A model generated the notes under the pieces. That model saw only the letters and a list, made by a program, of their open reading frames with translations. It was not told the DNA's origin and did no database searches. This document shows positions 1-64,000 of a stretch of 64,000 nt of DNA, piece by piece; the stretch's first letter is position 1; each line of letters opens with the position of its first letter. Location: assembly GCA_030679915.1 (NCBI GenBank), contig JAUXRY010000005.1, positions 1-64,000 on the forward strand, given 5' to 3'. Source of the stretch: Thiobacillus sp. Lineage in GTDB: Bacteria > Pseudomonadota > Gammaproteobacteria > Burkholderiales > Thiobacillaceae. Made by a program: the position numbers and the translations under genes.

Positions 1-1031
1 AAATCGAAAGCGTCTGGCGTAAACAACTCTGCGGGGCACTTGAAGCCTAACGACTTGCGCGGTCGGGTGTTTAATTTCCAGGCGATTTCGTCCAACTCGT
101 CCTGAGCGAAGCCACTCAAGTCACTGCCCTTGGGCAGGTACTGCCGCAGCAAGCCGTTGGTGTTCTCGTTGATGCCGCGTTGCCAGGGACTATGCGGGTC
201 AGCAAAGTACACCTTCACCCCGGTATCGAACGTCAGTTTCTGGTGTGCCGCCATTTCTCGCCCTTGATCGTAGGTCATAGACAGGCGCTTCTGCGCCTCG
301 ATCCGGTTGAGCACATGGCCAAAGCCCTTCACGGCCGATTCGGCACTGGCATTGTCCATCCTGGCTAGCACTGTGAATAGCGTAGTACGCTCCACCAGCG
401 TGCCCACCGCAGAACGATTGTACGCACCCTTGATGAGGTCGCCTTCCCAGTGTCCCGGAACCAGGCGCTCCTCGATCTCTGGCGGGCGGTCATGGATGCT
501 GACCATGTCGGGAATCTTCCCGCGTCGGTCTTCACCACGCGCGCGAGGACGGCGTTTGGCATGACCGAAGCGCAGCCAGCTGATGACTTCCGTGCGCAAT
601 TCGCCGCGCGGCATGGCGTAGATGGCGGTGTAGATGGTTTCGTGAGAAACCTGCAACGAAGGAAGATCAGGATGCACAGCAGCCAGTGTGCCAGCAATCT
701 GCTCGGGTGAGTACCCCGCTTTCAGATAGCGCATGACCTGATCCAACAAGGCAGTTCCCGGTCGCAAGCGGCGTTCAACACGCGGCTTGGCCGTACAAGT
801 CTGTGCGCGCTGATGTGCAGCGTCGCATCGGTATCCACCCGCCAGCCGTGGTCGGCCAACGCCTCTGGGCCGCGTCGAACGAACCCAGCCATTACGCTTC
901 AACTCTCGGCTGAGCGTCGATGCTGAACGTCCAAGCCCAAGCGCAATCTGTGCCGGCTTGAACCCCATCGATAACTGCGTCTGGATCAACATCCGTTCCT
1001 CAAGACTCAACTGCTTGTACTTTTTTCCCAT
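1..1031 (-). CDS. IS30-family transposase, 3' end beyond the window
   Basis: The minus strand is open from an ATG at 1031 to the window edge, giving at least 343 codons without a stop. The N-terminus (MGKKYKQLSLEERMLIQTQL) with the following GFKPAQIA and LGRSASTLSREL is the helix-turn-helix region of IS30 transposases. The C-terminal half has the DDE core signatures SPWQRGINENTNGLLRQY and LNTRPRKSLGF. The family normally has about 320-385 residues, so only the last few codons should be missing. No frameshift was seen, so the element may be active. It lies beside plasmid-like cargo genes, which fits an accessory region. Confidence 0.9.
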   Translation of the reverse strand, partial: MGKKYKQLSLEERMLIQTQLSMGFKPAQIALGLGRSASTLSRELKRNGWVRSTRPRGVGRPRLAGGYRCDAAHQRAQTCTAKPRVERRLRPGTALLDQVMRYLKAGYSPEQIAGTLAAVHPDLPSLQVSHETIYTAIYAMPRGELRTEVISWLRFGHAKRRPRARGEDRRGKIPDMVSIHDRPPEIEERLVPGHWEGDLIKGAYNRSAVGTLVERTTLFTVLARMDNASAESAVKGFGHVLNRIEAQKRLSMTYDQGREMAAHQKLTFDTGVKVYFADPHSPWQRGINENTNGLLRQYLPKGSDLSGFAQDELDEIAWKLNTRPRKSLGFKCPAELFTPDAFD

Positions 1032-1058
1032 GCAACATTTTCTCCAAAAAATGTTGCA
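1031..1058. repeat. 11-bp inverted repeat at the IS30 transposase start
   Basis: TGCAACATTTT (1031-1041) and AAAATGTTGCA (1048-1058) form a perfect 11-bp inverted repeat with a 6-nt spacer, touching the transposase start codon. The outer arm begins the stretch TGTTGCACTTGGCTTTTGAG (1053-1072), which resembles IS30 terminal repeats, so this end of the element may lie near 1050-1080. The other end is outside the window, so the terminal repeat cannot be confirmed. Confidence 0.45.
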
Positions 1059-1611
1059 CTTGGCTTTTGAGCGCGCCAACAGTATTCTCAGGCATCGTGG
1101 GAAAATTCACAGTGGAATTGATGAAGAACCCGATTTTCCAGTCGCAAAGCGGCTGCTAATGAGAAATTTGAACGGCTGGCACCGGATAATCGGACGGTCA
1201 CAGTCGAACCTCTGGCTGACAGCGCCAGTTTGAGCCTAGGTCTGCAAAGCAGCCGTTCTAGGGAAGTCAAAGGCCAAGCACGAGCGGCTGATTTGGTCGG
1301 CGGAGCGGACGTAGCCCGCATCGGTTGAATCCGCAGGGGTGGACCGGCCGCTCAATAGCGCTGGTGTAGCGTTTCACGGCCGTCTCTTCGGCCGAAATAT
1401 GCCCAACACCAAACTGGCCCGTTGCCAGCTAGCTGCCTTTACGGGTCTCCGTGTGAGCCAAAGCTAACTGCCAGGATTTCCGAACCGAGATGAATGAACT
1501 GTGTAGCACAAGCTTGTGCGTTTACTGTGGCTGATGACCGGACTGTCGCGGCGATCCCACTGACGGTCTCTCTTCTTGGCCGATAAGCGACTGTCAGATG
1601 ACGCTTCCGAC
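1059..1611. other. Non-coding spacer between IS30 and the TfoX-like gene
   Basis: About 550 bp with no open frame I recognise. The string ATCGGTTGAATCCGC at 1321-1335 recurs at 41180-41194, immediately after an IS30 transposase fragment, so this stretch may be debris of an older IS30-type insertion. That is an inference from one short shared string. Confidence 0.4.
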
Positions 1612-1956
1612 CTAGCGAGTTCGGGCGCCTTTCACAAACTCGATCGAGGTCTGAAACAGCTCGAGATCCTTCTCGTACTCAGTCGCCTCGGCGCGGTCAA
1701 TCTGTATCCATTCCCTGGTGCTAGCCATACCGCCGGGCTGAAACGGGACGACGTCGCCCCTTGAGAACTGCAGTTCGGTCGCGGTAGCGGCGGGCAGGCG
1801 CAGCCCGACACCGCCACCGCTGATGCAGGCGAACATCTTGTCGCTGACGAAGTAGGCATCAAGGCCGCTGATTTTTCTTGCGCTGACGCCAGGGAGTTTG
1901 AGAAGCAGAGCGTCGATCAATGCCTTGCGAATGGATTCGGGTGTATCAGTATTCAA
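1612..1956 (-). CDS. TfoX N-terminal domain-like protein
   Basis: A protein of about 114 residues resembling the TfoX N-terminal / YjbR-like fold. The features used are a KISGLDAYFVSDKMFACIS segment, a GVGLRLP strand and a late FQPGGM-REWIQI segment. The only in-frame start at the 5' end is a TTG at 1956 with no convincing Shine-Dalgarno sequence, and an in-frame stop lies just upstream, so the N-terminus is uncertain and may be truncated. The function of stand-alone TfoX_N proteins is unknown. It lies alone between IS30 debris and the DUF736 gene. Confidence 0.6.
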   Translation of the reverse strand: MNTDTPESIRKALIDALLLKLPGVSARKISGLDAYFVSDKMFACISGGGVGLRLPAATATELQFSRGDVVPFQPGGMASTREWIQIDRAEATEYEKDLELFQTSIEFVKGARTR

Positions 1957-2147
1957 GGAGGGTCGCCGGGGTTGTCATGAACAGAGTCATTGAATCATAA
2001 AGGCAAGGTCCATGTGGTTAATCCTGGAAGTTAGAGAGCGCTTCAAGTCAGGCGCATGCATGCAAACGATCAGGTTTGCACTGCCGACAAGTCGAAACCG
2101 GAAGGCTACAGCCCTGACGACGGAAGCTCGTAGGAACGACTTCCCGC

Positions 2148-2176
2148 AAAAAACGCCCCGCCGCATAGGCGGGGCG
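2148..2176 (-). terminator. Rho-independent terminator of the DUF736 gene
   Basis: CGCCCCGCC-GCATA-GGCGGGGCG (2154-2176) forms a 9-bp GC-only stem. On the minus strand it is followed by six T residues (2148-2153). It lies 13 bp beyond the stop of the DUF736 gene. Confidence 0.85.
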
Positions 2177-2189
2177 CCGAGGGCGATGA

Positions 2190-2495
2190 TCAATCGCCCT
2201 TGCTGCGCGACCAGATCAGGTTGTGTACGCCATCCTCGCCCTCGACCAGACGGGCGTAGATGGTCGCCGGGAACGACGGGTCATCCAGGGTTGCCGACAG
2301 GTAGGGCCGTTCCGCCTTGCTGATTTTCTTCCACGCCGCGCCGATCTCGAAATTGCCGGCGACGATGCGGTAGTTGGGGGCGTTCTCGCTCTCCCCGGTG
2401 TTCGGGACGAATTTGACCTTGACGTTGAGCGTCAGGGTACGAACCGTGCCGATGAAGCTGTCGTTCTGTGCGGTGAAGGTGCCAATGTTTGCCAT
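2190..2495 (-). CDS. DUF736 family protein
   Basis: 101 residues beginning MANIGTFTAQNDSFIGTVRT, the characteristic DUF736 start, followed by NAPNYRIVAG and GAAWKK. The start at 2495 is set by AAAGGAGATTCATC immediately upstream, so longer in-frame extensions are unlikely. DUF736 proteins are small and uncharacterised, and are found mainly on plasmids and integrative elements. It sits with DUF932 and RadC genes on the same strand, each separated by a long spacer and ending in its own terminator, so these are separate transcription units of mobile-element cargo. Confidence 0.9.
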   Translation of the reverse strand: MANIGTFTAQNDSFIGTVRTLTLNVKVKFVPNTGESENAPNYRIVAGNFEIGAAWKKISKAERPYLSATLDDPSFPATIYARLVEGEDGVHNLIWSRSKGD

Positions 2496-3311
2496 GATGA
2501 ATCTCCTTTTGGTGGTGCAAGGTCGCGCCCATCGCGGCCTTGTCGGTGATCCGATGGGTGAGGGTCGGGCGGGCTGCATCGCGCAGCGGCCGCAACAGCG
2601 TGGAGGACCGGGAGGAACAAGAAATTTGTTTCGCGAGGAAGGCACGGAGTGCCGGGGAAATTTGTTGGGCTGGACGGTTGCAGCCATGAAGCCCGAGGCG
2701 CAGCCGCTACCTCGCCAGGATTCACGACAAGCCAAGGCCGCCGTTGGGTGCGACTCCATCCGAAAGGCATCATGGCACTGGCATCTCCGCACAGAAGCGT
2801 CGCCGGCACGCACCCCATCGCAGTCAAGGTCAGTCCGAATCACCCGGGATGAACGCCCCTTGTGCATTGACGAAGGTTTGACCGTTCGTAGCGTGGCTGC
2901 GGAAAGGCAGGGTGGACGGTCTGTCGTGAGCTGCCGTCGTTCATGGCGACCTGCCCGCCAGCGTCGGGGACGGCGCGCAAACGCATAACCGGCGCAGCAA
3001 GGTTTGTCCTACTCGCCGCCCAGCCTTCGGCAGGGCTCGCATCGAGGGAAGGATGGATCGTTGGCTGTTAAAACGCGCGCGGCAAGTGTGCCGCGCGCGA
3101 CGCGCCAAAAATAGCCCCGGCGAGCAACTTGACGGGCTTCCCGCTTACCTGCAATCAGCGACCGGGGAAACGTCTCCCTGTGCTTCCGGCTCCACCGCGC
3201 GCTGCATCAACGGCAGCCAGCCCGTGCCCAGCGCCAGCCGTTCCGCTTCGCTGTCCAGCGCTTTCTTCCTGAGTCGGGTCAGACGTGCTGCGTACTCAGA
3301 TGCAACCAAAT
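2496..3311. other. Long spacer between the DUF932 and DUF736 genes
   Basis: About 815 bp of GC-rich sequence without a gene I can support. Open frames on both strands here are low-complexity and overlapping, with no ribosome-binding site or family signature. It probably contains the DUF736 promoter. Confidence 0.5.
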
Positions 3312-3331
3312 GAGGGGGGCGAAGCCCCCTC
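3312..3331 (-). terminator. Terminator of the DUF932 gene
   Basis: GAGGGGGGCGAAGCCCCCTC forms a very GC-rich hairpin just past the DUF932 stop. On the minus strand it is followed by CATTTGG, so the T-tract is weak. Confidence 0.6.
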
Positions 3332-3336
3332 GCATG

Positions 3337-4164
3337 TCAGTTCTTGAGCCGCTTCATCTCTTCGGCCAGTATCCACAGCGCCCGGTTGACCTTGACGTTC
3401 TGGTCTATACCCTGGATGGCGCGGGTGCGGTTCCTGCGTCCGTTGGCCGTGCGTGCGGTCAGTCCACCCTGCACCAGATTTTCCTGCACGCGGTTGAACG
3501 TGCTCCACAGGTCGGGCCGGTCGTCGTCCCGGCGTCGAGGCCGCAGCAATTGTGTTTCCGTGATGGGCGCAGGCTTGACTGGGTCATCGTATTTCAGCGA
3601 CAACGCGGCGCGGGCAAATGCCTCGGATTCGCCGTGCTTGAGCGTGATGGCGGCCATATCTTCCCGACGTTCCCGCACCAACTCGAACCCATCCAGCACA
3701 TCGTAGGCACCTTCGATCACCTGGCCGATCACGTCGCCCTTATGCGGGATGCGCAGGTCGGCCACGGTGTCGCCGCATACCAGCCCATTGCTGCACACGA
3801 AACGGAACATTCCGGCCAACATCTGATAGCTGCTGGTGCCGTCGTGCGAGTTCAGCAGAATGATTTCGTTGGCCTCTGCGCCGTTGATCTGCGCTGCGTG
3901 GCGCAATCGCAGCATGTGCTTGGTGTGCTTGCGCTTGCCATTATCGCGCACACGCGTCTGGCACACCATGAATGGCTGGAAGCCTTCCTTGCGCAGGGCA
4001 CCCAATACCTCGCCGGTCGGAATATAGGTATAGCGGTCGGATCGGCTCTGGTGCTTCTCTTCCGCAAAGATTGAGGGAGCCACGCTGCGAATCTGGTCAT
4101 CCGATAACGGATGGTCGGCGCGTAAGAAGGGCGTAGCGTTGGCGAAACGGGAACTGAGTTGCAT
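3337..4164 (-). CDS. DUF932 domain-containing protein
   Basis: 275 residues matching the DUF932 family in length and layout: an N-terminal LSDDQIRSVAPSIFAEE, the central YTYIPTGEVLGALRKEGF and FMVCQTRVR, then HMLRLRHA, NEIILLNSHDGTSSYQM and the conserved FRFVCSNGLVCGD. DUF932 proteins are phage- or plasmid-associated and of unknown biochemical function, often encoded near RadC-like and DUF736 proteins, as here. The ATG at 4164 is preceded by GGAGAAATACC. Its presence without replication, partition or conjugation genes nearby suggests a remnant element. Confidence 0.9.
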   Translation of the reverse strand: MQLSSRFANATPFLRADHPLSDDQIRSVAPSIFAEEKHQSRSDRYTYIPTGEVLGALRKEGFQPFMVCQTRVRDNGKRKHTKHMLRLRHAAQINGAEANEIILLNSHDGTSSYQMLAGMFRFVCSNGLVCGDTVADLRIPHKGDVIGQVIEGAYDVLDGFELVRERREDMAAITLKHGESEAFARAALSLKYDDPVKPAPITETQLLRPRRRDDDRPDLWSTFNRVQENLVQGGLTARTANGRRNRTRAIQGIDQNVKVNRALWILAEEMKRLKN

Positions 4165-4709
4165 GGTATTTCTCCAGTGGTTACAGGCTGTGGTTTCAAA
4201 GCTGACCGGATTCCAAGATCCGGAGCCCGGTGTTGGCTTCGGTGGGTTCGGCGCAGTGACCTGGGCTGGTCGCCGTTGCCGCCGTCTTTCCTGAGTTCAT
4301 CGCCCGCGAACAACCGGGCCGGCGAGGGACTGGCGGTCAAGGAGGAAAGCGCAGGGGGGGTGCGGCCCGCAGCCGCAGGCGAGGACACGGCCCTGCGCGC
4401 CTTGACGGACAGGCACTGCTGGCTACGGTCGCGGGATCAGTGATGAAGGAGAGGGGAAGACGGATGACCGGCCTGCGGCCAGATGAGCGACGTACCCACG
4501 CCGCGCGGCGAGCGCTGCTGCGTGCCGCAGGCGCGCCTGCTGAAGGTGAACACAGCGCATAGCGCGCAATCGGCACCGAGTGTTGGCCGATCAGGCGCCG
4601 CCTGTTCGGCGGTCTTGCGGGGCGCCAAGCCTGCGCGGCGGGGTGGGCGTCAGCCGACCCCTGGAGGCAAGCGCAGCGCGCAGCGTCTTCTCGAAACCAA
4701 GGACACAGC
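4165..4709. other. Spacer between the radC and DUF932 genes
   Basis: About 545 bp of GC-rich sequence. Several overlapping open frames exist on both strands but none has a recognisable domain or a ribosome-binding site. No gene is called. Confidence 0.5.
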
Positions 4710-4733
4710 AAAAAAAGGGGGCGATGCCCCCTC
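4710..4733 (-). terminator. Rho-independent terminator of radC
   Basis: GGGGGC-GAT-GCCCCC forms a tight hairpin at 4717-4731. On the minus strand it is followed by seven T residues (4710-4716), a few bases beyond the radC stop. Confidence 0.85.
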
Positions 4734-4736
4734 GGG

Positions 4737-5243
4737 CTACAGCAGCCCGCATTCAGCAAACGACAGGATGGCGCTGCCGGCGACGATCAGGTGATCCAGC
4801 ACCCGCACGTCCACCAGCGCCAGTGCCGATTTCAGCGTCTGCGTCAGCGTCTCGTCGGCGCGCGAGGGTTCCGCCACGCCCGACGGATGGTTATGCACCA
4901 GTAGTAAAGCCGCACTGTTCATGGCTAAGGCCTCCTTGACCACCTCGCGTGGATACACCGATGTCTGGCTCACCGTGCCGCGAAACATCTCGACGTAGTC
5001 GATGACGCGGTTCTGCGCATCCAGATGGATGATGGCGAACACCTCGTGCTCCAGCGCCCCCAGCTTGACCCGCAGGAAGTCGCGCACCACCTGCGGCGAG
5101 GTCAGCGCTTCGCAGCCGCGCATCTGTCCTGCGAGCACACGCCGCGCAGCCTGCAACACCTCGTCGGCATTGGCCGGACGGTAGTCACCCATGACATCGC
5201 GAACGAGAAGGGAAGAATCGAGGGAAAGAGAAAGTTGCAACAT
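4737..5243 (-). CDS. radC: RadC/JAB-domain protein
   Basis: 168 residues from the ATG at 5243. This is the short, MPN/JAMM-only form typical of mobile elements, lacking the helix-hairpin-helix N-terminus of chromosomal RadC. The metal-site motif HNHPSG followed by SRAD at the right spacing (H-x-H-x10-D) is present near residues 120-135, and FRGTVSQTSVYPREVVKEAL is the conserved preceding strand-helix. Despite its name, RadC is not an established DNA-repair enzyme. The family is found in anti-restriction or plasmid-leading regions, and here it accompanies DUF932 and DUF736. The start was chosen because MLQLSLSLDSS begins the conserved region. Confidence 0.9.
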   Translation of the reverse strand: MLQLSLSLDSSLLVRDVMGDYRPANADEVLQAARRVLAGQMRGCEALTSPQVVRDFLRVKLGALEHEVFAIIHLDAQNRVIDYVEMFRGTVSQTSVYPREVVKEALAMNSAALLLVHNHPSGVAEPSRADETLTQTLKSALALVDVRVLDHLIVAGSAILSFAECGLL

Positions 5244-5580
5244 GATTGTGCTCCGGTCCGAATCGGGCGGAATTGCCCGGAACCGACGCAACACGCCGCA
5301 GCGCAGCAGTCAGGGGTCACGGACGGCCGCATGGACGCAAGCGATCAACCGAAGGGCAGGGCGCGCAGCCCTTGACGGCGAGAACGGCGTGGTACGTTGA
5401 AGGGAACAGCAAGGCCGCCCCCTCACACTCCGCTACCCACATGGCAAGCGAAGCGCGCAGGCCCGGAGGGCCGGAGGCGTCAGGGATCAAAGCCGTATGG
5501 TCGCGACTCGGCACGAGGCGGGGCAACGCCCGTAAGCCCGACGGTGGTACCCCGAACGCCCACCCGCCTTGGATGCTGCC

Positions 5581-5654
5581 GTCCGAAATAGAACTACAAT
5601 TTTCGGACAATCAAGCCTTGCCAATAGTCCGAAAAACATGTACAAATATCGGAC
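5581..5654. promoter_or_regulatory. Tandem inverted-repeat operator of the AbiE-type operon
   Basis: Two inverted repeats with identical geometry lie upstream of the antitoxin gene. GTCCGAAA (5581-5588), 12 nt, TTTCGGAC (5601-5608) is the first. GTCCGAAA (5627-5634), 12 nt, TATCGGAC (5647-5654) is the second, 46 bp on, with one mismatch. A TACAAT at 5595-5600 inside the first repeat could be a -10 element. AbiEi antitoxins are known to autorepress by binding two inverted repeats in their own promoter, which this arrangement matches. Confidence 0.75.
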
Positions 5655-5665
5655 AGGATAAAACC

Positions 5666-6385
5666 ATGTCTGATCTCAAATCCATCATTGCTGTGCAAAT
5701 CGATGCAGCTGGCCCAGGCCAGGTCTGGGTACCGACCGACTTCGCTCAACTCGGCAATCGCGACGCCATCGACAAAACTTTGCAACGCATGGTTCAGGCC
5801 GGTGATTTGCGCCGCATTGCCCGGGGTCTATATGACAAGCCAACGCTCAACCGGCTGACGAAGCGCTCCACCACTCCGGACTACCGCGCCGTGGTCGAGG
5901 CCATCGCCCGCCGCGATCAGTTGCGTCTGCTGGTGGATGGCATGACTGCCGCCAACGATCTCGGCCTGACCGATGCCGTGCCGGCCCATGTCACCATCCA
6001 TACCGATGCCCGCCGTCGCGCCATCCAGCTCGACAAGCTGACCATCGACTTCAAGCAAACCGCACCCAGCCGTCTCTACTGGGCAGGGCGTCCCGCCATG
6101 CGCGTCGTGCAGGCGCTGCATTGGCTGAAAGACACCTTGGTTTCTGATCGCGACCGTATCCTGCGCCGATTGGCTCAAGTGTTGGCAGACCCAACCCACG
6201 GTGCCGCGATCCGCCAGGATCTGATCGATGGCTTCAGCGCGCTGCCAGCATGGATGCAAAGCCTGATTCGCGAACTGCCCGGCTGCGATCCGCAGCTTGC
6301 AGTAGCCAAGACACCGCAACTGCGCAGTGGCGTGAAACGGTCAGTGATTCACCGCTCGGCCAAACGCCTGGAGGTCACCGGTTGA
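5666..6385 (+). CDS. AbiEi-like (DUF6088) antitoxin/transcriptional autoregulator
   Basis: 239 residues from ATG 5666. The N-terminal 65 residues look like a winged helix (VWVPTDFAQLGNRDAIDKTL, MVQAGDLRRIARGLYDKP), as in AbiEi/DUF6088 proteins, where this part binds DNA and the C-terminal part neutralises the toxin. Its 3' end overlaps the toxin gene start, the usual antitoxin-then-toxin order of type IV AbiE systems. Two inverted repeats directly upstream fit autorepression. Antitoxin identity is inferred from family and context. Confidence 0.82.
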   Translation: MSDLKSIIAVQIDAAGPGQVWVPTDFAQLGNRDAIDKTLQRMVQAGDLRRIARGLYDKPTLNRLTKRSTTPDYRAVVEAIARRDQLRLLVDGMTAANDLGLTDAVPAHVTIHTDARRRAIQLDKLTIDFKQTAPSRLYWAGRPAMRVVQALHWLKDTLVSDRDRILRRLAQVLADPTHGAAIRQDLIDGFSALPAWMQSLIRELPGCDPQLAVAKTPQLRSGVKRSVIHRSAKRLEVTG

Positions 6386-7461
6386 ACCCGTCCTTCCACG
6401 AAGTTATTGCTGCCAATGACGCCGAGCGGCGCGACCTGTTTCTCGGAACTGCCGCCCGGCTGGGCACCGCAGTCCAGAATGTCGAAAAAGACTTCTGGGT
6501 CTGCTGGACCCTCGATGCGCTATTCAACGGACTTGCAGTCGGCGGCCCCCGTCTGCTGTTCAAGGGTGGCACTTCGCTTTCCAAGGCCTTCGGTCTGATC
6601 TCCCGGTTCTCCGAAGACATCGATATCACGGTCTTCCGTGACGATTTGGGGCAGGCAGCCGATGTGGCGGAGCTGACCGCCCTGAGCGGCAACAAACGCC
6701 GCGCGCGTCTCGACGCCATTCGCACCGCTTGTCAGGCCTACATCGCGGGACCGCTGACGGAGCAGTTCACGCAGCTCGCTGCATCCGTCATTCCAGAAAC
6801 CAGCTTCCGGCTGGAGCCTGACCCCGATGACCAGGATGGCCAGACACTGCTGTTCTGGTATCCCGCCGTCACCGCTACTGGCGGCGACTATGTGCGCTCC
6901 GCCGTCAAGATTGAGTCCGGCGCGAAATCGGCGCTGGACCCGCACGTCGCGGCCACGGTCACGCCTTACGTCGCGCAGGATTTGCCCGAACTGAATCTGA
7001 CCGTCACCAATGTCACCACCGTGAAGCCCGAGCGCACCTTCTGGGACAAGGTCATCATTCTGCACGGACTGCGTCAGTGGCACGACCGCCGCGGCGAACT
7101 GCGCCACGGTGGACAGCGCATCTCGCGCCATTACTACGACGTGCATCAACTGATGCAGGCCGTATCAGCACACGAATGGCAGGCCGATCGTGCACTCGCG
7201 ATCGACTGCGCACAGCATGCGCGGCTGTTCTTCGGCAGCGTGGACCTGGGGCTCGATACTGCAATACCCGGCACGTTCACACTGACACCCAGCGCGGCGA
7301 TGCGGGATGCGCTCGCCAGGGACTATGCGGCTATGTCCGGGATGATCTTCGGTGAGATCCCGGCACTCGATGACGTCCTTGCCAGTGCAGAGCGGTTCGA
7401 GCAAATCGTTAACGACGCCACAACAGCCACGTCGCTCGCGCATGAGGAGCGGCGTCAATGA
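6382..7461 (+). CDS. AbiEii/AbiGii-type nucleotidyltransferase toxin
   Basis: 359 residues. The proposed start is TTG 6382, overlapping the antitoxin TGA, with GGAGG about 8 nt upstream; an upstream in-frame ATG at 6250 lies inside the antitoxin gene and is unlikely. The sequence has the AbiEii signature: KDFWVCWTLDALF, then LLFKGGTSLSKAFGLISRFSEDIDI (GGTSLSK nucleotide-binding loop and DID metal-binding aspartates), a KIE strand, and ERTFWDKVIILHG near the C-terminus. AbiEii proteins are nucleotidyltransferases that arrest growth during phage infection unless held by AbiEi. The catalytic residues look intact, so the toxin is probably functional. Confidence 0.9.
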   Translation: MNPSFHEVIAANDAERRDLFLGTAARLGTAVQNVEKDFWVCWTLDALFNGLAVGGPRLLFKGGTSLSKAFGLISRFSEDIDITVFRDDLGQAADVAELTALSGNKRRARLDAIRTACQAYIAGPLTEQFTQLAASVIPETSFRLEPDPDDQDGQTLLFWYPAVTATGGDYVRSAVKIESGAKSALDPHVAATVTPYVAQDLPELNLTVTNVTTVKPERTFWDKVIILHGLRQWHDRRGELRHGGQRISRHYYDVHQLMQAVSAHEWQADRALAIDCAQHARLFFGSVDLGLDTAIPGTFTLTPSAAMRDALARDYAAMSGMIFGEIPALDDVLASAERFEQIVNDATTATSLAHEERRQ

Positions 7462-7706
7462 CCGACTACTTCAGCGACCGAGAGAATGGCCCTCGTGCCC
7501 GTACCGAACAGGTGATCTCGCCTGCTGTCTGGGCGGGCCTGGTGGGAACGGTGCAGGCGCTGATCAACAGCGGTGCCTTCGGCCTGCGGTTTTCCGCGCG
7601 TTGCCCGGACCGGCAGGCCCTTTGCGGATGTGATTCGGCTGCTTCCGCCGCCTCCGTGATTGCGGAGATGCCTGGCTTGGTCACTGGCCGCAGGGAGACA
7701 GTGTAA
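7458..7706 (+). pseudogene. 5' fragment of a third gene in the AbiE-type operon
   Basis: ATG 7458 overlaps the toxin stop (ATGA), so this was the third gene of the operon. The frame gives 82 residues starting MTDYFSDRENGPRARTEQVI and ends at EMPGLVTGRRETV. After GLVT another frame (WPQGDSVKFGSR, then a stop) could continue a protein, which suggests a small indel and then truncation. I do not recognise a domain. The coding sequence stops close to a 12-bp-period direct repeat at 7802-7823, so a deletion or an element junction may have removed the rest. Confidence 0.45.
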
Positions 7707-7801
7707 AATTTGGCTCAAGATAATAGTTGATGATCGATGCGCTGGAGTATCCGCCCGTCAAACCGAGTGCATCTCCCGCAGCAGGCAAAGCGGCCGTTTT
7801 T

Positions 7802-7823
7802 TGACGGTAAAAGTGACGGTAAA
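7802..7823. repeat. Direct repeat TGACGGTAAA x2
   Basis: TGACGGTAAA occurs at 7802-7811 and again at 7814-7823, a 12-bp period, in the spacer between the truncated third gene of the AbiE-type operon and the first conserved metabolic gene. It could mark an integration or deletion junction, but no partner copy elsewhere was established. Confidence 0.4.
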
Positions 7824-7904
7824 GTGTGATGATTATCGCAAAGGAAGCCAGGTTTTATGCGGGTCTCAGACTACCGGAAACAATTGAATGGGAATAATCG
7901 GCTA

Positions 7905-9137
7905 ATGCCTGTTGTCGCCGTTATTGGCGGCGGCCCAGCCGGGTTGATGGCAGCCGAAGTGTTGTCACAGGCTGGTTGTCGTGTGGACTTATACGACAGC
8001 ATGCCCTCGGTGGGCCGAAAGTTTCTGCTGGCCGGCGTGGGGGGCATGAACATCACCCATTCCGAACCGTTTGAGCCGTTCCTATCGCGCTATGGTGCGC
8101 GAGCCTCGTCCATCCGGCCATTCCTCGAGGCCTTGCCGCCTACCGCACTCTGTGAGTGGATACACGGGCTGGGGATCGAGACCGTTGTTGGGTCATCTGG
8201 CCGTGTGTTCCCCAAAGAGATGAAAGCCGCGCCCCTCCTGCGGGCCTGGTTGCATCGTCTGCGTGCGAGGGGGGTACATTTTCACGTGCGCCATCGCTGG
8301 CTGGGTTGGAATGATGCGGGCGCATTGCGCTTTACTGTGCCCGGCGGAGAATCAGCCGTGGTGGCCGACACCGTGGTGCTGGCGCTCGGAGGAGGCAGTT
8401 GGGCGCGGCTGGGATCGGATGGCGCGTGGCTGCCGTTTCTTGCGCAGCGCGGGGTTGTGTCTGCGCCGCTGCAGCCATCGAATTGTGGTTTCGATGTGAC
8501 AGGTGGCTGGAGCGAGCACCTGCGCACCCGCTTTGCAGGGCAGCCACTAAAAACAGTGGCGTTGCGCTTCACGGATTTCAATGGCAACAGGCATCAGCGC
8601 AAAGGCGAACTGATGTTGTCCGATAGCGGGGTAGAGGGCAGTCTGATTTATGCGTTATCAGCACCGCTACGCGATACGATTACAGCGCAGGGTTCGGTTT
8701 CTATCGAGTTGGACTTGGCGCCGGATAAACCCTTGGAGCGGGTTGTTGCCGAAATTGATCATCCGCGTGGTGCGCGTTCGTTGTCTAGCCATTTGCAGAG
8801 TCGTGCAGGAATCAAGGGAGCGAAAATGGCGCTGCTGCATGAAGTGCTGTCAGCCGAGCAATTGAACAATCCAGTTACGCTTGCGCATGCGATAAAATCG
8901 CTCCCGCTCATCTTGAGTGCAGCACGCCCGCTTGACGAAGCGATCAGCAGCGCCGGGGGGGTTAACTTCGAATCACTTGATGCATACCTGATGCTGCGTG
9001 ATGTGCCCGGCGTATTTTGTGCGGGCGAAATGCTCGACTGGGAAGCGCCTACCGGCGGTTATTTATTGTCGGCCTGTTTTGCCAGCGGACGTGTGGCGGG
9101 GCAGGGTGCATTGAATTATTTGGCAGAAAAATATTAA
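7905..9137 (+). CDS. BaiN/RdsA-like NAD(P)/FAD-dependent oxidoreductase
   Basis: A flavoprotein of about 410 residues from ATG 7905; an in-frame ATG at 7857 would add 16 residues. The N-terminal dinucleotide-binding motif VIGGGPAGLMAAEVLSQAG is followed by the family-specific GRKFLLAGVGGMNITHSE. The C-terminal FAD segment PGVFCAGEMLDWEAPTGGYL is complete. This matches the TIGR03862/HI0933-like group of aminoacetone-oxidase-type flavoproteins, whose physiological substrate is unknown. The next gene begins 10 bp after its stop and also encodes an FAD protein, so the two are probably cotranscribed. Confidence 0.88.
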   Translation: MPVVAVIGGGPAGLMAAEVLSQAGCRVDLYDSMPSVGRKFLLAGVGGMNITHSEPFEPFLSRYGARASSIRPFLEALPPTALCEWIHGLGIETVVGSSGRVFPKEMKAAPLLRAWLHRLRARGVHFHVRHRWLGWNDAGALRFTVPGGESAVVADTVVLALGGGSWARLGSDGAWLPFLAQRGVVSAPLQPSNCGFDVTGGWSEHLRTRFAGQPLKTVALRFTDFNGNRHQRKGELMLSDSGVEGSLIYALSAPLRDTITAQGSVSIELDLAPDKPLERVVAEIDHPRGARSLSSHLQSRAGIKGAKMALLHEVLSAEQLNNPVTLAHAIKSLPLILSAARPLDEAISSAGGVNFESLDAYLMLRDVPGVFCAGEMLDWEAPTGGYLLSACFASGRVAGQGALNYLAEKY

Positions 9138-9147
9138 GCATTACATC

Positions 9148-10782
9148 ATGCTACGACTGACTGAACTCAAACTACCGCTTGATCACCCACCCGAAGCATT
9201 ACGTGCGGCCATTCTGCAACGCCTTGCCATCAAGGATGATGAACTGCTGCGTTTCAGCATTTTCAAACGCAGTTTCGATGCGCGCAAAAAGCACGCGATG
9301 CTGCTGATTTATGCGCTGGATGTCGAAGTCAAAAATGAAGCGGCATTGCTGAAGCAGTTTCGCAATGATCGCCATCTCATGCCGACACCGGACACGACCT
9401 ATCGCTTTGTGGGTCAGGCATCTGAACCCTTGGCGTCGCGACCGATCGTGGTTGGTTTTGGTCCTTGTGGCATTTTCGCCGCATTGGTGCTGGCGCAAAT
9501 GGGCTTCAAGCCCATTGTGCTGGAGCGTGGCAAGGCGGTGCGCGAGCGGACGAAGGACACCTGGGGGCTATGGCGCAAGCACACGCTCAATCCGGAATCC
9601 AACGTGCAGTTTGGCGAGGGCGGCGCGGGCACGTTTTCCGACGGCAAGCTTTACAGCCAGATCAAGGATCCCAAGCATTACGGGCGCAAGGTCATCGCTG
9701 AATTTGTCAAAGCGGGCGCGCCGAAGGAAATCGTGTATGTGTCGAAACCCCATATCGGCACCTTTCGCCTGGTGGGAGTAGTTGAGGCTATGCGTCATGA
9801 GATTGAGGCGCTCGGCGGTGAAATCCGGTTTGTGCAGCGGGTAACGGATGTGCTGATTGAAGATGGCGCCAAGGGTAAACATATCCGTGGTGTGGTGCTG
9901 GTCGGCGGCGAAACGTTGCGCAGCGATCATGTCGTTCTCGCGCTCGGCCACAGCGCCCGCGATACCTTCGAGATGTTGCATACACGCGGCGTCTTCATGG
10001 AAGCCAAGGCTTTTTCGATCGGCTTTCGCATCGAGCATCCGCAGTCGCTGATCGACAAAGCCCGGCTGGGGCCGAATGCGGGGAATTCGCTGCTGGGCGC
10101 AGCCGATTACAAGCTGGTGCATCATGCGAAAAATGGCCGCTCGGTGTACAGCTTTTGCATGTGCCCCGGCGGCACCGTTGTGGCGGCAGCATCCGAGCCA
10201 AATCGTGTTGTCACCAACGGCATGAGCCAGTATTCGCGCAACGAGCGCAATGCCAATGCAGGCATCGTCGTGGGCATTACGCCCGAGGATTACCCCGGCG
10301 GACCGCTGGCAGGAATCGAGTTGCAGCGGAAGCTGGAATCGCACGCATTCGTGCTGGGCGGGGGAAACTACGAGGCACCGGGACAACTGGTCGGCGACTT
10401 CCTGGCAGGCAAGCCCTCTACACAACTCGGTAGCGTTGAACCGTCGTATCAGCCCGGTGTGCACCTCACTGATTTGGCTACCTGCCTGCCGGATTACGCC
10501 ATCGAGGCGATTCGTGAAGCGTTGCCCGCGTTTGACCAGCAGATCAAGGGGTTTTCAATGCATGATGCCGTGCTTACCGGCGTTGAGACACGTACTTCGT
10601 CGCCACTGCGGATTACCCGTGGTGAGGATTATCAAAGTCTTAACGTCAAGGGCCTGTACCCGGCAGGTGAGGGCGCAGGCTACGCCGGTGGCATTCTGTC
10701 TGCTGGTGTGGATGGCATCCGGGTAGCAGAGGCCGTGGCGCTAAATTGCCTTGGACAAACGACTCCCGTCTTACAGACCTGA
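9148..10782 (+). CDS. FAD-dependent dehydrogenase of the COG2509 type
   Basis: 544 residues. An N-terminal domain of about 90 residues (MLRLTELKLPLDHPPEALRA, then FSIFKRSFDARKK) precedes the Rossmann FAD motif GFGPCGIFAALVLAQMG. The conserved stretches NVQFGEGGAGTFSDGKL, PHIGTF, CMCPGGTVV and a final GLYPAGEGAGYAGGI are all present. This is the widespread 'uncharacterised FAD-dependent dehydrogenase' group, with an extra N-terminal domain ahead of the flavoprotein core. The substrate is unknown. It is 10 bp downstream of another flavoprotein gene, and a bidirectional hairpin follows it. Confidence 0.88.
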   Translation: MLRLTELKLPLDHPPEALRAAILQRLAIKDDELLRFSIFKRSFDARKKHAMLLIYALDVEVKNEAALLKQFRNDRHLMPTPDTTYRFVGQASEPLASRPIVVGFGPCGIFAALVLAQMGFKPIVLERGKAVRERTKDTWGLWRKHTLNPESNVQFGEGGAGTFSDGKLYSQIKDPKHYGRKVIAEFVKAGAPKEIVYVSKPHIGTFRLVGVVEAMRHEIEALGGEIRFVQRVTDVLIEDGAKGKHIRGVVLVGGETLRSDHVVLALGHSARDTFEMLHTRGVFMEAKAFSIGFRIEHPQSLIDKARLGPNAGNSLLGAADYKLVHHAKNGRSVYSFCMCPGGTVVAAASEPNRVVTNGMSQYSRNERNANAGIVVGITPEDYPGGPLAGIELQRKLESHAFVLGGGNYEAPGQLVGDFLAGKPSTQLGSVEPSYQPGVHLTDLATCLPDYAIEAIREALPAFDQQIKGFSMHDAVLTGVETRTSSPLRITRGEDYQSLNVKGLYPAGEGAGYAGGILSAGVDGIRVAEAVALNCLGQTTPVLQT

Positions 10783-10856
10783 TCCTTGCGGCTGAACTGA
10801 AATCAATTCGGCCGTACGCTTGTCTAAAGACACGCATGCATGACCCAAAACGTGAA

Positions 10857-10884
10857 AACGCCCCCGGATTGCTCCAGGGGCGTT
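10857..10884. terminator. Bidirectional terminator between convergent genes
   Basis: AACGCCCC (10857-10864) pairs with GGGGCGTT (10877-10884). A-rich sequence precedes it and T-rich sequence follows, so it could stop transcription from the flavoprotein gene on the plus strand and from the channel gene remnant on the minus strand. Confidence 0.65.
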
Positions 10885-10915
10885 TAGCCGTTCGCTTAAA
10901 GAATAAGCTGCTAAA

Positions 10916-12116
10916 TCAGGCTTGCTTGTCTTTTCGCAACTTGGCCAGCCAGTGCTCCATCTGCTTGCCGGCGGCTTCGCGGCCACCCAGCCCGAAGGAC
11001 AGTGCAATGGCGACTGCCACTGCGCCAAACACCAGAAGGAAAGCCAGGTTGACGATCTCGTCGGCAATGCCCATGGCAGACAGGCCCATGGGCACAACCA
11101 GACCCAGTATGGCGTAGCGGGCGATACTGGCCATGCCAAGCGCACTGCCACCGCTTGCGCGCATGTTGGCCCGGTGAGCCAGATTGGCCAGCCAGAAACC
11201 AATCAGCAGGATGCCCACGCCGAGCAGTACATCACCACCAAACTGGATGAACAGGATCAGCACTGCTGCGAAAATGTTGGGGATGGATTGCATCATCAAG
11301 CCCAGCATTTCGGTGGCGGGACCGGAGATGGCTGTGATCTGAAGCGCATCCAACGCCGCTATCATCACGGGCACGAACACCAGGATAAATACCAGCAACC
11401 CTGCTAGCTTCGATAACTCCAGGCGATCCTGCATGCCCGCCGATTCGCCCAACTTTTCAGCGCCAACCGCTGCCAGCAGGTTAGTGACCAGACCACGCAG
11501 GATTTTGGCTACCAGCCAGCCGGCCAGAACGATGATCGCAGCAGCAAAGATGTTCGGCAGTATGGCCAAGGTTTCGCTCACCATATTGCGTACCGGGTCG
11601 AGCATGCCATCCAGTTGCATGACGCCCAGCACGGCAGGCAGGAACATCAGGATCACCAGCCAGAACAGGACATTGCCCACATTGTCGCCCATGGGGGACA
11701 TGCCGGCTTTTTCGACGAGTTTTTCATCCCACAGTGTCGCTTTGAGCGCACGGTTGGCCAAGCCCCTCACAACCGTGGCCGCCAGTCAGGCAACCAGGAG
11801 AAGGAGCACGCCAGCCAACAGGTGGGGCAGGTAGGTCATGATCTGGGACATCATCTCGGCAAACGGCCCGGAGAGCTGATCCAGATTGAGCGCGTTGAAC
11901 ACGCCTAATATTGTCGCAAGGAGGATGAACCAAAAGACTCCCAGCGCAACCCCACCTTCGATATCCATGGGCTTGCCCACGGAACTCGAGACAAAGGAAT
12001 TGACACGAAGCATGGAAAGCAGCTTGCGTACCGCTGCCCGGGCTAAAAGGACTATTAATATAGCCTACAACCAGGATGCCCGCCGAGGATTGCAGGCAAG
12101 TGTGCGCCCAAAGCAT
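10916..12116 (-). pseudogene. MscS-like 'conserved TM helix' channel protein, disrupted
   Basis: The minus strand encodes a membrane protein with repeated MscS-type TM helices, broken at several points. From 12013 the frame reads to LLLVA, then meets a TGA at 11788-11786, and continues in the same frame with LAATVVRGLANR for about 290 more residues. In the second repeat of the same protein the matching stretch is VLAGWLVAKILRGL, so the TGA replaces a conserved Trp (TGG to TGA). Upstream of 12013 the first TM helix is split over different frames (LPAILGG, ILVVGYI, then LLARAAVRKLLS), showing further indels. The intact protein would have been about 400 residues. Downstream of the stop an internal start could still give a 284-residue product. 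Confidence 0.8.
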
Positions 12117-12165
12117 TTTGAATTGCCGTGGAAAATACGCTTAAATCCGTCTTGTTGCTCCTTCC

Positions 12166-12417
12166 TTGGTGGGGACACAGGTTTTATAGTTGATTACATG
12201 AGCAGGTAGTCCGAAATCTACACAATTCATTAATATTATTATTAAATATATTATCATAAATGAATGATGGCATAATTTGATTTTGGCTATCCTGCGCACT
12301 GGCTGTTCTGGATGCAATACTTACCCATGAAGGAAACTAACCTTTGGATGGCTTGGCCAAGTGATGAAGGTTGAGCCGGCTGACGTGATGGGAGTAAATG
12401 AAACGAAGGATTTCTCG
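12166..12417. promoter_or_regulatory. AT-rich promoter region upstream of the MarR gene
   Basis: This spacer is strikingly AT-rich, chiefly 12221-12285, in an otherwise GC-rich neighbourhood. ATTCAT (12225-12230) and ATGAAT (12260-12265) bracket a run of TTAATATTATTATTAAAT-type sequence. It lies between the broken channel gene and the divergently read MarR gene, so it could hold the MarR promoter and an autoregulatory site. No exact operator is defined. Confidence 0.45.
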
Positions 12418-12891
12418 ATGACCAATCCACTTGCAACAGAAACGCTCAAGCAGTTACGCATCATTATCAGCGCTGTTCGTCAGCATTTCCGTGCACTGGA
12501 AGAGGCCTGCGGTGTCTCTGGTGCCCAGATATGGATTTTGTCTGCGGTCGCGGAAACGCCGGGCATAACGGTATCCCAATTGGGCAAAACCTTGTCCGTC
12601 CACGTTTCCACTGTCAGCAACATGCTGGACAAATTGGCGAAAGCCGGTTTGGTGGAACGTTTGCGTCGCGAAGATGATCGTCGGGTCGTCAATTTGCAAC
12701 TGACTGCAGAGGGCCAGGCGGTGCTGGCCCGCGCGCCTCAGCCCCTGACCGGGTTGGTACCCCATGCGCTGGAAAACCTGCCCGAGCCTGCACTCATCCG
12801 CTTGAATGAAGACCTGGCACTACTGATTCAACAGATGCAATATGTGGATCACGGCAATGCCAATAAGCCTTTGTCTGTCCTGGTTCGTTAA
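12418..12891 (+). CDS. MarR-family transcriptional regulator
   Basis: 157 residues from ATG 12418, chosen because AAGGA lies 7 nt upstream; the in-frame start at 12361 has no such site. The winged-helix region is typical: an N-terminal dimerisation helix, GAQIWILSAVAETPGITVSQL, the recognition helix LSVHVSTVSNMLDKLAKAGL, and the wing RREDDRRVVNLQLT. MarR proteins repress nearby genes until a ligand or oxidant binds. The next two genes on the same strand encode small membrane proteins and may be its targets or operon partners. Confidence 0.88.
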   Translation: MTNPLATETLKQLRIIISAVRQHFRALEEACGVSGAQIWILSAVAETPGITVSQLGKTLSVHVSTVSNMLDKLAKAGLVERLRREDDRRVVNLQLTAEGQAVLARAPQPLTGLVPHALENLPEPALIRLNEDLALLIQQMQYVDHGNANKPLSVLVR

Positions 12892-12924
12892 CTAGAAACG
12901 CTTAATTAAACTGGAGTGAATGCT

Positions 12925-13509
12925 ATGACAAACGAAACAACCCCGACACCTGAAAAAGCTTCTGGCATGAATATCAATCGCAAGATCATGCTGGCTCTGG
13001 TGGCCGCGCTGATTGTGGTCATTGTGGCTATGCTTGTATGGAAGGCCGCAGCAGTCAACTCAGTGGAGAACAAACTGGTTCAGGTTCAGACCGAGCGCGT
13101 GCAGGATCGCGCTAATTTGCTCGAGCAGGCGCGTCAACTGGATGCGCGTTACGACGTGGAATCTCTGAAGCGATTCAGCACGCCGCTGGCTTGGGCCATC
13201 CGCCGGGAGCTCATGGCATCCAACCTGGATCAGATAGATCAATATCTAACTGAGCTGGTGCAGATGGCGGGTTTCCGGTCGGCCGTGCTGGCCAATCCGG
13301 AAGACAAAGTCATCGTCGCCAGTGATCGCAAAATGCTCGCCCAAGCTTTTTCTGCTGTTTACCCAGGTGAGTATCTGCAAGCCAAGGAGGTCAGGGTGGA
13401 ACCTTCAACCAATGGTGGGTTGCGTGCCATTATTCCGATCATGGGCCTGAATCAGCAGCTGGGCACACTGATCGTGGAGTTTACTTCGCCTGCCTACCCG
13501 CTGAAGTAA
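12925..13509 (+). CDS. Membrane-anchored periplasmic sensor-like protein
   Basis: 194 residues from ATG 12925 (GGAG 8 nt upstream). One N-terminal TM helix (KIMLALVAALIVVIVAMLVW) is followed by a charged, probably coiled segment (residues about 45-85) and a globular C-terminal domain with FRSAVLANPEDKVIVASDRK and GLRAIIPIMG. The layout resembles the extracellular PAS/Cache part of a chemoreceptor without its signalling domain. No output domain is encoded. It follows the MarR gene by 33 bp and precedes a 61-residue membrane protein, so the three may form a small operon. The function is not known. Confidence 0.65.
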   Translation: MTNETTPTPEKASGMNINRKIMLALVAALIVVIVAMLVWKAAAVNSVENKLVQVQTERVQDRANLLEQARQLDARYDVESLKRFSTPLAWAIRRELMASNLDQIDQYLTELVQMAGFRSAVLANPEDKVIVASDRKMLAQAFSAVYPGEYLQAKEVRVEPSTNGGLRAIIPIMGLNQQLGTLIVEFTSPAYPLK

Positions 13510-13539
13510 TCTGCTTTTAATTGCCTGGAATAACGATAA

Positions 13540-13725
13540 ATGCAACTATGGCATCGGCTTATTGTTGTTCTGGCGGCCATGTTGGTTGTCAGCTTTCTAG
13601 CGGGAAGGGTGTGGTTTTCTCTGTTTGACTTTGCCCTGCCTGCTTATCTGGCAGGCGTCATCGGCGGGTTCACCGCTTTGCCGGTTTCGGAACTGATGCG
13701 GCGGATGAATTCGCAATACCGCTAG
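13540..13725 (+). CDS. Small inner-membrane protein
   Basis: 61 residues with two probable TM segments (LIVVLAAMLVVSFLAGRVWF and LPAYLAGVIGGFTALPV) and a short basic C-terminal tail. It starts 30 bp after the preceding membrane-protein gene and is probably cotranscribed with it. No family was recognised. Confidence 0.55.
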   Translation: MQLWHRLIVVLAAMLVVSFLAGRVWFSLFDFALPAYLAGVIGGFTALPVSELMRRMNSQYR

Positions 13726-13759
13726 CCCGTTCGGCTTTTCCAGTTGATGGAGATAGCGC

Positions 13760-14662
13760 TTAAAGCGCACCGCTGGCGAGCCAGCGTGCGCAGTCATCCC
13801 CTAATTCACGTTCGCAGCGTACCTCGTATTCAGCCGAATCTTCTGGCGTGAGGGTGTCACGCCAGCGACCGTTGACACCTTTGTGGATGAAAACCTCGGC
13901 GCCGCCATCCCAAAAGGCGCCACCCAGCGGGACGCTTTGGGCGGCGTGTTGTTTCATCCAGTCGAAGCTGCAATAGGCGACGATGTCATGCCAGCGAGAT
14001 TCGTCGATGGGGATATCAAGAAACCGTGCAATATTGCGCATCTCGCTTGGCATGTCCCGCTTCAGCGCGCTGAAATGCACAAACAGCACATTCGGTAGCT
14101 CACGCTGAGCCCACCAGCTACGTACGTTATCCCAGAACGGCCAGAATGGATGACCATCCTGGTCTAACCAGTGACGCCAATATTGACGGATGTCGTTGGG
14201 CGGTGGCTCGATAGGCGGACCCATACGGCCTGGGGTGTCGTTCAAGGCGGCATACCAGGCTGCGTTAGCGTTGACGTGGTGGTTATACATACTCCAAACC
14301 ACGTCGCGTCCATCGCGTGCGATGTAGAGATATTTGGCGCGCGGTGAAAACACCAGGGCGTCAACCGGCAGATGCGTCTTTAAAATTCGACGATGTGTTT
14401 GCGATTCCACAGCAGGTAATTTTTCCGCCTTGGGTGGCACACGCAGATCCAGCCAGGGCGACATTTCGGCTACGGGCAGAGACGGGTCGCCACCGAACAG
14501 CATTTGAGCCACGATCTGTTGCATCCAGGTGGTGCCGCTCTTGGCGTAGGTGGCTATCACGATGTCGTCGTCGCGGAAATGGAGGTCATTCCAGATGGTT
14601 GAGTCGAAATGATGGTTGTGCAATTCCCTTGATTTGGTTGGCCAAGTGATGGTGTCGTTCAT
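13760..14662 (-). CDS. Sulfotransferase family protein
   Basis: 300 residues from ATG 14662 (GAGGAA upstream). The 5'-phosphosulfate-binding loop YAKSGTTWMQQIVAQML is near residue 38. The 3'-phosphate-binding region YLYIARDGRDVVWSMYNHH and the C-terminal FIHKGVNGRWRDTLTPED (the conserved RKGxxGDW-type segment) are present. This is the cytosolic Sulfotransfer_1 fold, which moves sulfate from PAPS to an alcohol or amine. The bacterial acceptor cannot be predicted. It is divergently oriented from the arsenic operon, and the two share the spacer 14663-14815. Confidence 0.88.
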   Translation of the reverse strand: MNDTITWPTKSRELHNHHFDSTIWNDLHFRDDDIVIATYAKSGTTWMQQIVAQMLFGGDPSLPVAEMSPWLDLRVPPKAEKLPAVESQTHRRILKTHLPVDALVFSPRAKYLYIARDGRDVVWSMYNHHVNANAAWYAALNDTPGRMGPPIEPPPNDIRQYWRHWLDQDGHPFWPFWDNVRSWWAQRELPNVLFVHFSALKRDMPSEMRNIARFLDIPIDESRWHDIVAYCSFDWMKQHAAQSVPLGGAFWDGGAEVFIHKGVNGRWRDTLTPEDSAEYEVRCERELGDDCARWLASGAL

Positions 14663-14742
14663 GCGTGTATTCCTCGAGGAACAGGTATCGGGTCTCGTAC
14701 AGCCAAGAGTAGGCAAGACAAGGGCGGTCGGCAACCTGACAC

Positions 14743-14748
14743 TATAAT
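14743..14748 (+). promoter_or_regulatory. Candidate -10 element of the ars operon
   Basis: A perfect TATAAT lies 73 bp upstream of the arsR start. The -35 region is not obvious at the standard distance, so the promoter is a candidate only. If it is used, transcription would begin near 14755 and the inverted repeat at 14782-14829 would lie in the leader RNA. Confidence 0.45.
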
Positions 14749-14781
14749 CTTAGGTAATAGGCCGAGTCGTTCCCGGCGCTT

Positions 14782-14829
14782 GCATTTGTTTCCATATTTC
14801 GATTATCATAGAAATATGGAAACAAATGC
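14782..14829. promoter_or_regulatory. 19-bp perfect inverted repeat spanning the arsR start codon
   Basis: GCATTTGTTTCCATATTTC (14782-14800) and GAAATATGGAAACAAATGC (14811-14829) are perfect reverse complements separated by GATTATCATA. The arsR ATG (14816) lies inside the right arm. It may be the ArsR operator, and in RNA it would form a long hairpin enclosing the start codon. Confidence 0.7.
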
Positions 14830-15154
14830 TGCTGTCCTCGCTCTATCTGCATTGGCCCAAACCTCCCGGTTGGCGGTATTCCGCGCGCTGGTACAGGCGG
14901 GACCGGCGGGGCTGGCCGCGGGCCGGATCGCCGAGGTAACCGGCATCCCGCCTTCGTCGCTATCCTTCCATTTGAAAGAGCTGACACATGCCGTCCTGGC
15001 GCATGCGCGTCAGGACGGGCGCTTCGTAATCTATACCGCGCAGTTCGACACGATGGATGCGCTGCTCGGTTTTCTGACTGAAAACTGCTGCGGCGGTAAT
15101 CCTTGCGCGTCGGTCTGCGCACCTGTTTGTCCACCCTCAAAGGAACCAACATGA
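14816..15154 (+). CDS. arsR: ArsR-family arsenic-responsive repressor
   Basis: 112 residues from ATG 14816. It has a short winged-helix fold with SRLAVFRALVQAGPAGLAAG, the recognition region IPPSSLSFHLKELTHAVL and the wing DGRFVIYTA. The Cys-rich C-terminus (ENCCGG, then CASVC and CAPVC) offers a candidate As(III) site, unlike the CVC site in the recognition helix of the E. coli protein. The ATG overlaps a long inverted repeat. The gene ends in an ATGA overlap with the following arsI-like gene, so the operon is translationally coupled. Confidence 0.9.
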   Translation: METNAAVLALSALAQTSRLAVFRALVQAGPAGLAAGRIAEVTGIPPSSLSFHLKELTHAVLAHARQDGRFVIYTAQFDTMDALLGFLTENCCGGNPCASVCAPVCPPSKEPT

Positions 15155-15636
15155 AACGCTTGCATGTACACGTTGCGGTCGACGATCTGGCCGCCAGTAT
15201 TCGTTTTTATTCTGCAATGTTTGCTTCTGTCCCTACCGTTTCCAAGGACGATTACGCAAAATGGATGCTCGATGATCCGCGGGTGAACTTTGCGATTTCT
15301 GCGCGCGGTGCCAAGCCAGGCCTTAACCATCTGGGCGTGCAGGTCGAATCGGCCGACGAACTGGCCGAGATGAGTGAGCGCCTGCAAAAGCTGGACGCCG
15401 AGGTGGTGGAAGAAATGGGTACTGCCTGTTGCTACGCCAAATCGGACAAATACTGGGCGACCGACCCGCAGGGTATTGCCTGGGAAACCTATCACACGCT
15501 TGATAACATCCCGGTGTTTGGCGGGCAGGGCGACGCCGAGTCGGCAAGCGGGTGCTGTGTGCCCGAACCTGCCGTGTCCAAGATGGCCAGCAGTATTCCA
15601 GTCAAGGCCAAGCCCGCTTCGGGATGCTGTTCCTGA
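15151..15636 (+). CDS. arsI: ArsI/CadI-family vicinal-oxygen-chelate protein
   Basis: 161 residues. The VOC/glyoxalase fold is seen from MKRLHVHVAVDDLAASIRFY through LNHLGVQVES to WATDPQGIAWETY, supplying the metal ligands His and Glu. The vicinal Cys pair in GTACCYAKSDKYW is the feature of ArsI carbon-arsenic lyases, which cleave methylarsenite to arsenite. Two further CC pairs lie at the C-terminus (SGCCVPE, SGCCS). CadI-type cadmium-induced proteins share the fold, so the substrate is inferred from the arsR-arsC-acr3 context. Confidence 0.82.
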   Translation: MKRLHVHVAVDDLAASIRFYSAMFASVPTVSKDDYAKWMLDDPRVNFAISARGAKPGLNHLGVQVESADELAEMSERLQKLDAEVVEEMGTACCYAKSDKYWATDPQGIAWETYHTLDNIPVFGGQGDAESASGCCVPEPAVSKMASSIPVKAKPASGCCS

Positions 15637-15679
15637 ATTTCAAATATTTCAAATTCTTTTTTTTAATCAAGGACCTAAC

Positions 15680-16099
15680 GTGGCTAAAAAGATCCATACC
15701 GTACTGGTGCTGTGCACCGGAAATTCCTGTCGTTCACAAATGGCCGAGGTGTTGCTGAATCATGACTTGGCCGGTCAGGTGCGCGCGCTGTCTGCAGGCA
15801 CCCGGCCACAGCCCAAGGTGGCCGATGGCGCGATTGCAGCCCTGCAGCAGGCAGGGTTGCCGACCGCCGGCTTGCAGCCGAAGGACATCGATTCGATGAT
15901 GAATGAGCCCATCGATCTGGTGGTGACAGTGTGCGATAACGCCCGCGAAGCCTGCCCGATTTTCCCGAAACCGATCCCGGCCATCCACCTGCCGTTTCAC
16001 GACCCGCACGGTGAACCGCTGGAAAGCTTTATTGCCGTGCGCGATGACATCCGGACGCGCCTGATTGCTGCGGTCAAAGAGACGTTGCATCTGGCATGA
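15680..16099 (+). CDS. arsC: Arsenate reductase, low-molecular-weight phosphatase type
   Basis: 139 residues starting at GTG 15680, with AAGGA 7 nt upstream. The P-loop LCTGNSCRSQMAE (Cys-x5-Arg-type active site) is at the N-terminus. The two later redox cysteines lie in TVCDNAREACPIF, as in thioredoxin-coupled ArsC of the S. aureus type. It reduces arsenate to arsenite in the cytoplasm for export by the next gene product, with which it overlaps by 4 bp. A T-rich stretch at 15655-15666 precedes the start. Confidence 0.92.
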   Translation: MAKKIHTVLVLCTGNSCRSQMAEVLLNHDLAGQVRALSAGTRPQPKVADGAIAALQQAGLPTAGLQPKDIDSMMNEPIDLVVTVCDNAREACPIFPKPIPAIHLPFHDPHGEPLESFIAVRDDIRTRLIAAVKETLHLA

Positions 16100-17172
16100 G
16101 CGCGCAGTGTGAGACCACGGCCAAACGCGCAGCCGGCGCGCCGATGAACTTGTTCGAACGCTGGCTCACGCTGTGGGTTGCGTTGTGCATTGTGGCTGGT
16201 GTGCTGCTGGGGCAACTGTTTCCATCACCCTTTCAGGCGCTAGGGCGGATGGACGTGGCGCAGGTCAATATCCCGGTCGGCCTGCTGATCTGGGTGATGA
16301 TCATCCCCATGCTGATGAAGATCGATTTCGGTGCCTTGCATCAGGTGAAGTCGCATTGGAAAGGCATCGGCGTCACACTGTTCGTCAACTGGGCGGTTAA
16401 GCCCTTTTCGATGGCGTTGCTGGCTTGGCTGTTCATCCGCCACCTCTTTGCGCCGTATCTGCCGGCGGAACAACTTGATAGTTATGTGGCCGGCTTGATC
16501 ATTCTGGCCGCGGCACCTTGCACCGCGATGGTGTTCGTGTGGAGCCGGTTGACCGGTGGCGATCCGTATTTCACCCTGTCGCAGGTGGCGTTGAACGATG
16601 CCATCATGATCTTCGCTTTTGCGCCTATCGTCGGCCTGCTGCTCGGGTTGTCCGCCATTATTGTTCCGTGGAATACGCTGTTCACCTCGGTGGTGCTGTA
16701 CATCGTCATCCCGGTGATCCTGGCACAGCTCTGGCGCAAGTTGCTGCTTAAGCGAGGACAGGTAGCGTTCGATAAAGTGATGGTGCAGCTCGGCCATGCT
16801 TCCATCGTGGCGCTGCTGGCGACGCTGGTGCTGCTATTCGCCTTTCAGGGCGAAGCCATCATTCAACAGCCGCTGATCATCATCCTGCTGGCCATTCCGA
16901 TTCTGATCCAGGTGTTCTTTAATTCGGGTCTGGCCTACTGGCTCAATCGCTCGGTGGGTGAGAAGCACAGCGTGGCCTGCCCGTCGGCGCTGATCGGTGC
17001 GTCCAATTTCTTCGAACTGGCGGTGGCGGCGGCGATTGCGCTGTTCGGTTTTCAATCGGGTGCGGCGCTGGCCACGGTTGTGGGTGTGCTGATCGAGGTG
17101 CCAGCGATGCTGCTGGTGGTGAATATCGTCAACCGGAGCAAGGTGTGGTATGAGTCTGGGCATCCATCGTAA
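16096..17172 (+). CDS. acr3: ACR3-type arsenite efflux permease
   Basis: 358 residues with about ten hydrophobic TM segments. The signatures of the ACR3 (BASS-superfamily) transporter are present: WVMIIPMLMKIDF, LAAAPCTAMVFVWSRLTGGD with the conserved Cys of TM4, ALNDAIMIFAFAPI, and SALIGASNFFELAVAAAI near the C-terminus. It exports arsenite through the inner membrane using the proton-motive force. The start overlaps arsC (ATGA). The length is typical and nothing appears damaged. Confidence 0.93.
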   Translation: MSAQCETTAKRAAGAPMNLFERWLTLWVALCIVAGVLLGQLFPSPFQALGRMDVAQVNIPVGLLIWVMIIPMLMKIDFGALHQVKSHWKGIGVTLFVNWAVKPFSMALLAWLFIRHLFAPYLPAEQLDSYVAGLIILAAAPCTAMVFVWSRLTGGDPYFTLSQVALNDAIMIFAFAPIVGLLLGLSAIIVPWNTLFTSVVLYIVIPVILAQLWRKLLLKRGQVAFDKVMVQLGHASIVALLATLVLLFAFQGEAIIQQPLIIILLAIPILIQVFFNSGLAYWLNRSVGEKHSVACPSALIGASNFFELAVAAAIALFGFQSGAALATVVGVLIEVPAMLLVVNIVNRSKVWYESGHPS

Positions 17173-17350
17173 GCCGTCCAGCCAAGTTGAGTGTGAGGAG
17201 CACAAATTAAAGAACGGGTGCCTATATCCGTAGATATATCAATGAAGCACAACCGTGCTCCCGACCTTCAAAAGCGCCTTTTTTACAAGTAATTACTTGC
17301 ATGTTGTGGCAGGCCATGGCTTAGTGACTACCGACTTTACTGTGAAAAAA

Positions 17351-20300
17351 ATGGCACTTCTCCCCCCAAGCTCTGGAAGCAAAGAAAAACGACGGTATAC
17401 GCGGCAGACCACCCTGCAGGCTGCGCGTGTTCGATTAGTCGATGGCGAGGCTATAGCCGTCGTGATCCGTGATTATTGCCAAACGGGTCTTTACATTGCT
17501 TTTTTGGGTGAAGGCACGCCTGACGCCGCAATACCTGCGATGGTGGGTACGCTCGTACATGTGGAATTTGGCGGCAAGAACGGCAACCGATTTCGTTTTA
17601 AAGGACGTGTTGCGCGGGTCTCCCCCAGCGGAATAGGCATTTTGGTTCAAGTCATGCCGGAAGGCTCCTTGCAGGCTTTGCAAGTGGGTGTACCCATTCC
17701 AAATCCAGCCACTTCAAAAGGGCAACCCGTATTGATCCAGGAGCAGGGTCAATTGCAGCCGCTACAACTCGAATGCATCCAGATTTTTCGTGGTTTTCTC
17801 GATACCGCACTCCAGGGTTTCTTCCAGCAGGCCCAGGAGCAGTTGGATAAAGAAGGCCAGGAACAACTGGGCTTTCTGGATCGTTCTCGCTTTGACTATG
17901 GCGCGCAGGAGTTAACCCAGCGACAAAGCAGCATTGAACAAGCTTTTTTCAACACCATTCACGACCACATACAAAATAACGACCTGGTAAGTGAATCACC
18001 CAGTGTGACGCCCGCGACGAGCAAGTTGGCGAGTAAAAATCTTTCGCTGGTCAATGAGGATGAGTTCGAAGATTGGTTGAGTCTGTCGGCGGCCATCAAG
18101 CAGGTTGAGCAAGGGATCGCCATTGAACTTGACGAATTCGAGCAACGCTATGGTCGGTTGGTCGGGATTCCCATTGGCCGGAAAAACAATCCTTTTGGTC
18201 CCGAAGGCATAGGTCGTGCATTCCAGGTTGCCATACAGGTTCTGGATTTCACGAACCCCATGCGGGCGGTCCTCTACAAAGTGCTCGGACAAGCGATATC
18301 AAACCGTAGTAACGATTTATATCAGCAACTTAATCAGGCCCTGGTTTCGCTGAAAATTGACGTGCCTGCACGTCAGCGATCCCCAGCGGGTGCTAAGCCT
18401 GTGCCGGCCACGGAGTCTGCAGATTCAGGCCCAGAAACTGGCGGGCCCAGTCCCAACCTGGCCGATATTACTGATTCGCTGAATGATTCATACCGACAGA
18501 ATCAAGCCAACCCATCCCAGCCCTCGGACAGCACGGAGTACAGTCTCGACCATATCCTGTCGGCACTCAATCAACCACAGCGGCGCATGGCGGGGACTGC
18601 AACGGTACCTCCATCAGCGCCATCTCGTCAGCAGAATAGTGCCCCAGCTGGGCAGGTTTTGGTTCGTCCCGAGATGCTGCAAGTGGTGCAGCAGTTGCAG
18701 CAGTCTGCACGTAAAGTGGCTGGGCAAACGGTGCAGTTGTTGTCGCCCGTCGGGTCGCAGATGGGGAGAGGGGGTCCGCGCACTGAAGCTAGTTTGGGTG
18801 AATTAACGACGACCCTGGATAACTTGCAACCGCTTATCCAGGCCGCACCAGACAGCCCGGCGCGTCCGACGCTTGCAGATCTAATCGAGGCGAGCATGAC
18901 CGATGATGGGGGGGGTAGCCGATATCTTGCACCACAGCACCGACAGATTCTGGATGCGACGTCGGGCTTGATCGCTCGAGCATGGGTCGACCTGGTTCCC
19001 AGCTCGGATCTGGAGTTGCTGGTGAAGCGTCTTGAGCGTCCACTTCTCAAACTGGCCTTGCAGGATACCGAATTCCCCACCTTGCCGGACCATCCTGCCC
19101 GACAGGTGCTCAACCTGATTGAGCAATTCGCGGTAGCAGCGGATGACAGCGGTAAATTTTTTGATGCCAAGCTGCAGCGATTTCTTTTCTTGCTGGTTGA
19201 TCGGGTCTGCAAGCGGGCTGACACAGACCCGGGCATTTTTGAAACCGTTCGAGACAACCTTGAAAAAGTGTTGTTGCCCATTTTGCAGATTCGCCGAACG
19301 CGGATAACACGTCTGCAGGAAGGGTGTGAGGGGCGTGAACGCATCCGCTCGGCACGCTCTCAGGTCAACGCGGCGCTTGAGCAACGTCTGGCAGGCCGTG
19401 AGGTGCCCGGTATGTTGTTACGTCTGTTGGATGCAGGTTGGCGTCAATACATGGTTCTGCTGCAGATGCGGCAGGGGGCGCAAGGAGATGCTTGGGATTC
19501 AAGTCTTGCAGTGCTGGATCAGTTGTTCGACTTGCTTGACTCTACCCAAGAATCCAGCCAACGGACGTCCGCTGGATCCGTCGCCTTGTTGGCCACGATC
19601 GAGCGGACGCTGGGAACGGTAAATGTTGATTCAAATTTGTTGGCCGCGTTCATGGACGAACTGGGTGAGTGTCTAATCGCACATTCCGACCCTTCGGTAG
19701 CTGGCCAAGCAATGGTGCTGGTTCCACCAGGCAGACTGGCAGCCTCAGCGGGTGTGAATGCTGATCACCCTGCAATCAAGCCTCAATGGATGAACGAGTT
19801 GCGTGTTGGCGACTGGTGGGACTTAAGCGTTGAGGGCCGCAATGTCTCCATGCAACTAATCTGGTCCAGTCAGTTGTCTTCGACCTGCGCCTTTGCCAAT
19901 CGCTCCGCAACCAATAAACTGGAACTGACACTGCCTGAGTTATCCAGGCAAATTCAGAGTGGACTCGCCAAACCCGGCAAGGACATGGACTTGCCGGTGA
20001 TCGAGCGTTCTGAAAACGCCCTGTTCGATGAAACCTATCAGGACCTGCTGCATCAAGTTCAGCATGATACGACAACAGGCTTGCTGAATCGCAAGGGTTT
20101 CATGCAGCACTTGAGTCTATTGGGCATGCCGGAGGATGAGGACAAGACGCATGCAGTCGGCATTATTGAATTCGACCAATTCCGCATGATCTACAACACC
20201 TGCGGCGTGGACGCCATTGAAGCCTTGACGCGCAGTCTGGCTATTGCGGTGCGTGAACACGTGGGCTCAGATGCTGTGCTGGCCTCTTTCCGTGATGACA

Positions 20301-21343
20301 CTTTGGCCATTCTGTTGCCCAACTGTAGTCGGACGGTGGGGTGCGAGGCGATCAACCAGCTGCTGAGTCAAGTGAAAGACCACCATTTTCAGCACGAAAA
20401 GCAGAGTTACAGCATCGGATTCAACTTGGGTATTACCGAGTTTTCTCCCAGCAAGTTGAGCGCAGAAGATGCCATCAGGCGCGCGGACTCTGCCTGCATT
20501 ACTGCAAAATCGCAGGGTCGTAACCGGATGCAGATGTACGAGGAGACGAACCCCCAGTTGCTGTCCGAGGAATCCTTGATGGAGTGGGCAGGCCGCATCG
20601 ATTCATACATTAATGGCAACGGACTGCATTTACGCTGTCAACAAGTGATGCCGGTTGGCGCTGACACAACCCTGCTGCCTTATTACGAGATTCTGTTGGG
20701 AATCGAGGGGGCGGATGGGCTTGAGATCAATCCCATGCATTTCATTCCCGCTGTTGAGCGGCTGCAACGGGTCCATGAAATAGACATCTGGGTGATACGG
20801 AATGTGTTTGACTGGATTGGATTGAATCAGGATAAATTCGCGTCTGTGGGCGGCCTGGCGATCAACTTGTCGGCTACTTCGCTTAGTAGTCCGGAGGTCA
20901 TGCGGTTTTTGCAGGAAGTGCTGCCGGCTTGTGATTTTCCGACGAACAAAATCACCTTCGAAATAACTGAAACTGCTGCGATCAGTAGCTACGGAGCGGC
21001 GCAGGATTTCATCCGGGAAATTCGCCGCTATGGCTGCAAATTTGCACTCGACGATTTTGGCAGCGGTTTTACGTCCTATGCACACTTGAAAAACCTGCGC
21101 ACCGATTCACTCAAGATCGACGGAAGTTTCGTCAAGGATATGATCAATAATCCCGGCGACTATGCCATGGTTAAATCGATGAACGATATCGGTCATTCAC
21201 TGGGTCTGCGTACAGTGGCTGAATATGTGGAGTCACCGATGATCCTGCATGCCCTACGTGAAATCGGCGTCGACTATGCGCAAGGCTATGCGGTCCACAA
21301 GCCATGCCGTATCGACGAAATGTTGCGTTACGAATCTGTTTAG
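17351..21343 (+). CDS. PilZ-DUF1631-GGDEF-EAL protein
   Basis: A large protein of about 1330 residues from ATG 17351; a GTG at 17255 could add 32 residues. The order is a PilZ-like domain (residues about 15-125, with RRYTRQ and DYCQTGLYIAF), a long helical DUF1631 region with proline-rich linkers, a GGDEF-like domain (TTGLLNRKGFMQHL near 905) and an EAL domain (from about 1110). The GGDEF motif is degenerate (SFRDDTLAIL), so cyclase activity is unlikely. The EAL motif reads EIL, but NLS, EITET, DDFGSGF, KIDGSF and GYAVHKP are kept, so phosphodiesterase activity is possible. A c-di-GMP effector or PDE role is inferred. Confidence 0.85.
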   Translation: MALLPPSSGSKEKRRYTRQTTLQAARVRLVDGEAIAVVIRDYCQTGLYIAFLGEGTPDAAIPAMVGTLVHVEFGGKNGNRFRFKGRVARVSPSGIGILVQVMPEGSLQALQVGVPIPNPATSKGQPVLIQEQGQLQPLQLECIQIFRGFLDTALQGFFQQAQEQLDKEGQEQLGFLDRSRFDYGAQELTQRQSSIEQAFFNTIHDHIQNNDLVSESPSVTPATSKLASKNLSLVNEDEFEDWLSLSAAIKQVEQGIAIELDEFEQRYGRLVGIPIGRKNNPFGPEGIGRAFQVAIQVLDFTNPMRAVLYKVLGQAISNRSNDLYQQLNQALVSLKIDVPARQRSPAGAKPVPATESADSGPETGGPSPNLADITDSLNDSYRQNQANPSQPSDSTEYSLDHILSALNQPQRRMAGTATVPPSAPSRQQNSAPAGQVLVRPEMLQVVQQLQQSARKVAGQTVQLLSPVGSQMGRGGPRTEASLGELTTTLDNLQPLIQAAPDSPARPTLADLIEASMTDDGGGSRYLAPQHRQILDATSGLIARAWVDLVPSSDLELLVKRLERPLLKLALQDTEFPTLPDHPARQVLNLIEQFAVAADDSGKFFDAKLQRFLFLLVDRVCKRADTDPGIFETVRDNLEKVLLPILQIRRTRITRLQEGCEGRERIRSARSQVNAALEQRLAGREVPGMLLRLLDAGWRQYMVLLQMRQGAQGDAWDSSLAVLDQLFDLLDSTQESSQRTSAGSVALLATIERTLGTVNVDSNLLAAFMDELGECLIAHSDPSVAGQAMVLVPPGRLAASAGVNADHPAIKPQWMNELRVGDWWDLSVEGRNVSMQLIWSSQLSSTCAFANRSATNKLELTLPELSRQIQSGLAKPGKDMDLPVIERSENALFDETYQDLLHQVQHDTTTGLLNRKGFMQHLSLLGMPEDEDKTHAVGIIEFDQFRMIYNTCGVDAIEALTRSLAIAVREHVGSDAVLASFRDDTLAILLPNCSRTVGCEAINQLLSQVKDHHFQHEKQSYSIGFNLGITEFSPSKLSAEDAIRRADSACITAKSQGRNRMQMYEETNPQLLSEESLMEWAGRIDSYINGNGLHLRCQQVMPVGADTTLLPYYEILLGIEGADGLEINPMHFIPAVERLQRVHEIDIWVIRNVFDWIGLNQDKFASVGGLAINLSATSLSSPEVMRFLQEVLPACDFPTNKITFEITETAAISSYGAAQDFIREIRRYGCKFALDDFGSGFTSYAHLKNLRTDSLKIDGSFVKDMINNPGDYAMVKSMNDIGHSLGLRTVAEYVESPMILHALREIGVDYAQGYAVHKPCRIDEMLRYESV

Positions 21344-21377
21344 TTACGAACCTATCCAGGCGGTGCCGGAAAGCAAA

Positions 21378-21404
21378 AACGCCGCGTTAACGCGGCGTTT
21401 TTAT
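21378..21404 (+). terminator. Rho-independent terminator of the PilZ-DUF1631 gene
   Basis: AACGCCGCG-TTAA-CGCGGCGTT followed by TTTATT: a 9-bp perfect stem with a tetraloop and T-tract, 35 bp beyond the stop codon. Confidence 0.9.
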
Positions 21405-21408
21405 TGTG

Positions 21409-21482
21409 TGGTGCCCCCTACATGAATCGAACATGTGATTGATGATTACGAATCAACTGTTATACCACTTAACTAAGGGGGC
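21409..21482 (-). tRNA. tRNA-Thr(CGT)
   Basis: 74 nt on the minus strand including an encoded CCA. Acceptor stem GCCCCCT pairs with AGGGGGC, the D-stem GTTA/TAAC encloses AGTGGTA, and the T-arm ACATG-TTCGATT-CATGT is perfect. The anticodon loop is TTCGTAA, giving CGT. The anticodon stem GTTGA/TCATC has a U-U opposition at its second pair. It lies between the terminator of the PilZ-DUF1631 gene and gltX. Confidence 0.88.
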
Positions 21483-21640
21483 TGTTGTCATCAAGGATAT
21501 CAAGCTATGACATCAAGATTAACTAGCATTTTTGCTGTTTCACAACGCATTGAGCCTTTACGTATGTGCGTCTCGACCAAGCGAGCTTGGTCAGCAAAAA
21601 TCAGGCCGCATTATAGCGGATTCACCTCGGCTTGTAACAG

Positions 21641-23029
21641 TCAAAGCACAGCCTTTAAGCGACTGACTACCTTTTCCTGACCGATCAGTTCCAGGGTTGC
21701 GTCGATCGCGGGGGTTTGCGGTTCACCCGTCACCAGCACGCGCACCGGCATGGCCAGCTTGGGCATCTTAAGGCCGTGGGCAGCAAGCGTTTCTTTGAAC
21801 GCGGCGCTGATGGCGCTGCGTTCCCAGCTTATGTTTTCCAGGCGAGAGGCCAGATCAGCGAGTGCCGGCAACACGTCGGGGGTGACGTGCTGGGCCAGCA
21901 ACTCGGCCGTTGGATGGAGCGTGCGGTAAAACAACGTGGCCGCATCGGCTAACTCTGCAATGGTCGCGGCGCGTTCCTTGACCAGTGCGCACACCGCAGC
22001 GAGATCGGGACCGTCGTCAGGATTGGCGCCGTTGCGCACGAGGAAGGGGCGCATGAGATCGGCCAGACGTGCATCATCCGCAGCCTTGATATATTGCTGG
22101 TTAAGCCAGCGCAGCTTTTCGGTGTTGAACTGTGCGGCTGAGGGTGTGATGTGGTCGAGATCGAACCACTGTACGAACTGTTCACGGTCGAAAATCTCGG
22201 CATCGCCGTGCGACCAGCCCAGCCGTGCCAGGTAGTTGATCACTGCCTCGGGCAAATAGCCTTCCTCGAAATACTGCATCACCGACACTGCGCCGTGGCG
22301 CTTCGACAGTTTGGTGCCGTCGTCGCCGAGGATCATCGAGAGGTGCGCATATTGCGGCACCGGCGCGCCCAGCGCCTTGAGGATGTTGATCTGGCGCGGC
22401 GTGTTGTTGACGTGGTCGTCGCCGCGAATCACATGGCTGATCTGCATGTCCCAGTCATCCACCACCACGCAGAAGTTGTAGGTGGGGGTGCCGTCGCCAC
22501 GCGCGATGATGAGGTCGTCAAGCTCTCTGTTGGCAAACTCGATCGTGCCTTTCACCAAGTCTTTCCACGCCACGTTGCCTTCGGTTGGGTTACGGAAGCG
22601 CACAACCGGATCGACGCCGGATGGCGGGGTTGGCAGCGTCTTGCCGGGCTCGGGGCGCCAGCGGCCGTCGTAGCGGGGTTTTTCACCGCGGGCGCGTTGC
22701 GCCTCGCGCATGGCATCGAGTTCCTCGGTGCTGCAATAGCAGTGATAGGCCTGACCATTTCCCAGCATCTGCGCGATCACCTCCTTGTAGCGGTACAGGT
22801 GCTTGGTTTGGTAGTAGGGGCCTTCGTCGTGATTCAAACCCAGCCAGGCCATCCCGTCGAGAATCGCCTGCACCGCCTCGGGCGTTGAGCGTGCGATGTC
22901 GGTATCCTCGATACGCAAAATAAACTGACCGCCGTGATGACGCGCAAACGCCCACGAAAACAGCGCGGTGCGGGCGCCACCAATATGCAGATAACCAGTG
23001 GGGGAGGGGGCAAAACGGGTGCGGATCAT
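21641..23029 (-). CDS. gltX: Glutamyl-tRNA synthetase
   Basis: 462 residues from ATG 23029, giving the classic start [18 protein letters not shown]. The class I signature HIGG (for HIGH) lies in the first 20 residues, and the KMSKS equivalent [11 protein letters not shown] is about midway. The conserved LRIEDTD and [12 protein letters not shown] are also present, and the C-terminal anticodon-binding helices are complete. It charges tRNA-Glu for translation and tetrapyrrole synthesis. A TTG at 23047 could add six residues but the ATG is the usual family start. Confidence 0.97.
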
Positions 23030-23138
23030 GTCAAGGCCGGGCAACAAAAGCCGCTATTTTACGCGGCTGAGTTTAATTCGGTCGTTGAACCCGAAATTGA
23101 CCTTGGGGGCCGGGTTGTGGTTTAATTCGCGCCGCTTC

Positions 23139-23213
23139 GGGCAGTTAGCTCAGTGGTAGAGCACTGCCTTCACACGGCAGGGGTCACAAGTTCGAACCTT
23201 GTACTGCCCACCA
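23139..23213 (+). tRNA. tRNA-Val(CAC)
   Basis: 75 nt with encoded CCA. Acceptor GGGCAGT pairs with ACTGCCC, the D-arm GCTCAGTGGTAGAGC is standard, the anticodon stem CTGCC/GGCAG encloses TTCACAC, and the T-arm is CAAGTTCGAACCTTG. The anticodon CAC reads GUG valine codons. Confidence 0.96.
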
Positions 23214-23231
23214 TCCCGAACACGCTAAAAC

Positions 23232-23266
23232 AAAGGACTTACGATGACGTAAGTCCTTTTTGTTTT
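23232..23266 (+). terminator. Terminator after tRNA-Val
   Basis: AAAGGACTTACG-ATGA-CGTAAGTCCTTT is a 12-bp perfect stem followed by TTGTTTT, 19 bp after the tRNA. Confidence 0.9.
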
Positions 23267-23297
23267 CTGGCTCACCCGCAATGTCAACTTAGTCTGT

Positions 23298-24143
23298 TCA
23301 GGCTTGGTCATTCATTGTTTCCGGTGAACGCTGATGCTGTCTCTCCTCAATACCTGACGCCTGAATCAATTCAGCTTCCAGTTGGTCCTTCCATTTCATT
23401 GCGGTGTAGTCAAAATCCAGTTTTTGTAGCGGCTTGAATATCCTGAAGTAGGGTGACAAATCGAAATCGCGCGGTACATACAGGCTGTGGTGGCGAATGT
23501 GATGGATTTCGTCGAGGGTATAGCCATAGAGTTGGCGTTCCGCATCGGCGAGGATTTCTACGCGCGGAAGAATCGGGAAATGCACGCTCTGAAAGGCTTG
23601 TGCGATGAGCGTGGTGCAGATTGCGCGGGTGGGGTCGCCACTGCCGAGCGAGAGCATGCGTCGACGCATGAAAGCGGGGACAGGCGGGATGGGTAAAAGA
23701 TAGCGCCCCAGGTCGATCAGGTTTTTCAGATCGTAGGCCAAGCCTAAGCGGTCGGCGGCGTAACGTACAACACGCTCGCAATCGTCAGCGTTGATCTTCA
23801 GCGGACGGCAAATACGGGTGTTATGTTGCGAATACTTCCCCAGTGGCACCGCGATCACGCCATGCGTCAAATCGGCTTCGATCAAGGTGGGCGCAGTTTC
23901 GGCATCGAGGCCTTGACCCAGAATGTCACCGATATAGAGCGCAGCATGCGACCAGGTCGACTGGGTGAGGTACTTGATCGTGCTGCTGACGCGGGTGTTG
24001 CCTTCCACCAGCAATACGTCGCCGGGTTGCAATAGCGCCAGAAAATGATCGGAGTTGATGGTTGAATAGGGCTTGTAATGGAGCAGGGGTTGGCTCAAAA
24101 AGTTGGCCAGCCAGCGACCTGCTTTGCGCCTGATTGGCGTCAT
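23298..24143 (-). CDS. YiiX-like NlpC/P60-fold enzyme
   Basis: 281 residues related to YiiX/YebB papain-like NlpC/P60 proteins. The catalytic His region is WSHAALYIG (near residue 65) and the probable catalytic Cys lies in the later DPTRAICTTLIAQAF; this order (His before Cys) is the circularly permuted arrangement of the family. PGDVLLVEG precedes them. Permuted NlpC/P60 proteins act on lipids, amides or peptides; the substrate here is not known. It is the last gene of a six-gene lipid operon (ATGA overlap with the thioesterase gene), which suggests a role in lipid or acyl metabolism. Confidence 0.75.
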   Translation of the reverse strand: MTPIRRKAGRWLANFLSQPLLHYKPYSTINSDHFLALLQPGDVLLVEGNTRVSSTIKYLTQSTWSHAALYIGDILGQGLDAETAPTLIEADLTHGVIAVPLGKYSQHNTRICRPLKINADDCERVVRYAADRLGLAYDLKNLIDLGRYLLPIPPVPAFMRRRMLSLGSGDPTRAICTTLIAQAFQSVHFPILPRVEILADAERQLYGYTLDEIHHIRHHSLYVPRDFDLSPYFRIFKPLQKLDFDYTAMKWKDQLEAELIQASGIEERQHQRSPETMNDQA

Positions 24144-24526
24144 GAAAGGACAGGGCGCGGCTTGCCTTGGGCATCCAGCGCAACGTAGGTAAAGCTGGCT
24201 TCTGCCACACGTTCTTTGTCATGACTGCTGCGCATGCGTTCGGCGTCAACCTCGATGCGGATGCGAATTGACGTGTTGCCAATGTGCTCCAGTTGCGCCC
24301 AGCAACTCACCAGATCGCCAACAAGTACGGGCTTGATGAACTGGAAATGATTGACTGCGACGGTTGCGACGCGCCCGGAAGATATCTTCACAGCCAGTGT
24401 CGAACCGGCCAAATCAACCTGGCTCAATAACCATCCACCAAAAATATCGCCCGCGGCATTGGTGTTTTCCGGCATGGCAACGACCCGGCAGGTGAGTACG
24501 CGTTCATGAATATCAGTGTCCTGCAT
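24140..24526 (-). CDS. Acyl-CoA thioesterase, YciA/hotdog type
   Basis: 128 residues from ATG 24526. The hotdog-fold signature is MPENTNAAGDIFGGWLLSQVD near residue 20, including the catalytic Asp, followed by AVNHFQFIKPVLVGDLVSC. Such enzymes hydrolyse acyl-CoAs to free CoA and fatty acid. It overlaps the acyl-CoA synthetase gene by 14 bp, so a ligase and a thioesterase are made from one message, perhaps as a safety valve for the CoA pool. Confidence 0.9.
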   Translation of the reverse strand: MQDTDIHERVLTCRVVAMPENTNAAGDIFGGWLLSQVDLAGSTLAVKISSGRVATVAVNHFQFIKPVLVGDLVSCWAQLEHIGNTSIRIRIEVDAERMRSSHDKERVAEASFTYVALDAQGKPRPVLS

Positions 24527-26381
24527 AGAGGGCATCTACCTGGCTTTGATAGCGGTTGAGAATCACGCTCCGTTTGAGCTTGAGCGTGGGGGTGAGCAGG
24601 CCATTTTCCACGCTCATGGCTTCAGCCAGCAAGGCTACACCAGCGAGCCGGGCGTAACCGGGAAAATTATGCAGACAGGGTTGCAGCTGCTCCAGAACAT
24701 GGCGGCAGATATCCGGGTTTTCCATCAGTGCGTCAGCGTTGGCTTCTGGCAGGTTCAGCGTGCGTGCAATCTGGGTGAGTGCATCAGACTTAAGCACCAC
24801 CAGCGCGGTCAGAAAGGATCGGCCGTCGCCGACCACCATGACCTGCTCCAGCAGCGGGCAGCCAGCCAGTGCCTGTTCGACATCGGCAGGCGGGACCTTC
24901 TCGCCAGTGGACAGCACCAGAATTTCTTTCAGTCGTCCGGTGATTGTGATGTGGCCGCGTGGACCGATTGTTACCTGATCCCCGGTATGCAGCCAGCCGT
25001 CCGCATCGATCATGGCATGGGTTGCTTCCGACTGCTTCCAGAAACCCAGCATCACCGAGGGGCTACGGGTAAGGAGTTCATCGTTTTTTCCCCGTTTGAT
25101 TTCAATGCCCGGCAAGGCGGGACCGACGCTGGTGGGTTCATTGTCTTCCGAACGGTTGACAGAAATCACCGGACTGGTTTCGGTGAGGCCATAACCCTGA
25201 AGAATATTGACACCCAGCGCGATGAAAGTACGGCTGATCTCGGCCGGCAACGGTGCCCCGCCACTGATGGCGAACCGCATGTTGCCGCCGAGCTTGGCGC
25301 GAATTTTTGACCCGACCAGATGATCCAGCGCAGGTTGAATCATCAGACCGGGTGACCAAGGTGCGCGACCTTGTCGATATAAAAAGGCTTGCCAGCCCAG
25401 GTCCACTGCCTTGGCAAACAGTTTTTGCCGTAGGGGCGGCGCGCTGGCAAGCGCTTCATGAATACGACCGTAAACGCGTTCGAAAATGCGCGGTACCGAA
25501 ATCAGAATCGAGGGTTTGACCGTTAGCAGGTCTTCTGCCAATTGCGGAATCGAGCGGGCAAAGGCCACGCTGCTTCCTGCGATGATCGGCAGGTAATACC
25601 CGATGCTGCGTTCGAGCATGTGAGATAGCGGCAGGAAAGACAGCATGCGGTCGCTCGAGTGAACCGCCACCGACTGCAAACCGGCATTCACGTCAAACAG
25701 GATGTTGCGGTGCGACAGCATCACGCCCTTGGGGCGTCCGGTGGTGCCGGATGTGTAGACCAGCGTGGCCAGATCACCGGGATGGGTGATGCCATCATTT
25801 GATTCGGTGGCGTCTTTGGGCAGCCAGGTGTCGGCGACTTGCAGATTGTCCGACCCGGCAGTCAGCGGCGAAAGTGAAATGATGGCGTCAAGCTTATCGA
25901 GTGTGGGGCGGATGGTTTGCAGCGCATCCCAGTGCTCCTGCCCCCCTATCAGCAGGGCGCGGCAGCCCGCATCCTTCAGCACCCAGTCGATATTGTCGGT
26001 ACGATCACTGGTGTAAAGCGGTACGGTGACCAATCCCAGACTGATTGCCGCCTGATCGAAGATCACCCACTCGCGACAGTTGCCGAGCATCAGTGCAACC
26101 CGCTCGCCCGGGCGAAAATTCAGCGTCTTCAATGCGGCTTTCCAGCGCGACACGTCTTGTGCAGTTTCTTGCCAAGTGAATTCGTTCCAGGTTTGGCTGG
26201 CAGGATCATGCTGCAGATAGGCCACTGCATTGGGTGTGCGCCGCACACGAATGCGGAATACGCCATCGAGCGTGGAGTTATCCGTGATGTCGATACCGTC
26301 GCTCGCCTGCGATTGAATGGCAGGGCTGGGCGTTGCGGCTTGAGCGGAAAAAGGCAGATTGAAACTGGCTATGTTGATCAT
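24513..26381 (-). CDS. Long-chain acyl-CoA synthetase (AMP-forming)
   Basis: 622 residues, AMP-binding superfamily. The core ATP/AMP motif TLVYTSGTTGRPKGVMLSHR, the FLPLSHMLER segment, QGYGLTETSPVISVN and WLHTGDQVTIGPRGHITITG are all present, as is GRLKEILVLSTGEKVPP at the C-terminal hinge. The length and motif order fit the eukaryote-like FAA1/LC-FACS group rather than E. coli FadD. It activates fatty acids to acyl-CoA for the beta-oxidation enzymes encoded just upstream. ATG 26381 overlaps the stop of the fadJ-like gene. Confidence 0.92.
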   Translation of the reverse strand: MINIASFNLPFSAQAATPSPAIQSQASDGIDITDNSTLDGVFRIRVRRTPNAVAYLQHDPASQTWNEFTWQETAQDVSRWKAALKTLNFRPGERVALMLGNCREWVIFDQAAISLGLVTVPLYTSDRTDNIDWVLKDAGCRALLIGGQEHWDALQTIRPTLDKLDAIISLSPLTAGSDNLQVADTWLPKDATESNDGITHPGDLATLVYTSGTTGRPKGVMLSHRNILFDVNAGLQSVAVHSSDRMLSFLPLSHMLERSIGYYLPIIAGSSVAFARSIPQLAEDLLTVKPSILISVPRIFERVYGRIHEALASAPPLRQKLFAKAVDLGWQAFLYRQGRAPWSPGLMIQPALDHLVGSKIRAKLGGNMRFAISGGAPLPAEISRTFIALGVNILQGYGLTETSPVISVNRSEDNEPTSVGPALPGIEIKRGKNDELLTRSPSVMLGFWKQSEATHAMIDADGWLHTGDQVTIGPRGHITITGRLKEILVLSTGEKVPPADVEQALAGCPLLEQVMVVGDGRSFLTALVVLKSDALTQIARTLNLPEANADALMENPDICRHVLEQLQPCLHNFPGYARLAGVALLAEAMSVENGLLTPTLKLKRSVILNRYQSQVDALYAGH

Positions 26382-28399
26382 GGTTTTTCTCCTGTCAGCG
26401 ATGCCCAGCCGGAATCGGGCTGGAAGCGTGCGCCCAACTTCTCATGCAACTGAACCAGGCGTGCATGCAGGGTGGCTGCATCCGCATGCTTAATCACCTG
26501 CATGGGGCCGCCTTTGAACGGCGCGAACCCGGTCCCAAAAATCACCCCTGCATCGAGTTCGCTGGCATTCGCCACCACGCCTTCGCGCAAGCAGGCGACT
26601 GCTTCGTTGAGCAAGCGAAGCATGATGCGGTCCTGGTGTTCCGGGGTGTACTCCTTGTCTTTGCCGTGCTGCGCACGGCCATTGGCCCAGCGGTAGTAGC
26701 CCTGCCCACTCTTGCGGCCCAAGTGGCCGGCGTCGACGTGTTTCTGGAGTGAAGCGGGCACCTCGTTCTTCAACAGTGCGGCCATCTTTCCGGCAACCGA
26801 AAAACAGATATCCAGTCCAACGGTATCGGCCAGTTCGACCGGCCCCATTGGCATGCCGTAATCGGTCGCGGCCCGGTCGATGGCATCCGGTGCAATGCCT
26901 TCTTCGACCAGCATGACGGCTTCGAGCAGATACGGCATGAGGATGCGGTTGACCAGAAAGCCCGGGCTACTTTGCACCAGTAGCGGCAGTTTGTTGAAAT
27001 GGCGGGCAAATGCCAGCGCCTGTTCGACTACAGCCGGATCCGTATTCGGGCCGCGCACGATTTCCAGCAGCGGCATTTTCGCCACCGGGTTGAAAAAATG
27101 CAGGCCCACAAGTCGCTCCGGGTTCGGCAAGGTTTCGCCCAATATCTCCAACTGGATGCTGGACGTATTGGTAGCCAGCAACGCACCCGGTTTCATCCGC
27201 GGCAACACTTGCGCGAACAGTCCCTGCTTGGCAGCCACGTCTTCGATGATGGCTTCGAGGACCACATCGGCTTTGGTGATGCCGTCACCGCGTGTGTCGG
27301 GAATCAGGCGATCGAGTGCATCGGTAATCAGGCGCGGTGATTTCAGCTTCTTGGTGAACAACTCGCGGGCGCGTCCCATTGCACGGGCAAGTTGAGCCGC
27401 GCCGCGATCCTGCAGACTGACCGTCATGCCTTGCAACACGCCCCAGGCCGCGATGTCGCCGCCCATGACGCCGGCGCCAATCACATGCAGGTGATGCGGG
27501 GTGAAGGCCTGTTTGTCGCCTTGGCCCTTTAGTTGCTCCTGAAGCAGAAACACGCGCACCAGATTCTGTGCCGTGTCGCTGGTCAGAAGTTTGGAAACTT
27601 CGCGTACCTCGCTGTCGTACAGCGCAGCCGGATTGTTGGCATGCAGGCGCCAGTGGTCGATCAGGACATAAGGTGCAGGATAGTGGGCAGGATTGGCGCG
27701 CTCGGCCACCTGCTTGTGCATCCTGTTGGCGATCAGGCCGCGTAGTGCAGGCCAGCCCGCCGCTTGCTGGATGAAGCCAGGCTTGCGCTGCATCGGTCGG
27801 TTATGCAGTACGTGGCGGCAGGCAACCTCCAGTTGACGCAACGGCACACAGTCGGTGGCGAGACCGGTTTTCTTCGCGGCGCGCCCGGACAGATTGCGAC
27901 CGGACAACATCATGTTCATTGCGGCCAGGTGGCCGACGCGTTCGATCGAGCGGACGCTGCCGCCAAACCCGGGGAATATGCCGAGTCGCACTTCAGGAAA
28001 GCCGAGTTTGGTTTTGGCATCGTCGGTGACGATGCGATAGGTGCACGCCAGCGCAAGTTCGAGTCCCCCGCCGAGGCAAAAACCATGTATTGCCGCCACG
28101 CTTGGGCAGGGCAGGCGTTCCAGGCGGAATAACACGGCGTGGGCATTGCGAATCAGACTTTGCGCGGTATTCGGGTCGCGCATGCCGGCAAAGCGTTTGA
28201 CATCGGCGCCCGCGATAAAGCCACTCGATTTGGCCGAGCGGATCACCAGGCCTCGGGGCGGGTTGGCTTCGATCTCGGAGAGCGCTGCGTCAAACTCGGC
28301 CAGGGTCTCGTCAGACAGGGTATTGACGCCTGATCCGGCCTGATCGAAAACCAGCCAGGCCAGGTTTTCGTTATCACGGGAGAGGGTCCAGTGGTTCAT
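26378..28399 (-). CDS. fadJ: Bifunctional enoyl-CoA hydratase/3-hydroxyacyl-CoA dehydrogenase
   Basis: 673 residues from ATG 28399. The N-terminal crotonase domain has FIAGADVKRF, AAIHGFCLGGGLELALACTYR (oxyanion hole) and KLGFPEVRLGIFPGFGG with the catalytic Glu. The Rossmann domain begins HVIGAGVMGGDIA (about residue 310) and is followed by GLHFFNPVAKMPLLE. The size is close to FadJ/FadB alpha subunits. It carries out hydration and NAD-dependent oxidation in beta-oxidation. It overlaps the thiolase gene by 4 bp, as expected for the partner subunit. fadB is an alternative name. Confidence 0.92.
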   Translation of the reverse strand: MNHWTLSRDNENLAWLVFDQAGSGVNTLSDETLAEFDAALSEIEANPPRGLVIRSAKSSGFIAGADVKRFAGMRDPNTAQSLIRNAHAVLFRLERLPCPSVAAIHGFCLGGGLELALACTYRIVTDDAKTKLGFPEVRLGIFPGFGGSVRSIERVGHLAAMNMMLSGRNLSGRAAKKTGLATDCVPLRQLEVACRHVLHNRPMQRKPGFIQQAAGWPALRGLIANRMHKQVAERANPAHYPAPYVLIDHWRLHANNPAALYDSEVREVSKLLTSDTAQNLVRVFLLQEQLKGQGDKQAFTPHHLHVIGAGVMGGDIAAWGVLQGMTVSLQDRGAAQLARAMGRARELFTKKLKSPRLITDALDRLIPDTRGDGITKADVVLEAIIEDVAAKQGLFAQVLPRMKPGALLATNTSSIQLEILGETLPNPERLVGLHFFNPVAKMPLLEIVRGPNTDPAVVEQALAFARHFNKLPLLVQSSPGFLVNRILMPYLLEAVMLVEEGIAPDAIDRAATDYGMPMGPVELADTVGLDICFSVAGKMAALLKNEVPASLQKHVDAGHLGRKSGQGYYRWANGRAQHGKDKEYTPEHQDRIMLRLLNEAVACLREGVVANASELDAGVIFGTGFAPFKGGPMQVIKHADAATLHARLVQLHEKLGARFQPDSGWASLTGEKP

Positions 28400-29700
28400 G
28401 ACAGCGCTCCTCGCTCGATTAGCATGGCACCGCCCTGGCCGCCGCCGATGCACAGGCTGGCAATCCCGCGCGGCGCATCGTGTGCTTCCAGCACACGCAG
28501 CAGATGGAGCACGATGCGGGCGCCACTCGCGCCCACCGGATGACCCAGGCTGACGCCCCCTCCATCCGGGTTGAGCCGGTCGCTGCTAATGGGTGTGAAC
28601 GGCGTGTCGCGGCCGAATTCATCGCGACAGAAGTCGGCATCGGTCATGGCGATCAAACACGCCAGCACCTGGCCTGAAAAAGCTTCGTTGATTTCCCACC
28701 AGTCCACATCGCCAGTGTCCCAGCGATGACGCTGCAACAATTGTGCGATGGCATAGGCCGGCCCCAAGCCCATTTGGGCCGGGTCGAGACCGGACCAGGC
28801 GACATCGACGATGCGGGCGCGCGGCGCAAGATGGTATTTTTCAACCGCATCTTCCGAGGCGAGCAACAGACAGGCTGCGCCGTCGGTCACCTGTGCCGAG
28901 TTGCCCGCGGTGACGCGTCCATACTTGGGGTCGAACACCGGCTTGAGCTGTGCGAGTTGTTCCAGGCTGCTGTCGGGGCGTAGACCATTGTCGTGTTCGA
29001 TCACGTTCTGACCGTCATACAGCGGCACCAGTTCGTCAGTCAGGCTGACCTGTGCGGCGGCGAGGCGCTGATGGCTTTGCAGCGCAAACGCATCCATCTC
29101 GGCGCGCGTGATGCTGAAACGATGCGCCAGCTCTTCGGTGGTTTGTCCCATGGTCAGCCCCACCACCGGGTCGGTCAGTCCACGCAATAAACCAATTACC
29201 GGCACCAGATGCGCACCGCGCAGCCTGGCCAGTTCGCGCAATTTTTGCGGCATGGTTTTCGCCCGGTTAAAACCCGCCAGCCAGGCGACCATCTTTTCGT
29301 TGAACAACACCGGATGATGGCTCATGGCTTCGGTGCCGCCCGCGAGCACCAGATCGGCGCGGCCGAGTGCAATGTCCTTGGCGGCTGAATCCAGTGCCTG
29401 CATTCCCGAGGCGCAGTTGCGCTGCACGGTCCAGGCCGGGACGTGGTGACCGCAGCCCAGCCGCAGCGAAATGACGCGGCCGATATTGGCTTCGTCCGGC
29501 CCAGACGACACGCAGCCAAAAATCACTTCGTCGAGATCGGAGGGCTGAAAGGGCTGACGCAACAGCAGCGCGCGGCCGGCTGCCACCCCGAGATCGGATG
29601 CGTGGAAGGGGCCGGGCACGCCGCGCGCCTTGATTTGCGGGGTGCGCGCACCATCAACGATATACACCGGGCGGCCGGGAAACGAGTTGGGGGCGTTCAT
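28396..29700 (-). CDS. fadI: Acetyl-CoA C-acyltransferase (thiolase)
   Basis: 434 residues with the thiolase signatures: the nucleophilic Cys in QRNCASGMQALDSAAK, the region LAGGTEAMSHHP, NEAFSGQ, and the C-terminal GGGVSLGHPVGASGAR and CIGGGQGGAML carrying the second active-site Cys. The length (about 430) suits FadI rather than FadA. It cleaves 3-ketoacyl-CoA to acetyl-CoA and a shortened acyl-CoA, working with the fadJ product encoded next. It is coupled at both ends by ATGA overlaps. Confidence 0.92.
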   Translation of the reverse strand: MNAPNSFPGRPVYIVDGARTPQIKARGVPGPFHASDLGVAAGRALLLRQPFQPSDLDEVIFGCVSSGPDEANIGRVISLRLGCGHHVPAWTVQRNCASGMQALDSAAKDIALGRADLVLAGGTEAMSHHPVLFNEKMVAWLAGFNRAKTMPQKLRELARLRGAHLVPVIGLLRGLTDPVVGLTMGQTTEELAHRFSITRAEMDAFALQSHQRLAAAQVSLTDELVPLYDGQNVIEHDNGLRPDSSLEQLAQLKPVFDPKYGRVTAGNSAQVTDGAACLLLASEDAVEKYHLAPRARIVDVAWSGLDPAQMGLGPAYAIAQLLQRHRWDTGDVDWWEINEAFSGQVLACLIAMTDADFCRDEFGRDTPFTPISSDRLNPDGGGVSLGHPVGASGARIVLHLLRVLEAHDAPRGIASLCIGGGQGGAMLIERGALS

Positions 29701-32069
29701 GGCTGAGCCTCACGGATGGGTACGGGTTGCATAGTTGGCACGGCAGTATTGTGGGCTGGCTCTGTATTTTCAAACTGGGTAAAGGCATCGACCTGCACCA
29801 CCTGATTGATCAGTTTTTGGTAAGACTCAACCTGCTTGAGTTGGGCATCGCCGATCAGATGTTTTTGCCGGGCCTCTTTGGCCAGGTCGTTGAGCGTGCG
29901 TGAGGTAAGGGTGCCTTTGCGACGCAGTGACTTCAGCTTGGCTTCGGTCGGAGCAAGTTCGTGGGCGAGCGCCAATGCATCTTCGAGTTGGCGGCTGCGT
30001 TCGTTTGACCCCGGGTGTATGAACACGCCTGCAGTCAGACGATCACGCGTATTCGATGGGCTGAGCAATAATTGTGCAGCGGCATGTGCGGCACGGTCGG
30101 ACGGTTCGGAGAACGCAAATCCCGTGGGAAATGTCAGCACGCGCAACGCCCAGGCAAGCGGCCGACCGGGCAGGTTGCGATAAAGCGAACGGAAGCTTTC
30201 CTGCATCCGATACAGACTTTCCTGCAAGGCCCAGCGCACCAACGGGTAATCGGCTTCGGGCTCGCCGTCGTCGTAATACCGTTTCAATACTGCTGACGAC
30301 AGGTAAAGTTCCGACAGCACATCACCCAGTCGCGCCGAAAGCCGTTCGCGACGTTTGAGTGAGCCGCCCAGCGTCATCATGGCCGCGTCCGCGCTCAAGG
30401 CCAGCGCGGCGCTCATCCAGGCCAACGTCTGGTAATAGCGATGCGCCAAGCTGGCGGGGGCCGTGGCGCTCCGGCCCCGTGTGAGGCCACGCACAAAAGC
30501 GCGCCCGATATTGCCGAAGAGAAAGCGTGTATGGCCGACCAGTGCCTGGTCAAACAGGCGCAAGCCTTCGACCGGGTCGGTGTGACGCATGGCCGCAAAC
30601 TCACGCAGGACCCAGGGGTGGCAGCGGATGGCGCCTTGGCCGAAAATAATCATCGAACGGGTCAGAATATTCGCGCCCTCAACAGTGATGGCGATGGGGA
30701 TGGCCTGATAGGCGCGGCCCAGCAGGTTGGAGGGCCCGAGGCAAATCCCGCTGCCGCCCTGAATGTCCATCGCGTCATTGATCACACGGCGGTACTTTTC
30801 GGTGAGGTGGTATTTGACGATGGCCGAGATCACCGAAGGCTTTTCGCCCTGGTCGAGATACGCCAGCGTCAATCTGCGTGCAGAGTCCATCTGGTAGGTC
30901 AGGCCGGCGATGCGGGCCAGCGCTTCTTCCACTCCCTCAAAATGTCCGATCGGCTGATTGAATTGCCGACGCAGTCGCGCATAGGCACCGGTGAAGCGGC
31001 TTGCAGCCTTGCCCGCGCCGGTGGAAAGCGCGGGCAGTGAAATGCCGCGCCCTTCGGAAAGGCATTCCACCAGCATGCGCCAGCCCTGGCCGATACCGGC
31101 CGCGCCGCCGACGATTTGCGTCAGCGGGACGAACACATCATGACCGCGATTCGGCCCATTCATGAACGGGATGTTGAGCGGATTGTGGCGCTCGCCAATT
31201 TCCACCCCGGGGGTGTCATGCGGTACCAATGCAACGGTGATGCCGAGGTCCTGGGTTGCACCCAGAAGATGGTCGGGGTCCTGGCATTTGAAGGCCAGCC
31301 CGATCAGCGTGGCCACGGGTCCCAGGGTGATGTAGCGCTTGTCCCAGTTGAGCCGCAGGCCCAGCACGTCCTCACCTTTCCACCGCCCCTTGCAGATCAC
31401 ACCGGTATCCGGAATGGCGCCAGCGTCCGATCCGGCGTGCGGGCCGGTGAGGGCAAAGCAGGGCACCTCGAGGCCTTGCGCCAGGCGAGGCAGATAGTGA
31501 TCCTTTTGTTCCTGGGTGCCGTAGTGCAGCAGCAGTTTTCCCGGCCCAAGCGAATTCGGCACCATCACCGTGACTGCTGCGGCGATGCTGCGGGTGGCGA
31601 GTTTCATCACTACTGCCGAATGCGCCGCATTGGAAAATTCCAGTCCGCCATATGCACGCGGAATGATCATGCCGAAAAAACCTTCCTGTTTGATGTAGTT
31701 CCAGGCGTCCTCGGGCAAGTCAAAATCCTGGTGCGTGATGCGCCAGTCATCGATCATTCGACACAGGGTTTCGGTGGGCCCGTCGACAAAGGTCTGTTCG
31801 TCGGTGGTCAAACGGGCAGGGGAGGTGGCGAGCAGGGTTTTCCAGTGCGGATTACCGGAAAACAGTTCGCCGTCCCACCCCACCGTGCCGGCTTCGAGCG
31901 CTTGTTGCTCGGTTTCGGACAACTGGGGCAATACTGCGCGGAATCGCCCGAAAAGCGGTGCAGACAGCCATTTAAGACGTAGGGGCGCGACCAGGATCAG
32001 CAAAAGTCCAGCAAGTACCACCAGACCGAGAAGACTCAGGACCAGCTTTGCAAAAAGCGCTAAATCCAC
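29697..32069 (-). CDS. fadE: Acyl-CoA dehydrogenase, FadE type
   Basis: 790 residues starting at GTG 32069, preceded by an excellent AAGGAGG. An N-terminal TM segment (LFAKLVLSLLGLVVLAGLLLILVAPL) is typical of FadE. The flavoprotein core contains PCFALTGPHAGSD, FMNGPNRGHDVFVPLTQIVGG and GGSGICLGPSN. The long C-terminal extension is characteristic of the 780-815 residue FadE family. It performs the first step of beta-oxidation at the membrane. It is the first gene of the operon. Confidence 0.93.
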   Translation of the reverse strand: MDLALFAKLVLSLLGLVVLAGLLLILVAPLRLKWLSAPLFGRFRAVLPQLSETEQQALEAGTVGWDGELFSGNPHWKTLLATSPARLTTDEQTFVDGPTETLCRMIDDWRITHQDFDLPEDAWNYIKQEGFFGMIIPRAYGGLEFSNAAHSAVVMKLATRSIAAAVTVMVPNSLGPGKLLLHYGTQEQKDHYLPRLAQGLEVPCFALTGPHAGSDAGAIPDTGVICKGRWKGEDVLGLRLNWDKRYITLGPVATLIGLAFKCQDPDHLLGATQDLGITVALVPHDTPGVEIGERHNPLNIPFMNGPNRGHDVFVPLTQIVGGAAGIGQGWRMLVECLSEGRGISLPALSTGAGKAASRFTGAYARLRRQFNQPIGHFEGVEEALARIAGLTYQMDSARRLTLAYLDQGEKPSVISAIVKYHLTEKYRRVINDAMDIQGGSGICLGPSNLLGRAYQAIPIAITVEGANILTRSMIIFGQGAIRCHPWVLREFAAMRHTDPVEGLRLFDQALVGHTRFLFGNIGRAFVRGLTRGRSATAPASLAHRYYQTLAWMSAALALSADAAMMTLGGSLKRRERLSARLGDVLSELYLSSAVLKRYYDDGEPEADYPLVRWALQESLYRMQESFRSLYRNLPGRPLAWALRVLTFPTGFAFSEPSDRAAHAAAQLLLSPSNTRDRLTAGVFIHPGSNERSRQLEDALALAHELAPTEAKLKSLRRKGTLTSRTLNDLAKEARQKHLIGDAQLKQVESYQKLINQVVQVDAFTQFENTEPAHNTAVPTMQPVPIREAQP

Positions 32070-32544
32070 AGCGACCTCCTTATTAATATGACTTCATCAT
32101 AGACAGCGACAGCACGCTGTCACGGTCATGTATCTGGGTCGCATCACGCAGGTAAGGCTTACTTCTAACGTAGCGGCATTATTCACGCAGTCTTGAGTGA
32201 GTAACCCGCTTTGCTGTGTCTTTTCTGGCGATGACCTGATCCGGGCTTCAATATTCAAGCCCGGATCAGGTTTGGACTATGACGTTGTCAGAGATGAGTG
32301 CTGGAGCCGCTCTAATCTTGGGACGGTCACTATCATCATCCTGAAACCTTTATGGAGATCACCGTGGATAAGTACGTTGCCAAGAATTGTTCCGCTCGTA
32401 TGGGGCGCTATTCGCTAGTTGCTTCCATTGCGTTAGTCACTGATTTATGCCCAGATATTGCTGGCCTATCTTTGCGTTTGACATGCGAAGGAGCGCGCAG
32501 AAAATTCACGTATTCCTAATACGCCACTCGAAGAAGTCGACATG
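32070..32544. other. Spacer upstream of fadE with a strong inverted repeat
   Basis: About 475 bp without a supported gene. It should carry the promoter of the fadE operon. The main visible feature is the inverted repeat at 32235-32270, annotated separately. Confidence 0.5.
32235..32270. repeat. 14-bp perfect inverted repeat
   Basis: CCTGATCCGGGCTT and AAGCCCGGATCAGG flank CAATATTC. There is no T-tract, and no gene ends nearby on either strand except 200 bp away, so it is not an obvious terminator. It may be a regulator site or a mobile repeat remnant. Confidence 0.6.
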
Positions 32545-32571
32545 AAAAAACAGCCATCACATGGATGGCTG
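32545..32571 (-). terminator. Terminator of the DoxX/HvfX gene
   Basis: On the minus strand CAGCCATC-CATGT-GATGGCTG is followed by six T residues (32545-32550), about 28 bp past the stop codon. Confidence 0.85.
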
Positions 32572-32599
32572 CAGTGTCATGTCCGCAATGAACGCAGCA

Positions 32600-33064
32600 T
32601 CAGTTCGCCATGAATCGGCGCGCCAGCCAGTGATCCAGGCTCAGCTTGCCGGGACCACTCAACAACAGCGGCACAAACATCACCAGATACATCAGTGGCA
32701 GCTTGTAGCCATTGTCGCAGACGTTGTAGCCATTGCCCGAATGAACACTGACCCAGGCAACGATGGTGAGAATGATGAGGGACACACTGAAGAAACGGGT
32801 GCCGAGGCCAATTACCAGCGCAACGGCGCCCAGCAATTCTGACCAGGTGGCCAAAAACCAGGAAATATCCACAGGCACGATGTTGAATGGAAACGGAAAG
32901 TTTTCCTGAACATTGATGAACCAATTCTCGCCGGTAAATTTCTGGACGCCGGCTTCCCAGAATTCCCATGCCAGTAACAGCCGTATACCCAATAGCCCCA
33001 GATAGCTTCCGGCCTGGTCAAGCCGCGTGGTCAGTCTGGTGTACACATTAACGATGGCATTCAT
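32600..33064 (-). CDS. DoxX-family membrane protein, HvfX-like
   Basis: 154 residues with four probable TM helices. The DoxX family pattern is clear (GIRLLLAWEFWEAGVQKF, ATWSELLGAVALVIGL, LIILTIVAW). The FENWF-type region with ENFPFPFNIVPVDISW is the form found beside HvfA-type RiPP metallophore precursors. In complete loci such proteins accompany the HvfB (MNIO/DUF692) and HvfC maturases. Here the precursor gene lies 72 bp upstream, but no HvfB or HvfC gene is present. The molecular role is not settled. Confidence 0.82.
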   Translation of the reverse strand: MNAIVNVYTRLTTRLDQAGSYLGLLGIRLLLAWEFWEAGVQKFTGENWFINVQENFPFPFNIVPVDISWFLATWSELLGAVALVIGLGTRFFSVSLIILTIVAWVSVHSGNGYNVCDNGYKLPLMYLVMFVPLLLSGPGKLSLDHWLARRFMAN

Positions 33065-33136
33065 GCAGAGTCACCTGTGATGAACAAAAGCGGGTTGTGA
33101 TCAAGGCTTGGGATCACGTTCCCAGGCCTTGGCTGA

Positions 33137-33469
33137 TTACTTATTTCTTTTTGGTGGCGCCGCACTTGCCTTCACCGCATTTTCCTTCTTTTGCTTTGGG
33201 TCGGCAGCCTGAGCGTTTTTAGTGCCGCCACATTTCCCTTCACCACATTTGCCGTCTTTTGCCTTGGCATCAGTGGCTTTTGAGGTTTTAGTCGCGCCGC
33301 ATTTTCCTTCGCCGCACTTGCCGTCTTTGGCTTTTTCAGCTTGTGCGATTTGATAGCCTTGCGAAAGATCGTTCAGTGCAAAGGGATTGCCGTTCGCTGC
33401 GTAGGCGACCCCTGCGGTGCCGAGTGCAGCGGTTAAAGCGAACGTGAGGGTTGCAGTGCGTGTTTTCAT
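33137..33469 (-). CDS. HvfA-like RiPP metallophore precursor with frameshifted C-terminus
   Basis: 110 residues from ATG 33469, preceded by GGAGATTGACC. A Sec signal peptide (MKTRTATLTFALTAALGTAG, then VAYA) leads to two in-frame repeats, KDGKCGEGKCGATK and KDGKCGEGKCGGTK, the EGKCG-type motif of HvfA-family precursors whose Cys residues are modified for copper binding. After ADPK the frame reads QKKENAVKASAAPPKRNK. In the +1 frame the same DNA reads KEGKCGEGKCGATKKK and stops at 33141, a perfect third repeat. One lost G (AAAGGCAAAA to AAAGCAAAA) would explain it. Two of three repeats survive. No HvfB/HvfC maturase is adjacent. Confidence 0.85.
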   Translation of the reverse strand: MKTRTATLTFALTAALGTAGVAYAANGNPFALNDLSQGYQIAQAEKAKDGKCGEGKCGATKTSKATDAKAKDGKCGEGKCGGTKNAQAADPKQKKENAVKASAAPPKRNK

Positions 33470-33597
33470 GGTCAATCTCCAAAAGTTTGGTGTGCTGTTG
33501 CCCATGCAGCAGGATTTAAGTGGGCGGGGGTGAAAGCGTAAAAAGGATTAAATAGATATATCTGTATCAGTTCGCAACCCGGAAACCGGGACTGTCT

Positions 33598-33843
33598 TTA
33601 TCGTCCGGAAATCACCTTGCTGATGCGTTGATGCGCTTTCGTCGATAACGGATGGGCTGCCCCGGTTGTATCGTGAAGGCTCGATTGGCGCAGCAAGCGC
33701 CGCATCTGCCGAATCTGGGTTTCGAAACGTCGGCAGTTGATGCACATCCACACGTGCATGCGCAGGCCCAAGCTCTCGAAAAGCCCCAGGGTGCGATCCT
33801 GGCTTTCTGATACCAGGTGGCTTGCGCCTTGGCATGTCAGCAT
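33598..33843 (-). CDS. Zinc-finger (zf-HC2) anti-sigma-like protein
   Basis: 81 residues. The N-terminal LTCQGASHLVSESQDR and the H-x3-C-x2-C motif in HVWMCINCRRFETQIRQM match the small zf-HC2 anti-sigma family that commonly precedes HvfA-type or DUF692-linked metallophore genes and is encoded just after an ECF sigma factor. Here no sigma factor gene precedes it, so it would be an orphan. It is on the same strand as, and 128 bp upstream of, the precursor gene. Metal or redox sensing through the zinc site is known for the family and is inferred here. Confidence 0.75.
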   Translation of the reverse strand: MLTCQGASHLVSESQDRTLGLFESLGLRMHVWMCINCRRFETQIRQMRRLLRQSSLHDTTGAAHPLSTKAHQRISKVISGR

Positions 33844-33881
33844 TTTTTCACCCGGGCACGCCCGGCTCCTGTCTGTTATCG
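33837..33881 (-). pseudogene. Possible 3' remnant of an ECF sigma factor gene
   Basis: Directly upstream of the anti-sigma start the minus strand reads TGAGRARVKKC and then a stop that overlaps the anti-sigma ATG (ATGCTGA). ECF sigma genes usually end in a basic RARxxL-like helix and overlap their anti-sigma gene just like this. Only about a dozen codons remain before an in-frame stop. This is a weak, context-based call. Confidence 0.3.
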
Positions 33882-34103
33882 AGACACTGAGGAGATCACA
33901 ACAGATTCCATTTCAGCGTTGTACCCCCATTCGTCGGTGGGATCTGTGCTTCCTTACAGCGTGTGGACTGTTTTTTCGACGGGATACGACAGTGCGCTCA
34001 GTGTGTGCCGCTTGGGTCTGGGTGAAACCGGTCTATATCTATTGGTGTAAGGCAGATGCCTTAATATCGACCAATCACATTCAATTTTATGAAAGGAACC
34101 AAC

Positions 34104-34553
34104 ATGTCCAGGATTGCCATGGTTGTTTTGTCGGCCGCTCTTCTTGTTTCGCCAGTGTATGGAGCAAGCAAATTGATATCCGTACCCAGTGCTCAATCGG
34201 CGAAGGTGACGCTGGATAAACTTGAAGCGCTTGCACAGGCCCGTGGTCTGAAAGTATTTGCACGCATCGATCACACAGCGGGCGCACAAAGCATTGGAGA
34301 AAAGCTGCGCCCCACCGAGCTTATGATCATGGGCAATCCAAAAGGCGGCACCCCTTTGATGCAATGCAATCAAGCCTATGGCATCGATTTGCCGCTTCAT
34401 GTGCTGGCCTGGGAAGATGCAGCGGGTAAAAGTTGGTTGAGTTACAAGGATCTGTCCAAGCTCGGCAACAAACATGCAGACGACAGTTGTGATGCTGCGC
34501 TCAAGCGGTTGACCGGAGCGCTAGAAGGATTGGTGACTGAGGCCGCCAAGTAA
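34104..34553 (+). CDS. DUF302 domain periplasmic protein
   Basis: 149 residues from ATG 34104, chosen for the AAAGGA 7 nt upstream. A signal peptide (ending near VSPVYGA) precedes a DUF302 domain: KVTLDKLEALAQARGLKVFARIDH, LRPTELMIMGNPKGGTPLMQ and GIDLPLHVLAWED. The fold is small alpha/beta; its function is unknown although it often appears with sulfur- or metal-related genes. It ends in DDSCDAALKRLTGAL. It stands alone between the metallophore remnant and rhlE. Confidence 0.85.
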   Translation: MSRIAMVVLSAALLVSPVYGASKLISVPSAQSAKVTLDKLEALAQARGLKVFARIDHTAGAQSIGEKLRPTELMIMGNPKGGTPLMQCNQAYGIDLPLHVLAWEDAAGKSWLSYKDLSKLGNKHADDSCDAALKRLTGALEGLVTEAAK

Positions 34554-34837
34554 TCATCTTGAGCCGCTGCCGGGGTGGGCCGGACTCACGTCCACTCCGG
34601 ATAGGGTTTACAGGCAATGGGGTGATTAGTCTGTCTGGAATTGTGTCCGCCTCACCCATGCCTGGTTTGTTAACTGGAATAGAAATGCATTGCTGCACGC
34701 AACAGCAGTCGGTATAGTGCGGCCTCCCGCACCCAACCAATCGGTGCGCGGTTCTTTCACCCCCGATCTTACGATCCACTATTCGTCTGCCTCGATTGGT
34801 ATCACTGCATAAGTGACAGGCCGTCGCAGGAAACCAC

Positions 34838-36253
34838 ATGACTACTGAAACAACTTTGTCCAGCCCGGACTTTACTGGGCTAGGCCTGTCCGATCCCATT
34901 TTGCGTGCGATTGCCGAAGCTGGCTACACCACGCCCACCCCGATTCAGGCGCAGGCGATTCCGCAAGTGCTGGCAGGCGGCGATCTGCTCGCCGCCGCAC
35001 AAACCGGAACCGGCAAGACCGCCGGCTTCACGCTGCCGATCCTGCATCAACTGTCGACGCGTGCCGTGCAAGCGCCCAAGCCGGGCCGCCCGCGCTGCCT
35101 GATCCTGGTGCCTACGCGCGAACTCGCCGCGCAGGTTGAAGAATCGGTCAAGACCTACGGCAAATACCTGAACCTCACCTCAATGGTGATGTTCGGTGGT
35201 GTCAACATCAACCCACAGTTCAAGGCGCTGAGGTCGCGCCTTGATATTCTGGTCGCCACCCCGGGTCGTCTGCTCGATCACATGGGACAAAAAACGGTGG
35301 ATTTGTCCGGTGTTGAGATGCTGGTGCTCGACGAAGCTGACCGCATGCTCGACATGGGCTTCATTCGCGACATCAAGAAAGTGCTTGCCGTGGTGCCCAA
35401 GCAGCGCCAGACCCTGCTGTTCTCGGCGACCTTCTCCGACGAGATCAAGACCCTGGCCAACAGCCTGCTGCGTAACCCGGGTTGCATTGAAGTGGCACGC
35501 CGTAATACCACGGTGGAGATCATCGAGCAGACGCTGCACCGGGTGCCACAGGCACACAAGCGCGACCTACTCGCACACCTGATCAATCATCATGACTGGC
35601 AGCAGGTGCTGGTGTTCACCCGCACCAAACACGGCGCCAACAAACTGGCTGAAAAACTGATCAAGGATGGCATCACCGCCGCCGCGATCCACGGCAACAA
35701 GAGCCAGTCTGCACGCACTAAAGCGCTGGCCAGCTTCAAGGATGGCAGCGTGCGCGTGCTGGTCGCGACCGACATTGCTGCGCGCGGCATCGACATCGAT
35801 CAGCTGCCCCAAGTGGTCAATTTCGAATTGCCCAACGTGGCGGAAGATTACGTGCACCGTATTGGCCGCACCGGCCGTGCGGGCAGCACAGGTTCGGCGC
35901 TGTCGCTGGTGGATGACGAAGAGCTGAGCTATTTGCGCGACATCGAAAAACTGATCAAGCGCTCGATCGTTCGCGTGGAAATCGAACCGGGTTTTGTTCC
36001 GCCCGCCAAGGCCGATCTGATGTCCGAGGAGCGTCCTCCGCGTCCGCCGCAAGGACGTGGTGGACGCGGTCAGGGCCAGAATGCACGCCAGCCGCAATCG
36101 GGTAACCGCAATGCGTCGGGCCGTGCATCGCAAGGCCAGGCAACGACTGCAGGTGCGGGTACCAAACCCACCCCAAGCCGGGCTGCCCAGCCGCGCAAGC
36201 CGCGTCCGCAGGCTTCATTGTCGTCAGCCAAACCGGGTTCGCGCGGCCACTAA
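34838..36253 (+). CDS. rhlE: DEAD-box RNA helicase RhlE
   Basis: 471 residues. All helicase motifs are visible: the Q-motif [14 protein letters not shown], motif I AQTGTGKT, Ia [26 protein letters not shown], and in domain 2 ARGIDI and [11 protein letters not shown] low-complexity basic tail ([13 protein letters not shown] and following) occupies the last 90 residues, as in RhlE proteins, where it assists RNA binding. It unwinds RNA in ribosome assembly and mRNA turnover. The 284-bp upstream spacer is long enough for a cold-inducible leader, but no specific element was recognised. Confidence 0.94.
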
Positions 36254-36309
36254 CACCGCATCCATGGCGGCGCCTGTGTCGGGTTGCTGCTGACGCGCAG
36301 GTTTTAGAG

Positions 36310-36347
36310 CGTGGTTGTTACCGACATACATGTCGGTAACAACCACG
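36310..36347. repeat. 18-bp perfect inverted repeat between rhlE and the methyltransferase gene
   Basis: CGTGGTTGTTACCGACAT and ATGTCGGTAACAACCACG are separated by only AC. The RNA would form an almost unbroken 18-bp hairpin. It lacks a T-tract, so it is not a classic terminator. It sits 29 bp upstream of the next start codon and could affect its translation. Confidence 0.75.
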
Positions 36348-36376
36348 GCCTCCCATTTACTGGGAGAATTGCCGCC

Positions 36377-37882
36377 ATGGACACCCTCGCCAGCTACGAC
36401 GAACTGCCTTACGACAGCCTGCCGCTGCCCGAAACCCAGCCGGATTTTCTGGCGGCGGTGGCCCGGTTGCATGGCTTTGATGCACCCGACCCAACGCGTG
36501 CGCGCATCCTCGAACTGGGGTGCGCGCAGGGTGGCAACCTGATTCCCCTGGCGTGGCGCTGGCCCCAATCCGAATGTGTGGGCGTGGAGTTGTCGCGCGT
36601 GCAGGCGGAGAGGGGCACCCAGTTCATCCAGCAGTTGGGCATTTCCAACGTCCGCATCCAGCATGGCGACCTGGCAGACTTGCCCGGCGATCTGGGCATA
36701 TTCGATTACATCATCGCGCACGGCGTGTATTCCTGGGTGCCGCCTTCGGTGCAGCAGGCGTTGCTCGACGTCTGTCACCGTCATCTGTCGCCGCATGGCA
36801 TGGCGTACATCAGCTTCAACGTCACGGCCGGTTGGGTGCCGCTACAGCCGTTGCGCAACGCGCTGATCGAACGCACTGCCACCGACCTGCCGGCGCCCGC
36901 GCGTTATCAACAGGCGCTGCGCGTGTTGAACGAACTTGAAGCCGAGTGGAACGATCCGGTATTGAGAAAGGAAATCGCCTTTCTCAAGACCGCGGCGCCG
37001 TCGTATCTGTTTCACGAATACCTCGCCGACTTCAACACGCCCGTCAGCTTCGGTGAATTTGCCATGCAGCTCGAATCGCATGATTTGCGTTACCTCGGTG
37101 AAGCCGGGCCGCGCCACGCCGTGGTCGAACTCGAAGACACCTGGGGACTGACGCCGGAAGGCATGGCCGGGCGCTGGCAGGATGCCGAGTCGGCGCTGGA
37201 CGAAGCGCACGCCATCCGTTTTAGACGTGCGCTGATCGCGCGCGCCGACGCCCCCTGCGCACAGCCCCCACAAGCCGGGAACTTGAGCCACCTGGCGTTT
37301 TATACCGACCTGCAAAGCGACGACGAAATCGACCTTGAAAACGCAAGCGAGCAACGCTTCATCAACCCTGCAGGCAACACCTTTCCGGTCGCGCAGCCGG
37401 CGATGAAGGCCGCCGTAATGGCCCTCTCGATGGCTTATCCAAATGCGCTGGCGTATCCGGATTTGCTGATGGCAGTCCGGCAGGTAATGGCCGAATTCGG
37501 CGCGTCAAACCCTGTCGATGAAGCCCTGTTCCGCAACGCACTGTTTCAACTGGTAGCGGCGCATGGCGTGATGCCCTGCATCCGCGCAGGTTCGGCTGCG
37601 GGGAGCCCCGGCGAATATCCATGCGCGCAGACGCTGGCCCGATTGCAGGCGCGTTCGCCCGGCTGGATGGTCAGCTGCCTGCGCCACACCACCCTGGATC
37701 TCGACGCGGCCGCGTGCAAACTGCTGGGTTTGCTGGACGGCAGCCACACCGTCGACGAACTCGACGCACTCATGCAGGCCACATTGGCCGAGATGGGCGT
37801 GGAGCAATCGCTTGAGCATGTTAGCGAACGCACGAACCAGCAAATGTGGTTGTTTGCTCGCCAGGGTTTGCTGGTGAAGTAG
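36377..37882 (+). CDS. Class I SAM-dependent methyltransferase with regulatory domain
   Basis: 501 residues from ATG 36377. The SAM-binding motif I is ARILELGCAQGGNLIPLA, followed by ECVGVELSRVQAE (motif II acidic residue) and DLPGDLGIFDYIIAHGVYSWV. The second half contains the 'methyltransferase regulatory domain' (from LRNALI through PSYLFHEYLADFNTPVSF) and a C-terminal winged-helix-like end (LGLLDGSHTVDELDALM). The substrate is unknown. The start at 36377 begins the conserved MDTLASYDELPYDS. An inverted repeat immediately upstream may form a hairpin in its leader. Confidence 0.85.
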   Translation: MDTLASYDELPYDSLPLPETQPDFLAAVARLHGFDAPDPTRARILELGCAQGGNLIPLAWRWPQSECVGVELSRVQAERGTQFIQQLGISNVRIQHGDLADLPGDLGIFDYIIAHGVYSWVPPSVQQALLDVCHRHLSPHGMAYISFNVTAGWVPLQPLRNALIERTATDLPAPARYQQALRVLNELEAEWNDPVLRKEIAFLKTAAPSYLFHEYLADFNTPVSFGEFAMQLESHDLRYLGEAGPRHAVVELEDTWGLTPEGMAGRWQDAESALDEAHAIRFRRALIARADAPCAQPPQAGNLSHLAFYTDLQSDDEIDLENASEQRFINPAGNTFPVAQPAMKAAVMALSMAYPNALAYPDLLMAVRQVMAEFGASNPVDEALFRNALFQLVAAHGVMPCIRAGSAAGSPGEYPCAQTLARLQARSPGWMVSCLRHTTLDLDAAACKLLGLLDGSHTVDELDALMQATLAEMGVEQSLEHVSERTNQQMWLFARQGLLVK

Positions 37883-38427
37883 GGGAGGGATGGGGGGGCT
37901 ATGTGGACGTCGGGTGAATTCGATATCCAGGTGGCTTTGGATGACTTGGTTCGTCCAAAGCGGACTGTCAACACGTTTGCCGAAAGGTCCGGTTATCAGC
38001 CTAAGCGATCTTATGCCCAGCAAGCCAAGTACATCCACTATGGGCGGATGACCGGTCATTCTTGGATCATTAACGCCGAGTGTCCGTTTCAGTTTCTGTG
38101 AATGCGTACTACCGACCCATGAGCGTTATTCCTTCTGAATATCTGAACGGCTGAAAAGTAGCTGAAGCAGACTCTCATGCTCGATCAGAGTACTGGAGCT
38201 GTCGGCCTGGACTGTATGAACACTCAAAATTTGAGCAAATCAGGGGAGGACTGACCCAACATACCCAAAATAAAATAAGTTGAATGTAGTGCGTTTCAAG
38301 AGGTTTGAATCGTCCCTGGTAGAAGCTGACCTTCATCGATGCTTGGTCATTGGCAGGAACTCGGCCTCACCGTTCATTCGAATCTTTGATGCACGGGTAA
38401 ATCAGGATTGCCGAGGCGAATATGCGA
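37883..38427. other. Spacer with no supported gene
   Basis: About 545 bp between convergent genes. A 66-codon frame at 37901-38101 has no ribosome-binding site or known domain and is not called. I see no repeats or RNA structure worth naming. Confidence 0.5.
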
Positions 38428-40239
38428 TTATTTTTTTGCCAGTACTGGATGCCCAAAGTAATAGCCTTGTGCCCAGTCTATTTCCAAGTCACAGAGAATG
38501 TCAGCGGTATCCGCATCTTCGACAAACTCGGCAATCGTGGTCAACTGTAGATCTTTCGCAATATCACTAATCCGTTTGACAATTTGCCTGACGCGTTTGT
38601 CTTTTACCTGCTTAATGAGGCTGCCTTCAATTTTCAAGAATGAAACAGGCAGATCAGCCAGATACTGGAATGAAGAATATCCACTACCAAAATCATCAAT
38701 GGCCAAACGCATTCCAAAATCAAGGAAAGGCGCAAGCTTGGCTTTGACTGCGTGTGCATCGCCGAGCAATTGTCTTTCTGTAATTTCCAGCACCAGCGGT
38801 TTGGTGAGGCCCATATCCATTCCGCACGATATGCACGCTGCCTGAGCTTCTGCAAATAAATCCTGAATCAACTCCTGATGCAGCAACAGGTCCGCTGAGA
38901 TATTTACGAAATGCGCAATACTTGGGCCATTGCTAGCAATATTGGCTGCACAGTGGCGCATGGTCTGTTTAATGATCTGGTAATCGACAAGGTGTGTGAG
39001 TTGCATCTCCATTGCCGCCGAAATAAAGTCGGTAGCCGCAATCACATTCCCGGACTCGTCAATTAACCGGGCCAATGCTTCTTCAGCAACCGGCAATCTG
39101 GTTTGCAGGTCTACTATCAGCTGATAGGCTGGCACCAGCCTGTTGTTTTCTATTGCGGTGTTCAGTTTACCCGCGATGGAATAAACCTCTCGCTTATCCT
39201 TGGCGGCCACCACACGATTTCGTCCGGATTTTTTGGCTTCATAAAGTGCAGCATCTGCTGCCTTGATTAGGAAGTCTGGTGTATCGCCGTCTCGCGGATA
39301 ACTGGCAATCCCGATACTTGAGGATGTCCTGACCTTTTGAGTATTGAACTCAATTGAGAATTCCTCGATTGCGACCCTCAGCCGCTCAGCGATCACAAGC
39401 GCATCATGCTCATTGGTGTCCGGCAGGATAGCCATAAATTCCTCGCCACCCCATCGGCTCAGCCAATCACTCGTGCGTAGGGTTTGCTTTGCAATTTCAC
39501 TGATCCCGAGAAGAAACTTATCTCCGAGGTCATGACCGTAATTGTCATTGAGCATTTTGAATCGATCCAGATCAAGCAGAATCACGCCGAAAGGTTTTTC
39601 TGATCTTTTTGCGTAGGCATAAACACGATCGATAACTTCTTGCAATGCCCTTCGATTAAGAAGATTGGTCAAAGGATCGATTGAAGCTATTTCTTTTAGC
39701 GAGATTTTCAACCGGGCTTGATCCAAGGCCACGGTAGCTAACTGAGCAAAAGCAATAAAAGGCTCGATCCCGATCTGATCAAAGTAATCCTTCGCATCCA
39801 CAAAAATCACAATCAGCCCTCTGAAGGGATGATTCGGGTCCCCAATCGGTAAGGTCAGTCCTTCCTGGAAACCGTATCGAATCGCATTTTCGCGCCAAAT
39901 ACCGAAACTCGAATCAGCTTTGACTTGTACCAGAACAGGTTCATTTTTTGCCAAGGAACGCCTGGCAGGGCCTTTCATCGCTTCCGGAGAAAGATCAATC
40001 ACCAAATTCCGGGTATATCCAGACGATTTTCCAACGGAGTAAGAGGGGGTGATCGTTTCAGAACCGGGATTACCCAGGTACATCCATGCCAGACAAATAC
40101 GCTCAGTTGACGCCACTAATGCATCGCAGGCCGCACGCAGTACTTCATCGGGCGTATTGCCCTGAGCCAAGCTTTTGGTAGCCGTTAAAAGGGCTTTGTA
40201 TATGGACAACTGTTCTTCAGCGAATGCCATTTTAGCCAT
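38428..40239 (-). CDS. GAF-GGDEF-EAL cyclic-di-GMP protein
   Basis: 603 residues. A GAF-like sensor occupies residues about 20-190 (TPDEVLRAACDALVAST, LTLPIGDPNHPFRGLIVIFV). A GGDEF domain follows (SIDPLTNLLNRRALQEV, LLDLDRFKMLNDNYGHDLGD, active-site RWGGEEF), intact for diguanylate cyclase activity. The EAL domain starts near residue 385 with EEALARL, then NISADLL, LEITERQL, IDDFGSGYSSF, KIEGSLI (usually KID) and IAEFVED. Both activities are possible; the KIE change may weaken the phosphodiesterase. No neighbour suggests the signal. The plus-strand spacer downstream is empty. Confidence 0.9.
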   Translation of the reverse strand: MAKMAFAEEQLSIYKALLTATKSLAQGNTPDEVLRAACDALVASTERICLAWMYLGNPGSETITPSYSVGKSSGYTRNLVIDLSPEAMKGPARRSLAKNEPVLVQVKADSSFGIWRENAIRYGFQEGLTLPIGDPNHPFRGLIVIFVDAKDYFDQIGIEPFIAFAQLATVALDQARLKISLKEIASIDPLTNLLNRRALQEVIDRVYAYAKRSEKPFGVILLDLDRFKMLNDNYGHDLGDKFLLGISEIAKQTLRTSDWLSRWGGEEFMAILPDTNEHDALVIAERLRVAIEEFSIEFNTQKVRTSSSIGIASYPRDGDTPDFLIKAADAALYEAKKSGRNRVVAAKDKREVYSIAGKLNTAIENNRLVPAYQLIVDLQTRLPVAEEALARLIDESGNVIAATDFISAAMEMQLTHLVDYQIIKQTMRHCAANIASNGPSIAHFVNISADLLLHQELIQDLFAEAQAACISCGMDMGLTKPLVLEITERQLLGDAHAVKAKLAPFLDFGMRLAIDDFGSGYSSFQYLADLPVSFLKIEGSLIKQVKDKRVRQIVKRISDIAKDLQLTTIAEFVEDADTADILCDLEIDWAQGYYFGHPVLAKK

Positions 40240-40859
40240 GCTGCCAGTTTAGGGCATTTGAAGATGCGGCGTGAAAATGGTGTACTGGGTATTGGACCAT
40301 CATCCCGGGGGGATTCAGAAGCATGGCCAAACTTTTCATGTTGTGAATCCAGTACCCAAGTTGCCCACATAACGCCCATTTTTTCATATGACCCTGCTCG
40401 CGTGAGGATGATGGAGTACGTATGATCATGGTCGACAATAATGTAAGTTTTGAACAATCATGCCCCATGCAAAACTCATCATGGGCAGTCACTTTTCGGC
40501 ATTTAGACGCCAAGACTCTTCGCCTTAATGGCCCGCGTTGAATAGTCCGTTTCGAATGTTATAGGTCTTTAAGTTTTTAGATTGAGCACGTTATGTGCCA
40601 ACAAAGGATTCCGCGGCAAGGCTAGCGAATGTTTGAATGCAGAGCGCCTGGCGTCAAGTGGATTTAAGGAATGAGGCGAAACCTGGTCACTGATGTCGGA
40701 ATGCTGGCAGCCGTCACGGTAGCGTCAGGTGACCACCAGAAAACAGGATCTGGTCTGCAGATATGACATGGCTGTCGCTTAGCATCTCGTAGCAGAAAGC
40801 GCCAATTCAGCATATTTGAAGACGGATGTTGATGAATGTCCAAATATGTTGAGGCTTGA
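40240..40859. other. Spacer between the GGDEF-EAL gene and the IS30 fragment
   Basis: About 620 bp with no supported gene. Short open frames lack ribosome-binding sites and recognisable motifs. It lies next to an IS30 fragment, so it may include decayed insertion sequence. Confidence 0.45.
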
Positions 40860-41189
40860 CTGATCAAGAATGTTCGCAAGCTGCCACAGGAACGCTACAA
40901 ATCGCTAACCTGGGATCGAGGTACCGAGATGGCCAGACATAAGCACTTTACGTTGGCGACGGACATACAGGTCTATTTCTGTGACCCTCGGAGTCCTTGG
41001 CAGCGTGGGACCAATGAAAATACGAATGGGCTACTGCGACAGTATTTCCCCAAGGGAACCGATATTTCAACCTACTCGCAAGCCAAGCTCAATGCCATCG
41101 CGAGGAAATTGAATGAGCGCCTTAGGAAAACACTAAACTACGCAACACCCGCCGAACGATTTCACCAATCCGTTGCGTCGATCGGTTGA
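40860..41189 (+). pseudogene. IS30-family transposase, C-terminal fragment
   Basis: The last 100 or so codons of an IS30 transposase: KLPQERYKSLTWDRGTEMAR, then FCDPRSPWQRGTNENTNG and NERLRKTLNYATPAERFHQ. It carries the second DDE aspartate region and final glutamate, but everything upstream of the in-frame stop at 40857 is missing. It differs at many positions from the intact copy at the left edge (WQRGINENTNG), so it comes from another IS30 subgroup. Its stop is followed by the string ATCGGTTGAATCCGC that also occurs at 1321. Confidence 0.88.
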
Positions 41190-41335
41190 ATCCGCCAGCT
41201 CATAGCGGACGTGTTTGCCGTGCTGGGAGTAAGACCGCTTAGGCCGAACACCAGACGTCGTGGTGCCTACTCTAGCGGGCCGCTCAGGGTCGACCCAGAC
41301 TGTCCAGAATCCTCAGCCGTCATGCACATTCGCCC

Positions 41336-41980
41336 TCAGCCTTTGATGACAACAGGCTTCCCCCCGCTTCGCCACACCGGATGCTTCAGCATGACGGCGG
41401 TAAACAGGGCTGAGTTGATGAGCGCTTTGCTCCAGTTACGCAGCTTTGGGTAGGACGACTGGTCAAACCATGCTTGATCCACGCCCGCGAATTGCCGGAT
41501 GAAAGGTAAAACTACGGCGTCAGCGATGGACGGCCGGTCGCCTGATAAAAAGGCGCTTGTATGCAGGTGGTTTTCCAGTTGCTGCAGAAATGGCTCAGCT
41601 TCGGTTCGGTAATGGCTTTGCGGGTGTTCGGGGTGGCGGTCGGCGTATTTGTAGCGATCCAGTGCGGCCTTGAAGCTGCCGTCGTTGATGTTCACCAGCG
41701 CTGCTGCTACTTCGACATGGCGGCCATCATCGCCAAGCCAGTTGTCCGGGTCGTGCTGCTTGAGCGCCCATTGCATGATGTCCCAGCTTTCGTCGATGAC
41801 TTGTCCATCCGGCAGCACCAGCACGGGCACGCTGCCTTTGGGCGATGCGGCCAGCATGGCGGCGGGCTTGTCGCGTAGCTGGATTTCACGCAGTTCGTAG
41901 GGGGTTACGCCGGCATGCAGGGCGAGGCGAGCGCGGATGGCGTAGGGGCAGCGTCTGAACGAATAAAGGATAGGAAGCAT
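41336..41980 (-). CDS. Glutathione S-transferase family protein
   Basis: 214 residues from ATG 41980. The N-terminal thioredoxin-like GST domain starts LYSFRRCPYAIRARLAL, with a Cys-Pro in the position of the catalytic residue (beta/omega-like class), then KGSVPVLVLPDG and VIDESWDIMQWAL (GSH-binding region). The helical C-terminal domain contains DRPSIADAVVLPFIRQFAGV. Substrate and partner are unknown; glutathionyl reduction is a family-level inference. It stands alone, divergent from the tandem thioredoxin gene. Confidence 0.9.
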   Translation of the reverse strand: MLPILYSFRRCPYAIRARLALHAGVTPYELREIQLRDKPAAMLAASPKGSVPVLVLPDGQVIDESWDIMQWALKQHDPDNWLGDDGRHVEVAAALVNINDGSFKAALDRYKYADRHPEHPQSHYRTEAEPFLQQLENHLHTSAFLSGDRPSIADAVVLPFIRQFAGVDQAWFDQSSYPKLRNWSKALINSALFTAVMLKHPVWRSGGKPVVIKG

Positions 41981-42109
41981 GGTCAATAATTTAACCCTGT
42001 TTCAGGGGCCGGCGGCCGATTTTTCCGCGTGTGCATGATTGGGCCATTGGGTATAAAGTTAACGAGGGTACGGTTCGTTATCCATATAGATGGGCAATCT
42101 GGAGATGTC

Positions 42110-43186
42110 ATGATTTCACATTCCATGCAGTGGCCTCATTCTCTGAAGTGGTTCGCGTTTGTCATGCTGCTGTTTGCCGGGTTTGCTGAGGCAGCCGGGA
42201 AGCAGGGCGCCTATTATGGTGCGAAGCAAACCGAATATCCCAGCTGGTTCAAGGAAAGCTTTCTGAATTTACGGGAAGATATCGCCGAAGCTCAGTCCAG
42301 AAACAAACGGGTGATGATCATGTTCACCCAGGATAACTGCCCGTATTGCCATGCGTTGGTTAACCGCAACATGGCGCAGAAAGACATTGAAACCTATCTT
42401 CGACATCATTTTGATGTGATCGCCATCAATATGTGGGGCGACCGCGAGGTGATTTCGCTCGATAACAAACGGATGTCGGAAAAACAGTTTGCTACCAGTC
42501 TGAAGGTGCAATACACCCCGAGCCTGTTGTTTTTTGATGAAGCAGGGCAAACCGTATTGCGTCTGGATGGTTTCATTCAGCCTAACCGTTTTAAAACGGC
42601 GCTTGAATTTGTGGCGCAGCGCAAAGAAAAAGAAATCAGTTACCGCGATTACGCAGCGGCCAACCAGCCACCAGCCACGGGCGGGGAATTGATCGACGAG
42701 CCATTTTTCAAGCGCCCGCCCTTTAACCTGACGCGTAAAGGCAGCAAGGCCAAACCGGTGGCCGTCTTTTTTGAGCAGCGTGATTGCCCCAGTTGCCACG
42801 AGCTGCACACCCAGGTGCTGCCGGACAAGGAAACGCGAGACGTGCTGGCTCAGTTTGACGTGATCCAGCTCAACATTTGGGCGGATACGCCGGTGGTGAC
42901 GCCGCAGGGAAAGGTCACCACTGCACGCGACTGGGCCAGGGAGCTGGACGTGAAATATGCGCCCTCCATTGTGGTGTTCAACAACAAGGGCAAGGAGATC
43001 ATTCGCTCCGAGGCCTTCTTCAAGGTGTTTCATACCCAGGGCATCCTGACCTACGTGTCGAGCGGGGCCTATGAAACGGAACCGAGCCTGCAGCGCTATT
43101 TGTCGGCCAAGGCGGAGCACATGCGCGAGCAGGGCCGTGACGTGGATATCTGGCGCATGGCGGATGAGCCTGCGGGCAAGCGCTAG
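42110..43186 (+). CDS. Periplasmic protein with two thioredoxin domains, SoxW-like
   Basis: 358 residues from ATG 42110 (GGAGA upstream). A signal peptide ending near FAGFAEAA is followed by two tandem thioredoxin-like domains. The first has FTQDNCPYCHALV (CPYC) and the second FFEQRDCPSCHELH (CPSC); each is followed by a cis-Pro segment, VQYTPSLLFFDEAG and VKYAPSIVVFNNKG. This resembles SoxW/DsbE-like periplasmic thioredoxins that reduce Sox or cytochrome-maturation partners, but duplicated in one chain. It is separated by a terminator from the copper regulators. A single-gene unit is likely. Confidence 0.85.
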   Translation: MISHSMQWPHSLKWFAFVMLLFAGFAEAAGKQGAYYGAKQTEYPSWFKESFLNLREDIAEAQSRNKRVMIMFTQDNCPYCHALVNRNMAQKDIETYLRHHFDVIAINMWGDREVISLDNKRMSEKQFATSLKVQYTPSLLFFDEAGQTVLRLDGFIQPNRFKTALEFVAQRKEKEISYRDYAAANQPPATGGELIDEPFFKRPPFNLTRKGSKAKPVAVFFEQRDCPSCHELHTQVLPDKETRDVLAQFDVIQLNIWADTPVVTPQGKVTTARDWARELDVKYAPSIVVFNNKGKEIIRSEAFFKVFHTQGILTYVSSGAYETEPSLQRYLSAKAEHMREQGRDVDIWRMADEPAGKR

Positions 43187-43207
43187 GCCTAACGCAGCGA
43201 AAATGAA

Positions 43208-43235
43208 AAGCGGCTTAATGGGCCGCTTGTTTTTT
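43208..43235 (+). terminator. Terminator of the tandem thioredoxin gene
   Basis: AAGCGGC-TTAATGG-GCCGCTT followed by GTTTTTT, 22 bp after the stop codon. It lies between this gene and the convergent copS. Confidence 0.85.
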
Positions 43236-43264
43236 GGCGTTTGCTTGGGGCTGTTGCCCCGCCA

Positions 43265-44659
43265 TTATGCTGCGCGTGTTCTTAGGCTGAGCTGGAACCG
43301 GGTCGTTTGATTGGCGGAGGTCACGCTGATCGAACCGCCGTGCGCTTCGACGATGGCCTTGACGATGGCCAAACCCAGTCCAGCGCCATCACCTTTGCGC
43401 TGGCGTGAGGGGTCAACCCGGTAAAAGCGTTCAAACAGGCGAGGCAAGTGTTCGGCTGGAATATCCGGGCCGGGGTTTTCGACCGCCACGGTGGCCAGGT
43501 CATCAGTATGGCTTAGTGAAACATGGACCGCTTGCCCGGGTGGGGTGTGGCGGATAGCATTCGAAATGAGATTGCTGAGTGCGCGCCGCAGCATCAAGCG
43601 GTCGCCGGGCGCTGTGGCTGTGCCAGTCAGTGTCAGCGAAACGGAGCGTTCTTCGGCCCAGGCTTCAAAGTAATCAAACAGGCCCTGGGCTTCTTCGGTC
43701 AGGTTTACTTGCGCCATGCCCGGCTTGAGCAGGCCGTTGTCGGTTTGAGCAAGGTAGAGCATGTCGCCCACCATTTGCGCCATGCGTTCGTATTCTTCCA
43801 GGCTGGAATAGAGAATTTCCTTGTACGTGTCCTTGTCGCGCGCGCTCGACAGCGCAACCTGCGTTTGCGTCATCAGGTTGGATATGGGTGTGCGCAGTTC
43901 ATGCGCAATGTTGGAAGAGAATTCTGTAAGCCGCCGGAATGAGTCATCCAGCCGCGCCAGCATGGCGTTGAAAGCGGTGGCGAGGGGCTTCAGTTCTGTG
44001 GGCAAGTGATCATCCGACAGCCGGTCTGCCAGATGCTCGGCAGAGATACCGGAAACCATGGTGGTGACCTGGCGGAGTGGCGCCAGGCCCCATCGGGTTA
44101 TAACCCATCCCAATCCTGCGGTGGCCAAGGCCGCCAAGGCAATGGCAATCGCCAGCACGATGCGGAAGGTGTCCATAAATATCTCATGCCGTTCGATATC
44201 CAGCCCCAACGTTAGGGTGTAGGTCTGACCATTGCCCGCAGTGAGTGGAACCGTCATTCCTCGGTAGTTCACTCCTGCTTGTTGCCATTGCTGCAAAGCG
44301 GCATCTCTGCAATCCAGGGACTGCCCCGGACATGTGATCTGCAGCGTGCCGGGAAACGTTGTGCCTGGCGTGGAAAACCAAGGTGTGCCCGATGCATCGG
44401 TGACGGTCACCTCCAGTCCATGGTGGCCGACAAGTGCGTCGTGTAGCTGTTGCGGCAGCTGGGCTATCTCGTTTGGGTTGCGAGCCTGCTTGAACAGATT
44501 CTGGATCAGCTCACGCTTGCCGTTGAGTTCGTGTCGGTCACCTTCCTCAAAATGTGCCTCCACGACATGCGCCAAAAAATAACCGGTTGCGAGTAAAACC
44601 ATACACGCAGCCGCTGCGAAATACAGGCTGATCCGGGCGGTAAGCGACAAGGGCATCAT
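43265..44659 (-). CDS. copS: Heavy-metal sensor histidine kinase, CusS/CopS type
   Basis: 464 residues. TM helix 1 ([19 protein letters not shown]) and TM helix 2 ([19 protein letters not shown]) flank a periplasmic sensor domain of about 140 residues. HAMP, the phosphoacceptor [16 protein letters not shown], the N-box [12 protein letters not shown] and the G-boxes [14 protein letters not shown] are present. The TIGR01386-type heavy-metal kinase layout fits copper or silver sensing. It overlaps copR by 4 bp, and lies divergently from copA. Confidence 0.93.
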
Positions 44660-45348
44660 GCTGTTGTGGTGTCGGTTCCGGTTTCGAGCACGTAGCCCAT
44701 GCCGCGAACGGTGTGGATAAGCTTGAGCTCAAACCCCTCGTCGATCTTGATGCGCAGCCGACGTACGGCCACATCGATGACATTGGTGTCGGAATCGAAA
44801 TTCATGTCCCAGACTTGCGAGGCAATCAGGCTACGTGGCAACACTTCGCCCTGACGCCGCAGGAACAATTCCAGCAGGGCAAACTCTTTGGCGGTGAGAT
44901 CGATTTTATGGTTTGCGCGTGTAGCGCGCCGCCGCAGCAAATCCAGTTCCAGGTCAGCCGCTTTGAGAACGGTGGCTTCCAGACTGGAGTGCCCTCGGCG
45001 TACCAGGCTGCGCACACGGGCCAGCAATTCAGCAAAGGCAAAGGGTTTCACCAGATAATCGTCAGCCCCCAATTCCAGCCCTTTGACGCGGTCTTCAACC
45101 TGATCGCGCGCAGTCAGAAAAAGCACCGGCATCTCAATGCCTGACCTGCGTACGCCTTCCAGCACCTGCCAGCCGTTCAGCCCCGGCAACATGACATCCA
45201 GGATCATCAGGTCGTAGTGGCCGGCCTTCGCGAGTTCCAGTCCCTCCCAGCCATCGCGTGCCAGATCGGTGACAAAACCTGCTTCGGTCAGACCCTGCTT
45301 CAGATAATCGCCCGTTTTGGGCTCGTCTTCGACGATGAGTAGTTTCAT
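44656..45348 (-). CDS. copR: Heavy-metal response regulator, CusR/CopR type
   Basis: 230 residues: an N-terminal receiver domain with [13 protein letters not shown] and the phosphorylated Asp in [14 protein letters not shown], then an OmpR-type winged helix ([34 protein letters not shown]). It activates copper-resistance genes when phosphorylated by the kinase encoded next. The copper-box-like site at 45408-45426 in the divergent promoter would serve copR and copA; a second such site precedes the DUF411 gene. Confidence 0.94.
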
Positions 45349-45407
45349 GGTGACCAGCTTGGGACGGATGAGTACATCCTGCCACAGCTCCTGCCCAGCG
45401 TGGGTTG

Positions 45408-45426
45408 CATTACAAAATTGTCATCA
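45408..45426. promoter_or_regulatory. Copper-box-like site in the copR-copA promoter
   Basis: CATTACAAAATTGTCATC, an inverted-repeat-like sequence similar to the CusR/CopR boxes of proteobacteria. The half-site AATTGTCATC is repeated exactly at 51104-51113. It lies in the 196-bp divergent spacer between copR and copA. Confidence 0.65.
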
Positions 45427-45544
45427 AGCTGTCAGCTTGGTGTCGGGGGGGCGCCTGCATGATGTTCACCATAACGTGGCAACCGAAATTTAAAGAAAAA
45501 TATCGGTTTACATATCATTTATTCAGTCATGAGGTCAGTTCGCG

Positions 45545-47383
45545 ATGAAGCGTAACCCGTTAAATTCGATTTCGCCCGTATTCGCCGTTCCTGATTTCCC
45601 GCGGCGGCGGTTTGTGCAGGGCTTGGCTGCAGGTGGACTGCTATTGGGCTTGGGCCCGGTGGTCAATTCATCCTGGGCACGAAGCGCGAATACGACAACG
45701 GGTTATGCCCCGGTGCTCGAAGGCACGGAGTTTGATCTGACAATTGATGAAACGCCGGTCAATTTTACCGGCGCAGTTCGCATGGCCACGACTATTAATG
45801 GCTCGATCCCTGGACCGACACTACGCTGGCGGGAGGGGGACACGGTCACCCTCCGCGTCACCAATCGGCTTGCCGTGAGCAGTTCCATCCATTGGCATGG
45901 CATCTTGTTGCCTTTCCAGATGGATGGCGTGCCAGGAATCAGTTTCAAAGGTATTCCGCCGGGTGAAACGTTCACGTATCAGTTCAAGGTAACGCAGACG
46001 GGTACTTATTGGTACCACTCGCACTCGGCCATGCAAGAACAGACCGGCATGTACGGTGCCATTGTGATTGATTCGGCGAACGGGCGCTCAACTCAGGCTG
46101 ACCGGGAATATGTGGTGCAGTTTTCGGATTGGACTGATGAAGACCCCATGCGTGTGTTTTCCAAGCTCAAGATGCAGAGCGACTATTACAACTTCAACCA
46201 GCCCACTGCGGTCGACTTCTTCAAGGATGTCTCACGGATTGGGGTCAAGGCAGCATTCGACAAGCGCAAGATGTGGAACGAGATGCGCATGAATCCGACC
46301 GATCTGGCGGATATTTCGGCGGCCACCTACACCTATTTGATGAATGGTGCCACGCCCGCCAGCAACTGGACGGGGATTTTCAAGCCGGGTGAAAAAGTCC
46401 GCCTGCGCCTGATCAACTCAGGGGCAATGACGTTTTTTGATGTGCGAATTCCCGGTCTGAAAATGACGGTGGTGCAATCCGACGGTCAGGATGTTGAGCC
46501 CGTGACCGTCGATGAAATCCGCATTGGCGTGGCCGAAACCTACGACGTAATCGTGACGCCAGGCGATGACACTTACACGATCTTTGCGCAGTCGATGGAT
46601 CGCACCGGCTATGCGCGCGGCACCCTGGCTACCCGTGCCGGACTGACGGCGGCCGTCCCGGCATTGGACAAACCCGAACCGCTCACCATGGGTGACATGA
46701 TGGGTGCCATGGGCGGTGATGGAATGGCCAGCATGGATCACGGCAGTGCCGGAGGGATGGCCGGGATGACGGGCATGAACCATGGGGGGATGGCCATGGA
46801 TCACAGCAAGCATGTCATGCCGGCTGGCATGCCCATGGGCGACGCGTTGGCTAAACCCAGCACAACCGCGCGCCACGCCAAAACCGAATATGGTGCCAGC
46901 ACCGATATGCGCGTGGATATGGCACGCACCAACCTGGATGATCCCGGCACGGGTCTGCGCAATAACGGCCGTCGCGTACTGACCTACGCCGACCTTCATA
47001 CGATAGGGGGGGCGCTTGATCTACGTGGCCCCAGCCGCGAGATCGAATTGCACCTGACAGGCAATATGGAGCGTTACGCCTGGTCGATCGATGGACTGGA
47101 GTTCGGTCAATCCACTCCCGTGCATTTCAAATATGGCGAACGGGTACGCATCATTCTGCACAACGACACCATGATGACCCACCCGATGCACATGCATGGG
47201 ATGTGGAGCGAGCTGGAAGCGGACGGCGGTGGTTTTCAGGTGCGCAAACATACGATTAACGTGCAACCCGCACAGCGCATCAGCTTTCTGGTCAACGCAG
47301 ATGCACTTGGCCGTTGGGCGTGGCATTGCCATCTGCTGTTCCATATGGATGCAGGCATGTTCCGTGAAGTGGTTGTGGCGTAA
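45545..47383 (+). CDS. copA: Copper-resistance multicopper oxidase CopA
   Basis: 612 residues. The twin-arginine signal (FPRRRFVQGLAAGG) fits export of the folded, copper-loaded enzyme. The copper ligand motifs are IHWHG, YWYHSHS, HPMHMHGMW and WHCHLLFHMDAGMF, covering type 1, 2 and 3 sites. Between the cupredoxin domains is a Met/His-rich stretch (MGDMMGAMGGDGMASMDHG, AGGMAGMTGMNHGGMAMDHS) typical of PcoA/CopA, thought to bind extra copper or oxidise Cu(I). It heads an operon with copB. Confidence 0.95.
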   Translation: MKRNPLNSISPVFAVPDFPRRRFVQGLAAGGLLLGLGPVVNSSWARSANTTTGYAPVLEGTEFDLTIDETPVNFTGAVRMATTINGSIPGPTLRWREGDTVTLRVTNRLAVSSSIHWHGILLPFQMDGVPGISFKGIPPGETFTYQFKVTQTGTYWYHSHSAMQEQTGMYGAIVIDSANGRSTQADREYVVQFSDWTDEDPMRVFSKLKMQSDYYNFNQPTAVDFFKDVSRIGVKAAFDKRKMWNEMRMNPTDLADISAATYTYLMNGATPASNWTGIFKPGEKVRLRLINSGAMTFFDVRIPGLKMTVVQSDGQDVEPVTVDEIRIGVAETYDVIVTPGDDTYTIFAQSMDRTGYARGTLATRAGLTAAVPALDKPEPLTMGDMMGAMGGDGMASMDHGSAGGMAGMTGMNHGGMAMDHSKHVMPAGMPMGDALAKPSTTARHAKTEYGASTDMRVDMARTNLDDPGTGLRNNGRRVLTYADLHTIGGALDLRGPSREIELHLTGNMERYAWSIDGLEFGQSTPVHFKYGERVRIILHNDTMMTHPMHMHGMWSELEADGGGFQVRKHTINVQPAQRISFLVNADALGRWAWHCHLLFHMDAGMFREVVVA

Positions 47384-47412
47384 GCGCTAACGGAAACGAG
47401 AGGAATATTAAG

Positions 47413-48579
47413 ATGAAGAATAAGCGAATGAATGTGCTGGTACTGGCAATGGCAACGATGAGTGTGTCGCCTGTTTGGGCGCAAACCTCGAGCGATAGTG
47501 GCACGATGGATCACTCGCAGCATCAAGGTGGCATGGCGCCTGCGGGAACCAAGGCCAAAGTGGTCAAGGATGCGATGCCAGCAATGGATCACAGCAAGAT
47601 GCCCGGCATGACAGCATCGCCCCCTGCCGAGGCGATGCCCATGCCCGCCGCTGATTCAATGCCTGCCATGGACCATAGCAAAATGGATCATGGCAGCATG
47701 AATCAAAGCGTGCAGCCGGTCATGCAACCTGTCAAATCGGACGCTGCAGCTGGAATGGCCGGCATGGATCATGGCAATCAGCCGGCAGTGCAGTCGGGTA
47801 AGCCAGGGATGGATCATGGTGAAATGAACATGCAGGGCGGATCGGCCCCGGCTGATGCACGCGACCCGCATGCCAACTCAGGTGGATTTACACTCGATTC
47901 AGGCGCGTATGCTTTACCCCCGTCACAACGCTTGCATTTGGCAGACGAACATAATTTTGGTGCGCTTCTTATCGATAGTCTGGAGAAGAGCTATACCCGA
48001 AACAACGGCAACAGCACGTCGTACGATGCTCAGGCCTGGTTCGGCCGAACTTACAACCGTCTGGTGATCAAGGCCGAAGGGGAGGTGGCCAAAGGCAAGC
48101 TGCAAGAAGCACGGACCGAATTGTTATGGGGACATGCCATCGCCACCTTCTGGGATACGCAGCTGGGCGTCCGCTACGACAGCGGCGTGGGGCCCGATCG
48201 TGGCTGGCTGGCGTTTGGCGTGCAGGGCCTTGCACCCTACTGGTTTGAAGTCGATGCGACCGCATATGCCGGTGAGAATGGACGTACGGCGTTGCGTCTG
48301 GGTGCAGAGTACGAATTGTTGCTGACGCAAAAATTGATATTACAGCCGCGCATAGAACTCAATTTATACGGTAAAAGTGACGTCGAGCGCGGGATCGGTT
48401 CGGGGCTGTCGGAAGCACAAACCGGCCTGCGCTTGAGATACGAGTTTACGCGACAGCTCGCACCCTATATTGGCGTCGAACGTGTGAGCAAGTTTGGCCA
48501 GACAGCGGACCTTGCCCGCGATGAAGGTGAAAAATCTGCTGTGACACGCTGGGTTGCTGGCGTGCGATTCTGGTTCTAG
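47413..48579 (+). CDS. copB: Copper-resistance outer-membrane protein CopB
   Basis: 388 residues. After a signal peptide (ending VSPVWA) come about 120 residues of Met/Asp/His repeats (MDHSQHQGGM, AMDHSKMPGM, MDHSKMDHGSMNQ, GMDHGNQ, GMDHGEMNMQG), a classic PcoB/CopB copper-binding region. The C-terminal half is a beta-barrel of about 210 residues starting ADEHNFGALLIDSLE and ending in the aromatic W-V-A-G-V-R-F-W-F. CopB is thought to sequester or move copper at the outer membrane with the CopA oxidase, 29 bp upstream. Confidence 0.93.
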   Translation: MKNKRMNVLVLAMATMSVSPVWAQTSSDSGTMDHSQHQGGMAPAGTKAKVVKDAMPAMDHSKMPGMTASPPAEAMPMPAADSMPAMDHSKMDHGSMNQSVQPVMQPVKSDAAAGMAGMDHGNQPAVQSGKPGMDHGEMNMQGGSAPADARDPHANSGGFTLDSGAYALPPSQRLHLADEHNFGALLIDSLEKSYTRNNGNSTSYDAQAWFGRTYNRLVIKAEGEVAKGKLQEARTELLWGHAIATFWDTQLGVRYDSGVGPDRGWLAFGVQGLAPYWFEVDATAYAGENGRTALRLGAEYELLLTQKLILQPRIELNLYGKSDVERGIGSGLSEAQTGLRLRYEFTRQLAPYIGVERVSKFGQTADLARDEGEKSAVTRWVAGVRFWF

Positions 48580-48649
48580 GTCCAGCCGCAACAATAGCGG
48601 ATTGCCTGAATACCTTCTTCCAGGATCCGCGATTCACTTTGGGAATAAC

Positions 48650-50206
48650 ATGTTGAACCGAAGGAAATTCCTGGCGCTGGCCGCCGCCATACCGCTTACT
48701 GCAGTTGGCGCCTACGCGATACTCAGAACATCCGCTCGCGCGACGGGGTTTTCGTCGCCCCTGTTCATCCCCGGTGACGGCGGACCCTTTGGTGTCCTGA
48801 CACCGCAGGGTAAATTGGCGCTGGTTGCCGAGCGCGGCACGTTCCCGCTGGCGGGGGGTAAAACCACCCCTTTTCTCTGGTATCGAACCCAGCATCAGGG
48901 CAAGACCTATCAAAACCCTATTCTCAAGGTGAAGTCGGGTACGAAGTTGTCAGTGACACTGGATAACGCGCTTGACGAGGGCACCATCCTGCATTGGCAC
49001 GGTTTACATCTGCCCGGGAAAATGGACGGTAACCCGCGCGATACCATCGCCCCCGGTGCCCAGTATCAATATGACTTCACTGTCAACAACCGCAGTGGCA
49101 CCTACTGGTATCACACCCACGCCCATAATTTCACGGCCAAACAGGCGTACTTCGGCCTGGCCAGTTTCTTCATTGTCGAGGACGACGATGAAGTGGCGCT
49201 GCGCGAAGCGCTGGACCTTCAACTGGGCGTGACCGATCTGCCGGTCGTTATCCAGGACAAGCGGCTCAATCAGGCCGGCGAGTTCGTCTACAGTCCCAAC
49301 CCGATGGAAAAAATGATGGGGTATCTGGGCGATACGGTTCTTGCCAACCTGACACCCACCCCGTATACCGAAATCGGAACGCGCATCTACCGCTTCCGCT
49401 TGCTGAACGGCTCGACCGCACGCATCTACAAGATTGCATTCGCCAAGGGGGAAAAGCTGCTTCCCTACCATGTCATCGGCAATGACGGCGGACTGCTCGA
49501 CAAGCCTTATTCAGCGAGCGAAGTATTTTTGGCACCGGGCGAACGGCTGGATATCCTGCTCGATGCCAGCAAACTGTCGAAGGGGGACGAAGTTTATCTG
49601 CGCAGCCTGGCATTCGATTCGCTCGAAGGCGGCGGGATGATGGGCGGCATGATGGGGGTGATGAGTTCAGCCAGCCTGGCCAATGGAGATGCTTTCAACA
49701 TCATGAGGCTGGCCGTTACCCAACCATCGGGCGCTGCCCAGCGTCTGCCCGCGCGCTTGTCTCAGGTCAATCCCATCAAGACTTCAGGTGCGGCAGTTCG
49801 CGCGATCAATCTTGAAATGGCGCAGATGCGCTGGCTCATCAGTGGCAACACGTATCAGATGGACGCCTTCCCCATCGAAGTGAAGCGTAACACCGTGGAG
49901 ATATGGGAAATCCGCAATGCCGGCCACAGCATGCCGCATCCCATGCATATCCATGGCTTTCAGTTTCAGGTTCAGTCCCGTCAAAACAGCCCCACTCAAG
50001 TCCGTGCGCTGGCCAACCACGGCAACGGCCGTACGGTCAGCGATCTGGGCTGGAAAGATACTGTGCTGGTGTGGCCCGGGGAAACGGTTCGCATTGCCAT
50101 CGATTTTTCACACGATTTCGGCGGCGACCAGACCTACGTATTCCACTGTCACAATCTCGAACATGAGGACGGCGGGATGATGGTCAATTTTCGCGTGCGC
50201 GCATAG
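48650..50206 (+). CDS. Second multicopper oxidase, CueO-like
   Basis: 518 residues from ATG 48650, starting MLNRRKFLALAAAIPLTAVG, a Tat-like signal. The copper motifs are ILHWHGLHLPG, GTYWYHTHAHNF, HPMHIHGFQFQV and FHCHNLEHEDGGMM, so T1, T2 and T3 ligands look complete. A Met-rich loop (GGGMMGGMMGVMSS) is inserted near residue 330. The sequence differs from the CopA oxidase in the same operon and is closer to CueO/laccase-like oxidases. Cu(I) oxidation is inferred from the context. Confidence 0.9.
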   Translation: MLNRRKFLALAAAIPLTAVGAYAILRTSARATGFSSPLFIPGDGGPFGVLTPQGKLALVAERGTFPLAGGKTTPFLWYRTQHQGKTYQNPILKVKSGTKLSVTLDNALDEGTILHWHGLHLPGKMDGNPRDTIAPGAQYQYDFTVNNRSGTYWYHTHAHNFTAKQAYFGLASFFIVEDDDEVALREALDLQLGVTDLPVVIQDKRLNQAGEFVYSPNPMEKMMGYLGDTVLANLTPTPYTEIGTRIYRFRLLNGSTARIYKIAFAKGEKLLPYHVIGNDGGLLDKPYSASEVFLAPGERLDILLDASKLSKGDEVYLRSLAFDSLEGGGMMGGMMGVMSSASLANGDAFNIMRLAVTQPSGAAQRLPARLSQVNPIKTSGAAVRAINLEMAQMRWLISGNTYQMDAFPIEVKRNTVEIWEIRNAGHSMPHPMHIHGFQFQVQSRQNSPTQVRALANHGNGRTVSDLGWKDTVLVWPGETVRIAIDFSHDFGGDQTYVFHCHNLEHEDGGMMVNFRVRA

Positions 50207-50287
50207 GGGCTTCGACACGCTCGTGTATGCATGCGCTAGTGAATTTGAACATCCTGTAATCGTGACATGGCTGGGCCGGCTTGATGC

Positions 50288-50315
50288 GCCACCGGAAGAG
50301 ACCTCTTCCGGTGGC
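50288..50315. terminator. Hairpin downstream of the second multicopper oxidase gene
   Basis: GCCACCGGAAGAG-AC-CTCTTCCGGTGGC is an 13-bp perfect inverted repeat followed by ATTGTTTTGG. It lies between the oxidase stop and the cytochrome gene and may be a terminator of the cop operon. Confidence 0.65.
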
Positions 50316-50341
50316 ATTGTTTTGGTGTGAGGAGAGAGACG

Positions 50342-50986
50342 ATGAAGGGTTTTGTGACGGGCGTGTTGACCACGCTGATAGTGGGTGCAGGCATTGGGCT
50401 TGCGGTAGTGTATGGCGGAAAGGTGGACGTGGCTGCGGACAGCCCGCATAGCGACCTGCTCTTCAGCTTGCTGGAAACCGCACGTGAAAAATCGATAGAC
50501 CAGGGGGTAAAAGGCCTGAGCGTGCCAATCAATCTGGCTGATAAAGACCGCATACGTCGTGGCGCAGGTAACTACGATGCCATGTGTGTCAGTTGTCACC
50601 TCGCTCCCGGTACGGAAAACTCGGAAATCCGGATGGGCTTGTATCCAACGCCGCCCAATCTGAGCACGCTGGACGAGCCGTCAACTGAAGCGGCCGCGCG
50701 AAAGTTCTGGGTGATCAAGCACGGCATCAAGGCATCAGGCATGCCAGCCTGGTCCAAAGGCGGGATCGAAGATGAGGCGATCTGGGACATGGTGGCCTTC
50801 TTGCAGGTGATGCCCAAGCTCACACAAGCGAGCTACGGCGAATTGGTCGAAGCGAGCGAAGGGCATTCGCACGGCGGTTTGACGGGCGGGGAGCTCATGC
50901 ACGGGCAGGGAAGTGACGTAATGACGGCGCCGGCAAAAGTCAACGGACGCAGTGGGCACGACAATTCGGATGGCCATGCGCACTGA
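50342..50986 (+). CDS. Membrane-anchored mono-heme cytochrome c
   Basis: 214 residues from ATG 50342 (GAGGAGAG upstream). An uncleaved N-terminal hydrophobic segment (FVTGVLTTLIVGAGIGLAVVY) is followed by a heme c domain with one CVSCH motif (near residue 80) and GIKASGMPAWSKGG supplying the axial Met. The C-terminus is His-rich (EGHSHGG, GHDNSDGHAH), a possible metal-binding tail. It lies in the copper island, between the oxidase and DUF411 genes, and could pass electrons to or from copper proteins. Confidence 0.85.
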   Translation: MKGFVTGVLTTLIVGAGIGLAVVYGGKVDVAADSPHSDLLFSLLETAREKSIDQGVKGLSVPINLADKDRIRRGAGNYDAMCVSCHLAPGTENSEIRMGLYPTPPNLSTLDEPSTEAAARKFWVIKHGIKASGMPAWSKGGIEDEAIWDMVAFLQVMPKLTQASYGELVEASEGHSHGGLTGGELMHGQGSDVMTAPAKVNGRSGHDNSDGHAH

Positions 50987-51091
50987 TTCATGAGGATATT
51001 GTCATCGCGCATAGCGGTGCTGTGTGTGAGTGGACTTCGCCATCCCAGCCTCACGAGCAAAAATGACGCTGACTGGATATCCCGTATTGTC

Positions 51092-51117
51092 AAAGATGAC
51101 GTAATTGTCATCTTTGC
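51092..51117. promoter_or_regulatory. Copper-box-like palindrome upstream of the DUF411 gene
   Basis: CAAAGATGAC-GTAATT-GTCATCTTTG: two 10-bp perfect arms. It contains AATTGTCATC, as in the copR-copA promoter, and resembles CusR-type boxes. It lies 60 bp upstream of the DUF411 start, so this gene and the CusF-like gene are probably CopR-controlled. Confidence 0.75.
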
Positions 51118-51177
51118 GTCAGCTTGTCGTTGCCGCGTGTGGTTCACACTGAAGTCATCAGTCAAGGAAAACCACAC

Positions 51178-51621
51178 ATGAAAATGACTTTCCTCAGAAG
51201 CCTGTTGCTGGTCGGTGTCTTCGCACCCACCGCCTGGGCCGCATCTGAAGCACCTGTCGTGGATGTTTACAAAAGTCCTACGTGTGGCTGCTGCAGCAAA
51301 TGGGTCGACCACCTCAAGGCCAATGGCTTCACAGTCAGAAGCCATGACACGCAGGATGTGGCGGCACACAAAGTGCGCTTGGGTGTGCCTGCCGGTTACG
51401 GCGCCTGCCATACCGCGCAAGTTAATGGCTATATGGTCGAAGGTCACGTCCCGGCCAAAGAAATAAAACGCATGTTGAAACAGAAGCCCCGTGTCCGCGG
51501 CTTGGCTGTACCGGCTATGCCGATGGGATCACCGGGTATGGAAACCACTGGGCACAAGGATTCGTATGATGTTTTTGTCGTGAACCGGGATGGGTCTACA
51601 CAAACCTACGCCCACTATTGA
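51178..51621 (+). CDS. DUF411 periplasmic metal-binding protein
   Basis: 147 residues from ATG 51178 (AAGGAA upstream). A signal peptide (ending AWA) is followed by the DUF411 signature VYKSPTCGCCSKWVDHLKANG (CxxC-like CGCC), GVPAGYGACHTAQV and YMVEGHVPAKEI. DUF411 proteins are strongly associated with copper resistance and are thought to bind Cu(I) through the conserved Cys residues. The gene is directly downstream of a copper-box-like palindrome and precedes a CusF-like gene by 11 bp. Confidence 0.9.
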   Translation: MKMTFLRSLLLVGVFAPTAWAASEAPVVDVYKSPTCGCCSKWVDHLKANGFTVRSHDTQDVAAHKVRLGVPAGYGACHTAQVNGYMVEGHVPAKEIKRMLKQKPRVRGLAVPAMPMGSPGMETTGHKDSYDVFVVNRDGSTQTYAHY

Positions 51622-51632
51622 AAGGAATGAAT

Positions 51633-51986
51633 ATGAAACCGATGTTAACTACTCTCGTATTGGGTATGAGTTTGAGTTTTGGCATGCCCGTTTTTGCAAG
51701 TGGTGATCATGGTCACAGTCATGACAGCGCGGCGAACACGTCCATCATGCCGTCCATGAATGCCACGATGAGCGACGGCCAGGTGAAGAAAGTGGACAAG
51801 GCTCAGGGCAAGATCACGCTCAAGCATGGTCCGCTTGAAAACATGGGTATGCCGGGAATGACAATGGTATTTCGAGTACAGGATTCCAGCATGCTTGATC
51901 AGGTCAAGCCGGGTGACAAGGTTCGTTTTCACGCTGAAAAGATGAATGGCGCGTTGACTGTGACAAAGCTCGAAACCGGGCTATAA
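51633..51986 (+). CDS. CusF/CopK-like periplasmic copper-binding protein
   Basis: 117 residues from ATG 51633 (AAAGGA upstream). A signal peptide (ending VFAS) and a His-rich stretch (GDHGHSHDS) precede the CusF OB-fold domain: GQVKKVDKAQGKITLKHGPL, then NMGMPGMTMVFRV (Met ligands), and LDQVKPGDKVRFHAEKMNG. CusF carries Cu(I)/Ag(I) in the periplasm to efflux pumps. No cusCBA genes lie nearby, so it may serve the oxidases or a remote pump. It is coupled to the DUF411 gene. Confidence 0.9.
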   Translation: MKPMLTTLVLGMSLSFGMPVFASGDHGHSHDSAANTSIMPSMNATMSDGQVKKVDKAQGKITLKHGPLENMGMPGMTMVFRVQDSSMLDQVKPGDKVRFHAEKMNGALTVTKLETGL

Positions 51987-52188
51987 ATAAGTCCCGTTTG
52001 GTTTCAGCCAGACGAGCTGGAGTTTATTTTGGCAACGACTGAATCGTGGTTGCCCGATTTTGGCTGATCAATTGGATAGTCAGTCTGATCTCAAAATCGG
52101 GTATCAGTCTGGTTGGTCAGGGTTGAACCATGCATTACGGTGCGAGTGGTAAGCCGCGACAGCATCCAACCCACGCAGGAGGATAACG

Positions 52189-52644
52189 ATGAAATCAATC
52201 CTAAATATTTTGCTAACAATGGTAGCGGCCATAGCGACCGCTGCACTGGCCGGGCAGGTGGGCAATCTATCCATGCCGCCGAGCTTTACCGGGCAGGCGG
52301 CACCAGAGGGGGTGTTGCGTGCCTATCCCCTTGGTGCCGTCACCAAACAGGCCGCCTTCAGCCACCACGGCAAGGCGATTCGAACCTTGACGTTACCCAA
52401 CGGCAAGGAAGGTTGGGTGTACGAGGTAGGGGGCAAACAAGCCCAAACCTATCAGTTCCCAACCAAGGAAAAACAGACGGTGTACGAAACAGGGCCGGGA
52501 AATGGTGTGCGCATCTACACCCTGGTGTTCGACGACAAAGGTGTAGTCATCGATGTGCTTTACAACGAGCACGGTCGACACGATGGCCTCACAGCATTGC
52601 AAGCGCAGCGCAAGGTTCGCGGCGAGGGCACGGGTAAACATTGA
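52189..52644 (+). CDS. Uncharacterised periplasmic protein in the copper island
   Basis: 151 residues from ATG 52189 (GGAGGATAACG upstream). A signal peptide (ending AALA) is followed by a soluble region rich in short beta-strand motifs: GVLRAYPLGAVTKQAAF, GKEGWVYEVGGKQ and RIYTLVFDDKGVVIDVLYNE. The last two resemble SmpA/BamE-like small periplasmic domains, but no firm family was recognised. It contains no Cys or Met-rich motif. It stands in its own unit within the copper island. Confidence 0.7.
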   Translation: MKSILNILLTMVAAIATAALAGQVGNLSMPPSFTGQAAPEGVLRAYPLGAVTKQAAFSHHGKAIRTLTLPNGKEGWVYEVGGKQAQTYQFPTKEKQTVYETGPGNGVRIYTLVFDDKGVVIDVLYNEHGRHDGLTALQAQRKVRGEGTGKH

Positions 52645-52859
52645 CATGACAAATCTTCGCGTAGGCCAGGAAGTCTCACCGCACGGTAGATTTTAAATTT
52701 CTCTACGACAGGCCCGTATCCTCGTCAATTGCACTGCACAAACCGGCTTTTTTCTGCTTTGTGTACGCCAGCGCACAGAACTATCTGCAGTGAAGGTGAT
52801 GATCGACGAAACCAGCCGTAAATATACGCGGCATTCCCAATGAACAAGAGGTATTGGTC

Positions 52860-52985
52860 ATGATGCAAGGTAACTGGATGGGTGGCTGGGGAACCGGCTA
52901 CATGAGCGGGTGGGGCGGATTATGGATGGTGCTGATAGGGGTACTGATCATTGCCGGGATTGTTGCGATCATGCGTAAAAAGTAA
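52860..52985 (+). CDS. 41-residue single-pass membrane protein
   Basis: A small gene starting ATGATG at 52860 with AAGAGG upstream. It begins MMQGNWMGGWGTGYMSGWGG, then a TM helix (LWMVLIGVLIIAGIVAIM) and ends RKK. The Met/Gly/Trp-rich head is the same style as the SHOCT-type protein remnant at 57990. Similar small proteins occur in copper islands. It is too short for a family call. Confidence 0.6.
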   Translation: MMQGNWMGGWGTGYMSGWGGLWMVLIGVLIIAGIVAIMRKK

Positions 52986-53180
52986 TGGGTCTGATTTAAA
53001 TGATTTATCTCGACTTTATCTCGCGATGTCGTGAAGTGAAGTGATCGGTAAGAATCGATAAACGATGCCCCCAACCCTTGGACAAACCCTATGTATCGAG
53101 GGTGGCGATGGCGTCTGTTCCGAAGTTGGAAGTGGAACGGAAAAGTTGAATTGTGGTGCACAAAATACGAGGTGTTTTTA

Positions 53181-53408
53181 ATGGACGTCAAGATTATTGC
53201 TACCAGGGATTGTAGTCATAGCCAGGGGTTGCAGCACGAGCTTAGAGACATGGGAATAACGTTTGAAGTGCTGTTGGTTGAGGAGCATCCGGACGTGGTC
53301 GTGACACATAGCATTCGGCATTCCCCTAATATTCTTGTGAATGATGAAATTGTTTTTAGGGGTATGCCCACCCCACTCGAATTACGGCAGTTTTTCAACA
53401 AGGGCTGA
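53181..53408 (+). CDS. Glutaredoxin-like protein
   Basis: 75 residues from ATG 53181. The thioredoxin-like fold is suggested by VKIIATRDCSHSQGLQHELR, FEVLLVEEHPD, SPNILVNDEIVFRG and the final LRQFF. The active-site motif is CSHS rather than CxxC, so it has only one Cys, as monothiol glutaredoxins do, and no other Cys is present. It is 28 bp upstream of the porin gene and on the same strand. Function as a redox or metal-handling protein is a guess from context. Confidence 0.7.
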   Translation: MDVKIIATRDCSHSQGLQHELRDMGITFEVLLVEEHPDVVVTHSIRHSPNILVNDEIVFRGMPTPLELRQFFNKG

Positions 53409-53436
53409 TTGTGTGGTTGACAAAGGAGTCGTTTCG

Positions 53437-54653
53437 ATGAAAAACAAGATAAGTAGATCTCGTTATTTAATTGGTGCGACTCTGTTGGGAATGGCTGTTT
53501 CCAGTGGTAATACTTACGCGGAAAGCGACTATCAGGCTTTGCAAAGCGAAGTGCAGGCACTTAGACAGGAGCTGTCTGATTTGCGTGCGCTTGTAAAGCA
53601 GGAAAGCGCCGCACAGGAAGACGTTAAAAGTTTGCGTCAGGAAGTGAAGTCAACGTCGCGCGCGCAGTCCGAAGCAGTTAACACCGATACCACGGCGCAC
53701 ATTGCGGGTTATGCGGCTGTTGGGTTTACTGATCGCAGCGAAAGCGGCAGCAGCGCTTTCAGTAAAGTGAGCTTTAACCCGATATTTCATGTCCTGTATC
53801 GGGACATCGCGCTTGTAGAGGCTGAGCTTGAAATTGCGACAGCCCCTGATGGGTCAACTGAAACCAAGCTCGAATATGGCGCCATTGACCTTTTTCTCAA
53901 TGATTACACCACGCTTGTAGCGGGTAAGTTTTTGAGCCCCCTCGGTTTTTTCAGACAGAACCTGCACCCGGCCTGGATCAATAAATTCCCTTCGATCGCG
54001 CCTGGCTTCGGGGAGGGGCAAGCTGCGCCGTCAGGAGATGTTGGCCTGGGTGTCCGCGGTGCTTACCCGATTAGCGAAGGCAAAAAGGTGAAGTACGCTT
54101 TCTATGTGGGCAATGGACCTGAGTTGGAGGTGGAGGCGGGTGAAATCCACGCCATCGAAAGTGACGGCTACACGCGTGACATTGATCGCCGCAAAGTGAT
54201 GGGCGGCCGCATTGGATTTGTCCCGATGCCCAAGCTTGAACTTGGAATTTCTGCCGCTGGCGGAGGAGTGGGGATCACGGGCGAATCAGACCGAAGCTAC
54301 CGGGTTTTGGGTACGGATGTTGGCTACCAGTGGAAGCAACTGGATCTGCGCGCGGAGTATATCCGCCAGCGGGTAGGGGATCTGTCAACGAGCATGATCC
54401 CGGTGGCATATGGAAAGCCTGGTACGGCCAGGCATCTTACAAGTTGCTGCCGACGAAATGGGAAGGGGTGTTGCGCTACGGTAAGTATGTTTCACCGCTC
54501 GCCGACCAGAGGCAGGAGCAATGGGCCGTGGGCGTGAACTATCTGTGGGGCCCCAACGTGATGGCCAAGCTCGGCTATGAGATCAACAAGGGGCTTGCGG
54601 GAGAAAACACCGATGCCAATCGTTGGTTGTTGCAACTGGCTTACGGCTTTTAA
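53437..54653 (+). pseudogene. Outer-membrane porin with a frameshift
   Basis: A porin of about 400 residues: a signal peptide (ending NTYAES), a coiled-coil segment (YQALQSEVQALRQELSDL), then a beta-barrel (AHIAGYAAVGFTD, FHVLYRDIALVEAELEIA, TTLVAGKFLSPLGFF, LHPAWINKFPS). Near 54400-54412 the frame switches: the first frame runs to PVAYGKPGTARHL and stops at 54537, while the other frame (WKAWYGQASYKLLPTKWEG ... LLQLAYGF) continues to 54653 and ends with a terminal aromatic residue. One indel would restore the gene. It resembles phosphate-selective or anion-type porins. The frameshift may also be a sequencing error. Confidence 0.8.
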
Positions 54654-54665
54654 GGAGGAATCGAC

Positions 54666-54962
54666 ATGTTGAAAAGCACGTTCTCGAAGACAAGTTTATT
54701 CAGCCCGGCTCTCTTTCTGATCTTGGTACTTGGGGGGGGCGCTCATGCTGAAACCCCAGTCACGACGCCGGGCGATCCAGCGCAATTCGCGCGTGGCGCC
54801 AAGGCGTGGGCAAACAACTGTGCAAGCTGCCACAACCTAAGACCAGCAAGTGATCTTCGCGATGACCAGTGGCGGGTTGTTGTTGCTCACATGCGTATAC
54901 GGGCTGATCTCACCGGCCAGGAAGCACGCGACGTTCTCAAATTTCTGCAGGAGAGCAACTGA
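54666..54962 (+). CDS. Small mono-heme cytochrome c
   Basis: 98 residues from ATG 54666 (AAGGAGG upstream). A signal peptide (ending GGAHA) precedes a class I cytochrome c fold with one heme motif CASCH (ANNCASCHNLR) and a late MRIRADLTGQEARDVLKFL helix with the probable axial Met. Soluble, periplasmic. The stop overlaps the next cytochrome gene (TGATG), so the two are coupled and probably interact. Confidence 0.88.
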   Translation: MLKSTFSKTSLFSPALFLILVLGGGAHAETPVTTPGDPAQFARGAKAWANNCASCHNLRPASDLRDDQWRVVVAHMRIRADLTGQEARDVLKFLQESN

Positions 54963-55306
54963 TGACCTGCTCCCGTTTGATCATGCTGGCTGTGATGGGT
55001 TTGGCGTATGCCAGCCAGTCGCTCGCAGCCAATGACCTTGCTCGTGGTACAGAAGTTTTTAATGGGACTTGCATTGCGTGTCATGGCACCGATGGATCCG
55101 GCAACCTTCCTGGCGTCCCGGATCTGACGGGAAGTAAAGGGCTGTTGTCGATACAGGATGCAGTCTTGCTCAAACGGATGGCAGATGGGTTTCAGTCGCC
55201 TGGGTCTCCGATGGCAATGCCACCCCGGGGCGGCGACCCCGGGTTGACTGACGCAGATTTGAAGGCCGTGTTGAAGTACATGCGCAAGGAATTTCAAAGC
55301 AACTAG
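54962..55306 (+). CDS. Small mono-heme cytochrome c
   Basis: 114 residues. A signal peptide (ending SLAAN) precedes a heme domain with CIACH (NGTCIACHGTDGSGNLPGVP) and SPGSPMAMPPRGGDPGLTD supplying the axial Met. The order of motifs is like the SoxX or cytochrome c5 class. It is translationally coupled to the cytochrome gene before it and separated by 35 bp from a beta-propeller gene. Electron transfer in the periplasm is known for the family; the partner is not known. Confidence 0.88.
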   Translation: MTCSRLIMLAVMGLAYASQSLAANDLARGTEVFNGTCIACHGTDGSGNLPGVPDLTGSKGLLSIQDAVLLKRMADGFQSPGSPMAMPPRGGDPGLTDADLKAVLKYMRKEFQSN

Positions 55307-55341
55307 TCACCACAAAACCGTTATCAAGGAGCCACGATCAA

Positions 55342-56325
55342 ATGAAACTTCGCAAACTCGCTCTCGCACTAATATATCTGGGAGGTGTAAACCTGGTACT
55401 TGCCGCGCCGACTGCCTACATTCCGCTCGGCTCGGGCAATGCGGTGATCGCCGTTGATGTCGCAAATGGGAAAATCACCAAACGCTACCCCGGTGTGGAG
55501 AACCCCCATGGGCTGGTTGCAACGCCGGACGGTGAGTATCTGATAGCGGGGAGTCTCAAGGAGACCCCTGTTCCGGAAGGTGCGCCGGCGGACACCCCTA
55601 ACAGCAAACTGTATGTTGTTCATCCTGAGCATGGTCATGTGATGGCAGAAATTCCTGTATCTGGGTGGACCCATCACCAAGCCATTACCCCGGACGGAAA
55701 GTACGTCCTGTCGACGCATCCTACCCGTGGGGGAATCAGTGTGGTCGACTTCGTCGGCAACAAGGTGTTCAAAACCATCAAAACGGGCCCGGCACCGAAC
55801 TACACCTTGGTCACGAAGGACGGCAAGTTCGCTTACGTGAGTAATAGCGGCAATGGAACCATCAGCGAGATCGACCTGGGAACTTGGTCCGTGGTGCGTG
55901 CACTGGAGGCCGGGCCTTCACCCGAGCATCTGGTTTTTTCCAAGGATGAAAAAACCATCTATGTTGCAAATGATCGGGCTGGAACGGTTTCTGTCGTGCC
56001 CGTTAAGGATGGCAAAGTCGAGACTACTTACAAAATAGGTAAGCGTCTGCATGGACTGGACATCGGAGATGATGGAAAAACGCTTTTCGTCAGCAGTCGT
56101 TCGGACGATAAATTGGTGGCGCTGGATACCTCCACCGGGGCTCAGCGCACGTTGACGCTTTCCCCGGAACCCTACCATCTCGACACGATTCCCGGTACAG
56201 GGAAAGTGTATGTTTCCAGTAGCAAGGCGCCAAAAATATGGGTCATCGATCAGAAGACCTTTACCGTCACCGGAACAATTCAACTTCCGGCTGGAGAGGG
56301 GCATCAGATAGGCGTGGTTCAATAA
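55342..56325 (+). CDS. YncE-like YVTN beta-propeller protein
   Basis: 327 residues from ATG 55342 (AAGGAG upstream). After a signal peptide (ending VLAA) there are about seven repeats of the propeller type, seen as NAVIAVDVANGKITKRYPG, GKYVLSTHPTRGGISVVDF, GKFAYVSNSGNGTISEIDL and KTIYVANDRAGTVSVVPV. No heme motif is present, so it is not a cytochrome cd1. It follows two cytochrome genes and may be a scaffold or a metal-binding or electron-transfer partner. Confidence 0.88.
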   Translation: MKLRKLALALIYLGGVNLVLAAPTAYIPLGSGNAVIAVDVANGKITKRYPGVENPHGLVATPDGEYLIAGSLKETPVPEGAPADTPNSKLYVVHPEHGHVMAEIPVSGWTHHQAITPDGKYVLSTHPTRGGISVVDFVGNKVFKTIKTGPAPNYTLVTKDGKFAYVSNSGNGTISEIDLGTWSVVRALEAGPSPEHLVFSKDEKTIYVANDRAGTVSVVPVKDGKVETTYKIGKRLHGLDIGDDGKTLFVSSRSDDKLVALDTSTGAQRTLTLSPEPYHLDTIPGTGKVYVSSSKAPKIWVIDQKTFTVTGTIQLPAGEGHQIGVVQ

Positions 56326-56386
56326 GGCGCGCAATTGATAGACGTATGTTGCGGTTGAATATTTTCTAACCAGAGGAGAAACGAAG

Positions 56387-56746
56387 ATGGCACATAAGTT
56401 TGATATTGGGTTAGTGGGGAGTGTTCTGATGGGCGTCCTAGTACTGGCAGCGCCTGCGGTGTCATGGAGTGCAGAAGGAGGTACAGCGAATAACTTGGAG
56501 CAGAGGGTTCAGCGCATGGAATCACATTGGCAGACCCTGACTCGGGAACGTGACCCCATTAAACGCAAAGCGCTGGTTGCCGAGCACCGAAAAATGATGG
56601 CCGAATCCATGACGACGCAAGACATGAGTCAAACCCGTCCCATGGGTGACCAGCGCGGGCAGGGCGGCATGATGAGCTCCCATCATCAGCATGATCTTCA
56701 GAACACTGCAGAGATGCACACGATGATGCTGGACATGATGAAGTGA
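56387..56746 (+). CDS. Met/His-containing periplasmic protein, unknown
   Basis: 119 residues from ATG 56387 (GGAGAAACGAAG upstream). A signal peptide (ending VSWSA) precedes a helical segment (NNLEQRVQRMESHWQTLTRE, with KRKALVAEHRKMMAESM) and a Met/His-rich end (GMMSSHHQHDLQN, MHTMMLDMMK). The Met and His spacing suggests copper binding. No family was recognised. It is one of three consecutive small periplasmic genes on this strand. Confidence 0.65.
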   Translation: MAHKFDIGLVGSVLMGVLVLAAPAVSWSAEGGTANNLEQRVQRMESHWQTLTRERDPIKRKALVAEHRKMMAESMTTQDMSQTRPMGDQRGQGGMMSSHHQHDLQNTAEMHTMMLDMMK

Positions 56747-56775
56747 TTTTCAATAAGCCATCAGGAGAAATAACA

Positions 56776-57258
56776 ATGTTCAATCTAACTAAAGCCCTGT
56801 TGTTGACTGTCATGTTGACGCTTGGGACTTCGGCTTTTCCTGCGTTCGCCAAGGGGAATGCATTTCATGAAGCGACCAAAAGCTACCTGGTGTATCTGGG
56901 GGTTGTGCCAGCCAGCCTTCTGGACAAGGCGCCTAGCCTGGTTGATCAGGATAAGACGCTGCATGGCGGCGTAGCAGAACAATTGCCGTCGACGCAGCAC
57001 GTGATGGTTACGGTTTTTCGCAAGGACAACAACGCGCGCGTTCTCAATGCGACGGTCATTGCCAAGGTGGGTCGTAGCAAGTTGTTGGGTTTTAAAGGCG
57101 AAGAAAAACCACTTGAAAAAATGGTGACGAGTAACGCTGTTGCTTATGGCAACTTTTTTGATATGCCTGAGCGCGGCGAGTACCGCATCGAAATCAATAT
57201 CTATGAGTCTCAAAAGAGCGGCAATGAATCAGTCCGCTTTGAATACGAAAAGTATTAA
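56776..57258 (+). CDS. Uncharacterised secreted protein of the copper island
   Basis: 160 residues from ATG 56776 (AGGAGAAATAAC upstream). A signal peptide (ending AFPAFA) is followed by a beta-rich domain with QHVMVTVFRKDNNARVLNATV, KVGRSKLLGFKGEEKPLEKM and an ERGEYRIEINIYE end, an immunoglobulin-like pattern reminiscent of FixH/YtkA-like domains. No Cys and no Met cluster is present. It is 30 bp from the gene before it and probably cotranscribed. Confidence 0.65.
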   Translation: MFNLTKALLLTVMLTLGTSAFPAFAKGNAFHEATKSYLVYLGVVPASLLDKAPSLVDQDKTLHGGVAEQLPSTQHVMVTVFRKDNNARVLNATVIAKVGRSKLLGFKGEEKPLEKMVTSNAVAYGNFFDMPERGEYRIEINIYESQKSGNESVRFEYEKY

Positions 57259-57404
57259 CGATTTCCGGTGTGTTGACATGGCATTGGCTTGATTTTGGCG
57301 TTGACCCGGAAGGTCTGCAGTCAGGACTTTTGGGGTCTCGTTAAAGCGTGGCTCCTGTTGGGAGCGTAGGGTTGGTCTTTTTTCTTCAACTGAAAGGAAT
57401 AAAC

Positions 57405-57806
57405 ATGAAACAGTATTTAACTACATCCACGTTGTTGGCATCCTTGTTTGCGGCCGGCATTTTCGTGGTGTCGGTTCCCGCCAGCGCCCAAATGGGGTCG
57501 GGAATGATGGGTGACAAGATGGGTAATAGCATGTCAGGTTCAGGTGCGCAGCAAATGTCCGGTTTGCAGCAAGACATGTCCGGACAGATGATGGGCATGT
57601 CCGCAGATATGTCCAAAGGCAATATGAGCGCGACGCAGCAAAAGCAGATGGGTGAGCGCATGCGCATGATGGGGACCATGATGGGTGACATGTCCAGCAT
57701 GACGGGTAAGGGCATGGCGATGGATGCCGATACCCAAAAGCGCATGGAGCAGATGCGTATGCAGATGAAAGGAATGATGCCTGGCGGTTCGCCTGGAATG
57801 AAGTGA
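57405..57806 (+). CDS. Met-rich periplasmic protein
   Basis: 133 residues from ATG 57405 (AAAGGAATAAAC upstream). The signal peptide ends near VPASA. The mature protein is about 25% methionine, with MGSGMMGDKMGNSMSGS, then MGMSADMSKGNMSATQQKQM and MRMMGTMMGDMSSMTGKGM. The Met-x-x-Met spacing suggests Cu(I)/Ag(I) binding. There is no Cys. It resembles other small Met-rich proteins of copper islands and likely buffers periplasmic copper. The spacer 57807-57989 contains no gene. Confidence 0.72.
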   Translation: MKQYLTTSTLLASLFAAGIFVVSVPASAQMGSGMMGDKMGNSMSGSGAQQMSGLQQDMSGQMMGMSADMSKGNMSATQQKQMGERMRMMGTMMGDMSSMTGKGMAMDADTQKRMEQMRMQMKGMMPGGSPGMK

Positions 57807-57989
57807 TTGATGGGGCCTCGGCGGAGTCGAGGCCGCCGAGGTCTTGCCACTATTCGGCCAAACTCTTCTGTTAGAAGGTTAATCCATGATGGCATCACTC
57901 GCTGGTGTTTCTTGATGGGTAACATCGCGATTGACTAAAAGAAGACCCGTTCCCAATCCTATGGAAATTTATTGAGGAGACCTTAAATA

Positions 57990-58215
57990 TTGAGCGGGTA
58001 TGGAATGGAAGGGGGCTTCGGCTGAGGATTCATGGTCCTGTGGTGGGTGCTGATAGTCGTCGGCATTGTCGCTCTGGTGAAATGGATATCTAGCAACACG
58101 GGAGGACGTAATCGTTGCGGCAGCAAAGCTGCTGGAAATACTTAATGAGCGCTATGCGCGCGGCTAGATCGACGATCAGGAGTTTCAGAAGCGAAAGCGC
58201 GATTTGACGCAGTAA
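57990..58215 (+). pseudogene. SHOCT-domain membrane protein, degenerate
   Basis: From TTG 57990 (GAGGAG upstream) the frame reads LSGYGMEGGFG, meets TGA at 58023-58025, then GFMVLWWVLIVVGIVALVKW, a TM helix. The usual protein has Trp at the TGA (FGWGF). After NTGGRN the frame shifts; another frame continues KLLEILNERYARG, a TAG stop at 58165, then IDDQEFQKRKRDLTQ, the SHOCT motif. Three separate lesions (nonsense, frameshift, nonsense) show a decayed gene. Intact SHOCT proteins of this kind are common small membrane proteins of copper loci. Confidence 0.85.
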
Positions 58216-58242
58216 ACAGTTGACCCGTTGCATGGGTCTGGG

Positions 58243-58437
58243 TTTAGCGTCGTTACATATCGAATGGTGAAGCCCACGATATTGCTGACGCCGGATGGAC
58301 GAAAAATGGTGAAGTTTATGGGCTTTGTTGGTGAGTGAGAACTGGCCGACATTCTGGATGCCCATCGCTACCGCTGGCGCAAGGACGAGGTTATGGGCGA
58401 AGACTTTGGTGCCTCGGGAGAAGTGTTGTCCGCTTGA
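58243..58437 (+). pseudogene. Thioredoxin-like protein remnant
   Basis: The plus frame reads VTYRMVKPTILLTPDGRKMV and KFMGFVGE, TGA at 58336, then ELADILDAHRYRWRKDEVMG and ends GEVLSA. The cis-Pro strand (KPTILLTPDG) and the GFVGxxELADILDAH helix match the C-terminal half of periplasmic thioredoxin-like proteins. The N-terminal CxxC half is absent. The gene is a fragment with an in-frame stop. Confidence 0.65.
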
Positions 58438-58508
58438 TGAAAGAAAAGCCTTAAGGAGTTAATAACAGCAGAGCGAGTGCCTGAATCGGACGTTACGGAG
58501 GAATCGAG

Positions 58509-60974
58509 ATGGACAGCAGTAGCCAGGAGAACATGCGTGACGGCACCCCTGACGAAGAACAGAAGGGCGTGCGCGATCCGGTTTGCGGCATGATCGTCGA
58601 GCCGGATGCGAGCACTGCACATGCCGAGCACGCTGGCACTCAGTATTATTTTTGCTCTCAACGCTGCTGCGACAAATTTGTTGCTGAGCCCACCCGCTAC
58701 GTGGGCGTTAAAACTGCCAACCTTCAGGCGGCGATGGTTAAAGATAAGAAAACGATCTACACCTGCCCCATGCATCCCGAGGTGAAACAGCCCGGCCCGG
58801 GCACCTGCCCCAAATGCGGTATGGCGCTGGAACCGATGGGCGTGCCAGCAGCCGTTTCCAAAACCGAATACACCTGTCCGATGCACCCCGAAGTGGTACA
58901 GGACCATCCTGGAAATTGCCCCAAATGTGGAATGACGCTGGAGCCCCGCACCGTTGCGCTGGAAGAGGACGATGCCGAGCTGCGCGACATGACTCGCCGC
59001 TTCTGGTTCAGCACTGTGCTGGCCATACCGATTTTGTTCAGCGCCATGGGCGCGGAATTCTGGCCGGATCTGGTTGCCGAATTTATCAGCCCGCGCTACC
59101 GCCAGTGGCTTGAAATGCTGCTTGCAACCCCGGTGGTGCTGTGGGGCGGCTGGCCTTTTTTCGTACGCGGCTGGCGGTCTCTGCTCACCTGGAACCTCAA
59201 CATGTTCACCCTTATTGGCCTGGGGGTGTCGGTGGCCTGGGGATACAGTATGGTTGCCGCGTTCATGCCTGGAATTTTTCCACATGCGGTTTTTAATGAG
59301 ATGGGTGTGGTACCGGTTTACTTCGAAGCCGCCGCGGTGATCACTGCGCTGGTTTTGCTGGGCCAGGTACTGGAATTGCGTGCTCGCAGTCAAACCAACA
59401 CCGCCATCAAGCTACTGCTGGGGCTTGCACCGAAGACGGCGCGCATTGTTCGGGAAGATGGCCGCGAGGAGGACATCTCGCTCGATCAGGTTCAGCCCGG
59501 CGATAAATTGCGCATTCGCCCCGGTGAAAAAATCCCGGTGGATGGCTCCGTCATTGAAGGCTTGAGCCACGTGGATGAATCCATGGTGACCGGTGAACCC
59601 ACTCCGGTGGAAAAACACGCCGATACCCAGGTCATCGGTGCAACAGTGAACGGCACCGGTAGTCTGTTGATGATGGCTGAGAAGGTGGGTAGCGAAACCC
59701 TGCTGGCGCAGATCGTTCATATGGTGGCGGAGGCACAGCGTTCCCGCGCCCCGATCCAGAAGCTGGCGGATGTGGTCTCCGGGTATTTCGTTCCGGTGGT
59801 GGTCATCGTCGCGCTGATTACCTTTGCGGTGTGGGGTCTGTGGGGCCCGGAGCCGCGTCTGGCCCATGCGGTGATCAATGCGGTTGCCGTGCTCATCATC
59901 GCTTGCCCCTGTGCGCTGGGACTGGCCACGCCGATTTCCATCATGGTGGGTACCGGGCGCGGTGCCATGATGGGGGTGCTGTTCAAAAATGCCGAGGCGC
60001 TGGAAGTGATGCGCAAGGTGGACACGCTGGTGGTGGACAAGACCGGCACCCTGACTGAAGGGCATCCAGAACTCGTAAGCATCACCCCGGCAGCAGGGTT
60101 CGATGAAGCGGAAATCGTGCGCCTGGCCGCCAGTCTCGAACGCTCAAGCGAGCATCCTCTGGCTGCCGCCATCGTCCGCGGCGCTGAAAAGCGCGGCGCG
60201 GCGTTAGTGTCGGCTGAAAACTTCCAGTCGGTCACCGGCAAGGGCGTCACCGGTGTGGTGGCCGGCCGCAAGATCGCGCTGGGAAATATCAAGCTGCTGC
60301 AGGATATGGGCATTGAAGTCGGCGACCTGCCGGCGCAAGCCGATGCCTTGCGCGCGCAAGGGCAGACCGTGATGCTGCTGGGCATCGATGGCCGTGCCGC
60401 CGGTCTCATCGGCGTCGCCGACCCGATCAAATCGACCACCGAGGAAGCGATCCGCCTGCTGCACGAAGAAGGCATCGAGATCGTCATGCTCACCGGCGAC
60501 AGCCGCAAGACGGCCGAGGCTGTTGCTGCGAAACTGGGTATCGACCGGGTTCAGGCCGAGGTGCTGCCGGATCAGAAAGCCGCAGTAATCAAACAGTTAC
60601 AGTCTGAGGGCCGCGTGGTCGCCATGGCCGGAGATGGTATCAATGATGCCCCGGCTTTGGCTCAGGCTCAGGTCGGCATCGCCATGGGAACGGGCACCGA
60701 TGTGGCGATGGAAAGCGCCGGGGTCACCCTGGTCAAGGGCGACCTGCGTGGCATCGTGCGCGCCCGGAAACTTTCGCGCGCCACCATGAGCAATATCCGT
60801 CAGAACCTGTTCTTCGCTTTCATCTACAACGCGTTGGGTGTGCCGGTGGCCGCTGGCGTGCTGTATCCCGTTTTCGGATTGCTTCTATCGCCGATGATCG
60901 CAGCGGCAGCCATGAGCTTCAGTTCGGTATCGGTTATTACCAATGCCTTGCGTTTACGGCGCGTCAGTTTGTAA
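58509..60974 (+). CDS. P1B-type copper/silver-exporting ATPase
   Basis: 821 residues. The N-terminus has a YHS-like metal-binding domain ([12 protein letters not shown]) and two heavy-metal-binding domains ([22 protein letters not shown] and its near copy [21 protein letters not shown]). The core has about eight TM helices with the metal-site CPC in [20 protein letters not shown], the phosphorylation motif DKTGTL, HPLAAAI and [13 protein letters not shown]. It exports Cu(I) or Ag(I) from the cytoplasm. The name copA is avoided to distinguish it from the multicopper oxidase. GGAGGAATCGAG precedes the start. Confidence 0.95.
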
Positions 60975-61190
60975 GTGTTGGGGGAGGCTACGTACAGCGA
61001 CAACACTATGCTTGCGAGTCTATCTGGCATAACGAAGCCATTGCAGCGCAAACTCAGCTGGAAAGGTTTTGGGCGGAAAAGTGGAATGTTGCTATTGGGA
61101 CATCAAGCACAGCGTATTCATGCGCATGAAACTTGAAGAAGACTGATTTTCTGTAACGGTACTGCGCGCCTTGGCGTTGCCCGGCACACT

Positions 61191-61218
61191 CTGGGGGCAG
61201 CCTAGCAGCCGCCCCCAG
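61191..61218. terminator. Possible bidirectional hairpin
   Basis: CTGGGGGC and GCCCCCAG flank 12 nt. It lies between the ATPase gene and a convergent small gene. There is no T-tract. Confidence 0.4.
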
Positions 61219-61230
61219 AATACGAAATGT

Positions 61231-61482
61231 TTAGTTCTTCACGCCAGGCTTTCTGCCTGGAGACGGACGCGGGATAAATCCGGCGATCCGGCAGAGCATG
61301 CCTTTAACCGCTTTACCGTCGTTATAACGGGTCACGCTGCATTTGGATATTTCTCCCTGCGCTGACAACTCGGTCAGCGAAGTTTGAATCGCAGAAAGAG
61401 GAATCCCTGTTGCCGTCGCGATTTCCGAGTCGAGAAGTTGACCGTGCCGCTTCAGATGAGTGAGGATGGTTTCGGAATGCAT
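61231..61482 (-). CDS. Small winged-helix protein, FaeA/FeoC-like
   Basis: 83 residues. The N-terminal half is a winged-helix-type fold: ILTHLKRHGQLLDSEIATAT, GIPLSAIQTSLTELSAQGEI, then the wing SKCSVTRYNDGKAVKGMLCRI with two Cys residues, and a proline/basic tail. This is the size and style of small DNA-binding regulators such as the FeoC or FaeA-like families, but identity is not established. It is convergent with the copper ATPase gene. Confidence 0.55.
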   Translation of the reverse strand: MHSETILTHLKRHGQLLDSEIATATGIPLSAIQTSLTELSAQGEISKCSVTRYNDGKAVKGMLCRIAGFIPRPSPGRKPGVKN

Positions 61483-61763
61483 GGTGATTACCTCTGTGAA
61501 GATGGTGGTGGAGAGTTCGCCGCCGAAATTGTCTGTTGAAACATAAGCCTTCCCGATATGAAAAGCGAAATCGAAAAGGCCAATCGGACAGGTGAATCCC
61601 CTGTAGTTTACTGGAATCTGCTGTATTTTAGGTTTTTGTGTCGGTTCGGGACTGAATCAGGCTTTCTGTCTTGACAGTCAAACCCGTTGATTAGGGCCGC
61701 CTGTCGTCGCTACAACCCTTTAAAAGCACCGGCTTGACGCTTCCACCTATTTAATCAGACACG

Positions 61764-62567
61764 TTAAAAAGCGTGCTTCAGGCAATTGCTGGGGGTGATT
61801 GTAAGTATGCCGCCAAGGGTGACGAACGACACTTCGCGTGGCGATATCGATTTGATAGTCCCTGTGATGGGTGCTGCCAAGGCGCAGCGTCCGGCTTCAA
61901 CAAGGCGGTCGTTTTCCAGTGCGATGATCCGCAACTGTAGGCGAGTGGTGTCCGGGACCAATAGATAGGTGCGGCCGGAGATGGGGAATGATGTGGACAG
62001 GTTCAATTCTGCGGTGCCGTACTCGTGGTTGGAAAAGCCTTCTAGCGAGGCGACCTCGATCAGGCGCTTGTTGTGCTTCCGGTAAATTTTCAGGGTGCCG
62101 CCGATATGAGGGGTGATGACTGCGGCAATTTCTGCGTGGTCGTCTCCATCGAGATCGGCGACAGCCACCGGATTGAGCCAGCGGTTTGGCATGCCGATGG
62201 CGGGCGATTGCGCGCTGATCGCCAGACTGTCGCCACGGGGCTCGATTAATACGAGTCGTGCGCCGTTGTCGCGCTGGCTGACGATGGCGAGTATCGCTTC
62301 CGGTTCGTTTGCCGCCAGCTTGACGATCCTTGGCACCAAGTCCTCGAACACTTCGTCGTCGGGAAGCTGCAACGTGAGCGTGCGGCCGCTCCGCGTGGTG
62401 GCGATAAGGCTTGCGTATTCGTGTGGTTTGCCAAGGGCGAAATGGCTGTAGCGTTCAACCGGGTTTGCGTAGTGTGCGTTGGCTATGGGTTCAGCCATGG
62501 TTGCAGATCCACATCCGCTGAGCGAGAACAGGGTGACAAGTGGAAGCAGGGTGTGGTGCAGATTCAT
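61764..62567 (-). CDS. Lipoprotein with FG-GAP/VCBS-like repeats
   Basis: 267 residues. A lipobox (LFSLSGCGS) marks a lipoprotein, with the lipidated Cys near residue 19. An FG-GAP-like repeat is VAVADLDGDDHAEIAAVITP (DxDGDxxAE calcium motif). The remainder is beta-rich. FG-GAP repeats form propellers in extracellular or envelope proteins. The function is unknown. It is on the same strand as the next two genes upstream (63132 and 63955), but separated by a 67-bp spacer. Confidence 0.75.
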   Translation of the reverse strand: MNLHHTLLPLVTLFSLSGCGSATMAEPIANAHYANPVERYSHFALGKPHEYASLIATTRSGRTLTLQLPDDEVFEDLVPRIVKLAANEPEAILAIVSQRDNGARLVLIEPRGDSLAISAQSPAIGMPNRWLNPVAVADLDGDDHAEIAAVITPHIGGTLKIYRKHNKRLIEVASLEGFSNHEYGTAELNLSTSFPISGRTYLLVPDTTRLQLRIIALENDRLVEAGRCALAAPITGTIKSISPREVSFVTLGGILTITPSNCLKHAF

Positions 62568-62634
62568 GGAGCGTCGCTCCTGGATAAACAGCAGATGAGT
62601 CGCCCCTGGCTGATCAGCCTTACAGAAAACAGCT

Positions 62635-63132
62635 TTAGCGCGGCGCCTGCCAGCAATTGTTGTTGACTTGCCAGCTCATCGAGAGTTGTTCCCCTGCGGG
62701 ATACAACACGTATTTCACGCCCATGAAGTCGGCACCTTTGCGCCAGAACATGGCCAGCAGGTTTTTCTCCCCGGTGGCGACCACGCTGGTGGTGGGGATG
62801 ACCTTGAGCGGGTTGCCATAGAGATTGGAATAGTTCGATGCGATGACCACGAAGTGGCGGAAAGCCGGTTCGACTTCCTGATCGAACGACACCAGCTTGT
62901 CGTTGCAGAAGCTGAACAGAAAACGTCGTCCAGCCGGGCTGTTGGGTAGGTCATAGGCAAACAACCCGTCGTTGCCAACCGGCACGGTCTTGCCGAATTT
63001 CCAGGTCTTGAGCGCCTGTTCGACATCCGCCCGGCTCATGCCATTTTTGAATTCGCCGATTTCCCAGGCTTGCGTGGGCAGGGCGAACAACAAACCAACA
63101 AGCAGGCTGAATATTGTTATGTTCTTTGCCAT
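62635..63132 (-). CDS. Uncharacterised periplasmic protein
   Basis: 165 residues with a signal peptide (FSLLVGLLFALPTQAWE) and a mature domain containing GEFKNGMSRADVEQALKTW (a SmpA/BamE-like start), GLFAYDLPNSPAGRRFLFSF and a final YVLYPAGEQLSMSWQVNN. The GMSRADVEQAL helix resembles a BamE-like lipoprotein domain but no lipobox is present. The function is unknown. Confidence 0.65.
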   Translation of the reverse strand: MAKNITIFSLLVGLLFALPTQAWEIGEFKNGMSRADVEQALKTWKFGKTVPVGNDGLFAYDLPNSPAGRRFLFSFCNDKLVSFDQEVEPAFRHFVVIASNYSNLYGNPLKVIPTTSVVATGEKNLLAMFWRKGADFMGVKYVLYPAGEQLSMSWQVNNNCWQAPR

Positions 63133-63138
63133 GGCATG

Positions 63139-63163
63139 AAAAAGGGCTGGTTAAAACCAGCCC
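63139..63163 (-). terminator. Terminator of the DUF4197 gene
   Basis: GGGCTGGTT-AA-AACCAGCCC (63144-63163) is a 9-bp stem. On the minus strand five T residues follow (63139-63143). It ends seven bases before the start of the next gene. Confidence 0.85.
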
Positions 63164-63193
63164 CAAGCATACCGTAGCGGAGGTTTAAAGGGT

Positions 63194-63955
63194 TTATTTG
63201 CCCATGACTGCACCAAAGACCTTCTTCAGCAAGTCGCTGCCGGCTTGCAGCGGGTTGGCACGAATCGCCGCTTCTTTTTCCCCGATTAGCGTGTAGAGCC
63301 GGTCGAGCGACTGCTGGGTGACGTATTGTTCGACAGTGGCCTGGTTTTTGTCGACCAGGTTGAATTGCGCGGCCATGCCGGCGTACTGGTTGTATTGCTG
63401 CGCCAGCCCGACCTTGTCGGTGGTCGCCTTGACGATGGGACCGAAGCGTTCGGTCAGAGTTGTTTCGGTTTTATTGCGAAAGAAATCGGTGGCCGAAGTT
63501 TTGCCGCCAGTCAGTATGCCCTTGGCGTCTTCCAGCGACATCGCTTTGACGGCACCGACCAGCAGGGTTTTGGCTTCCGGGACCGCGGCTTCGGCAGCGC
63601 GGTTCATCGACAGCACCAACTCATCGGCCTGTTTGCCCATGCCGAACATGCGCATGGCTTTCTCGGCTTTTTGCAGGCTGGGTGGCAGCGGAATTCTGAG
63701 TGCGGCATTACCGAAGAAACCATCTTTTTGACCGAGTTGGGCGACAGCTGAGTTAGCGCCGCTGGTCAGCGCTTCTTTCAGGCCGGCGTTGATGTCGGTG
63801 CTGGAGAGCGCGTCGACGCCGGTGGAAGCGGGCTGGCTGGCGGGCTTTTCGAGCACTCCTTTCAGCATGCCGCCCCAATCGAAGGCTTGGGCAGGCAGCG
63901 CCAAAGTCAAGCCGGCGGCCAGAATCATCCAGCGCTGTGGAGTAAGGTTGATCAT
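63194..63955 (-). CDS. DUF4197 domain-containing secreted protein
   Basis: 253 residues. A signal peptide (ending LALPAQA) precedes a helical DUF4197 domain: TDINAGLKEALTSGANSAVAQ, RIPLPPSLQKAEKAMRMFGMG, then ETLLVGAVKAMSLEDAKGIL-like AMSLEDAKGILTGGKTSATD and VTQQSLDRLYTLIGEKEAAI near the end. The family is common in proteobacteria and its function is unknown. GGAGAGACACC precedes the ATG at 63955. It ends in its own terminator, so it is a single-gene unit. Confidence 0.88.
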   Translation of the reverse strand: MINLTPQRWMILAAGLTLALPAQAFDWGGMLKGVLEKPASQPASTGVDALSSTDINAGLKEALTSGANSAVAQLGQKDGFFGNAALRIPLPPSLQKAEKAMRMFGMGKQADELVLSMNRAAEAAVPEAKTLLVGAVKAMSLEDAKGILTGGKTSATDFFRNKTETTLTERFGPIVKATTDKVGLAQQYNQYAGMAAQFNLVDKNQATVEQYVTQQSLDRLYTLIGEKEAAIRANPLQAGSDLLKKVFGAVMGK

Positions 63956-64000
63956 GGTGTCTCTCCTTTAGGCATTGTGGGTCACAGCACCTCAGCCGCG

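Follow-up and report, generated by a model that had tools for sequence, protein, structure and literature searches.

The question raised by this locus is how to understand the gene of an EGKCG-type copper-RiPP precursor whose third cysteine repeat is written perfectly in a reading frame other than the one in use. The gene lies in what we call here the window, the whole stretch of 64,000 nucleotides that was analysed, on contig C33 of a metagenome-assembled genome of a sulfur-oxidising Thiobacillus sp., which has 2.52 Mb in 42 contigs and a completeness of 79.67%. Such an arrangement may reflect a real deletion, an assembly error, leaky ribosomal frameshifting, phase variation, or the selection of a new tail.

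The precursor gene and its two reading frames

The features of the locus, from upstream to downstream, are the following:

33598..33843, minus strand: small anti-sigma-like gene upstream of the precursor (NF052368, 67.6 bits, cut-off 50)
33137..33469, minus strand: EGKCG/HvfA-type (captophorin/oxazolin) precursor, 110 aa as deposited (NF050137, 42.1 bits)
33141..33194, minus strand: third repeat AKEGKCGEGKCGATKKK, a perfect copy in the other frame, with its stop at 33141
32600..33064, minus strand: hvfX, encoding a DoxX-family membrane protein of Cu-RiPP clusters (150.5 bits, cut-off 80)

As the original prediction had stated, translation of the precursor ORF (33469 to 33137) yields two KDGKCGEGKCG repeats in frame, with a perfect third repeat in the next frame running to the stop at 33141. 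After the second repeat, the main frame continues into the tail AADPKQKKENAVKASAAPPKRNK, which is basic and contains no Cys, leaving a peptide with two Cys pairs; the tail given earlier agrees with this one, except that its last three residues had been omitted. At the N-terminus, the stretch MKTRTATLTFALTAALGTAGVAYA, followed by AN, looks by eye like a Sec-type signal peptide. In a whole-genome search, NF050137 also matches the out-of-frame third repeat (G000:C33:33156-33197, G000 being the window genome), and the presence of this repeat in the second frame is not due to chance, since four orthologs encode the same tail in their main frame.

Membership in the EGKCG/HvfA-type family, as proposed from the start, is upheld by the motif-pair model NF050137 (KCGExKCG_twice), with which the precursor scores well above the cut-off of 19.5 bits, and by the HvfX neighbour adjoining the precursor downstream. 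With the HvfA equivalog model NF050188 the precursor scores 32.1 bits against a cut-off of 95, and three intact orthologs likewise stay under it (47.9-58.1); a Pfam scan of the precursor protein returned no match. Judged from these models, the family assignment is correct at the domain level, and in other respects the precursor is a typical representative of the EGKCG-type copper-RiPPs, which are a known class. The chemistry originally attributed to its Cys, oxazolone/thioamide, is outdated, as the Cys of HvfA-type precursors are now assigned as 5-thiooxazoles (PMC13419390, PMC13097082). These are described as being formed by HvfBC on the six Cys in the three AEGKCGEGKCG motifs of HvfA (PMC13419390), and captophorins is the name proposed for the class (PMC13097082).

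Orthologs and the number of repeats

The search for related precursors covered 60 genomes, including that of the window, and returned 45 match rows in 26 of them; 30 loci, the window locus included, were examined by eye. In the four closest orthologs (L047, L048, L049, and L050) the three repeats stand in a single frame, which is the intact arrangement that the original prediction had suggested looking for in relatives, and their main-frame tail reads DPK, then A or V, K or R, EGKCGEGKCGATKK, and K or I. One of them, L049, carries a run of N at the second repeat. The scrambled tail of the window gene, which if shared and conserved would have spoken for selection, is absent from all the orthologs examined. 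A broken repeat frame was found at two of the 30 loci, the window (L003) and L027 (G019), the main frame bearing the Cys motifs elsewhere. L027, on G019:C22, is thus a second EGKCG-type precursor with a broken repeat frame, and the MNIO on that contig was matched in two pieces. A second intact copy of the precursor was not found in the window genome, where precursor matches occur on C33 and C4 only.

Repeat number varies among the 11 precursors that were read beside hvfX in relatives. Three KCGEGKCG pairs are present in six of them, two pairs in L057 and L060, and one pair plus single Cys residues in L054, L056, and L058. As listed, four of these precursors contain four Cys in total, a number that rises to five if L060 is counted from a later ATG; the listed frame of this last one (L060, corresponding to L010) begins too early and contains six Cys, of which four remain from the later start. 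The four-Cys precursors beside hvfX are L054, L056, L057, L058, and, from its later ATG, L060. The loss of function of one site that had been proposed would amount to the loss of one of three Cys pairs, and several natural precursors at this locus in the genus have just four Cys. Since such precursors exist at the same locus in relatives, the four-Cys precursor of the window has probably kept its function. Furthermore, FonBC is reported to modify in vitro a peptide with two EGKCG 5-mers and not one with a single 5-mer (PMC13097082), so that two Cys pairs would probably be enough for a working product.

The place of the missing base and the pattern of substitutions

According to the original prediction, the restoration of one base joins all three repeats. 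This is borne out by L047, L048, L049, and L050, each of which is one base longer than the window gene; the place proposed, 33187-33192, is not. In the four pairwise alignments, the gap falls between repeats 2 and 3, at either edge of the CCC run 33198-33200, which is the boundary between an Asp and a Pro codon (proline codon 33199-33197), and an alignment of the five sequences puts it at the same place. When differences are counted on the alignment, a gap at 33187-33192 costs more of them against three of the four relatives, and an equal number against L048. Of the nearby single-base runs that reach at least three bases, five consist of A (one of five bases, two of four, and two of three), one of C (three bases), and one, further up within repeat 2, of G (three bases); the G runs near the gap are of two or three bases.

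A comparison with L048 over the final 54 nucleotides of the second frame reveals three differences in the window, each at a third position of the old frame and without any amino-acid change. These same three sites are the ones at which the window departs from all four relatives, and each of the changes is non-synonymous in the new frame. With codon positions drawn at random, such a three-of-three pattern would be expected by chance about once in 27, the sample being small. Elsewhere, the window and L048 differ at 21 sites in the first 88 codons of the precursor gene (5, 2, and 14 at the three codon positions), 8 amino acids being changed, and at 28 sites in hvfX (6, 2, and 20). Since the three changes are silent in the old frame, they probably arose while this frame was in use, which makes the shift either very recent or not real. 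As read from the aligned sequences, the frame shift thus most probably represents either a small mutation of very recent origin or a fault of the assembly. The alternative already put forward, a recent loss or a sequencing error, fits this pattern, which is compatible with both.

Indels in the rest of the window

Whether the assembly is prone to this kind of change was judged against G012, a 94-97% relative, using aligned pieces of at least 400 bp at an identity of at least 90%. In total, 49,276 bases of the window align to G012, 44,185 of which lie under the mechanical ORF set, and 18 sites under this set show an indel whose length is not divisible by three. A six-frame protein comparison with the same genome (80% identity, E 1e-5), which short terminal pieces can escape, gave split matches at three places of the window: the precursor, 13760-14734, and 15374-16099. 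The second of these is a sulfotransferase-family ORF of 324 aa, which runs uninterrupted in the window but is divided between two frames in G012 (L128). In the third, which also has an antisense ORF, the indel at 15660 precedes both the phosphatase domain and a likely in-frame start at 15680. The precursor is therefore the only window gene judged broken in this comparison.

Regarding the remaining indels, the DUF736 domain of 2190-2867 lies away from the one at 2859, and 36311-37882 has two just past its listed start. Five other ORFs with indels have no Pfam match (3053-3313, 4337-4759, 11724-12116, 33954-34475, and 50833-51447), nor does 33548-33835, which overlaps the anti-sigma gene in another frame. 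Single-base indels against G012 cluster in window positions 1559-4727 (L129), in intergenic sequence and doubtful ORFs. Searched with Rfam at gathering scores, the whole window contains two tRNAs only. A generally indel-rich assembly was considered and, as far as genes are concerned, rejected, as the six-frame comparison with G012 reveals no other broken gene in the window. Since indels in genes are, as far as seen, not a general feature of the assembly, a real event is favoured, although a single local error may have occurred.

The hvfX unit and the maturation enzymes

The hvfX gene is the only place over the cut-off of its model in the window genome assembly, and the best relatives of its product in named genomes include those of Sulfuriferula multivorans Bin2_2 (97%), Hydrogenophilales bacterium LH_M41 (96%), and Thiobacillus sp. 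MAG_95 (93%). No sigma-factor gene was seen beside the anti-sigma gene; one is present at C4. Neither MNIO (PF05114) nor DUF2063 (PF09836) was found on C33, and the genome has two places for each, on C4 and C13. The precursor thus stands apart from an HvfB-type MNIO and DUF2063 partner, which in an hvf/captophorin cluster would lie beside it.

The MNIO at C4 is of the HvfB type (429.2 bits, cut-off 360) and is accompanied by a DUF2063 partner. The same stretch (L041, G000:C4, 5462-8828) also encodes an ECF-type sigma factor, an anti-sigma factor, an EF-hand precursor with KCG motifs, and a PCu(A)C copper chaperone. This EF-hand precursor reaches 18.8 bits with NF050137, just below the cut-off of 19.5, and gives a weak match to the lanmodulin model (26.8 bits against a cut-off of 135). 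The MNIO at C4 matches that at C13 at 37%. A second Cu-RiPP system of the genome is found at C13 (L042, 9311-11388), consisting of a BufA2 precursor (NF050166, 98.2 bits, cut-off 60), a BufB-type MNIO (389.6 bits, cut-off 310), and a DUF2063 partner. Since the MNIO and its partner are on another contig, maturation of the window precursor would take place in trans, and we infer that the C4 enzymes are those modifying it.

The separation of HvfX from MNIO is usual in the genus: in 56 genus genomes, only two of the 33 HvfX places over the cut-off share a contig with an MNIO (G016 C18 and G028 C16), many of the contigs being short. The MNIO at G028 C16 resembles the C13 type more closely and has the opposite orientation (L040). 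At G016:C18 (L037/L052), a unit of anti-sigma, precursor, and HvfX genes and a unit of anti-sigma, precursor, MNIO, and DUF2063 genes stand in tandem, an arrangement suggesting a way in which the split units seen in the genus arose. In L061, which is more distantly related, all five genes (anti-sigma, precursor, MNIO, partner, and HvfX) are found in one row. As described in PMC12452194, EGKCG core genes occur in various combinations and, in the other two bufferin families, precursors sit away from MNIO genes; in the fon cluster, precursor, MNIO, and partner are together (PMC13097082). Separately, L064 has an HvfX gene with no adjacent precursor, next to an opposite-strand gene identified as SelO (339.2 bits), and L071, L078, L091, L104, L107, and L117 also have HvfX without a precursor beside it and an opposite-strand neighbour that, by eye and from the protein starts, is similar to that of L064.

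How the broken frame may be explained

The explanation that we favour, with a confidence slightly better than even, is that of an ordinary precursor hit by a real deletion. The anti-sigma, precursor, and hvfX genes would form a small unit of an ordinary EGKCG-type copper-RiPP, and one base would have been lost between repeats 2 and 3 in a very recent mutation. The HvfB-type MNIO and DUF2063 partner at C4 would modify the Cys in trans, and the four-Cys peptide would still be exported, modified, and able to bind copper, the loss of the third repeat costing capacity rather than function. In support of this are the three-repeat frames of the four closest orthologs, the three window-only changes, all of which are synonymous in the old frame and non-synonymous in the new, and the precursor being the sole window gene judged broken against G012. 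The product side is consistent with the C4 enzymes and the BufA2 set of C13 in the genome, with the four-Cys precursors beside hvfX at five of the relatives' 11 loci, and with the sufficiency of two EGKCG 5-mers for FonBC in vitro (PMC13097082). Against it, the C4 MNIO has its own EF-hand-type precursor adjacent, three synonymous changes are a small sample, and the base may merely be absent from the consensus. This last point is the core of an explanation that is plausible at rather less than an even chance, namely that the gene of the organism is intact, with three repeats, and that assembly or base calling dropped one base, perhaps aided by the near-identical repeats. The assembly is indeed fragmented and incomplete, the shifted stretch has no sign of relaxed constraint, and the shifted frame appears in none of the orthologs examined; G019, whose precursor frame is broken and whose MNIO match is in two pieces, is a fragmented assembly as well (about 210 contigs). 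Nevertheless, the comparison with G012 gives no indication that the genes suffer from indels in general, and only three bases make up the run at the gap.

Ribosomes might also restore the frame by themselves, given the following feature at the point where the two frames part:

33194..33200, minus strand: slippery heptamer C_CCA_AAG (X_XXY_YYZ), in phase with the used frame

If ribosomes slipped by -1 here, one gene would yield a mixture of four-Cys and six-Cys copper peptides, which we regard as improbable. The heptamer is the only in-frame X_XXY_YYZ of the gene and sits exactly where the frames part, the base rate of such sites being 50 in 11,430 codons of 22 hand-picked long ORFs of the window. 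It is the best of 64 heptamers in E. coli, reaching 54% with the IS3 pseudoknot (PMC4066793), and is termed highly shift-prone in a review (PMC5009743). However, the three best motifs reach about 0.3% without stimulators, and another study cited in the same paper gives a rise of about 12-fold at most (PMC4066793). No Shine-Dalgarno-like stimulator is seen by eye just upstream, and the downstream RNA, in a prediction of pseudoknot-free structure, folds worse than most of its shuffles, 183 out of 200 being at least as stable (z = +1.20). The four closest orthologs are unshifted, and the site is therefore not conserved as a shifting one. Furthermore, the coincidence is weak evidence, since L049 and L050 carry CCC AAA G in frame, and losing one base beside such a sequence creates the slippery phase by itself. 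A conserved programmed -1 frameshift was rejected, the closest orthologs being unshifted and no stable downstream structure being predicted. Phase variation by slippage in a repeat tract, previously placed in a G run, is very improbable: the frames are indeed separated by a single-base indel, but the G runs are too short for it, and no single-base run nearby exceeds five bases (five A, with three C at the gap), which leaves it without a substrate. None of the four closest orthologs is in another phase, and a phase-variable gene was rejected for want of an unstable tract at the CCC of the gap. Equally hard to credit is a new tail selected to replace the third repeat as a neofunctional C-terminus. 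The new-frame stop lies four bases past the old one and the new tail is basic like its predecessor, but it is absent from all the orthologs examined, and all three window-only changes alter it while being silent in the old frame.

Should the favoured deletion be real, a RiPP built of repeats would have dropped one Cys pair in a single step, with its signal-like N-terminus and its other repeats kept in frame, and it would offer a natural case for asking whether the loss of frame at a slippery run stays leaky. If the slippage were true, ribosomal frameshifting would determine how many metal sites this RiPP precursor carries. For annotation, the repeat numbers of small precursor genes from metagenome-assembled genomes should be compared only once the frames have been checked against relatives.

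Comparison with known systems

Among the titles and abstract openings of the literature matches listed, a frame-broken precursor of this kind was not noticed. The closest known system is HvfA/oxazolin from Haemophilus, with which the window precursor shares the GKCGEGKCG pairs after a signal-like N-terminus and the HvfX encoded beside it; the three pairs and six Cys described for HvfA (PMC13419390) are also those of the closest orthologs of the window gene. Contrary to HvfA and the hvf operon, the window precursor scores under the NF050188 cut-off, has HvfB and HvfC outside its unit, and carries its third repeat out of frame. With FonA and the captophorins it has in common the EGKCG 5-mer repeats, and its genome encodes an HvfB-type MNIO with a DUF2063 partner; whereas the fon genes are clustered (PMC13097082), here the MNIO and its partner are away from the precursor. 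From the Buf_EGKCG precursors, as presented in PMC12452194, it differs in the frame break before one of its repeats. Finally, the BufA2/BufB set at C13 (L042) is also a Cu-RiPP set and belongs to the same genome, but has another type of precursor (NF050166) and a BufB-type MNIO.
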